DNA of 34,822 nt, taken from assembly GCA_014860745.1 (NCBI GenBank), contig JACZJC010000046.1:1-34822 (forward strand), given 5' to 3'. Position 1 is the stretch's first letter. Each line of letters starts with the position of its first letter. This document shows, in pieces, positions 1-34,822 of the stretch. A model generated the notes under the pieces. The model saw only the letters and a list, made by a program, of their open reading frames with translations. It searched no databases and was not told the DNA's origin. The DNA comes from Anaerolineales bacterium. Lineage in GTDB: Bacteria > Chloroflexota > Anaerolineae > Anaerolineales > Villigracilaceae. The position numbers and the translations under genes are program-made.

Positions 1-71
1 GCCTCACTGTATGCCGACGCTCGAGGCAGCGTGGCGCGTCGGATTTCCAATCCCTCATTCAGCCCTTGCCG

Positions 72-443
72 TCATAGATTGCGAATGCCTGCGGCAACAG
101 CGCGCAGGCGCTCGGCTACCCGCTCCGGAGATTCGCCTTTGCTGATAAATGCATCGGCGCCCGCGGAAAGCGCGGCCTGCTGACGGGCATCCATATGGCT
201 GATGAGAATAATGACCAGCGCGGCCGGGCAGGCTTTTCGAAGTTCTTCCAGAGACGCGGTCGGCGAGTTGGGCAGCAAACCCCAATCGATCAACAGCATA
301 TCCGTATGAGTGGTTGGCGCCTGTGCCAGCGTGGTTACCCAATCGGCGGCTTCACCGGCGATTTCCATATTCAGGTCCAGCAGCACCAGGCGCAGGGCGG
401 AACGTTCTTCGGGGATTGCATCGGCAATAAATACGCGGGTCAT
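72..443 (-). CDS. Stand-alone response-regulator receiver protein
   Basis: A 123-aa protein made of a single CheY-like receiver domain with no output domain. An acidic cluster near D8/E12/E13, the phosphoacceptor candidate D53 in the 'LLIDWG' strand, and a Lys in 'FISKGE' near the C-terminus match the receiver fold. The ATG at 443 begins at the conserved first strand ('MTRVFIADA'); the open frame continues upstream, but that part has no receiver similarity and reads through a hairpin element. No kinase lies next to it, so its partner is unknown. Its role, as a phospho-relay or a protein-protein switch, is inference. The double-hairpin element at 461-518 sits 17 bases upstream of the start. 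Confidence 0.8.
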   Translation of the reverse strand: MTRVFIADAIPEERSALRLVLLDLNMEIAGEAADWVTTLAQAPTTHTDMLLIDWGLLPNSPTASLEELRKACPAALVIILISHMDARQQAALSAGADAFISKGESPERVAERLRAVAAGIRNL

Positions 444-460
444 GCACTCATCGTATGACA

Positions 461-518
461 CAAACTCCCCAGCCGCATCCTGCGGTTGGGGAGTTTGTAT
501 CTCCGCCATATGGGGGAG
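461..518 (-). repeat. Double-hairpin element, copy 1
   Basis: A perfect 17-bp stem with a 3-base loop (461-477 / 481-497) is followed at 501-518 by an 8-bp imperfect palindrome with halves 'ctccgcca' and 'tgggggag'. The same arrangement recurs at 1644-1701, 6174-6231 and 7402-7460. Read on the minus strand, the small palindrome comes first, then the large stem whose loop side carries a conserved 'GGATGCGGC'. It lies in the likely 5' leader of the receiver gene. There is no U-tract, so it is not a plain terminator. Confidence 0.75.
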
Positions 519-574
519 GCTTAGAGAGCGTTTCTTAACTCTATTTTTTGTACAATGACTACGCGGAACGAACG

Positions 575-640
575 GATTTTCACCGAAAACCTTTTGAAAA
601 ATCTGTGTTTGTCCGTGTTGTCCGTCGCATCCGTGTACTT
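575..640. repeat. Degenerate 'gtccgtgtt' repeat remnant
   Basis: Short imperfect repeats of the type 'tctgtgtt', 'tgtccgtgtt', 'gtccgtcg', 'atccgtgt' follow one another between the receiver gene and the small membrane protein gene. They look like a decayed intergenic repeat. No coding function is evident, and there is no clear terminator for the gene ending at 652. Confidence 0.35.
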
Positions 641-651
641 TAAGAAACCGT

Positions 652-912
652 CTATGAGGCATTGCTCGGTCTGGACACCAACCAGAAGGAGCCAAGAAAT
701 GCCAGAATGATAAGGCTGATCGGGATCATCCAGGTAACGATCAATCGGACCCAGCCGAGGGGCGAGTATCCCCAGTCCGTCATCATGCGTCCCGGTCCCA
801 TCATGCCCCAGCCGTGATAACTCCAGCCGCTCAACAACATGCCGCCTGCAAACAAAATTAACACAGCAACGACACCTGTGACACCAACTCTCAACCAATT
901 AATTTTTTTCAT
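652..912 (-). CDS. Small two-helix membrane protein, Met/Gly/Trp-rich loop
   Basis: An 86-aa protein starting at the ATG at 912, preceded by 'aaggaaaa'. Residues about 7-28 ('VGVTGVVAVLILFAGGMLL') form one hydrophobic helix and residues about 57-78 a second. The loop between them contains 'HGWGMMGPGRMM', rich in Met, Gly, Trp and His, a composition sometimes seen in copper- or metal-handling segments. I do not recognise the family. It is followed on the same strand by the receiver gene and preceded by the GlsB-like gene. Function is unknown; metal interaction is only a compositional guess. Confidence 0.65.
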   Translation of the reverse strand: MKKINWLRVGVTGVVAVLILFAGGMLLSGWSYHGWGMMGPGRMMTDWGYSPLGWVRLIVTWMIPISLIILAFLGSFWLVSRPSNAS

Positions 913-949
913 AATATATTTTCCTTTATCACGGGGCAGCCTGCCCTTC

Positions 950-1330
950 CTATTGCAGGAACGGCAAAGCCCGCACACTCATGCAAAACAGGGACGAGGA
1001 TTCCATCACCCAGCAGTTGAAATAGATATAGATCAGCAGTGCAATGACCACGATCACCAGGAACCCGGCGACATTGCGAAACAGCTTGGAGATGGCCAAC
1101 AGGAGGATGGCGCCCCCCAGCGAAACCAACAAGGCGGGGATGCTGAAATTGCCCTCGTTGATCGTGCTGATATTGAAAAGCGGACTCAGAAAAATTCCCG
1201 CCAGGAATGCGCCGACGATGCCCACGATAATATCGGCGATCAACCCCTGCCGGCTGTTGGTCTTCATGATCATGCTGGCAACCCAGCCGATCACGGCCCC
1301 TACGATGATCCAGATAAGAAAGTTGATCAT
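950..1330 (-). CDS. GlsB/YeaQ/YmgE-family (transglycosylase-associated) stress membrane protein
   Basis: A 126-aa membrane protein whose first ~80 residues match the GlsB/YeaQ/YmgE family: 'IWIIVGAVIGWVAS', then a second helix 'IVGIVGAFLAGIFL', then a third helix after a short polar loop. The family is small, Gly-rich and linked to general stress and envelope protection; the exact biochemical role is not settled. The ATG at 1330 has a good 'aggag' site. Family members usually end near 80-90 residues. This one carries an extra hydrophobic helix ('FLVIVVIALLIYIYF') and a short Cys-containing tail. It lies between dodecin and the small membrane protein, suggesting a stress-linked cluster. Confidence 0.8.
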   Translation of the reverse strand: MINFLIWIIVGAVIGWVASMIMKTNSRQGLIADIIVGIVGAFLAGIFLSPLFNISTINEGNFSIPALLVSLGGAILLLAISKLFRNVAGFLVIVVIALLIYIYFNCWVMESSSLFCMSVRALPFLQ

Positions 1331-1363
1331 TTTCTGCTCCTGAGTGAGGTGAATTCCTTTCGA

Positions 1364-1570
1364 TCAATCTTCGAGGATGAAGGTGATCTTCAATTGAACG
1401 CGGTATGCCGAAATCTGTCCTTTATCGTCCAGCTCCACCTGCTGGTTCTCGACCCATGCGGACTTGACGTTCTTCAATGTTTTTTGAGCGCGCGCAATGC
1501 CGGCCTTGATCGCATCTTCGAACCCTTTCGGCGAGGATGCAATGATCTCACTTACTTTTGCAACTGACAT
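1364..1570 (-). CDS. Dodecin family flavin-binding protein
   Basis: A 68-aa protein with full dodecin length and pattern: 'VAKVSEIIASSPKGFEDAIKAG' forms the helix after strand 1, then 'SAWVENQQ' carries the conserved Trp and Gln used in flavin stacking, and the last strand ends 'YRVQLKITF'. Dodecins form hollow dodecamers that store or buffer flavins (FMN, riboflavin, sometimes CoA) in the cytoplasm. The ATG at 1570 follows 'aggagtactacc'. The neighbouring membrane stress gene on the same strand fits a general-stress set. Assignment is confident from sequence pattern and size. Confidence 0.9.
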   Translation of the reverse strand: MSVAKVSEIIASSPKGFEDAIKAGIARAQKTLKNVKSAWVENQQVELDDKGQISAYRVQLKITFILED

Positions 1571-1643
1571 GGTAGTACTCCTTTATTGATCTATTGAACA
1601 TCATCTGCCCAACGAATGTAATTCTCTTTATCAGTATAGAATG

Positions 1644-1701
1644 CAAACTCCCCGGCCGCATCCATCAGCCGGGGAGTTTCTGTCTCCGCCACATGGGGGA
1701 G
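1644..1701 (-). repeat. Double-hairpin element, copy 2
   Basis: Large stem 1645-1679 ('aaactccccggc' pairing with 'gccggggagttt') plus small palindrome 1684-1701. It sits 24 bases after the stop of the PAS-GGDEF gene and 73 bases before the dodecin start, so it may be in a 3' or a 5' untranslated region. The minus-strand loop again holds 'GGATGCGGC'. Confidence 0.75.
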
Positions 1702-1725
1702 GCTTCGGGTTGTCAACCAAACGAT

Positions 1726-2670
1726 TTAATCTGCAACCACCACCTGGCCGCGCCCGGTATTCTTGGCGCGATACAACGCCTCGTCGGCCGCCCGCAGGAG
1801 GGCAGTACTGGTGGAGCCGTGTTCCGGGAATACTGCAACGCCCAGCGAGATTGTGACCGGGTCAAGGGGTTGGTCTTCAATGGTGAGCTGGAATTGTGAG
1901 GCGTGCTCGCAGACCAGTTTGGCGCGCTCGCAGGTTACCTGTCGTGAGGCATCGGGCAGGATAATGATAAATTCATCACCGCCATAGCGGCAGGCCACGT
2001 CTTCTCCGCGGAAATGCCCCAGCAGCAAGTTGCCCAATTCGCGCAAGATTAAGTCGCCCGCGGCATGACCCCGCGTGTCATTACATTGCTTGAGGTCATC
2101 CAAATCCAGCATGATAACCCCCAGGGAGAGGCGCTTGCGGGTGGCGCGCAGGAGTTCGCGGTTGAGGGTCTCTTCCATATAGCGGCGGTTGAACAAGCCG
2201 GTCAGATGGTCCCGAACGGACTGCTCGCGCAGGGATGATTCGCTTTCGATGAGGGCATCCTGAACCCGTTTGTGTTCCGTGATATCGCGGATATTGCATT
2301 GAATGACCCTCTCGCTGCCGGCCCAATATACGTTGCTGACGAATTCCACCTGGATCAGCCGCCCATCTTTTGCCTTAAGCGGTAAATCCTTGTAGCGGAT
2401 GTATTGATTTTTCTGCAATGCCTCGAAGGCGTCCCTGCTGGCTTCAATATCCTGGAATGCGCCCATTTGCCATAATTTCTTTTTGATAAATTCTTCGCGC
2501 GAATACCCCAACAGATTGATCATGAAGGGGTTTACGTCCGTGATCGCGCCGGTTGCCGCATCCAGAATTAAGATGCCGTCCTGAGCCGCTTCGAACAGGC
2601 GGCGGTAGCGGATCTCTGAATCTTTCAGAGACAGCTCGAGCAAAGAGGCTTTTTCCTTTATTTCGTTCAT
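1726..2670 (-). CDS. PAS-GGDEF diguanylate cyclase
   Basis: A 314-aa cytoplasmic protein that should make cyclic di-GMP from two GTP. A short coiled N-terminus (1-20) leads to one PAS domain with PAC tail (about 22-140, ending 'RDITEHKRV'). A GGDEF domain follows (about 155-314) with an intact 'RYGGDEF' active site and an RxxD inhibition site ('RGED') five residues before it, so product feedback is likely. The ATG at 2670 overlaps the stop of the upstream HD-GYP gene by ATGA and has a 'ggag' site inside that gene, so the two opposite c-di-GMP activities are translationally coupled. Its PAS domain is a close copy of the first PAS of the phosphodiesterase. No membrane segment is visible. Confidence 0.93.
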   Translation of the reverse strand: MNEIKEKASLLELSLKDSEIRYRRLFEAAQDGILILDAATGAITDVNPFMINLLGYSREEFIKKKLWQMGAFQDIEASRDAFEALQKNQYIRYKDLPLKAKDGRLIQVEFVSNVYWAGSERVIQCNIRDITEHKRVQDALIESESSLREQSVRDHLTGLFNRRYMEETLNRELLRATRKRLSLGVIMLDLDDLKQCNDTRGHAAGDLILRELGNLLLGHFRGEDVACRYGGDEFIIILPDASRQVTCERAKLVCEHASQFQLTIEDQPLDPVTISLGVAVFPEHGSTSTALLRAADEALYRAKNTGRGQVVVAD

Positions 2671-5600
2671 GGCGTCATGGATCTCCTTCCAATAACCTGC
2701 ATGAAGATATCCACCGCCTTCGGGTCGAAATATGTTCCGGATGAGTTTTGGATATAAATTTCCGCTTCTTCTTCGGTCCAGGCGGCGCGATAGGCGCGTT
2801 CGGATGTGAGCGCATCCCACACATCCACAATTGCAAAAATACGCGCAGTCAGTGGAATCTGATCTCCTTTTAACCCGCGCGGATAGCCTGTGCCATCCCA
2901 TTTTTCATGATGACAATAGGGAATATCCAGCGCCAGCCTAAGAAAGCGGATGGGGGAGAGCATCTCAAAGGCAAAGGTTGGATGTTTTCTCATGACGATC
3001 CATTCCTCGTCTGTCAGAGCGCCCGGCTTGAGCAGGATTCCGTCCGGTACTCCCATCTTGCCGATATCGTGCAGCAGCGATCCCCAGCGCACCTGCTCCA
3101 GTTCGGCCTCGCTCAACCCAAAGGTACGCGCGAGGCGGACCGTCATCTCGGTCACCCGCTGAGAATGTCCTTCGGTTTCCTTGTCACGCAGGTCGAGCGC
3201 GCGCGACCAGCCTTCGATCGTGGCGTCATACGCCTGAACCAATTCGCTGTTGGATTGTTGCAGGTTTTCAAATAGTTGGGCATTGCTGATTGCAACAGCA
3301 GCCTGCCCAGCCAGGGCATTGAGGAAATCAAGCCATTCCTGATCGCGTTTGATCAGCGAGCGTTGGAATACCTCGAGCACACCGATCACTTTTCCCTTGA
3401 TGATCAAAGGCAAACCATGGTAACTGACAAAATCCTCCCCTTTGAGGTAGCCTGTGAGGAATAAATGCTCCGCTTCCTCCTTCAGGTTTGGAATTTTCAC
3501 CATCCGATGTTTCACTGCCACTCTGCCGGCATACGTCTCATCCTGGTTTACCATGGAACCCCGGGCTGTGTTTTTCCGAAAGCCCTCCCCGGCGGCGAAT
3601 TCGAGAGTGTGGTTGGGGGTATGGATAAGCAAGACCGCCGCGGCATCCACTCCGAGAAGGGAGACAGCCTTTGCGATCAAGGCATCCAAACTTTGATGCA
3701 TATCCAGGGCGGACGCAATCGTACGGTCAATATCCTGCAGGGCGGTCAGATAATCCACCTGGCGCCGAATCATCTCCTCGGCTTGCTTGCGCTGGGTCAT
3801 ATCGATCATGATGCCCTGCCAGTATTGAGGCATGCCTTCCGCGTCATTTACTTTGACGAGTTGATCGTGCACCCAAACCAGGCTTCCATCTCGGGCAGTC
3901 AGGCGATAATCCAATTCAAAGGGCGCCCCGCTCTGGTTGGTTTTTGCGATTTGTTCCAGCACATGCTGACGGTCATCGGAGTGCAGTGAACTCAACCATA
4001 ATTTTTGGTCTGCCAGCCATTCCTCGGGGGTGTACCCCACAAGTTTTTCGATTTGTGGGCTGATATACAGCGTGGAACTGGCATCGTCCACAGGATTCAT
4101 ATATACGACGATGGGCAGGTGCGCGACCAGCGCACGGAATTTTGCCTCGGATTCCCGAAGAGCAACCTCCCCCTGCTTGCGCTCGGTGATGTCTCTTACA
4201 TTCAACACAATTGCAGCGATCGCCGGGTGATCAACCAGGTTATTCCCTAATACTTCCACGATCCGCCACGTTCCATCCTTGTGACGAAATCGAAGCTCGA
4301 TTGGGGCGGGCGCCAGGCCTGAAATTTGGCTGCGACTGGCGAGAGATTCCAAGGCAAACGGCATATCATCCGCGTGAATGAACTCGACGATGTTCCTGCC
4401 GAGGGCTTCATCCACCTGATAGCCGGAGATGCGCTGGACGGCGGGGCTGACGTAGCTCAGATTGCCTTCCACGGTGATGGCCACGATCATATCTGATGCA
4501 TTCTCGATCAAAGCGCGGAATCGTTCTTCGCTCTCGCGCAGCGCTTCCTGCGCACGCTTGCGCTCGGTGATGTCCATATACATTCCGAGTACGCCGATGA
4601 CCTCCCCCTTTGAATTTTGCAGAGGCACCTTGCTCGTAAGAAGCGTGATGATGTTCCCTTCCGGGGTCGTCTGGGGTTCTTCGATGAAAAGTTTGGAAGA
4701 ACCGCTCTCGATGACTTGGCGATCATCGCCGCGATACAATTCCGCCTGATCGCGCCACCCCATCTGGTAATCGTCTTTCCCGATGACATCCTTTGGATCG
4801 GTTAATCCCGCATCGTGCGCGAATGCCACGTTACAGCCCAAGTAAACAAGATTCTTGTCCTTCCAGAACACCCTAACGGGTATCGCATTGATAATCCCTT
4901 CGATGATCAGATGTGATGTTTGTAGCATCTCCTCCGCCTGTTTGCGCTCGGTGATGTCTTCAGTAGTTCCTTCATAATAGAGCGAATCTCCGTTCTTATT
5001 GCGAACGAGGCGTGAATTTTCCGAAATCCAGATCGTACTGCCGTCTTTGCGATAGATCTCGGATTCAAACCTTGTTATCTTTTCATGCTCCTCCATCAGG
5101 CGTTTGAATTCCTGGCGGCGGCCAGGCTTTACATAGAATCGCCGATCAATAGCGCCGATGTCCGCAATCAGTTCCTCTGGAGAATTGTAGCCAAGTTGAC
5201 GTGCCGCAGCCGGATTTGCGCTGAGGAACTTTCCATCCAGCGTTGTTTGGGTGATGGCATCGACGGCATTTTCGAAGATAGTACGGTACTTTTCTTCTGC
5301 CTGGCGAAGCGCATCCTCCGCGCGCAAGCGCGCGGTGATATCACGCGCGATTCCCTGAAAACCAATAATGTTTTTACCGCTGTAACGAGGGGCGGACAGT
5401 ACTTCTACATAATGTGTCTTTCCACTTTTCCCATGCACCTCATATTCTGCCGCTTCCTTCAAACTCTCCCCTTTAAGAATTTTCGTCAGCCTTTCCCGAT
5501 ATTGATCCAAAAATCGCTCCGGGATAATATCCCAAATGTTCATGGAAAAGAATTCTTCCTCGCTGAACTCAAGCTCCTTACACATTGCTTTATTGACGGT

Positions 5601-6113
5601 TAATATATTACCCGACAAATCAATGATGAAATAACCATCCGGGCTTTGGTTGATCAAGTCGTGATATTGCTTCTCATTCCCTTGCAATGCGGCAAGGATC
5701 CGCCTGTGCTCCGTGATGTCGCGGATATCGCACTGGATCACTTTTTCGTTGCCCACCAGGTAGACGTTGCTGACGAATTCCACCTGAATCAGCCGCCCGT
5801 CCTTCGTTTTGAGCGGCAGGTCTTCGTAGCGAATGTATTCCTTCTCCTGCAATACTTCGAAGGCATCCTTGCTGGCTTCAATATCCCTAAACGCGCCGAC
5901 TTCCCAGAGTTTTTTTTCTACAAACTCTTCGCGCGAATAGCCCAGCATCTTGATCAAATACGGGTTGACATCCTCGATCATGCCGGTCTGGGCATCCAGA
6001 ATCAAAATACCGTCCTGCGCGGCTTCGAACAGGCGGCGATAGCGCATCTCTGAGTTCTTCAGAGTTTGCGCGGATGGCTGCGCTAATTTCCCGGCAGCTG
6101 TCTTTCTGACCAT
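2667..6113 (-). CDS. Multi-PAS/GAF/HD-GYP cyclic-di-GMP phosphodiesterase
   Basis: An 1148-aa soluble sensor protein. About six PAS/PAC units lie in a row (roughly 22-140, 145-265, 270-395, 400-520, 525-650, 655-775), several ending in 'DITERK'-type PAC motifs. A GAF domain (about 790-940) and an HD-GYP domain (about 980-1145) follow. The HD-GYP part shows 'LLHDIGKMG', then 'HHEKWDGTGYP', the metal-binding and GYP signatures, so hydrolysis of c-di-GMP is expected. I chose the ATG at 6113 because 'aggaaagg' lies 7-8 bases upstream; an earlier in-frame ATG at 6191 falls inside the hairpin element and lacks such a site. The gene is coupled by ATGA to the cyclase downstream. No transmembrane helix suggests cytoplasmic signals. 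Confidence 0.93.
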   Translation of the reverse strand: MVRKTAAGKLAQPSAQTLKNSEMRYRRLFEAAQDGILILDAQTGMIEDVNPYLIKMLGYSREEFVEKKLWEVGAFRDIEASKDAFEVLQEKEYIRYEDLPLKTKDGRLIQVEFVSNVYLVGNEKVIQCDIRDITEHRRILAALQGNEKQYHDLINQSPDGYFIIDLSGNILTVNKAMCKELEFSEEEFFSMNIWDIIPERFLDQYRERLTKILKGESLKEAAEYEVHGKSGKTHYVEVLSAPRYSGKNIIGFQGIARDITARLRAEDALRQAEEKYRTIFENAVDAITQTTLDGKFLSANPAAARQLGYNSPEELIADIGAIDRRFYVKPGRRQEFKRLMEEHEKITRFESEIYRKDGSTIWISENSRLVRNKNGDSLYYEGTTEDITERKQAEEMLQTSHLIIEGIINAIPVRVFWKDKNLVYLGCNVAFAHDAGLTDPKDVIGKDDYQMGWRDQAELYRGDDRQVIESGSSKLFIEEPQTTPEGNIITLLTSKVPLQNSKGEVIGVLGMYMDITERKRAQEALRESEERFRALIENASDMIVAITVEGNLSYVSPAVQRISGYQVDEALGRNIVEFIHADDMPFALESLASRSQISGLAPAPIELRFRHKDGTWRIVEVLGNNLVDHPAIAAIVLNVRDITERKQGEVALRESEAKFRALVAHLPIVVYMNPVDDASSTLYISPQIEKLVGYTPEEWLADQKLWLSSLHSDDRQHVLEQIAKTNQSGAPFELDYRLTARDGSLVWVHDQLVKVNDAEGMPQYWQGIMIDMTQRKQAEEMIRRQVDYLTALQDIDRTIASALDMHQSLDALIAKAVSLLGVDAAAVLLIHTPNHTLEFAAGEGFRKNTARGSMVNQDETYAGRVAVKHRMVKIPNLKEEAEHLFLTGYLKGEDFVSYHGLPLIIKGKVIGVLEVFQRSLIKRDQEWLDFLNALAGQAAVAISNAQLFENLQQSNSELVQAYDATIEGWSRALDLRDKETEGHSQRVTEMTVRLARTFGLSEAELEQVRWGSLLHDIGKMGVPDGILLKPGALTDEEWIVMRKHPTFAFEMLSPIRFLRLALDIPYCHHEKWDGTGYPRGLKGDQIPLTARIFAIVDVWDALTSERAYRAAWTEEEAEIYIQNSSGTYFDPKAVDIFMQVIGRRSMTP

Positions 6114-6173
6114 TTCGGTTGCCTTTCCTGCAAGGAATACATCAATATATGCGTCCCGTATAATTTTATAACG

Positions 6174-6231
6174 CAAACTCCCCGGCCGCATCCGTCGGCT
6201 GGGGAGTTTATATCTCCGCCATTTGGGGGAG
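6174..6231 (-). repeat. Double-hairpin element, copy 3
   Basis: Large stem around 6177-6209 and small palindrome 6214-6231, same order and orientation as the other copies. It lies 60 bases upstream of the phosphodiesterase start and downstream of the lipoprotein terminator, so it is most likely in the 5' leader or promoter of the phosphodiesterase-cyclase transcript. The AT-rich stretch at 6232-6330 upstream of it could hold the promoter, but no convincing -35/-10 pair was found. Confidence 0.75.
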
Positions 6232-6336
6232 ACATTATCGTGGTTATTACAAAGTATCGCATAATTTGGTAAACAAAAATTCGATTTTGCCTCGTAATTT
6301 TTAACAAAAAGTTTAATTAATTATGAGACAAGCGAT

Positions 6337-6372
6337 AAAAAACTCACCCCAAAAAATCAATTTCGGGGTGAG
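6337..6372 (-). terminator. Rho-independent terminator of the repeat lipoprotein gene
   Basis: Arms 6343-6350 and 6365-6372 ('ctcacccc' / 'ggggtgag') pair perfectly. On the minus strand the stem is followed directly by six T residues (complement of 6337-6342). It lies 37 bases after the lipoprotein stop codon. Confidence 0.85.
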
Positions 6373-6408
6373 ACAGTCATCGATCAAGCTCAAATCCTGT
6401 GAACAGCA

Positions 6409-7314
6409 TTAAGGTTTTGTGGTCGGGCAGCCCCCTGCTGGCGCCGGGATGATATCGTCATTGTGCTTGTCATGCCCATTGAGACCGTTCACGCTCACCG
6501 TGATCTCGACAAAAGGATTTTTCTTACTGCTTGTAGCATGGCAGATCGTGATCTTTCCATCATTGACGACGACTGCGCTTGCAGGGCAACCCTCCGCCTC
6601 TGAGATCGGGAAGACATCTTCTTCATGGTCCGCGTGACCATCCAATCCATCCACACTGACTACGACTTCTTCATAGGATTTGGATGCGTCATCATTGGCA
6701 TGGCAGAACGTAACTTCACCATTGTTGACTTCGATCAGGTAGGCAGGACAACCCGTCAACGGCATCGGGTTGATATCATTGGGATTCGCAAGCACATACG
6801 CGTCTAATTCGGCGCTGGTCACCATGACTACTTCATAAGGATTTGCCGCATCCCCCGTCACATGGCAGACTGCGATCTCGTCCGTATCCGTATCAGTAGC
6901 GGTCGCAAGTGGAGTAACCGGGCAGCCTTCCGCCGGCATCGGAATGACATCACCTTCATGGTCGCCGTGACCATTCAAGCCATTAACACTCACTGTGATC
7001 TCTTCATAGGGATTGGTTTCACTGCTTGTCGCATGACAAATGGTGATATTGCCCTCAACGACTTCGACCAGGCTTGCAGGACATCCACCCGCAGGCACTG
7101 GGAAGATATCTTCTGCATGCACACGATGCTCATTCAACAACTCGGTACTATCAATGGCGATCTCTTCATATGGGTTGGCTGCATCGCCAGTGGCATGGCA
7201 GACATTTGCTGAAGCGTTCACACCCACAGCAGAGCAGGCAGCAAGCAGGGTAAGCGCCAGGATTTGAACCACTGCCGCGAATTTAACCGCTGTATTACTT
7301 ATTTTCTTAGTCAT
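6409..7314 (-). CDS. Lipoprotein with five tandem 'CHAT...NPYEE...GCP' repeats
   Basis: A 301-aa secreted lipoprotein. The signal segment ends in lipobox 'LLAAC' with C27 as the expected lipidated residue. The rest is five repeats of about 45-55 residues, each starting 'CHAT' or similar, then 'NPYEEI', a variable strand, and ending 'DIIPxPAxGCP'. Repeats 2, 4 and 5 carry 'SVNGLNGH'- or 'SVDGLDGH'-type sequence with further His and acidic residues; repeats 1 and 3 share 'TGDAANPYE'. Each unit has two Cys (a likely disulfide) and conserved His next to the first Cys; this is not a CxxCH heme site. The ATG at 7314 is preferred over 7320 because it puts 'aaggag' 7 bases away rather than 1. Such repeats occur in secreted bacterial proteins of unknown role; ligand or metal binding is inference. 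Confidence 0.75.
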   Translation of the reverse strand: MTKKISNTAVKFAAVVQILALTLLAACSAVGVNASANVCHATGDAANPYEEIAIDSTELLNEHRVHAEDIFPVPAGGCPASLVEVVEGNITICHATSSETNPYEEITVSVNGLNGHGDHEGDVIPMPAEGCPVTPLATATDTDTDEIAVCHVTGDAANPYEVVMVTSAELDAYVLANPNDINPMPLTGCPAYLIEVNNGEVTFCHANDDASKSYEEVVVSVDGLDGHADHEEDVFPISEAEGCPASAVVVNDGKITICHATSSKKNPFVEITVSVNGLNGHDKHNDDIIPAPAGGCPTTKP

Positions 7315-7352
7315 AAACATACTCCTTCAAGATGGTTGGAAATTTCGATGAA

Positions 7353-7390
7353 CAAAAAAACAAGGCCTGAGATCAGTCAGACCTTGTTTT
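7353..7390 (-). terminator. Rho-independent terminator after the NarL-type regulator
   Basis: 'caaggcctga' (7361-7370) pairs with 'tcagaccttg' (7377-7386) with one wobble. On the minus strand the stem is followed by seven T residues. It ends the kinase/regulator transcript, beyond element copy 4. Confidence 0.8.
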
Positions 7391-7401
7391 CATCTTACAG
7401 C

Positions 7402-7460
7402 GAACCTGACCCCGCTGCATCCATCAGTTGGGCAGGGTTTAAATCCGCCACTTGGGGGAG
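7402..7460 (-). repeat. Double-hairpin element, copy 4 (diverged)
   Basis: Small palindrome 7443-7460 ('atccgcca' / 'tgggggag') and a larger stem around 7404-7440, in which both arms differ from the other copies ('aacctgacccc' against 'gggcagggtt') yet still pair with bulges. The loop side keeps 'GGATGCAGC' on the minus strand. It begins 6 bases after the regulator stop and precedes that gene's terminator, so this copy is transcribed in a 3' untranslated region. Confidence 0.65.
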
Positions 7461-7466
7461 AAAGAT

Positions 7467-8102
7467 TCAAGAAATGATATGGTTACGCAGCGCGAGGGTC
7501 ACGGCTTCGGTGCGGCTGGCGACTCCCAGCTTTGAAAGGATGCTACTGACGTGAGATTTGATCGTGGACGGGCTGACGGTCAGCCTGCCTGCGATCTGGG
7601 TATTGCTCAACCCTTCGATCATCAACGCCAGCACATCGCGTTCGCGCTGGGTCAGGTCAAGACCTGGAGCCGGCGGCAGATTGGCGGTCTCCACTAAAGA
7701 CTGGGCAGCTTCGGGGGAGAGAGTGGCGCGTCCGGCGCTTGCAGAACGAATGGCTTTGGCAAGCTCATCGGCTGAAACATCCTTGAGCAGATACCCGATC
7801 GCCCCAGCCTCCAATGCCTTTTTAATAAGGTTGCCCTCTTTGAAGCTGGTCAGCACAATGACCTGCACACCGGGAAACTGCCCGCGGATGCTGCTGGTTA
7901 CAGCCGCCCCGTCCATATCCGGCATGACCATATCCATCAGCACCACATCCGGCTGGATCTCGCCGCAAAGTTTAATTGCGGCCGCTCCGTTTTCAGCCTC
8001 GCCCACCAATTGCAGGTCATCATAAATTTTCAAGAAAGTCGCCAATCCCTTGCGAACCATAATGTGATCGTCAACAAGCATAACGCGAATAGGCCCGGTC
8101 AT
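7467..8102 (-). CDS. NarL/FixJ-type response regulator
   Basis: A 211-aa DNA-binding regulator. The receiver domain (1-120) has the acidic pair D11/D12, phosphoacceptor D57 in 'VVLMDMVMPDMDG', and the conserved Lys in 'GYLLKDVS'. A LuxR-type helix-turn-helix (about 143-205) begins 'LTQRERDVLALMIEG' and has 'NTQIAGRLTVSPSTIKSHV'. The start ATG at 8102 overlaps the kinase stop by ATGA and uses a strong 'aaaggagg' site inside the kinase gene, so the pair is translationally coupled and almost certainly a cognate two-component system. Target genes are not evident from the window. Confidence 0.95.
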   Translation of the reverse strand: MTGPIRVMLVDDHIMVRKGLATFLKIYDDLQLVGEAENGAAAIKLCGEIQPDVVLMDMVMPDMDGAAVTSSIRGQFPGVQVIVLTSFKEGNLIKKALEAGAIGYLLKDVSADELAKAIRSASAGRATLSPEAAQSLVETANLPPAPGLDLTQRERDVLALMIEGLSNTQIAGRLTVSPSTIKSHVSSILSKLGVASRTEAVTLALRNHIIS

Positions 8103-9730
8103 GGGACCTCCTTTTTTTTCATAATTTTCCAGCGCAGGGTTAGTTCGGTGCCTTTTCCCGGCTGGCTTGTGATCGATAATTGCGCTTCCACACCTTCCGC
8201 ATGTTCGCGCATCATACCCAGGCCATAATGGCCGGATTCGCTGTGTCCGGGATCGAACCCTATGCCGTCGTCGCGGATGATCAATTCGATGGAATCCGCT
8301 TCGTGGTTCAGGATGATTTCCACCCGGCCGGCCTGGGCATGTTTGGCGACGTTATTCAACGCTTCCTGGCTTACCCTGTAAACTGCCACCTGGACTTCGG
8401 CAGGCAACACGCCCTCGCCATTCACCGTTACCTGGGCGGGGATGTTGGTGCGCCCAGTGAACGCATTTCCCAACATGCGCAGCAGGTCGCCCAGGTCGGC
8501 ATCGGTCAAGGTGGAGGGGCGGAGTTCAGCCAGCAATGCCCGCATTTCAGCCATCGCGCCGCGGGTCAACCTGCGCAGGTCTTCGAGGGAGCGCCGCGCC
8601 TCCTGCTGGTCGCGGTCCCATAGGCGCGGCAAAACTTCCGCAATGAGACCTGCTGAAAAGAGGGATTGGTTGACAGCATCATGCAGGTCGCGCGCCAGGC
8701 GTTGTCGTTCCTTCAAGACCGCCAGTTCCTGTGCGTGCCCATACAGTTCCGCGTTGATCATCGTAATGGCTGCCTGGTTGGCCACGCTCAACGCCAGGCC
8801 GGCATGATGGGGCGTGAAGAAATTTCTTTTTTCGTGCGCCACGCCCACACCGCCGATGATGCGGCTTTTCACCGCCAGCGGCACCCACATCCATGACCGC
8901 ATCCCGTTAAGCAGCACAGCCGCTTCGCCGCCCAGAAGCCACCGCAGGAATTCCGCCTGCGGGTCATCATTCCAAACATCCGCAATGCGGATGGGATGGT
9001 GCTCGTTGAATAATTTCGACAGGGTTTCGGGTCCGTTCAAGCGAATGCGAACGGGCGGGGATTGTCCCAATTGCGGCGTTCCGCGCATCGCCAGGGTGAT
9101 CAAAGAAGAGTCGTCCAGTGCAAATAACCCGGCATGGTTGTATTCGATGATCCCGCCCAATTGATCGAGGATCAACCCCGGCTGGAGTTCGAGCGTGGAA
9201 GCCAGCGTATGGGAGATTTCCAACAGGGTGGCTTGCTCATGCGAGCGGGTTTCCACCCGCTGCTTGAGGTTATGCTCCGCCTGAATGCGCTTGCTGACAT
9301 CCCGAATAATTCCCAGCAGGCAGGGCCGGCCCTGATAATTAAATAAGGTCACCCGCCACTCGGCATGGAACGCGGAGTTATCCCGGCGCACATGGAAGGC
9401 CCGCGCATCGAACACACCGCCCGATTGCAGCGCGCGGATATATTCACTGAATACAAGCTGGCTGTCGGGGTGAATGCAGGTGATCAGCGGTGATCCAATG
9501 AATTCTTCACGGGGCCAGCCGTGCATGCTGCATGCCGCAGGGTTCGCCTCGATGACAAGTCCGGTATCCAGATCGCTGACGATCAGACCGTCATTGGCTG
9601 ATTCGAATATGCTTTGATACCGCCAGTCCCCCATCTCGGACGGTATTTGGGTCGAGCCTTCCTGCATATGGGTTGCCTCTCGCCTGTAGATAGTGGACCA
9701 AGCCTCAAAATCCATTGGGCTGGCTTCCAC
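8099..9730 (-). CDS. PAS-GAF sensor histidine kinase (HisKA_3 / NarX-LiaS class)
   Basis: A 543-aa soluble kinase. PAS/PAC (about 36-155), a GAF-like domain (about 165-330), a HisKA_3 dimerisation box 'ERQRLARDLHDAVNQ' with phosphorylated H350, and a HATPase domain (about 425-540) showing 'QEALNNVAKHAQA', 'DDGIGFD' and 'GHYGLGMMREHAE'. No transmembrane helix is visible, so it should sense an internal signal. The start at 9730 is a GTG with 'aagga' 6-7 bases upstream; an ATG at 9715 is an alternative that would not change any domain. It phosphorylates the overlapping NarL-type regulator by inference from gene order. The signal is unknown. Confidence 0.93.
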   Translation of the reverse strand: MEASPMDFEAWSTIYRREATHMQEGSTQIPSEMGDWRYQSIFESANDGLIVSDLDTGLVIEANPAACSMHGWPREEFIGSPLITCIHPDSQLVFSEYIRALQSGGVFDARAFHVRRDNSAFHAEWRVTLFNYQGRPCLLGIIRDVSKRIQAEHNLKQRVETRSHEQATLLEISHTLASTLELQPGLILDQLGGIIEYNHAGLFALDDSSLITLAMRGTPQLGQSPPVRIRLNGPETLSKLFNEHHPIRIADVWNDDPQAEFLRWLLGGEAAVLLNGMRSWMWVPLAVKSRIIGGVGVAHEKRNFFTPHHAGLALSVANQAAITMINAELYGHAQELAVLKERQRLARDLHDAVNQSLFSAGLIAEVLPRLWDRDQQEARRSLEDLRRLTRGAMAEMRALLAELRPSTLTDADLGDLLRMLGNAFTGRTNIPAQVTVNGEGVLPAEVQVAVYRVSQEALNNVAKHAQAGRVEIILNHEADSIELIIRDDGIGFDPGHSESGHYGLGMMREHAEGVEAQLSITSQPGKGTELTLRWKIMKKKEVP

Positions 9731-10125
9731 TATTCATCCTTCTATTATTATTTTACTTCAATAAACAAACTGCGTTCCATTCGGTTTTACCGGCCCTAAC
9801 TCGGACAAGCCGAAAAAGTTTTACCGCGAAGCCCGCTAAGAACGCAAAGATTTAAAAGGGTTTCCTTAGCGACCTTCGCGTGCTTAGCGGTTCAAAAATT
9901 CCTGCACAAAAAACAAGGATTTAACTTCTAAGTTCCTAAAGAGCGCTTTATGTTTATTCTTGATATATCCCGCATGGTGAGGCGCTTGTTCTTATTACTC
10001 ATGGACCGGTCGATTAGTGTGTTACACCGTTAAAGGCGTTATCTTGGCTGAGTGAACAGAACAGACCTCCTGCACAAGTCGGCATACTTACACAAAAGGT
10101 CTGATTTTCGACATTAAGCGACTGG
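9731..10125. other. Intergenic region between kinase and SARP regulator
   Basis: These 395 bases contain no convincing gene. They hold the upstream region of the kinase, the palindromic repeat at 9823-9892, and a weak 7-bp inverted repeat (10062-10068 / 10097-10103, 'cagacct' / 'aggtctg') just past the regulator stop. That last repeat lacks a T-run on the minus strand, so I do not call it a terminator. Confidence 0.5.
9823..9892. repeat. Imperfect palindromic intergenic repeat
   Basis: Arms 'accgcgaagcccgctaag' (9823-9840) and 'cttcgcgtgcttagcggt' (9874-9891) are imperfect reverse complements, with internal copies of 'gctaag' and 'cttagc'. It resembles the 'cgctaag / cttcgcg' intergenic palindromes that recur in genomes of this type. 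It could fold into a long hairpin when transcribed. Confidence 0.6.
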
Positions 10126-13100
10126 CTAAACCACTTCCATCATTTCTTTATAAAGCTGGGTCGTTTCCGGTAACGGGGTGGTATCCAGTTCATTTTGCAG
10201 GATCAATTTCAGGTCCGAATAGAGGCGCGAGAGATTGGTGCGGTCGTTCAATGCGGCATAAGCACGCATGGCCTGGCAGTACAAATCTTCATTGAGCGCA
10301 TCGAGTGGGATGGCCCTCTCGAGGTGCGTGATCGCCTTTTTTGGAGATTGGTTCGCAAGATGATACGAAGCCAGTTCCTGCAGCACACCGAGATACGCCT
10401 GGCTCAACCGGCGCCGCTCGTGGAAAACCCATTCGTAATACAGGTTCTGTAGATATTCGCCACGGTATAAAGAGATGGCGTGCTCGAACCATTCTGCGCG
10501 GTTCTTCGGATTGGATGCGGCCCGCGCTTTTGCCAGCGCCGAATCGAATTCATCCACATCGATGGTGAAACGCGCGGAGTCGAGCCGATATTCCCCCACT
10601 TCAACCAAAATCAATCGTGGACTGTCATCACCCGCCTTCAATGCGTTTCGCAAACGCGAAAGGGCGGTATGAAATGCCGTGCGGCTCGTCCGTTCTTTCT
10701 CTCCCCAGATCGCATCGAAGACTTTATCGGCGGGAATTTTTACGCCGCGCATGGTCACGAAATACGCCAGCAGATCCCGTGCCTTCGCGGAAACCCAGCG
10801 TTCCTGCGATACCTCTTCGCCGTTCAAAACCACCCGAAAATTTCCAAAGCATTGCACCTGAACGGAATAACTGTTCTGGATGGAGACTTGCGCATTTTGT
10901 TTTTCGGGCAGGTTCTCCAGCACACGCTCCAGGAAGGGACTCTTCTCCCCCGCGCGACTCAAGGCTTCGGCCACGATCTGCGAGCGGATGCCCTGGTCGA
11001 GAAATAGCTGAAAGGCGCGCGATGCCTCGATGAGATGAAGCGCCTTACGCGCATATTCCAATCCGCTTTCTTTTCGTTTTGTTGCAAGATGAATATAAGC
11101 CAGTCCGAAATATACCATCGCCAGCGGAATGCGGAACTGCCTGCGTTCGCCCGCTTCGATCAATTGTTCAAAAAGTGTTTCGGCCTTTTCCAGTTGACCG
11201 TTTTCCAGCGCAACATCCGCAAGCACACTTCGGCAGACATAGGCCTCATAGGTATCGGGGTTGCCCGTATAAGACCACAATACACCCTCCGCCAGTTGAC
11301 GCGCTTCGTCCACACGTCCCTGCCCGCAAAGGTTATAGGCAAGAAACCCCGTTGCCATGAGCTGCTCGTACGAAGCCAGGCCAAGCTGCTGGCCGATCTC
11401 CATGCCCTGGCGCAGCGAAGTTTCTGCACGCGCCGTTTCGCCCATACGCGTCAATACATTCCCCAGGGCCGTGTACGCGCTTGGCAGTAATTCCTTTAAA
11501 TGAAGGGTCTGCGCAATTTGCAATCCCCGTTCGGCATATTGCAAAGCTTTGTCCAATTCGCGCCAATATAAAAATGGAGTCACAAGTGAAATATAAGCCT
11601 GCGCCGCGATCGGAGAAAATTCTTCCGGGGCGATCTGCAAGGCTTCCTGACAATATCGTACCGTCGCCTGCGGGTCGCCGTGCCACCAGCAGATCTGCCC
11701 CAACGACTGTAAAAAATTCGCCCGCGATAATGCGCTGATTTTATCCTCGGCAAGGCGCGCCTCCTCCACCGCTTGTTCCGCAATTTCGCGGCCTTTGTCC
11801 ATGCCGGTGAGAAAGCCGGCGCTCTTTGCCAATGCCATCAAAGCTTCGGCGCGCGCGGCGTGATCGATATCGGCAAAGGATAATGCTTCGGTGGATAACG
11901 TCTCCGCCTGGCGGTAATGCCCCTGCGCGCGGTTCACTTCCGCAAGGCGTGTTAACGCGCGGCAGACTCCGCTCGGATCATTTTGCAAAGCAAAAGAAGA
12001 ACGCGCATCTTCAAATGCAGAAATTGCCGCACCCATTTGACCCAATCGAAACAAGGCGTTTCCATGCGCCAGTAATAACTCAGGGCTCGCCTTCAACGTG
12101 TCCGCGGGCAATGCGCTCAAATAGCGATGCAGGACTTCGACACGCCCGCGTTCGACATAATCGGAGGCGAAGATGGAAACCACGCGCGCGGCGGATTCAA
12201 AATCACGGGCATTGATGTAATGCGCGAACGAGACTTCCAACTCGCCCCGCGACTCGTAATGCGCGCCTGCGCTTCTTTCCAGGCCGGCAATTGATTCCGT
12301 TTCGACGCGCTGGATTCGGCTAAGGAGAAATTCACGGAAGAGGTAATGGTAGCGATACCATTTCTTTTGCGAATCCAAACTTGCCACAAAAAGATTCTGC
12401 TTCTCCAACCCCTCCAAAATGGACTGGGCATTCTGCACATTCGCCACCGCATTACACGCGGACGCATCCATCTGCTGAAGAATGGAGGTGCGCAACAAAA
12501 ATTCCTGAATATCCTCGGGAAGCCGTTTGAAGACTTCATCGGCAAGATAATCGAAGACGAATTGCTGGGAGCCGCTCAACCCCGAAAGCATGGCGTTGAC
12601 GTCCTCCGCGCCGCGCCCGCTCAACGAAGAGCGGACGATCTGCAATGCCGCCACCCAGCCTTCGGTCTTTTCACTTAATAAGCTCAAACTTTCGCTGGAA
12701 AGTTCGGGGAGGTCGGAACCCATCCACCTCGTTACCTCGTCTTCGCGAAAGCGCAGGGAGGAGGCGCGCAGTTCCGCCAGTTGACCGCGGGCGCGCAAGC
12801 GGGCGAGTGCAAAGGGCGGGTCTACGCGGGTGGAAAGAATGAGGCGCAAACCTTCGGGCGCATTCTCGAGCAGAAAATCTACAAGCTGGTGGACGACGGG
12901 GCTGGCCACGTAGTGGTAATCTTCGAGGACGATCAGCCAGGGGGTTTCGATCTGGTCGGCGAGTTCGTTGATGAGCACAGTGAGAACGCGCTGCGGGGAA
13001 ATGGTCGCTTCGGCGCTGTCCAAAAGCGATTGTGCGGTCTGGCCGACGGCGCGGGTTAATGTCTCCGGAGCGCGCTTCATGCTGCGCAGTGATTCGATCA

Positions 13101-13347
13101 GGTAGGTGAGGAAAACAGCCGGGTCAGAATCCTGTGCATCGAGGGTGTACCAGGCAAAGGGTCGGTTCGAGGCGTTGATAAAGTCGGCAAGCAGGGTCGT
13201 TTTTCCGTATCCTGCCGGAGCGGAGAGCAGAGTCAGCCGTTTGTCTGAATTCGATTCAATCCAATCTAAAAGTCGTGGGCGGGGGAGCAGGTCAGGGCGG
13301 GCGCGGGGGACGAGGAATTTTGTACGAAGGAGGATGGAGGGCTTCAT
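10126..13347 (-). CDS. MalT-like STAND NTPase transcriptional activator with SARP/BTAD C-terminus
   Basis: A 1073-aa regulator. The N-terminal NTPase has a Walker A 'APAGYGKT' at about 43-50 and a Walker B-like 'WLIVLEDYH'. The middle (about 400-800) is a long array of TPR-like helical repeats ('ALGNVLTRMGETARAETSL' is typical). The C-terminus holds a winged-helix DNA-binding domain (about 820-910, 'VQCFGNFRVVLNGEEV...WVSAKARDLLAYF') followed by a bacterial transcriptional activation (BTAD) domain to the end. STAND regulators of this type bind an inducer and ATP, oligomerise and activate nearby genes. The ATG at 13347 starts at the family-typical 'LLRTKFLVPR' segment but has no clear ribosome site. 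It is divergent from the peptide/amide importer operon, its likely target. Confidence 0.9.
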   Translation of the reverse strand: MKPSILLRTKFLVPRARPDLLPRPRLLDWIESNSDKRLTLLSAPAGYGKTTLLADFINASNRPFAWYTLDAQDSDPAVFLTYLIESLRSMKRAPETLTRAVGQTAQSLLDSAEATISPQRVLTVLINELADQIETPWLIVLEDYHYVASPVVHQLVDFLLENAPEGLRLILSTRVDPPFALARLRARGQLAELRASSLRFREDEVTRWMGSDLPELSSESLSLLSEKTEGWVAALQIVRSSLSGRGAEDVNAMLSGLSGSQQFVFDYLADEVFKRLPEDIQEFLLRTSILQQMDASACNAVANVQNAQSILEGLEKQNLFVASLDSQKKWYRYHYLFREFLLSRIQRVETESIAGLERSAGAHYESRGELEVSFAHYINARDFESAARVVSIFASDYVERGRVEVLHRYLSALPADTLKASPELLLAHGNALFRLGQMGAAISAFEDARSSFALQNDPSGVCRALTRLAEVNRAQGHYRQAETLSTEALSFADIDHAARAEALMALAKSAGFLTGMDKGREIAEQAVEEARLAEDKISALSRANFLQSLGQICWWHGDPQATVRYCQEALQIAPEEFSPIAAQAYISLVTPFLYWRELDKALQYAERGLQIAQTLHLKELLPSAYTALGNVLTRMGETARAETSLRQGMEIGQQLGLASYEQLMATGFLAYNLCGQGRVDEARQLAEGVLWSYTGNPDTYEAYVCRSVLADVALENGQLEKAETLFEQLIEAGERRQFRIPLAMVYFGLAYIHLATKRKESGLEYARKALHLIEASRAFQLFLDQGIRSQIVAEALSRAGEKSPFLERVLENLPEKQNAQVSIQNSYSVQVQCFGNFRVVLNGEEVSQERWVSAKARDLLAYFVTMRGVKIPADKVFDAIWGEKERTSRTAFHTALSRLRNALKAGDDSPRLILVEVGEYRLDSARFTIDVDEFDSALAKARAASNPKNRAEWFEHAISLYRGEYLQNLYYEWVFHERRRLSQAYLGVLQELASYHLANQSPKKAITHLERAIPLDALNEDLYCQAMRAYAALNDRTNLSRLYSDLKLILQNELDTTPLPETTQLYKEMMEVV

Positions 13348-13360
13348 AATTGATTGGACC

Positions 13361-13391
13361 GCAGACCACAGACTGCGGATGGATGGTCTGC
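13361..13391. promoter_or_regulatory. Inverted repeat in the divergent regulator/importer intergenic region
   Basis: 'gcagacc' (13361-13367) and 'ggtctgc' (13385-13391) are perfect reverse complements separated by 17 bases, between the start of the SARP regulator and the start of the binding protein. The position suits an operator shared by the two divergent genes. It could also be a remnant of a dispersed repeat; no clear -10/-35 pair was found. Confidence 0.35.
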
Positions 13392-13502
13392 AGTTGGCGG
13401 TCGTTGGCGTTATTATAGTCGTGCGGATGGACAATCTGCAAACTTTTTGCAAATGCATCGTGCTACCATTGACACTACCCAAATGTCTTGAGAGGAGAAA
13501 CT

Positions 13503-15152
13503 ATGAAACGTTTTACCCTGTTCGTGTCCCTGATTGTTGCGCTTTCGCTGATCTTGAGCGCATGCGCGCCCGCCGCCAGCGAAGCCGCCACGGAACCAGC
13601 CGTGACCGAGGCTCCCGCCGAATCCCAGCCGACGGAACCGCCGGCCCCGGCGGTGTTGAAAATTGCAAATACCGCCAATATCACCACCTGGGATCCAATC
13701 GCCTCGTTCTCGACCGAGGCTTCGTACCTTGCCAATGTGTATGAGCAATTGCTGCGGATCAACCCGCCCGGTTCTCCGGAAGCCTACACGCCCCTGCTTG
13801 CTGAAAGTTGGGAAGTGAGCGATGACGGCCTGGCTTACACGTTCAACCTTCGCGAGGGAGTCAAGTTCCATGACGGCGAAGCAATGAATGCCGATGCCGT
13901 GAAGAAGTCGATTGATGCCGCGGTGGAACGCTCCGGCGCTTCGTTCATCTGGCTCCCGCTGGATAACGTGGAAGTGGTGGACGACTCGACCGTGAAGTTC
14001 AACCTTAAGTGGGCCGCCCCCGTTGATTTGATCGCCTCATCGCTCTACGGAGCCTGGATCGTCAGCCCGAAGGCGCTCGAAGCTGGTGCGGCAGATGAAA
14101 CCTTCTGGGCGGACGGTAAGAGCTATGGCACGGGTCCGTACATGGTGGAATCCTATACTCCTGATGCCGAGATCGTCTTTACCCAGAACACGGAATATTG
14201 GGGCGGCTGGAATGATGGTCAGTACGAAAAGGTGGTTGTATCCATTGTCCCCGAAGCAACGACCCGTCAGCAAATGCTCGAAGGCGGTGAAGTGGATCTT
14301 GCCACGGCATTGCCCGTGGAAAACCTCGCCACGTTCGAAAGCGACTCCAATTACACCGTGTATAAGGAGCCTTCCTTCTTCAACTACCTTGGCTTCTTCA
14401 ACACCCTGAAGAAACCGCTGGATGATGTCAAAGTTCGACAGGCACTTTCATATGCCATCCCCTACGATGACATTATTGCCATCGGCGCAAAGGGACTCGG
14501 GACCCAAAGCTACGGCCCAGTGCCTGCCGGCGTATTCCCATGGGACGACAGCGTCTTCCGTTATTCGTACGATCTGGACAAAGCCAAGGCTTTGTTAAAG
14601 GAAGCCGGTTATGAGAACGGCGGCTTCAGCATCCGCCTGACCTATGCCTCGGAGAATGCCACCGAAGAAGCCTTTGCCCCGCTCATCAAGGATTCGTTCG
14701 CGCAAATCGGCGTGGATGTGACCATCGAGCCGCTGGCATTCGGTCAGCAGTGGGAACTCGCCAAGACCGACCCCGCCAACGCGCAGGATATGTTCCTCCT
14801 GCTGTACTGGCCCACCTATTCGGACGCAGGCGCGGACAATATGTGGTCCATGTTCTATGCAGGTGCGGAGCCTCCTTATCTCAATGTGACCAAGTTCAAC
14901 CTGTCCTATTGGAAGAACGACGAATACAACGCATTGATGGATGTGGCCGGCGCGATCACTGCCACCGATTACGAAGGCTCCAAGGCCAAGTATGTGGAGG
15001 CGAATAAGCTCCTGGTGGAAGAAGCCCCTGCCGTGTTCTTCTTCGACACCATGGCGGTGTTCGTTGTGCCAAACCGCATCGAAGGCTTCAAGTACAACCT
15101 CAACTACCCCTTCGTACATTTCTTCTTCTATGAGCTAAGGTCCGTGCAATAG
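13503..15152 (+). CDS. Family 5 extracellular solute-binding lipoprotein (Opp/Dpp type)
   Basis: A 549-aa substrate-binding protein of the SBP_bac_5 family. The signal sequence ends 'LILSAC' with the lipobox Cys at about residue 21, followed by an Ala/Glu/Pro/Thr-rich tether (to about 55). The body shows family hallmarks: 'ANITTWDPIASF', 'ESWEVSDDGLAYTFNLREGVKFHDG' split over 110-135, and the C-terminal 'YVEANKLLVEEAPAVFFF'. It captures oligopeptides or related compounds outside the membrane and delivers them to the permeases. The ATG at 13503 has 'aggag' 6 bases upstream. It is the first gene of the importer operon and is separated from the permease by a strong hairpin. Confidence 0.93.
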   Translation: MKRFTLFVSLIVALSLILSACAPAASEAATEPAVTEAPAESQPTEPPAPAVLKIANTANITTWDPIASFSTEASYLANVYEQLLRINPPGSPEAYTPLLAESWEVSDDGLAYTFNLREGVKFHDGEAMNADAVKKSIDAAVERSGASFIWLPLDNVEVVDDSTVKFNLKWAAPVDLIASSLYGAWIVSPKALEAGAADETFWADGKSYGTGPYMVESYTPDAEIVFTQNTEYWGGWNDGQYEKVVVSIVPEATTRQQMLEGGEVDLATALPVENLATFESDSNYTVYKEPSFFNYLGFFNTLKKPLDDVKVRQALSYAIPYDDIIAIGAKGLGTQSYGPVPAGVFPWDDSVFRYSYDLDKAKALLKEAGYENGGFSIRLTYASENATEEAFAPLIKDSFAQIGVDVTIEPLAFGQQWELAKTDPANAQDMFLLLYWPTYSDAGADNMWSMFYAGAEPPYLNVTKFNLSYWKNDEYNALMDVAGAITATDYEGSKAKYVEANKLLVEEAPAVFFFDTMAVFVVPNRIEGFKYNLNYPFVHFFFYELRSVQ

Positions 15153-15166
15153 AATTGCGTAATCTT

Positions 15167-15214
15167 CCCTCACCCCTTGCCCCTCTCCCGCCGGGAGAGG
15201 GGTTGGGGTGAGGG
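15167..15214. repeat. 24-bp-armed hairpin between binding protein and permease genes
   Basis: Left arm 15167-15190 and right arm 15191-15214 ('ccctcacccc...ctctcccg' / 'cgggagag...ggggtgaggg') pair almost completely. The right arm contains the 'gaggg' that serves as ribosome site for the permease ATG at 15223. There is no strong U-tract after it. It may protect the upstream mRNA end and lower permease translation. Confidence 0.8.
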
Positions 15215-15222
15215 TTTTATTC

Positions 15223-16245
15223 ATGCAAAGACTCGAATTCATCCTCCGCCGCCTGCTGACCTCCCTGTTCGTTTTAGTGGGAGTCTCGATCATCACGTTT
15301 GCCATCGCGCGCGTGGTGCCGAACAACGCCGCCGCCATGTATATCGGTCCCAAGGCGCGGCAGGAAGACATCGACCGGGTCACCAAACAGCTTGGGCTCG
15401 ATAAACCGCTCCCCGTGCAATATCTCATTTACATGCAGGAACTCACGCGCGGCGACCTCGGCACCTCCATCGCCACCAAACGTCCCGTCACTCAGGAACT
15501 TACCGGCCGTCTCCCCGCCACACTGGAATTGCTTCTCTTTGGCATGTTCCTTGCCGCCATCATCGGTATTCCGCTGGGCGTGTTGAGCGCCCGTTCGCAA
15601 GGCAAACTTCTCGATGTGGCCGTCCGCATGCTTTCCATCGTTGGTGTTTCGATGCCCGCATTCTTTCTCGGACTTATCCTTCAAATTATTTTCTTTCGCA
15701 ACCTGGACATCCTTCCCCTCGCCGGGCGGGTGGATGCAGATCTAAGATTCACGAATCCGCTCACCCCGATCACCAATTTTCTCCTGCTCGATTCATTCTT
15801 AACCGCTAACTGGGTCACTCTTAAGGATGCTTTTCTACACCTCATCCTTCCCGCTGTCACCCTCGCCGCCTACCCAACCGGTCTCATCGCCCGCATGACC
15901 CGTGCCGCCATGCTCGAAACCCTCGAACAGGATTACATCCGCACGGCGCGGGCGTACGGCATCAAACAGCACATCATCATCTATCAGTACGCGCTCAAGA
16001 ATGCTGTCAGCCCCACACTGACGGTGCTCGGTCTCACTTTCGCATTTGCGCTCACCGGCACCTTCTTCGTCGAGATCATTTTCAATTGGCCGGGGCTGGG
16101 ATTGTTCACCGTACGTTCCCTGTTGAGCCTCGACTATCCCGCCATCATGGGCATGACCCTCTTTGGCGCGACAGGCTATGTGTTGATCAACCTGATCGTG
16201 GATATTGTCCAGACCTGGGTTGACCCGCGAGTAAGTTTGAAATGA
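15223..16245 (+). CDS. Dipeptide/oligopeptide ABC transporter permease, DppB/OppB type
   Basis: A 340-aa inner membrane permease. The N-terminus 'QRLEFILRRLLTSLFVLVGV' followed by a ~80-residue external loop with 'LGLDKPLPVQYLIYM' and 'GDLGTSI' is typical of DppB. About six helices follow, and the EAA-type cytoplasmic loop lies near 'TARAYGIKQHIIIYQYALKNA' (split over 245-270). It forms the channel with the DppC-type subunit. The ATG at 15223 is chosen over a GTG at 15208 that lies within the hairpin. The stop overlaps the next start by ATGA. Confidence 0.94.
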   Translation: MQRLEFILRRLLTSLFVLVGVSIITFAIARVVPNNAAAMYIGPKARQEDIDRVTKQLGLDKPLPVQYLIYMQELTRGDLGTSIATKRPVTQELTGRLPATLELLLFGMFLAAIIGIPLGVLSARSQGKLLDVAVRMLSIVGVSMPAFFLGLILQIIFFRNLDILPLAGRVDADLRFTNPLTPITNFLLLDSFLTANWVTLKDAFLHLILPAVTLAAYPTGLIARMTRAAMLETLEQDYIRTARAYGIKQHIIIYQYALKNAVSPTLTVLGLTFAFALTGTFFVEIIFNWPGLGLFTVRSLLSLDYPAIMGMTLFGATGYVLINLIVDIVQTWVDPRVSLK

Positions 16246-17129
16246 CCATTCCTGCCATCCCCACCCTCGATATTGAATCCACCCGCACCTGGCGGCATGT
16301 GGTCTCAGTCATAGTCCGTGACCCGCTCTCGCTGGCCAGCCTTATCATCATTGTGGCTTTCATTTTGATGGCTGTCTTTGCAAATCAGATCGCTCCTTAT
16401 CCGGAACAGGGCGCAGGCAAAACGAACGCCGCCAATACCATGGCTCCGCCTTCCGCAGATAATCTCTTCGGCGCGGATAAACTCGGCCGCGATGTGTTGA
16501 GCCGCGTTATTGTGGGCGCACGCTCGGCATTGATCATTCCCATCTTTGTTGTTGTGTTTGCGGTTCTGCTCGGCGCGCCGCTGGGAGCGTTGGCGGGTTA
16601 TAAAGGCGGCTGGGTGGATGAAGTCATCATGCGCATTACAGATTTATTTCTGGCATTCCCATCCTTATTGTTGGCGATGGCGATTGCCTTTGCCCTTGGC
16701 CGCGGTCTCGATAAAGCCGCGATTGCGCTCATTATCTCGTGGTGGCCGTGGTATACGCGCATCGCGCGAGGTGTGGCGGTCGGCTTGAGGGAGAGATATT
16801 TTGTTGAGGCCGCGCAGGCTGCGGGTGTGAGCGACGCGGTCATCATCTTCCGTCATATTTTGCCAAATACGATTTCACCGATCCTTGTGCAGGCAACGGT
16901 GGACATGGGGACAGTCATCCTTGCAATGGGCGGACTTGCCTTTCTTGGGCTGGGTACCCAGCCGCCCGCGCCCGATTGGGGTTTGATGGTAAGCGAGGGA
17001 CGCACGTATATGCTCAATCAATGGTGGATCGCGACTTATCCCGGTCTGGCGATCTTCATTGTGGTGCTGGCCTTCAATCTGCTGGGTGATACATTGCGCG
17101 ATATCTTCGACCCGAGGCAATACAGATGA
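16242..17129 (+). CDS. Dipeptide/oligopeptide ABC transporter permease, DppC/OppC type
   Basis: A 295-aa membrane protein. The N-terminal cytoplasmic segment and first helix (about 30-48) are followed by 'LFGADKLGRDVLSRVIVGAR', a hallmark of DppC proteins. Five further helices follow, including the EAA loop near 'RERYFVEAAQAAGVSDAVI'. It ends with the characteristic 'LLGDTLRDIFDPR'. It pairs with the DppB-type subunit. The start overlaps the previous stop (ATGA) and the stop overlaps the next start (ATGA), so translation of the three genes is coupled. Confidence 0.95.
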   Translation: MTIPAIPTLDIESTRTWRHVVSVIVRDPLSLASLIIIVAFILMAVFANQIAPYPEQGAGKTNAANTMAPPSADNLFGADKLGRDVLSRVIVGARSALIIPIFVVVFAVLLGAPLGALAGYKGGWVDEVIMRITDLFLAFPSLLLAMAIAFALGRGLDKAAIALIISWWPWYTRIARGVAVGLRERYFVEAAQAAGVSDAVIIFRHILPNTISPILVQATVDMGTVILAMGGLAFLGLGTQPPAPDWGLMVSEGRTYMLNQWWIATYPGLAIFIVVLAFNLLGDTLRDIFDPRQYR

Positions 17130-18097
17130 GTGTATTACTCGAAGTCAAAGATTTGAATCTCGAATTCAAAACATCGCGAGGTGTGCTCAAAGCCTTGAAC
17201 GGAATTACATTTGAGGTCCGGCGGGGCGAAGTGTTCGGCATCGTCGGCGAAACAGGCTGCGGCAAAACCGTGACGGGGCTTTCCATCTTGCGGCTGTTGC
17301 CGCGTTCAGCAAAGATCACGAAGGGAATGATCAAGTTCGATGGAATCAACCTGCTCGACCTGCCCCCCTCCGAAATGGAACAGGTGCGCGGCGGCAAGGC
17401 GGCTATGATCTTTCAAGACCCATCCTCGTCACTAAACCCTGTGTTCACGATCGGCTCGCAGTTGGTGCGGGTGATTCGCCAGCATACTGAATTGAATGCA
17501 AAGCAGGCGGAAGCGCGAGCGAGTGAAACGCTGGATGCGGTCGGCCTGCCTGACATCAAACGGATCATGACCTCGTACCCCCATCAACTTTCGGGCGGGC
17601 AGCAGCAGCGCGTGATGATCGCAATGGCATTGTCCTGCCGCCCGCAGCTGTTGCTCGCGGACGAACCGACCACAGCACTTGATGTCACCATTCAGGCGCA
17701 AATTCTAAAACTGCTGCGCGACCTGCAAAAGCAATTCGATATCTCCGTCATCCTCATCACACACAACCTCGGCGTGGTCGCACAGACCTGTGACCGTCTT
17801 GCCGTTCTATATGCGGGACGTGTGGCCGAGATCGGCTCCACACACGATATCTTCAACAATCCGCAGCATCCCTACACACGCGGGCTGATGAATGCCATTC
17901 CCAAACCTGGTTCACGCGGAAAAAAGATGGCAGCGATCCCCGGCACGGTTCCCTCGAACCCCGGCGAAATGACGGGCTGTCCGTTCGCGCCGCGCTGCGA
18001 ATTTGCTTTTGAGCGATGCAGCATGGAAACGCCCGCGTTGTTGAAAGCAAGCGAAGGACATCTGGCTTCATGCTTTTTAGTTGAACATGCTGGTTGA
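17126..18097 (+). CDS. Peptide ABC transporter ATP-binding protein, DppD/OppD type
   Basis: A 323-aa ATPase with Walker A 'GETGCGKT' (about 41-48), Q-loop 'IFQDPSSSLNP', signature 'LSGGQQQR', Walker B 'LLLADEPTTALD' and switch His in 'LITHNLGVV'. The C-terminal oligopeptide-transporter extension has 'HPYTRGLMNAIP' and a Cys set in 'GCPFAPRCEFAFERC' plus a late 'ASCFL', which in this family can hold a [4Fe-4S] cluster. The last codons and the stop lie inside the palindromic repeat starting at 18091, so the repeat appears to have supplied the natural end of the gene. Confidence 0.95.
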   Translation: MSVLLEVKDLNLEFKTSRGVLKALNGITFEVRRGEVFGIVGETGCGKTVTGLSILRLLPRSAKITKGMIKFDGINLLDLPPSEMEQVRGGKAAMIFQDPSSSLNPVFTIGSQLVRVIRQHTELNAKQAEARASETLDAVGLPDIKRIMTSYPHQLSGGQQQRVMIAMALSCRPQLLLADEPTTALDVTIQAQILKLLRDLQKQFDISVILITHNLGVVAQTCDRLAVLYAGRVAEIGSTHDIFNNPQHPYTRGLMNAIPKPGSRGKKMAAIPGTVPSNPGEMTGCPFAPRCEFAFERCSMETPALLKASEGHLASCFLVEHAG

Positions 18098-18176
18098 GTA
18101 CGAAGGTATCGAAACCAGCAATGAAACCTATCCATAAAATTGGTGGTTTCGATACGGGCTTCGCCCTACTCAACCA
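18091..18176. repeat. 'ggttgagta / gtatcgaaacca' palindromic repeat
   Basis: Left arm 18091-18117 and right arm 18144-18176 contain 'tggttgagta' / 'tactcaacca' and 'gtatcgaaacca' / 'tggtttcgatac' as exact reverse complements. Palindromes with these words are dispersed in many high-GC Gram-positive and related genomes (recalled, not searched). This copy separates the two ATPase genes and overlaps the stop codon of the first. Confidence 0.8.
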
Positions 18177-18188
18177 CCGAGCAAAATT

Positions 18189-19154
18189 ATGACCAACCTT
18201 ATCGAAGTTCACTCCCTCAAAAAACATTTCCGATTGCCGGGTGGATGGCTCTCGGGCGAAACAAAACACGTCTATGCGGTGGACGGGGTGGATCTTTCCA
18301 TCGCCTCTGGCGAGACCTTTGGGCTGGTCGGCGAATCTGGATGCGGGAAGACCACCCTTGGGCGAATGATCCTGCGGTTGATCGAACCGACTTCCGGCAA
18401 AGTGATCTTCGACGGAAAGGATATCACCGCGATTGAAAAGAGCAGGATGAAGCCCATCCGCCGTGAAATGCAGATCGTGTTTCAGAATCCGCTTTCCTCG
18501 TTAAGTCCGCGTTTGCGGGTGGAACAGATCATCGCCGAGCCATTGACCACGCATGGGATTCTTTCGAAGGAAAGGATTCGTCCGCGTGTAATCGAATTAC
18601 TCGAACAGGTTGGCCTTGGCAGGCAACACCTGGACCGCTTTCCGCATGAAATGTCCGGTGGGCAGTGCCAGCGGGTGGCGGTGGCGCGGGCACTGGCGTT
18701 GAATCCAAAGTTGATCGTGCTGGACGAGCCCACTTCCGCGTTGGATGTTTCGGTGCAGGCGCAGATCATAAATTTATTGGATGAGCTGAAGAAAACCCTC
18801 GGTCTGACATATCTCTTTATCTCTCATGACCTGAATGTTGTTCAGCACATCAGCGACCGGATCGGCGTGATGTATCTTGGCAAGCTGGTGGAAGTGGGGG
18901 ATGCACAGGATGTGTTCGACGAACCTTTGCATCCGTACACGCAGGCGTTGTTTGGCGCGATCCCCATGCCGGTGGTCGATACCAAACGCGAGCTGAAGGT
19001 CCTTGAAGGCAATGTGCCGAGCCCGGTGAATCCGCCTTCGGGATGCCGTTTCCACACGAGATGCCCGATCGCACAGAAGATGTGTCAGGAAACAGAACCA
19101 GCGTTACGTCCGGTAAGAGGCGCACGTCAGGCGGCTTGTCATTTTGTGGAATAA
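18189..19154 (+). CDS. Peptide ABC transporter ATP-binding protein, DppF/OppF type
   Basis: A 321-aa ATPase, the second nucleotide-binding subunit of the importer. It has Walker A 'GESGCGKT' (about 51-58), Q-loop '[12 protein letters not shown]', signature 'MSGGQCQR', Walker B '[12 protein letters not shown]' and switch His in 'FISHDLNVV'. The C-terminal extension has '[12 protein letters not shown]' and the Cys set '[15 protein letters not shown]' plus 'AACHF'. The ATG at 18189 has no clear ribosome site, and the upstream palindrome separates it from its partner, so its expression may be set independently. Followed 19 bases later by the nitrilase gene. Confidence 0.95.
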
Positions 19155-19173
19155 ATCCATTGGAGAATTATTT

Positions 19174-20085
19174 ATGACTCGTTTATTTGGAATCGCTGGT
19201 GTGCAAATGTCGGTGGAAGCATGGGACATGGACGGGACGTTCGAGAAGATGTCTGATGTTGCGTTGAATATCCACAAGCAGCTGCCGTGGGTCAACATGG
19301 TGGTGTATCACGAATTGGCCGTGCCGGGTCTCGTGCAATTCAAAACACCGGTGGATGTGGAGTGGTGGAAGAAGAACAGCGGCCCGGTGCCCGGCCCGCA
19401 AACGGATCGACTCTGCGAATTGGCGCGCAAGACAAAGCAATGGTTGATCCCCGGCTCGATGTGGGAAATCGAGGACGGCAAAATGTACAACACGGCAGTG
19501 GTGATCTCGCCTGACGGCAATATTGCGGCGAAGTATCGCAAGATGTTCCCGTGGCTTCCCTATGAAGCGGGGACGGCGGCAGGGAATGAGTTTTGTGTTT
19601 TTGATATTCCCGATGTCGGACGGTTCGGTTTGTGCATCTGTTATGACATGTGGTTTCCCGAAGTGGCACGCACACTGGCATGGATGGGCGCGGAAGTCAT
19701 CATCCAACCGACGCTCACCCCCACCTCCGACCGTGAGTTGGAACTGGTGATGGCGCGCGCAAATGGGCTGTTCAATCAATGTTATTTCGTGAGCGTAAAC
19801 GGAATCGGCCCTTGGGGCGGCGGGCGGTCAACGATCATCGATCCGGATGGACGGATTCTTCAGCAGGCTGGCACGAATCAAACCTTCATGACCGAGATGA
19901 TCGATCTCGATCACACCACCCGCACACGCGAGTACGGAACGCTCGGCCTGGCGCAAACGCTCAAACAGTTAAGAGACTCGGGGCAAAAGTTTCCGGCCTA
20001 TGGAAACAACGGCCTTGCAGATGGAGGCTTCGATCATTTGGGGAAACTCGCCTTCCATCGAAATGAAGGCCTGCCAACCGAATAG
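19174..20085 (+). CDS. Nitrilase-superfamily carbon-nitrogen hydrolase (amidase-like)
   Basis: A 303-aa cytoplasmic hydrolase with the superfamily catalytic triad visible: E47 in 'VVYHELAVPG', K123 in 'AAKYRKMFPW', and C156 in 'GLCICYDMWFPE'. The family hydrolyses amides, ureido compounds or, rarely, nitriles. Length and C-terminus are complete, ending after a 'GTLGLAQTLKQLRDSG' segment. The ATG at 19174 has 'ggag' 8 bases upstream; the frame is open back into the ATPase stop region without an earlier credible start. Position directly after the importer suggests it acts on the imported compound, releasing ammonia or an amine. Exact substrate cannot be read from the sequence. Confidence 0.9.
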   Translation: MTRLFGIAGVQMSVEAWDMDGTFEKMSDVALNIHKQLPWVNMVVYHELAVPGLVQFKTPVDVEWWKKNSGPVPGPQTDRLCELARKTKQWLIPGSMWEIEDGKMYNTAVVISPDGNIAAKYRKMFPWLPYEAGTAAGNEFCVFDIPDVGRFGLCICYDMWFPEVARTLAWMGAEVIIQPTLTPTSDRELELVMARANGLFNQCYFVSVNGIGPWGGGRSTIIDPDGRILQQAGTNQTFMTEMIDLDHTTRTREYGTLGLAQTLKQLRDSGQKFPAYGNNGLADGGFDHLGKLAFHRNEGLPTE

Positions 20086-20166
20086 TTGAATCTGAAAGGA
20101 GGCTGCGGAACAAAGACTTCTCTTCGCGTCACAGTCATTCGAATTTAATTCGCCAAAGGAGAACCC

Positions 20167-22455
20167 ATGAAGAAGTCCATCATTGGGGCAGGCATCGGCT
20201 TGCTCCTTCTTGTCTCTTTGCTTTTGCCTGCTCCCTCTTCGGTGTATGCACAAGCCACCACGATCTATTCCACGAATTTCAACAGCGGTTACAGCGGCTG
20301 GACCGCGAGTGGCACGGTGGATGGCGTCGCCACACCGTCCATTCAACCCAACTCCGTACGGATGCGCGGCACGGCGGGCATTACCAGAACGATCTCCACT
20401 GTCGGGTATACCGGCATTTCCGTCGCATGGAATATGGCGGCCTCCTCTTTGGAAAGCGCCGATCATTGTTATGTGGAGGTCAACACCGGCAGCGGTTGGA
20501 CTGCCATCGGCACGTTGAATGACGGGCAGGATAATTCCACGTTTTTCAACGGCACATCGAACAATATTGCAGGTGCCGGCCAGAACTCAAACTTCCAGGT
20601 GCGGTATCGCGGCAATGGCGCCACCACCGGCGATTATTGTTATGCCGAAGATATCACAATCACTGGCACATCCGGGTCCGCCCCCACCAATACACCCACA
20701 CCAACCTCCACGCCGCAGGGTCCCACACCCACACCGCCGCCCGGCGGCTCAGTCCCTGGCGACCCGCTCACCGGCAATGGCAGCGTCACTCGCACATTGC
20801 TGACCTACAATGACCTGTTCAACGGCTCGAGTACCGCGCCGGTTGACGACAGCGCCTTCGCATTGCCCGCCAATGCCGCCATGCCCGATCATGTCTTTGA
20901 AGGCCGCCTCGAACTTTTGAACGAAGCTACCAGCGGCGGTTTTTCCGAAGTAAAAGATACCTATCGGTACACCGGGAGCGGCGATAACCCGCGCAAACAT
21001 CTGCCGGAGTTCAGCTTTGAGTTCGTACAAAATGGGAGTCACTTGATTCCTGTGACACAGGGTCTCATTTACACCGGCCATCCCTACTGGAATTACATCG
21101 TCGGTCCGGGACGGGTATGGAAGGAGAACAGCGACAATGGATATTCGCGCGCGGCCTTCCCGTTCGCCATCGTCCAACGCAACGCGAACTGCACCCACAA
21201 CGGCGTGATGACCTTCCTATTCAACAACAGCGGCATCTCAAAAGTCCGCTACCAGATCACGCAGGAGACCTGCGTCTATTACAAGATCAATATGTGGGGA
21301 CAATTGAACGGGACCTATTCCGCCTACTCCGTAACCAACGCCGCGACTTACAAAGCGAACCATGCCGCGGAAGTGGCAAACCGCCTCCCGACCAGGCCGA
21401 TAGCTGATCTTGCCATCGATTATCCGGGTTCTGGCGTGAACATTTCCAACTTTGGCAGCGGCGTCACCCCGGCCCACATGACCTATTACGGCGTGATCAT
21501 CAACGGCACGAATTACGTTTCCGGCTGCAACACCCGTTATGGCACATACGCATTCTGCGAGAATCTCCGCGCTCCATCCTACTCGACGGCCAAGTCGGCA
21601 TTTGCGGGGGTCGCCCTCATGCGACTTGGTCAAAAATATGGCACGGGAGTCTATAACTTGCTTGTCAAGGATTATGTGCCGGAGTACACCTCCAGCATCG
21701 GCACATGGACGAACGTGACCTTCAACAACACCATCGACATGGCGACCGGAAACTATCGTCTCGCCGGATATGAATCCGATGAGGCCGGTTCCTACATGGA
21801 AACCTTTTTCCTGGCCGAGACCTACACCGACAAAATGACCGCCGCATTCAACTTCCCGTTCAAGGTCTCACCTGGAACGTATTGGGTGTATCACTCCTCT
21901 GATACCTTCATTGTGACGCGTGCCATGAACAACTACCTCCAGGCACAGGAAGGTTCCGGCGCAGACATCTTCACTATGGTGAAAAACGAAGTCTATACAC
22001 CGATCAATTTGAGTGCGGGCGCCAGTACCGTCCGCACGGATAATTCCACGACGGGCGCACCATTCGGCGGTTACGGGCTTTTCTGGACTCGGGACGATAT
22101 TGCCAAGGTTGCCAAGTTCCTCAACAACGACAACGGCTACGCAAACGGGGCGCAGATTCTCCAGTCCGCCATGCTTGTCGACTCTATGCAGGGCAACGCC
22201 TCCGATCGTGGACTCGATACTACAGGTTCCCCCGTTTTCAATTATAACAACGGTTACTGGGCAAAGAACATGACGCCTTCCGAATTCCCGCAATACACTT
22301 GTTCTTTCTATGTGCCGTTCATGTCCGGGTATGGCGGTATCACCGTCGCCATGGCGCCCAACGGAGCCACCTATTACTATTTCAGCGACAACGAGGAATT
22401 CTCCTGGTACACCGCGGTGAACGAGATGGATAAGCTCGCTCCAATGTGTCCTTGA
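20167..22455 (+). CDS. Secreted serine hydrolase (beta-lactamase / NylB-like fold) with N-terminal jelly-roll-like domain
   Basis: A 762-aa exported protein. A signal peptide ends near 'SVYAQA' (about 28). Residues 32-170 form a Thr/Ser/Gly-rich beta domain, perhaps carbohydrate- or surface-binding. A Pro/Thr linker ('TPTPTSTPQGPTPTPPP') spans about 176-196. The catalytic half has S473 and K476 in 'YSTAKSAF' (the SxxK motif), Y575-H-S577 in 'WVYHSSDTF' (YxN-like position), and a late 'SGYGG' loop. This order matches serine beta-lactamase-fold hydrolases, including esterases and 6-aminohexanoate-dimer hydrolase. 'aaaggag' precedes the ATG. With importer and amidase upstream, an outside amide or ester hydrolase is plausible. 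Substrate is unknown. Confidence 0.75.
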   Translation: MKKSIIGAGIGLLLLVSLLLPAPSSVYAQATTIYSTNFNSGYSGWTASGTVDGVATPSIQPNSVRMRGTAGITRTISTVGYTGISVAWNMAASSLESADHCYVEVNTGSGWTAIGTLNDGQDNSTFFNGTSNNIAGAGQNSNFQVRYRGNGATTGDYCYAEDITITGTSGSAPTNTPTPTSTPQGPTPTPPPGGSVPGDPLTGNGSVTRTLLTYNDLFNGSSTAPVDDSAFALPANAAMPDHVFEGRLELLNEATSGGFSEVKDTYRYTGSGDNPRKHLPEFSFEFVQNGSHLIPVTQGLIYTGHPYWNYIVGPGRVWKENSDNGYSRAAFPFAIVQRNANCTHNGVMTFLFNNSGISKVRYQITQETCVYYKINMWGQLNGTYSAYSVTNAATYKANHAAEVANRLPTRPIADLAIDYPGSGVNISNFGSGVTPAHMTYYGVIINGTNYVSGCNTRYGTYAFCENLRAPSYSTAKSAFAGVALMRLGQKYGTGVYNLLVKDYVPEYTSSIGTWTNVTFNNTIDMATGNYRLAGYESDEAGSYMETFFLAETYTDKMTAAFNFPFKVSPGTYWVYHSSDTFIVTRAMNNYLQAQEGSGADIFTMVKNEVYTPINLSAGASTVRTDNSTTGAPFGGYGLFWTRDDIAKVAKFLNNDNGYANGAQILQSAMLVDSMQGNASDRGLDTTGSPVFNYNNGYWAKNMTPSEFPQYTCSFYVPFMSGYGGITVAMAPNGATYYYFSDNEEFSWYTAVNEMDKLAPMCP

Positions 22456-22469
22456 TCCAACAATTTGAA

Positions 22470-22508
22470 AAATATGAACGAGCGGCGGAATGCCGCTCGT
22501 TCATATTT
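22470..22508 (+). terminator. Strong stem-loop terminator after the secreted hydrolase
   Basis: A perfect 17-bp stem (22470-22486 / 22492-22508) with a 5-base loop lies 14 bases past the stop codon. The stem ends in 'atattt', giving a short U-rich tail, and the A-rich 5' side makes it potentially bidirectional. It insulates the heme-copper operon downstream. Confidence 0.85.
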
Positions 22509-22683
22509 AAGGACTTTTGGTTCAGGCTTTTTCTCCATTTGAGCGGGGGTATTTTTCACCAATTGCCTGCCCTGATTGACCGTGATCGCACAAATTTGCC
22601 ATTACCTTAAGTCTTTACCCGAAGTGTTTGGGGAAATCGGCTGCATCACCAGGTATTTCATTCACAGACCCAAAGTAACAAAA

Positions 22684-22699
22684 TGTAACAAAAGTCACT
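22684..22699. promoter_or_regulatory. Crp/Fnr-type palindrome at about -41.5
   Basis: 'TGTAA-CAAAAG-TCACT' matches 8 of 10 positions of the Crp-type consensus TGTGA-N6-TCACA. Its centre (22691.5) lies 41.5 bases upstream of the start of transcription predicted from the -10 box at 22721, the standard place for a class II activator site. The window itself encodes a Crp/Fnr-family regulator at 32243. Confidence 0.55.
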
Positions 22700-22726
22700 G
22701 CCAGTCTCGAATGGATTCGGTATTAT
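22698..22726 (+). promoter_or_regulatory. Candidate sigma-70-type promoter of the heme-copper operon
   Basis: -10 'TATTAT' at 22721-22726 and a weak -35 'CTGCCA' at 22698-22703, 17 bases apart. The predicted transcript begins near 22733, about 52 bases before the first ATG. The weak -35 overlapped by an activator palindrome is the usual design of an activator-dependent promoter. Confidence 0.5.
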
Positions 22727-22747
22727 GGGTTTAATTAAGATAATCTT

Positions 22748-22763
22748 TGTGAAATAAGACACA
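22748..22763. promoter_or_regulatory. Second Crp/Fnr-like palindrome in the leader
   Basis: 'TGTGA-AATAAG-ACACA' matches 9 of 10 consensus positions and lies at about +16 to +31 of the predicted transcript. A site there would more likely repress than activate. Could be chance in an AT-rich leader. Confidence 0.4.
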
Positions 22764-22784
22764 TTACAAAAGGAGAATGCCATC

Positions 22785-22943
22785 ATGACCGAAAAGGAAA
22801 AGCAAGAGAACGAAACTGCCACCAAATGGCAGAAAATGTTCGACAACATCTGGCTGTTATTTGTACTCTCATTGTTGATCAGCACCCTCATTTATAACGT
22901 ATGGGGAATATTCGACCTGTTGAACGTTCCACCCGCCCCATAG
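22785..22943 (+). CDS. Small single-helix subunit of the heme-copper enzyme
   Basis: A 52-aa protein beginning 'MTEKEKQENETATKWQ', with a charged cytoplasmic start and one hydrophobic helix at about 22-43 ('IWLLFVLSLLISTLIYNVWG'), ending 'NVPPAP'. The ribosome site 'aaaggag' is 9 bases before the ATG, and 'aaggag' for subunit II follows 4 bases after the stop. One-helix small subunits (such as subunit IIa of ba3 oxidases) are encoded in this position next to subunits II and I of B-family heme-copper enzymes. It probably packs against subunit I or II. It is easily missed because of its size. Confidence 0.8.
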   Translation: MTEKEKQENETATKWQKMFDNIWLLFVLSLLISTLIYNVWGIFDLLNVPPAP

Positions 22944-22960
22944 GCTGAAGGAGATTAGAT

Positions 22961-23497
22961 ATGTTAGCACCTGAAAAAATCTGGTGGAAGCCCCTGGGCC
23001 GCATGGAAAAGACATGGCTTACGGTGGCCTTTGTCTGGTGTGTGTTCCTGACCCTGATGATGCCGCTTTGGTATTTCATGGGCAAACAGAACGTGCCCAC
23101 CGAAACGTACCGCACCACACCTGCCCAATTCAACGAGAAGGTTCAGGCATTCACTGAACAATACAAGATTGGCGAGGATACCATCAACGGCGTGACCCTG
23201 CCCGTGGTGGAAGCGCCTCCCGGCAGTGACGTATACCTGCGCGCCAGCACCTGGCAGTGGTTCCCCATTTTGCAGTTCCGCAAAGGCGAGACCTACCGCC
23301 TGCACATCTCTTCGATGGATTTACAGCATGGCTTCTCGCTTCAGCCTGTGAACATCAATTTGCAGATCCTGCCCCAGTATGATTATGTGGCGACCATCGT
23401 TCCCACTTCCACAGGCGAGTTCACCATTGTCTGCAATGAATTCTGCTCGCTCGGTCATCACACGATGATCGGCAAAATTATCGTGAAGGAGAAATAA
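22961..23497 (+). CDS. CuA-containing subunit II of a B-family-like heme-copper enzyme
   Basis: A 178-aa protein with one N-terminal transmembrane helix (about 20-41) and an outer cupredoxin domain (about 85-178). The binuclear CuA site is complete: H123 in 'DLQHGFS', then C158, E160, C162, H166 and M169 in 'CNEFCSLGHHTM'. It accepts electrons from an outer donor (cytochrome c or a small copper protein, none encoded in the window) and passes them to subunit I. A single helix instead of two is typical of B-family (ba3-like) enzymes. ATG 22961 has 'aaggag' 7 bases upstream; the stop is immediately followed by the start of subunit I. Confidence 0.93.
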   Translation: MLAPEKIWWKPLGRMEKTWLTVAFVWCVFLTLMMPLWYFMGKQNVPTETYRTTPAQFNEKVQAFTEQYKIGEDTINGVTLPVVEAPPGSDVYLRASTWQWFPILQFRKGETYRLHISSMDLQHGFSLQPVNINLQILPQYDYVATIVPTSTGEFTIVCNEFCSLGHHTMIGKIIVKEK

Positions 23498-23498
23498 G

Positions 23499-25226
23499 AT
23501 GGCAGCCCTTGCTCCCACAACTCCCTGGACCAGCGGCGCAAAAGACGATTACCGTGTCTGCGGCGTGACCACCCTCAAAGTGGATATGCACACTGAACGC
23601 CTTATCATCGCCAATGCGGTGATGGCGGTGGTCTGTCTTGTGCTTGGCGGTATCGCGGCATTATTGATCGCCCTCACCCGCTGGCAGGCTGTCCACCTGC
23701 TCGATGCCACCTGGTTCTATCGCCTGCTCACCTTGCATGGCATTGACATGCTCATCGCATGGATCGTGTTCTTTGAAATGGCAGGCTTGCATTTTGGTTC
23801 CACAGCCCTGCTAAACGCGCGTCACGCCGCCCCAAAACTTGCCTGGACTGGCTTTATCATGATGACGGTCGGCGGTTTGATGGCGAACTTTGTGGTGCTG
23901 ATCGACCCCAAAAGCACGGTCATGTTCTCGGCGTATGTGCCGCTCAAGGCTCACCCGCTGTTCTACCTCAGTTACATCCTCTTCGCCGTCGGCGCGTTGA
24001 TCACCACCATCACCTTCTTCATCAACATCGTGGTCGCCAAGCGCGAGAAACGTTTTGAAGGCTCGATGCCGCTGGCAGTTTTCGGCCTGATGACCGCTGC
24101 CATCCTCGCGGTATACACCCTGCTCGAAGGCGCAATCGCGATCGTGCCGGCTTTCCTGTGGTCGCTGGGCGTATTCCCCACATATGACCCCGGCATCTAC
24201 CGCAACTTCTTCTGGGGATTTGGTCACCCAGCCCAACAGGTCAATCTCGCGGCGATGGTTTCCATCTGGTATATGCTCGCGCAGATGACCACCGGGATCC
24301 GCCCCGTCAACGAGAAATTCTCACGCCTCGCCTTCATCCTTTACCTGTTCTTCATCAATCTCGGCTCCGCTCATCACCTGTTGGTTGATCCCGGTCTTTC
24401 CTTCGCGTGGAAGGCTGTCAACACATCCTACGCCATGTATCTCGCCGTGCTTGGTTCGATGATGCATGCCTTCTCCATCCCCGCCGCCATGGAAATAGCC
24501 CTGCGCGCCAAAGGACACAACAAAGGCTTGTTCGGCTGGCTGCGCAACGCTCCCTGGGGTGAACCCGGCTTCTCGGGCCTGGTCATGTCCATGGTCCTCT
24601 TCGGCTGGATCGGCGGCGTCACTGGCGTGACCATCGGCACCGAGCAGATCAACATGCTCGTTCACAATACCATGCGCCTGCCTGGTCACTTCCACGCCAC
24701 TGTCGTCGGCGGCACAACCACCGCCTTCATGGCGTTCACCTACTACGTCATCCCGCTCATCTTCCGCAAGGAACTCAAACTCAAGAAGTGGGCGGTCTGG
24801 CAGCCTTACGTGTACGGCGTCGGCTCCGCGCTTGTTTCCCTGGGCATGATCACCAGCGGCTTGCAGGGCGTCGCCCGCCGCAACTGGGACATCACCTTTG
24901 CCGGCGTCGTCCCCGGCACCGTTGACCTGACCCTCGCCATCTTCGGCATCGGCGCGCTCATCGCAGTCACGGGCGGCATCATGTATGTCACCATCGTGCT
25001 TGTCTCCATCCTCACCGGCGAGCGCAAGGAAGCCACCAACATGCTCCTCGTCAGCGGCACGAACAACCCACTGCTCGAATCCACCCAACTCACCGACGAG
25101 CAAATGGAAAGCAAACAGAATCAACCCAAAGGCACACTTGTTCTCGTCTTCGCCTTCCTCGTCTGGTTTGCCGTGTATTATCTTACCAACTGGTGGCTGC
25201 TCGGACGCACCTGGTTCATACGCTAA
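23499..25226 (+). CDS. Catalytic subunit I of a B-family-like heme-copper enzyme lacking the active-site Tyr; probable nitric oxide reductase
   Basis: A 575-aa protein with about 13 helices. Heme and metal ligands are all present: H80 ('TLHGIDM') and H399 for the low-spin heme, H397 for the active-site heme ('GHFHATV'), and H243, H292, H293 for the second metal ('GHPAQQ', 'SAHHLLVDPG'). The segments 'HHxxxDPG', 'GLFGWLRNAPW' and 'VHNTxxxPGHFH' align with ba3-type oxidases. In those, the sequence HPxxY supplies the Tyr cross-linked to a CuB His; here that position is Q247. Loss of this Tyr argues against O2 reduction and fits the CuA-type nitric oxide reductases described outside the cNOR/qNOR group (such as those named bNOR or eNOR). 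The nearby NnrS gene supports this. Substrate and second metal (Fe or Cu) are inferred. Confidence 0.88.
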   Translation: MAALAPTTPWTSGAKDDYRVCGVTTLKVDMHTERLIIANAVMAVVCLVLGGIAALLIALTRWQAVHLLDATWFYRLLTLHGIDMLIAWIVFFEMAGLHFGSTALLNARHAAPKLAWTGFIMMTVGGLMANFVVLIDPKSTVMFSAYVPLKAHPLFYLSYILFAVGALITTITFFINIVVAKREKRFEGSMPLAVFGLMTAAILAVYTLLEGAIAIVPAFLWSLGVFPTYDPGIYRNFFWGFGHPAQQVNLAAMVSIWYMLAQMTTGIRPVNEKFSRLAFILYLFFINLGSAHHLLVDPGLSFAWKAVNTSYAMYLAVLGSMMHAFSIPAAMEIALRAKGHNKGLFGWLRNAPWGEPGFSGLVMSMVLFGWIGGVTGVTIGTEQINMLVHNTMRLPGHFHATVVGGTTTAFMAFTYYVIPLIFRKELKLKKWAVWQPYVYGVGSALVSLGMITSGLQGVARRNWDITFAGVVPGTVDLTLAIFGIGALIAVTGGIMYVTIVLVSILTGERKEATNMLLVSGTNNPLLESTQLTDEQMESKQNQPKGTLVLVFAFLVWFAVYYLTNWWLLGRTWFIR

Positions 25227-25251
25227 AGGCGTACCTCTCCTTTTTTGAACT

Positions 25252-25281
25252 CCCGCCCGAAGCAATGCTACTTCGGGCGGG
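25252..25281 (+). terminator. 11-bp stem-loop after subunit I
   Basis: 'cccgcccgaag' (25252-25262) and 'cttcgggcggg' (25271-25281) are perfect complements with an 8-base loop, 25 bases after the stop of subunit I. There is no T-run after it, so it may attenuate or mark an mRNA processing end rather than stop transcription fully. Confidence 0.5.
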
Positions 25282-25299
25282 ACCAAATTACCGGTAAAA

Positions 25300-25965
25300 A
25301 TGATCGCATCTCTCCTTCTCGGTCTGCTTGGAAGCCTCGGTCACTGTGTGGGGATGTGCAGCGCCATCATCATTCTCTTCGACCGTCAGCCCATTTTTCA
25401 AAACAAACTCGCGTGGTTCCTTGCCCACGCAGGCCGCGTCACCACTTACGCCCTGCTCGGCCTCCTCTTCGGCATCATCGGCCAAACCCTCTGGTCATTC
25501 GGAAACCTGCAAGCCATCCTCTCCATTCTTTTTGCAATCATTGCCTTTTATATGGCATCCGCCTTTATCGGATTGACACCCTCTCCTGAACTTTTATTTT
25601 CCGGATGGATTCAACGCTGGGGACGCGCCATCCGCAATTTCAAAACCGCCTCTCTCTGGACCTCCTACCTGCTCGGCCTGCTTTGGGGACTCCTCCCCTG
25701 CGGCCTCGTTCTGACCGCGCTCATCACAGCAGCTGCCTCCAAATCAGCAGCGCTTGGCGCAATCAACATGCTTGTCTTCGGCATCGCCACCGTCCCAAGC
25801 CTCTTCGCCGTCAAATGGCTGGCGCAAAAATCCAGCGCAAGGACATGGTCGCGCAGCCTCGCCTCTCTCGTCATGATGTTCTTCGGCTTTCAATTCGCCA
25901 TGCGCGGATTTGCGTCATTGGGACTGGTAGATCATTTCATGCTTGGCTCATTCATGTTCTGGTAG
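25300..25965 (+). CDS. SafE/TauE-family six-helix membrane protein
   Basis: A 221-aa protein with about six helices. It begins 'LLLGLLGSLGHCVGMCSAI', the hallmark of the SafE-type branch often encoded beside cytochrome oxidase copper genes (CcoH/CcoI neighbourhoods), and contains the second hallmark 'LWGLLPCGLV' at about 127-136. Paired Cys in 'GHCVGMC' and the 'PCG' could handle copper or sulfur compounds. The ATG at 25300 has no strong ribosome site and follows a stem-loop. Its place between subunit I and a copper ATPase suggests metal-centre assembly. The transported ion is unknown. Confidence 0.82.
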   Translation: MIASLLLGLLGSLGHCVGMCSAIIILFDRQPIFQNKLAWFLAHAGRVTTYALLGLLFGIIGQTLWSFGNLQAILSILFAIIAFYMASAFIGLTPSPELLFSGWIQRWGRAIRNFKTASLWTSYLLGLLWGLLPCGLVLTALITAAASKSAALGAINMLVFGIATVPSLFAVKWLAQKSSARTWSRSLASLVMMFFGFQFAMRGFASLGLVDHFMLGSFMFW

Positions 25966-26001
25966 GTCAAGTACACAAGTAGACAGGTAAAGCGAAAACC
26001 T

Positions 26002-28353
26002 ATGCAACTAACCAACTATCAAACTGCCAAACTCACTTTCACCTGCTCCCTGTGTGGATTGACTACTCTGCATCCCCTCACCAATGGCCGCGGCGATGTC
26101 TTCTGCTGTCCCTCCTGCAAGGAAGTTTCCGCATTGCTGGAGGAATCCCCTGCAAAACCAACTATCCTTGCAAATGAAGCGGACGCCGAAAATATAACCC
26201 TCACCCTCGGCGGGATGTGGTGCTCCTCGTGTGCATGGCTGGTGAGTGAACAGCTCAAGCGCACCAAAGGCGTGATGGATGCGGAAGTCAGTTTCATTCA
26301 ACAGCAAGCCAACCTGACCTTTGACAGTGCTATCACCAATCCCAAATTGCTCAAGAAACGCGTGCGCTCGCTCGGCTATCAGGCCACTCTTCCCAACGAA
26401 AAACCGCACGACGAAGAAGAATCATTTTTCACCCGCCTGCTGATCGGCGGCGTGATGGTCCTGCATGACCTGATCGTTGGAACAGGAATCTACGCGCGCG
26501 AAGTTTTCGGCTGGGTCACACCCGAATCCCAGCCGCTCGTGGACTTCTTCCAGGTGATGATGCTGGTTACCAGCATTCCCGTTCTGCTCCTGCTGGGCTT
26601 GCCGATTCTTCGGGCGGGTTTCGCCAGCCTCCTGCGCGGACAACCCAACATCCACACCCTCATCACCATCGGCACGTTTTCGGCATTTGGTCTTTCCGTT
26701 TATCACCTCATCGTAGGTCATGGCGGGCTGTACTTTGATACAGCCACCATGCTCATCTTTTTAGTTTCCATCGGGCGCTGGCTTGAAATGCAGGCGCACG
26801 CGTCCAACAACAAAGCCGTGATGAAATTGCTTGAACAGATTCCTAACACAGCCAATGTTGTCACCAGTGAGATGGATAAGACCGTCAAGGTCGCCGACCT
26901 AAAACCCGGGATGCGCGTCCGCATTCGACCCGGCGAACGATTCCCCGTAGACGGTCTCATCGCCACTGGCGAAGGGGATGTGGACGAATCCCTGCTGACC
27001 GGTGAACCCAAACCCGTCTCCTACCACGAAGGGGATGCCGTCAAAGCCGGTACGATCAATCTCGACGGCAGTTTTGAAGTCATTGCCACAGCGGTCGGCG
27101 AATCCACTACAGCAGGGCAGATCGGAAGATTATTGCACGAAGCGCTATGGGCGCGTTCTCCGTTGGAACGGCTGGTGGACAAACTGTCTGCGTGGATGAC
27201 TCCCATCGCACTGGCTCTCGCAACCATCGCCTTCCTCGTCTGGAATTATGTCTCGGGCATTGAAACGGGCTTGCTTGTCGCGTTATCCGTCCTGCTGATT
27301 GCCTGTCCCTGCGCGCTGGGGCTTGCCACTCCTCTCACTCTTTGGCTGTCACTGGAACGCGCCGCTGAATCAGGCGCGATCCTGCGAAGCACCGCCGCAC
27401 TTGAACGGCTTGCAAAAGTGGACAAGGTTTTCTTCGATAAGACAGGCACGCTCAGTCAATTGCCGATGAAGGTGCATGAAATCAAAGAAGAAAAAGGAAA
27501 TAATTTTCTTCAGATTGTCGCTTCTGTTGAAAACGAGTCAGAACATCCCCTGGCAAAGGCAATTGTCGAATTCGCAAAAACAAAAAATATCGAGCTCATC
27601 AAACCAGCCTCCTTCAAAGCGTTACCCGCTCTCGGCGTCATCGCCCAATTACCAATCTCCAATCTCCAGTCTTTAATTACCATCGGTTCCGCGCGCCTTA
27701 TGTCTGCTGAAGGGTTGGAAATGCCGCATAATATCGATCAACAGGCCGAGGCTTGGAAAGAAGCGGGTCTGGTCGTCGTCTATGCCGGGTGGGCAGGAAA
27801 AGTCAGAGGGATTGTGGGGTTAGGAGAGACGGTCCGCGCGGAGGCAAAAGGGGTCATCGTGGAATTGCAGTCGCGCGGGCTGAATCTCGGCGTGTTGACA
27901 GGCGATGAGGCCGGCGCGGGTAAGAGATGGCAGAGCGCGCTGGGCATTCCCGTGCAAGCCGCGCTCACGCCGGATGAAAAGATGAACCGGCTTGCGGAAA
28001 ATGCCGCCATGGTCGGCGATGGAATCAATGACGGGCCCGCGCTCGCCGCCGCAACGGTAGGCCTGGCGATGAATCACGGAACCGATGTGGCGCGCACCGC
28101 CGCCGATATTGTTTTGATGCGCGATGATTTGAACCTCATCCCCTGGCTGATCGACCTTTCGCGCGAGTCGATGAAGCGCGTAAAACAAAATCTGGGCTGG
28201 GCTGTAATTTACAACCTGGTCGGCGTCATCCTCGCAATGGCAGGATTGTTACAGCCTGTTTTTTCAGCCTTCGCGATGATCGCGAGCAGTATCTTCGTCA
28301 CGAGCAATGCGATGAAGATGAATAAATTTCCGTTGTTGAATGAAAAAGATTAA
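26002..28353 (+). CDS. P1B-type copper ATPase of the CcoI/FixI (CopA2) class
   Basis: A 783-aa pump. An N-terminal Cys4 ribbon (C15, C18, C35/C36, C39) is followed by one heavy-metal domain with 'GMWCSSCAWL' (C74, C77), a pattern typical of CcoI/FixI rather than plain CopA. Then come membrane helices, actuator 'TGE' (333-335), intramembrane 'CPC' (435-437), phosphorylation D479 in 'DKTGT', nucleotide-binding 'SEHP' and hinge 'GDGINDGPA'. CcoI-type pumps export copper slowly for the assembly of heme-copper enzymes. Position after subunit I and SafE fits CuA (and perhaps active-site metal) loading. No clear ribosome site precedes the ATG. Confidence 0.93.
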   Translation: MQLTNYQTAKLTFTCSLCGLTTLHPLTNGRGDVFCCPSCKEVSALLEESPAKPTILANEADAENITLTLGGMWCSSCAWLVSEQLKRTKGVMDAEVSFIQQQANLTFDSAITNPKLLKKRVRSLGYQATLPNEKPHDEEESFFTRLLIGGVMVLHDLIVGTGIYAREVFGWVTPESQPLVDFFQVMMLVTSIPVLLLLGLPILRAGFASLLRGQPNIHTLITIGTFSAFGLSVYHLIVGHGGLYFDTATMLIFLVSIGRWLEMQAHASNNKAVMKLLEQIPNTANVVTSEMDKTVKVADLKPGMRVRIRPGERFPVDGLIATGEGDVDESLLTGEPKPVSYHEGDAVKAGTINLDGSFEVIATAVGESTTAGQIGRLLHEALWARSPLERLVDKLSAWMTPIALALATIAFLVWNYVSGIETGLLVALSVLLIACPCALGLATPLTLWLSLERAAESGAILRSTAALERLAKVDKVFFDKTGTLSQLPMKVHEIKEEKGNNFLQIVASVENESEHPLAKAIVEFAKTKNIELIKPASFKALPALGVIAQLPISNLQSLITIGSARLMSAEGLEMPHNIDQQAEAWKEAGLVVVYAGWAGKVRGIVGLGETVRAEAKGVIVELQSRGLNLGVLTGDEAGAGKRWQSALGIPVQAALTPDEKMNRLAENAAMVGDGINDGPALAAATVGLAMNHGTDVARTAADIVLMRDDLNLIPWLIDLSRESMKRVKQNLGWAVIYNLVGVILAMAGLLQPVFSAFAMIASSIFVTSNAMKMNKFPLLNEKD

Positions 28354-28360
28354 ACACAAA

Positions 28361-28421
28361 GGACACGAAGTACACAAAGGTAAAACAGTTTTCCTTCGAG
28401 ACCTTTGTGGCCTTCGTGTTT
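28361..28421. repeat. 'acacgaag / cacaaagg' palindromic repeat
   Basis: 'acacgaagtacacaaaggt' (28363-28381) and 'acctttgtggccttcgtgt' (28401-28419) are near-perfect reverse complements. A hairpin can form between the ATPase stop and the cytochrome b fusion start. It lacks a T-run immediately after, and 'aaaaaagga' following it serves as the ribosome site. Confidence 0.7.
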
Positions 28422-28434
28422 AAAAAAGGAACTC

Positions 28435-30498
28435 ATGACACTTCCCAACCCCTACGCACAACGCAAAACTCTCCGTACGTTCGAAAAAATTTGGACAAGG
28501 CTCGAAGGCCTGGTAAACCGATTCACAAAATCGGATTTCAACCCGTTTTATCACCTCGGCACCTTGACCATTTTCATGCTTCTCGCGCTGCTTGCAACCG
28601 GCGTATACCTCACCGCCATTTATCGCCCCGGCCTCGATGTGGCTTATGCCACCGTCGAAAAAATCGACTCGAACTGGTTCGGTTCGCTCATGCGCAGTGT
28701 CCATCGATACGCAAGCGACGCGATGATTCTGCTCATCATTTTGCACCTGCTCAAAATGCTGTTCAGCGACAAATTCTGGGGGCAGCGCTGGCTGGCATGG
28801 ACCAGCGGCTGGATCATGCTGGCGGGCGTGTGGCTGACGGGCACCTTCGGCTATTGGCTGGTTTGGGACCTGCGCGCGCAATGGATGACCGAATACATGA
28901 TGGAAACTCTCGCGGGCACGTCGGGCCTCACTTATGTCGCCGCCGACATCGAGTCGCGCACGTTTTCCAACTTCGTCATCATCATCTTTTTGCATGTCTT
29001 TCTGCCGCTTATCGGATTCCTTGGCATTTACATCCACGGCCTGCGCCTTTCCCGCGCACGCTGGTGGTCTCCACGCTGGGTCAGCATTCAGGCAGTCATC
29101 GGGCTGGTGATTCTTTCGCTCATCAAACCCGTACAATCTTTTGCGGAAGCCGACCTCTCCACCCTCATTCAGTCCGTGCCGATGGACGCGTATTACCTCG
29201 GCTTTCTTCCATTGATAGACCAATGGAGCAATATGATTTTCTGGGCTCTGGCAATTCTCGTCGGCGGGAGTTTGTTCCTGCTCCCCTGGCTCGCCTCGGG
29301 GCGTGACCCTGGGCCTGCCATCGTCACCGATCCGCAGTGTACTGGCTGTAACATTTGCTACGCCGAATGTCCGTACGATGCCATCCGCATGGTGGACCGC
29401 GACGATGAGACGAAGTATCAAAAACTGGCCATCATCAATAATGCGCAATGCACAGGCTGTGGGATTTGCGTGGGAGCCTGTCCTACCGACGCTATTAATT
29501 TACATGGCGGGTACAACAGCGAACAGGTCTTTAGCGCGGTCAAAGGCGCATTGCACCGCGAAAAGAAGGAAGGGAATCCCGTCACGGTTTTGTTTGCAAG
29601 CCAGCGCGATGAAGCGCTGGGAAGCCTGCCGGCGCGATTAATTGTCGGGGAGAAAAATGTTCCCGTTGCTGTATCAGCCTGGGGGGATGGCGGGGCGGCG
29701 CGCATCGTCACGGCTGTGCTTCCCAGCACGAGCGCGGTCAATATTGAATGGGTCAAGTCGCTGAACAGCGAAGGCGCGCGCGATGTTGTCATCCTTGCAC
29801 AGCCGTATGATGACAACTTGAACCGCGAAGACACGCATTGGATTCTGAACCGCCTGCATTTGCGCCCCGCACTGGTGACAAAAGACCTGCACTGGCTCGA
29901 GGCCACACCCGGCGACTCGAAAACGGTTGAAAATTACCTGAACAATCTGCACAAACCTGAAACGCAGGCGAAAAAATCCGCGCCCCTTTTGCCTGAAGTG
30001 AAAGAACGCAGTAAATTGATTCCTTCCCTGGTGAGCGGTTTGGTCGGAACCGTACTTCTGCTTGGGTTGTTCGCGCTGGCCCTGCCGCTGGACATTCCCG
30101 CCGGGATGAAAGCCGCGGAGCAAAGCGCGCTGCGTGTGGCGCTGGATGCCAAAGGCAGGATCGAAGTCTCCAATATTCCCGAAGGGGTGATCCTGCCCGA
30201 AGGTGCCGATCCCGTCAAGATTTTCGGCGGCACTCATTTTCCCATCAGCCTGCGCGTGATTGTGGACGGCAGAACGATCCTGGATGATACCTACAAACCC
30301 TCGGGAATCAGCGGCAACGGGCGCATCTCTGCACTGGAATTTTTAGTGATCGAACCAGGCACACATCAAGTGGAAGTGTGGATGAAGGACGACTCGGGCG
30401 ATTACCGCCTGTCGTATTCAGGCGAGGTGAATTTTGAAAAAGGCAGGGCATTGATCCTTGCGTATGATGAAAAGTTGGATACGTTCGTGTTGAGGTAA
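28435..30498 (+). CDS. Cytochrome b / 2x[4Fe-4S] ferredoxin / Rossmann-like fusion protein
   Basis: A 687-aa membrane electron-transfer protein. Residues 40-203 form a cytochrome b6-like four-helix core with two bis-His heme b pairs, H90/H104 and H187/H201, each 13 residues apart. Two more helices follow (about 217-235, 265-287). A double [4Fe-4S] ferredoxin is complete at C302/C305/C308/C312 and C339/C342/C345/C349. Residues 365-500 look like a Rossmann-type domain, faintly MvhD/FlpD-like but without Cys. A helix near 543-563 and a C-terminal beta-rich domain end the protein. The ATG at 28435 has 'aagga' just upstream. It may link quinone and cytoplasmic ferredoxin or NAD(P)H pools to the operon's enzyme. 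I know no named family with this full order. Confidence 0.85.
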   Translation: MTLPNPYAQRKTLRTFEKIWTRLEGLVNRFTKSDFNPFYHLGTLTIFMLLALLATGVYLTAIYRPGLDVAYATVEKIDSNWFGSLMRSVHRYASDAMILLIILHLLKMLFSDKFWGQRWLAWTSGWIMLAGVWLTGTFGYWLVWDLRAQWMTEYMMETLAGTSGLTYVAADIESRTFSNFVIIIFLHVFLPLIGFLGIYIHGLRLSRARWWSPRWVSIQAVIGLVILSLIKPVQSFAEADLSTLIQSVPMDAYYLGFLPLIDQWSNMIFWALAILVGGSLFLLPWLASGRDPGPAIVTDPQCTGCNICYAECPYDAIRMVDRDDETKYQKLAIINNAQCTGCGICVGACPTDAINLHGGYNSEQVFSAVKGALHREKKEGNPVTVLFASQRDEALGSLPARLIVGEKNVPVAVSAWGDGGAARIVTAVLPSTSAVNIEWVKSLNSEGARDVVILAQPYDDNLNREDTHWILNRLHLRPALVTKDLHWLEATPGDSKTVENYLNNLHKPETQAKKSAPLLPEVKERSKLIPSLVSGLVGTVLLLGLFALALPLDIPAGMKAAEQSALRVALDAKGRIEVSNIPEGVILPEGADPVKIFGGTHFPISLRVIVDGRTILDDTYKPSGISGNGRISALEFLVIEPGTHQVEVWMKDDSGDYRLSYSGEVNFEKGRALILAYDEKLDTFVLR

Positions 30499-30508
30499 GC
30501 TCGAATCA

Positions 30509-30548
30509 CACAGGCTCACAAAGGGATTAACCTTTGTGAGCCTGTGTA
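30509..30548. terminator. Bidirectional terminator between convergent genes
   Basis: A perfect 17-bp stem (30509-30525 / 30532-30548) with a 6-base loop lies between the convergent stops at 30498 and 30566. Poor T-runs on both sides, but position and strength favour transcript end formation. The arms use the 'cacaaagg' words of the local repeat family. Confidence 0.75.
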
Positions 30549-30565
30549 TATTGAGCGGCGATTTT

Positions 30566-31066
30566 TTATCCCTTCGGCTTTTTGTTATAAACAATCACAA
30601 ACCCAATCAAAGCCACAACCAACACTCCGAACGGAATCCATGCCAGCAATGCCCGTTGGACAAGCACACTGCGAAATGGCGCTTCGGCTGCTGGATTGGC
30701 GGCATACCATTTACCATCGTATTCAGAAGAGCCTTCCACCAACCCGTCGTAATAGACATAGCCTGTGTATGGGTAATAATGCAATTGATCGAACGGCAGG
30801 TCCTTGGGTTTGCTGTCGGTAAACTCCACGTACACACGCACGACCTGGTAGCCCTGCCCAGGGTTAACGGGCGCAGGCACTTCACCCTGCGAAAAATCGG
30901 CAAAGGCAAAGAAATCCTGCGTGAGAGCGGGGTTGGTCACATTGATCTCGCCCGTAATGCCCGGTCCTTTGATGGTGATGTAATCGAACCCGCCTTTCGC
31001 AAAGACCAGCGCGGATGGGATGAATAATCCCAGGGCAAGCAATAGAATGGAATATTTTTTGAACAT
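30566..31066 (-). CDS. Secreted membrane-anchored protein of unknown function
   Basis: A 166-aa protein with a signal sequence ('SILLLALGLFIPSALVFA', about 5-22), a beta-rich outer domain containing 'KGPGITGEINVTNPAL' and 'YYPYTGYVYYDGL', and a C-terminal helix (about 143-161) ending in 'YNKKPKG'. It should sit on the outer face of the membrane. The ATG at 31066 has 'ggag' 7 bases upstream; a TTG two codons earlier is less likely. It is the only minus-strand gene in this half, divergent from the NnrS gene, so the two may share control. I do not recognise the family. Confidence 0.75.
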   Translation of the reverse strand: MFKKYSILLLALGLFIPSALVFAKGGFDYITIKGPGITGEINVTNPALTQDFFAFADFSQGEVPAPVNPGQGYQVVRVYVEFTDSKPKDLPFDQLHYYPYTGYVYYDGLVEGSSEYDGKWYAANPAAEAPFRSVLVQRALLAWIPFGVLVVALIGFVIVYNKKPKG

Positions 31067-31155
31067 CTGCAATCTCCGTAATGGGATATTTTGATTTTAC
31101 ATGATTGTTCTAAAAAATCTGTGACGGAAGTCCGTTTTGGTGGTTAAATATACTC
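31067..31155. promoter_or_regulatory. Divergent promoter region of the anchored protein and NnrS genes
   Basis: An AT-rich 89-base gap between divergent starts. 'taaata' at 31145-31150 sits immediately before the NnrS ATG, and no ribosome site precedes that ATG, so NnrS may have a leaderless or very short leader mRNA. 'TGTGA-CGGAAG-TCCGT' at 31120-31135 is a poor Crp/Fnr-like site (7 of 10). Only suggestive. Confidence 0.35.
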
Positions 31156-32253
31156 ATGAAAATCACGCCCAACCGCTTTCCCATCCCCTTTCTTTTTCTC
31201 GCCATCCTCGGTCTGCTCGCCGCATTGTGGGCGGGCCTCATGCGCCTCGGATGGCAGCTGCCTGCGCTGACTCCCTCCCTCGCCATGGCACATGGCCCGC
31301 TGATGATCTCTGGATTTTTGGGAACGTTGATCACCCTCGAGCGCGCAGTCGCGATGAAGCAAAAGTGGATGTACCTTTCCCCGCTTCTTTCCGGACTGGG
31401 GTGGCTGGTCACCATTCTGATTAGGGGTCTTCCGCTGGGGCCAGTTATGCTCACTCTTGCCAGCCTCGGTGGAGTTGCCATCCTCGCAGAGATCGTTCGC
31501 CGCGAGTATGCAATACACACCGTCACCATGCTTCTCGGCGCATTGGCATGGCTGACGGGAAATGTTCTCTGGCTTTCTGGCTGGCAAATTCATCAAGTCG
31601 TATTTTTCTGGATGGCGTTTCTTGTGCTGACGATTGCAGGCGAACGGTTGGAACTTAGCCGCGTCTTGCGTCCTTCGAGAATTCAGCAAATTCTATTCGC
31701 TGGAATCGTCGTGATTTTTCTGGCAGGGATTTTGCTTGCGATGATCAATTTGCAGGCGGGCACACGACTCAGCGGGCTGGGGTTGATTCTGCTTCCGCTT
31801 TGGTCATTGCGCAATGACATTGCCTGGCGCAACATAAAACATAAACTTCCGCTCACCCGTTATATTGCGTGGTGTCTTGCGCTGGGATTCGTCTGGCTCG
31901 GCATCAGCGGCGGATTAAGCCTGTTGTTCGGCGCACAGGTTGCAGGTCCAAGATATGATGCGGTACTGCATGCGGTCTTCGTCGGCTTTGTCATTTCGAT
32001 GATCTTCGGTCATGCGCCCATCATCTTCCCCGCCATCCTCGGAGTGCCGATCAATTTCCAGCCTGCGTTTTACATCCATCTGGCGTTGCTGCATGGCTCG
32101 CTTGCCCTCCGCGTTTTCGCCGATTATGCCAACCTGCATGCATGGCGGATGTGGGGCGGATTGCTGAACGAGATCGCCATTTTCATTTTCATTGGAATGA
32201 CGGCTTATTCGGTTCGGAAGGGTTTTGCGGAGGCATCCCGGCATGCAGGCTGA
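31156..32253 (+). CDS. NnrS-family heme-copper membrane protein (nitric oxide stress)
   Basis: A 365-aa protein with about 11-12 helices. It carries the family signature 'AMAHGPLMISGFLGTLITLERAVAM' split across 42-70 and a later 'LHAVFVGFVISMIFGHAPIIFP' with conserved His residues. NnrS proteins are heme- and copper-containing membrane proteins found with nitrite and nitric oxide reductase genes; they relieve nitrosative stress in the bacteria studied. This gene overlaps the Crp/Fnr regulator by 11 bases, linking regulator output to nitrogen-oxide metabolism. The assignment rests on the His/Gly/Glu-Arg signature; no gene name is given because the family contains several groups. Confidence 0.82.
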   Translation: MKITPNRFPIPFLFLAILGLLAALWAGLMRLGWQLPALTPSLAMAHGPLMISGFLGTLITLERAVAMKQKWMYLSPLLSGLGWLVTILIRGLPLGPVMLTLASLGGVAILAEIVRREYAIHTVTMLLGALAWLTGNVLWLSGWQIHQVVFFWMAFLVLTIAGERLELSRVLRPSRIQQILFAGIVVIFLAGILLAMINLQAGTRLSGLGLILLPLWSLRNDIAWRNIKHKLPLTRYIAWCLALGFVWLGISGGLSLLFGAQVAGPRYDAVLHAVFVGFVISMIFGHAPIIFPAILGVPINFQPAFYIHLALLHGSLALRVFADYANLHAWRMWGGLLNEIAIFIFIGMTAYSVRKGFAEASRHAG

Positions 32254-32926
32254 TATTCTCCTCAAACGAATGCAGGCATTCGAGTTCCTGCGCGGGCTGG
32301 ATCATGAGACGCTTGCACAGCTTGCGGCGGGCGCGCTTTGGAAGGTCTTTCCGCCGAATGCGGTTGTTTTTTGGGAGGGGGATGTGGAAAGCAATTTATT
32401 CTATCTGCAATACGGTTCGTTGAAGGTGCTGCGGTCGTCAGTGGATGGGCGCGAACAGGTGCTGCGATTCATCGATACCGGCGAGGTGTTCAACGAAGTG
32501 GGTGTGCTCGCCAATAAGCCAAACCCCGCAACAGCTGTTGCGCTGGAAGAATCGGGCATCTGGCTGATTCCGCGCCATGCTCTGGAAAAAGTGGTTTTGA
32601 CTCACCCGCAAACCGCCTTGCAGATCATCGAAAACATGGCGGATAAAATCATCAGCCTCGTTACGCTCGCTGCGGATTTATCGCTCAAGTCGGTGGAGGC
32701 GCGATTCGCCAAATTACTTCTGGATCAAGCCGAGGGGGATGTGATCGAACGCCGCCGCTGGACGAATCAAACCGAGTTGGCGGCACATTTGGGGACAGTG
32801 CCCGACGTGCTAAGCCGCGTCATCCGCGAGTTGACGAAGGCGGGGTTGATTGAGATGGACAGGCAGCAGATCCGTATTTTGGATCGCGCACGGCTGGCCG
32901 AGCGGGGATTGATACAGGACGAATAA
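32243..32926 (+). CDS. Crp/Fnr-family transcriptional regulator (Cys-less)
   Basis: A 227-aa regulator. An N-terminal cyclic-nucleotide-binding-like barrel (about 15-120), a dimer helix (about 120-150), and a winged helix-turn-helix (about 165-220) with 'TNQTELAAHLGTVPDVLSRVIREL'-type sequence over 171-196. The recognition helix has D-x-x-S-R, close to the Fnr E-x-x-S-R pattern. There are no Cys residues, so an Fnr [4Fe-4S] oxygen sensor is excluded; a heme-type (DNR-like) or other sensor is possible. ATG 32243 has 'ggagg' 9 bases upstream and lies within the end of the NnrS gene. It is the natural candidate for the palindromes at 22684 and 22748. Confidence 0.92.
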   Translation: MQADILLKRMQAFEFLRGLDHETLAQLAAGALWKVFPPNAVVFWEGDVESNLFYLQYGSLKVLRSSVDGREQVLRFIDTGEVFNEVGVLANKPNPATAVALEESGIWLIPRHALEKVVLTHPQTALQIIENMADKIISLVTLAADLSLKSVEARFAKLLLDQAEGDVIERRRWTNQTELAAHLGTVPDVLSRVIRELTKAGLIEMDRQQIRILDRARLAERGLIQDE

Positions 32927-32942
32927 GAATTCGGTTCAAAAA

Positions 32943-32958
32943 CCCGACAAAAGTCGGG
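32943..32958 (+). terminator. Small stem-loop after the Crp/Fnr gene
   Basis: 'cccgac' and 'gtcggg' pair around 'aaaa', 16 bases after the stop codon. Six base pairs and no T-run, so a weak terminator at best. Confidence 0.3.
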
Positions 32959-33009
32959 GTGGGAAGCGGGGGGGTACATTAAAGTCAGGCATATCAGAAA
33001 GGAGCCGGT

Positions 33010-33330
33010 ATGCCGGAGACAAATCAAATCTATTTTACAGATCCAAAATCAAAGGCGGTCTTTGCAGCGGATGGGCCGCGGCCCCAGTTCCTCATCGACT
33101 CGCCGAAGTTCAAAGCGCTCGTGGTGGGGCTGGAGGCAGGCGGACAAATCCCCGTTCACCCGGGCGAGACGGCCATGTATCATTTCCTCGAAGGCGAGGG
33201 ACTGATGACTGTGGATGAGGAAATTTTCGCCATCAAACCCGGGGTGACAGTGGTTGTGCCTGGGGGCGCGAAACGCGGCATAAATGCAAAGACGCGGATC
33301 ATCTTTCTCGGTTCAAAAGGCGAAGCATGA
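33010..33330 (+). CDS. Small cupin-domain protein
   Basis: A 106-aa single cupin barrel. The first motif appears as 'IPVHPGETAMYHFLEGEG' (about 46-63), giving His, Glu and His as possible metal ligands, and the second motif region as 'GVTVVVPGGAKRGINA' (about 78-93), in which the usual His is replaced. Small cupins can bind iron, zinc or manganese or act as sensors; no substrate can be assigned. The ATG at 33010 has 'aaaggag' 6 bases upstream. The stop overlaps the next start by ATGA, so it is coupled to the four-helix membrane protein. Confidence 0.85.
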   Translation: MPETNQIYFTDPKSKAVFAADGPRPQFLIDSPKFKALVVGLEAGGQIPVHPGETAMYHFLEGEGLMTVDEEIFAIKPGVTVVVPGGAKRGINAKTRIIFLGSKGEA

Positions 33331-33695
33331 ATTCCAAACGGAAGATTGCAGCTGTCCTTGCGTTCGTGGTTGGCATCTTCTCGATCTTTGCCGGCGGAAT
33401 GGCAATGCGAGGCTGGGAACCCGGCTATTCCATGCTGGGATGGCTTCCAATTTACAACTTCAGCATGGGCATTCTGACGGTTTTTATTCCAACGGTTCTC
33501 ATCTGGAAGAACAACCGCCATGCCTCGACCGGCGCGTTCCTTTTCTTTGGAATACACACTGGCGCCACCGCGCTGCTGTTGCTGGTATTTCGGGACTCTG
33601 TCGCCACGCAAAGCCTGCTCGCCATGACGTTCCGACTTGTCGTCTGGCTGGTCATACTTGCGCTGATTTATTTTTCCAAACCCAAAACAAAATAA
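33327..33695 (+). CDS. Four-helix membrane protein, unknown function
   Basis: A 122-aa protein with about four helices (about 8-26, 39-59, 69-88, 97-115) and short polar loops. The first loop has 'MAMRGWEPGYSMLGWLPIYN', rich in aromatic and Met residues. It starts inside the cupin stop (ATGA) and is followed 18 bases later by cytochrome b561, with a ribosome site in between, so it is part of the same transcript. I do not recognise the family. A role beside the heme protein is inferred from gene order only. Confidence 0.75.
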   Translation: MNSKRKIAAVLAFVVGIFSIFAGGMAMRGWEPGYSMLGWLPIYNFSMGILTVFIPTVLIWKNNRHASTGAFLFFGIHTGATALLLLVFRDSVATQSLLAMTFRLVVWLVILALIYFSKPKTK

Positions 33696-33713
33696 TACTT
33701 TAAGGAGCAGGTC

Positions 33714-34262
33714 ATGAGTCGAGTTTCCACGAAAAAATATCATCCCTTTCACGTTACATTGCATTGGCTGGTCGCGCTTCTGGTGGTTGCCGCCTTTGTG
33801 GTTGGCAAAACCATGAGCGGACTGCCAAATGACGCGGATAAGCTCGCGCCGCTGGGGCTGCACATGTCCATCGGTATTTTCACGCTGGTGGTGATCATCG
33901 TCCGAATTGGTACGCGGATGAAACTGCCAAAGCCCAAGCCTGCGACAACGGGCAGTCCGTTGTTGGATTGGATCGGCAGGGTAGTCCATTATGCCCTCTA
34001 TCTGTTTGTAATTCTGATGGCGGTCAGCGGCACATCGCTTGCGATGCAGGCGGGTCTGGTCCCCATCGTCTTTGGCGGTTCAGAAATGGCCCTGCCCGCG
34101 GATTTCTACGACTTCGCCGCGCGCATGTTGCACGGTTTCATTGTCCCTGTCCTGCTTCTACTTTTGCTGCTGCATGTCGGCGCGGCTTTCTTTCATCAAT
34201 TTGCGCTCAAGGATAACCTTCTTGCCCGCATGTGGTATGGAAAACACAAGGAGATGGAATGA
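33714..34262 (+). CDS. Cytochrome b561-type diheme membrane protein
   Basis: A 182-aa four-helix protein of the bacterial cytochrome b561 (CybB/YodB-like) family. Likely heme ligands are H in 'TLHWLVA' (H17) for helix 1, 'GLHMSIG' for helix 2, and 'VHYALY' / 'LHVGAAFFHQ' for helices 3-4. The N-terminus 'YHPFHVTLHW' is typical. It moves electrons between quinol and a redox partner in the membrane. ATG 33714 has 'aaggag' 6 bases upstream. Located between two uncharacterised membrane proteins in a group following the NnrS-regulator pair. Confidence 0.9.
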   Translation: MSRVSTKKYHPFHVTLHWLVALLVVAAFVVGKTMSGLPNDADKLAPLGLHMSIGIFTLVVIIVRIGTRMKLPKPKPATTGSPLLDWIGRVVHYALYLFVILMAVSGTSLAMQAGLVPIVFGGSEMALPADFYDFAARMLHGFIVPVLLLLLLLHVGAAFFHQFALKDNLLARMWYGKHKEME

Positions 34263-34321
34263 AAACGCCAGTCGGTAAGCGGCTGCTGTTCGAATAAAAA
34301 ACGATTCCAAAGGAGAATAAA

Positions 34322-34822
34322 ATGCCAATTCCATATTTGCTCACCACTTTGCTTTTCACTTTCGTCGCATTGCTCGCCGCGGCGGACGCATCCCTCGTCA
34401 GCATGACCGTTTTCAGCGTATTTCCCGCTCTGCGCTGGGTGCGTGTTCACTTCATCACCCTTGGGATTATCTCGCAGGTCCTCTTTGGCCTGCTCCCCCT
34501 GTTGACCGCTTCGCTCGCTAAAAAAGAACGCCCGTCCATGCGTTGGGATATCTGGCTGACCCTTAATGTCGGTCTGGTGGCGCTGGTCTCAGGTTTTTCG
34601 GGCATGAATCACCCGATCATCTTTACAGGTGGCACGCTTATCTTCATTAGCGCAACCCTGCTGCTTCTGCAATTGTGGGGCATTCGCGGAGGCGGCGACG
34701 CCCCCGCCAGCCTCAAGTATTACATCACCGGCATATTTTATCTGCTTGTGGGCATCATCATCGGCACCGGGTTGTTCCTGAATTGGAGCGAGGCTTTGTA
34801 CATCAAGGTCCCGCTCGAAGCG
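34322..34822 (+). CDS. Polytopic membrane protein, truncated by the window edge
   Basis: The first 167 codons of a longer gene. The ATG at 34322 is preceded by 'aaaggagaataaa'. At least five helices are visible, with 'WVRVHFITLGIISQVLFGLLP' spread over 39-59 and 'GTGLFLNWSEALYI' near the end of the visible part. The 'HFITLG...QxxFG' arrangement resembles membrane proteins of nitrogen-oxide and heme-copper gene neighbourhoods (NnrS-like or oxidase-subunit-like), but too little is present for a firm call. No stop codon is reached. Its place next to cytochrome b561 suggests a redox or heme role. Confidence 0.7.
   Translation, partial: MPIPYLLTTLLFTFVALLAAADASLVSMTVFSVFPALRWVRVHFITLGIISQVLFGLLPLLTASLAKKERPSMRWDIWLTLNVGLVALVSGFSGMNHPIIFTGGTLIFISATLLLLQLWGIRGGGDAPASLKYYITGIFYLLVGIIIGTGLFLNWSEALYIKVPLEA

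Follow-up and report, generated by a model that had tools for sequence, protein, structure and literature searches.

A gene cluster for a probable eNOR-type nitric oxide reductase in an Anaerolineales bacterium

Here we describe a gene cluster of an Anaerolineales bacterium that very probably encodes an eNOR-type nitric oxide (NO) reductase, composed of a small one-helix subunit, a subunit with a CuA site and a heme-copper catalytic subunit. It lies in a window (the whole stretch of DNA that was analysed) of 34,822 nucleotides, contig JACZJC010000046.1 of assembly GCA_014860745.1. Judged from its sequence, the enzyme probably gives its host the ability to make the greenhouse gas nitrous oxide (N2O). 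The eNOR family is already known, so the kind of enzyme is not new; it has reportedly been dealt with by Hemp and Gennis (2008). We assign the enzyme to eNOR because of the published Gln residue of that family, the cupredoxin subunit and the branch that it takes in a tree. The genes and sites of the operon and its surroundings are the following:

22684..22699, + strand: palindromic Crp/Fnr-like site TGTRAC-N4-GTYACA with one mismatch, 101 nt before the first gene
22748..22763, + strand: second Crp-like site TGTGAAATAAGACACA, 37 nt before the first gene
22785..22943, + strand: small one-helix subunit of 52 aa, an unlisted gene with relatives at the same place
22961..23497, + strand: subunit II with the CuA site, recognised by its CuA ligands and by CoxB and NosZ cupredoxin-end matches, all below cut-offs
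23499..25226, + strand: subunit I, the heme-copper catalytic subunit with Q247 for Tyr (probable eNOR), from Pfam and PDB matches, alignment and tree
25300..25965, + strand: DsbD_2 membrane protein (PF13386, 140 bits)
26002..28353, + strand: heavy-metal P-type ATPase of the copper type (TIGR01511, 476 bits, over cut-off)
28405..30498, + strand: cytochrome b / 2x[4Fe-4S] fusion protein with a C-terminal helix and an extra domain, from family matches and homologues
31156..32253, + strand: multi-helix membrane protein of 365 aa without family match, a possible downstream member by its position
32225..32926, + strand: Crp/Fnr-family regulator (cNMP_binding, HTH_Crp_2), a candidate regulator of the operon

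Subunit I is an ORF of 575 aa with an ATG start. It matches Pfam COX1 with 217.8 bits, and its top sequence matches in the PDB are 7deg and the Thermus thermophilus ba3 chains. The six heme and metal His ligands named by an earlier, sequence-only reading can all be read directly in the protein; going by ba3 oxidase, we take H80, H397 and H399 to bind the hemes and H243, H292 and H293 to hold the second metal. Likewise present are the B-family landmarks it had listed (HHLLVDPG, GLFGWLRNAPW and VHNT...PGHFH). Its key observation, a Gln in place of the Tyr of HPxxY, was confirmed as well: Q247 is H243+4 and aligned to Tyr237 of ba3 (a number counted on the PDB alignment, in which tagged chains run 6 ahead of 1ehk). 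Among 86 aligned rows the residue at H+4 is Gln in 62 and Tyr in the other 24, the compared oxidases. Not all of these rows are separate genomes (L050/L025, L054/L042, L052/L023 and L053/L024 look like the same ones), and five rows were left out before counting: two copies of the window (L002, L047), two with a broken frame (L036, L038) and a partial one (L039). Q246 and Q247 stand together in 62/62 rows of the Gln group, where 23/23 B-family rows have Val and Tyr; besides Q247, the residues Q246, N249, E93, Y282, N308 and H323 are each invariant in the group (62/62). An assembly or sequencing error at codon 247 was rejected, since the Gln is kept in all 62 group rows. These span Anaerolineales-type loci and MAGs named Nitrospirae, Nitrospinales or Nitrospinota (L041, L043-L046), and are also found on plasmids of Thermomicrobium roseum, Thermus thermophilus and Defluviimonas. 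The frame-broken subunit I copies of L036 and L038 belong to two MAGs and are possibly assembly errors. On two Thermus thermophilus plasmids (L078, L079) the GHFH of the helix X motif is replaced by GHFK, which presumably puts a Lys where the low-spin heme has its axial ligand; ligation of this heme by Lys would be out of the ordinary.

According to Table A4 of PMC8756737, the residue at this position differs by family: Gln in eNOR, Asn in sNOR and CuANOR, Asp in gNOR and Glu in cNOR and qNOR. The residue found here is Gln, and not the Tyr of ba3, the Asn of bNOR and sNOR, the Asp of gNOR or the Glu of cNOR and qNOR. Other likenesses to eNOR are the CuA subunit immediately upstream, a B-family-like subunit I, the occurrence in Anaerolineales and, in some relatives, an adjoining NirK. 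No excluding difference was found, although the copper-handling pair and the cytochrome b/ferredoxin gene are absent from those parts of the eNOR descriptions that were examined. In passages of PMC8756737 members of the Anaerolineales are reported to have eNOR together with a cupredoxin subunit, PMC4653789 describes an Ardenticatena eNOR in an operon with NirK, and a section of PMC11388526, citing Murali et al. 2024, places eNOR among the biochemically characterised families. The general statement that CuA-type NO reductases apart from cNOR and qNOR have been described is borne out by the published eNOR. The bNOR (CuANOR of Bacillus azotoformans) is also a CuA-containing NO reductase related to B-family oxidases, but it has Asn, not Gln, at the active-site position (PMC8756737, in the same passages) and is reported only from Bacillota in the section of PMC11388526 concerned, whereas our enzyme comes from Anaerolineales. 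The ba3-type B-family O2 reductases of T. thermophilus and Aquifex share fold, six His, CuA and landmarks, but the present enzyme has HPxxQ for HPxxY, N249 for Trp, H323 for Thr312, a new E93 and a branch of its own. With cNOR and qNOR it has in common the presumed reaction and the missing Tyr at the same place; they carry Glu there and a cytochrome c or fused quinol subunit, in contrast to Gln and a CuA subunit.

For a tree, 51 of the 86 rows were used; the 31 Gln rows form one branch in it (support 100/99), with 19 B-family Tyr rows and the A-family row of the host genome on its other side. The placement among NO reductase references that had been proposed was achieved in part, with B-family, Gln-group and one A-family row in the tree and no rows of bNOR, sNOR or gNOR; sequences named eNOR by their describers are not among the rows either, and eNOR membership here means the diagnostic residue plus the branch. 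The tree is rooted on a single, very distant A-family row, to which the program warned of a long branch, and the direction of the Tyr/Gln change depends on this one outgroup row. Of the suggestion that the enzyme was recruited from a B-family oxidase, the side-by-side position of the Gln and B-family groups holds, while the direction is only suggested.

A profile of 12 Gln-group members matched ba3-type oxidases best (7deg, E 4.2e-54), with no cNOR, qNOR or cbb3 chain among its 39 PDB matches (E up to 10). The structure model of subunit I is a middling one (pLDDT 65.5, pTM 0.74), and its residues 291-300 and 377-398 fall below 50, too weak to place Q247; the solved folds nearest to it in a fold search are again ba3-type chains (TM-score about 0.74). 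That the closest solved structures are ba3 oxidases speaks for an alternative in which the enzyme is a B-family O2 reductase whose Tyr is functionally replaced from another helix, as in C-family oxidases. Y282 and Y311 would be in favour of it too, both being invariant in the Gln group (62/62) and not Tyr in the B-family rows, as would a paralogue of the cytochrome b/ferredoxin gene beside Tyr-type B-family oxidases (see below). However, position 286 (H292-6), where we take C-family oxidases to carry their Tyr, is Ile in 61/62 rows, so that a Tyr from helix VII in the C-family style was rejected, and Y282 precedes H292 by ten residues, a distance along the helix that is probably too great. As the genome has another oxidase with Tyr, and NirK co-occurs with the Gln-group enzyme, we regard O2 reduction as improbable. 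For an eNOR, one conserved proton channel would be expected. At the K-channel positions, which we take to be Thr312, Ser309, Tyr248 and Tyr244 in ba3, the Gln group has H323 at Thr312, with S320 (Ser309) and Y258 (Tyr248) retained; subunit I has Val at 254 where ba3 has Tyr244.

The CuA site that the sequence-only reading had claimed is complete in subunit II (22961-23497). Its ligands H123, C158, C162, H166 and M169 are present in 62/62 Gln-group rows and E160 in 60/62, with Asp in the other two; the comparison set for this subunit counts 23 rows including the dropped L036 and L038, hence 21 real ones. By position and size we liken the 52-aa protein to the small third subunit of ba3 oxidase, subunit IIa. 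Its gene lies 701-736 nt upstream of subunit I, with 58-90% identity, in 36 of the 37 Anaerolineales-type loci (L005-L040, L042), and the sole miss, L039, is cut off there. Weak matches occur in L043-L046, L055, L064 and L065, and the same test found none in L041 and L056-L063; short annotated ORFs stand at its place in L077-L080. On the other side of the core genes, the DsbD_2 gene (25300-25965), which we take to be a probable copper-maturation gene, follows subunit I in 36 of these 37 loci and is absent in L042. The copper-type ATPase (26002-28353), presumably resembling CcoI/FixI, is found downstream in most of them and is absent, despite enough flank, in L005, L009, L013, L030 and L042; that L005, the closest relative, is without it beside eNOR was counted against the NO reductase reading.

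Homologues of the 365-aa membrane protein occur downstream of the operon in L028 and L105 and elsewhere, on the other strand, in L019. The protein has no PHROGs match and no Pfam match even at E 10, and its gene overlaps that of the Crp/Fnr regulator; as a mere impression, it may be a remote NnrS-like protein. A PHROGs search with four unassigned proteins of the window gave no matches of use. The ORF at 30536-31027 on the + strand was rejected as an operon gene, given that the reverse strand (30566-31072) holds a plausible membrane protein of 168 aa, which has no family match over cut-off. Just upstream of the operon lies a gene for a probably secreted protein of 762 aa (20167-22455) without Pfam, NCBIfam or PHROGs match.

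The genome context also fits NO as the substrate. The host genome is 98.24% complete and has NirK (340 bits, over cut-off); NirS was not found in it with a model that finds NirS in 7 of 251 genomes, and neither of two NosZ models gave a match over cut-off, only short cupredoxin matches (no control genome reached the cut-off). With PF00115 the genome yields, besides this enzyme, a second oxidase and two weak fragments, the latter in short membrane proteins near a Crp/Fnr gene, and thus no other NO reductase candidate. The other oxidase is of the A-family and has the Tyr; its best match, CtaD, scores 604 bits, below the cut-off of 671. From its gene content, the genome looks like that of a nitrite-to-N2O organism in which no N2O reductase was found. 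The proposal of an alternative CuA-type NO reductase is supported by this presence of NirK without another candidate, by the published Gln of eNOR and by the single branch (100/99). The NirK gene, on contig C70 (L113 2321-4087), has a Crp/Fnr gene immediately before it; its product shows multicopper matches and, in an extra N-terminal stretch, weak matches to cytochrome c that stay under cut-off.

Across the phylum, 19 of 251 genomes carry a Gln-group enzyme (matches of at least 45% identity, residue checked in the alignment). NirK was counted only over its curated cut-off, which retains 35 of the 72 genomes with E <=1e-40; it is present in 11 of the 19 carriers vs 24 of the 232 others, and the genomes being related and not independent, Fisher values for this co-occurrence overstate the case. 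Genomes with a Tyr-type B-family oxidase and without eNOR are not enriched (nitrite reductase in 4/17), and in the family to which the window belongs, nitrite reductase is not clearly commoner with eNOR (7/8 carriers vs 4/7 others). NirK lies directly upstream of the same three eNOR genes in G088 and 4 kb from eNOR on the same contig in G047, and on a Thermus plasmid a DUF542 gene and an annotated nitrite reductase lie no more than ~5 kb from the eNOR copy. Seven of the 19 carriers are without nitrite reductase (no NirK over cut-off, no NirS), as might be expected if enzymes of the group had moved to another gas or served in detoxification or sensing without respiratory NO reduction, and according to passages of PMC8756737 the role of eNOR homologues may be divergent or generalised; but all metal ligands and CuA are kept, pointing to a working electron-transfer enzyme, and such a role is most unlikely.

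If the enzyme is an NO reductase of the eNOR type, electrons of a soluble donor would enter at CuA and reach the binuclear site by way of the low-spin heme (H80/H399); this site would consist of the heme with ligand H397 and the second metal held by H243, H292 and H293. Here two NO would be reduced to N2O and water, with protons that might come from the cytoplasm via the changed K-channel. The enzyme would follow NirK, so that nitrite is converted to NO and NO to N2O. Splitting O2 takes an extra electron and proton, which the Tyr supplies, whereas NO reduction can do without them; a Gln at the Tyr place would hence be tolerated. Where this Gln stands, cNOR has an iron-binding Glu, and the Gln probably tunes or ligates the second metal. 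Fe and Cu were both considered for that metal; we lean to copper, because the operon has two probable copper-handling genes and NorQ/NorD-type proteins, for which a role in inserting iron is given in the abstract of PMC9976466, had no match among the ten window proteins scanned.

How the operon is regulated might be indicated by its promoter. If up to 2 mismatches are allowed, 34 of the 40 upstream regions compared contain the palindrome, in 33 cases between -91 and -116; the reversed pattern occurs in 0/41, and shuffles give 1.49/41 expected. The 40 regions are the 41 rows minus L110, which is the window again; seven presumed duplicate loci, small-gene identity <60% and flank <200 nt had been left out beforehand. 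Near-duplicates remain, and shared ancestry accounts for part of the conservation. At the second site, TGTGA-N6-TCACA with up to 1 mismatch is found at -28 to -42 in 19 of the 40 regions; strict FNR and CRP consensus patterns, searched in the window, gave no hit in the eNOR operon promoter. A Crp/Fnr-type regulator is the natural candidate to bind the palindrome, and relatives of the one encoded here lie near eNOR in L006 (on the other side and the other strand) and L038. As a genome-wide regulon mark the palindrome was rejected, being hardly commoner than its reversed control in the host genome (core pattern, 4 strand hits at 3 places vs 2; full pattern, 2 vs 2). On contig C66 of this genome (L111 2844-5990) the same palindrome stands before genes for membrane proteins of 201 aa and 488 aa, which have no Pfam match over cut-off, and an FGE-sulfatase domain protein.

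The assignment also bears on how such genes are annotated. The four Gln-type plasmid loci inspected (L077-L080) are all annotated as cbb3-type cytochrome c oxidase subunit I, and passages of PMC8756737 likewise note eNOR homologues named cytochrome c oxidase in records. Owing to these oxidase names, carriers may pass for organisms without NO reduction, and the N2O that they give off may go unnoticed. Among named relatives L005 (isolate AMX68) is the closest, at 94% identity; its name is also that of a MAG from an anammox reactor in PMC9942424, a study whose nitrogen section mentions nitric oxide reductase for MAG RH21 only.

The operon gives two leads, its promoter site and the cytochrome b/ferredoxin partner, of which the partner is the most worth following. 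The fusion gene, whose true start may be an ATG 30 nt inside the ORF, encodes a protein with H100, H114, H197, H211 and eight Cys that are kept in 29/29 long homologues. Extra Cys after the ferredoxin part are present in the distant L080, L041, L046 and L097 and absent from the window protein. Nine of the 251 genomes of the phylum have the fusion gene, and all nine also carry eNOR (10 of the 19 eNOR genomes are without it); in the window's own family it is found in 8/8 eNOR genomes vs 0/7 others. It lies at most 7 kb from eNOR in eight of the nine and on a separate contig in G064. It is located downstream of eNOR in 28 of the 37 loci (L005-L040, L042); L011, L012, L022, L031 and likewise L009 end at about or before its expected start, and it is absent there in L005, L013, L030 and L042. 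Homologues follow eNOR also in L041, L043-L046 and the Defluviimonas plasmid, and in three genomes (L115, L116, L117) a second, longer copy adjoins a Tyr-type B-family oxidase. No published description of this pairing was found in the literature consulted; Murali et al. 2024 may contain one. Tentatively, the fusion protein might be a dedicated electron-input module for B-family-type heme-copper enzymes that takes electrons from a cytoplasmic ferredoxin-like donor or menaquinol and hands them to eNOR, with its paralogue serving Tyr-type B-family oxidases, and so bypasses bc1 or alternative complex III. If this possibility were true, NO reduction would be wired by a route other than either of these complexes.
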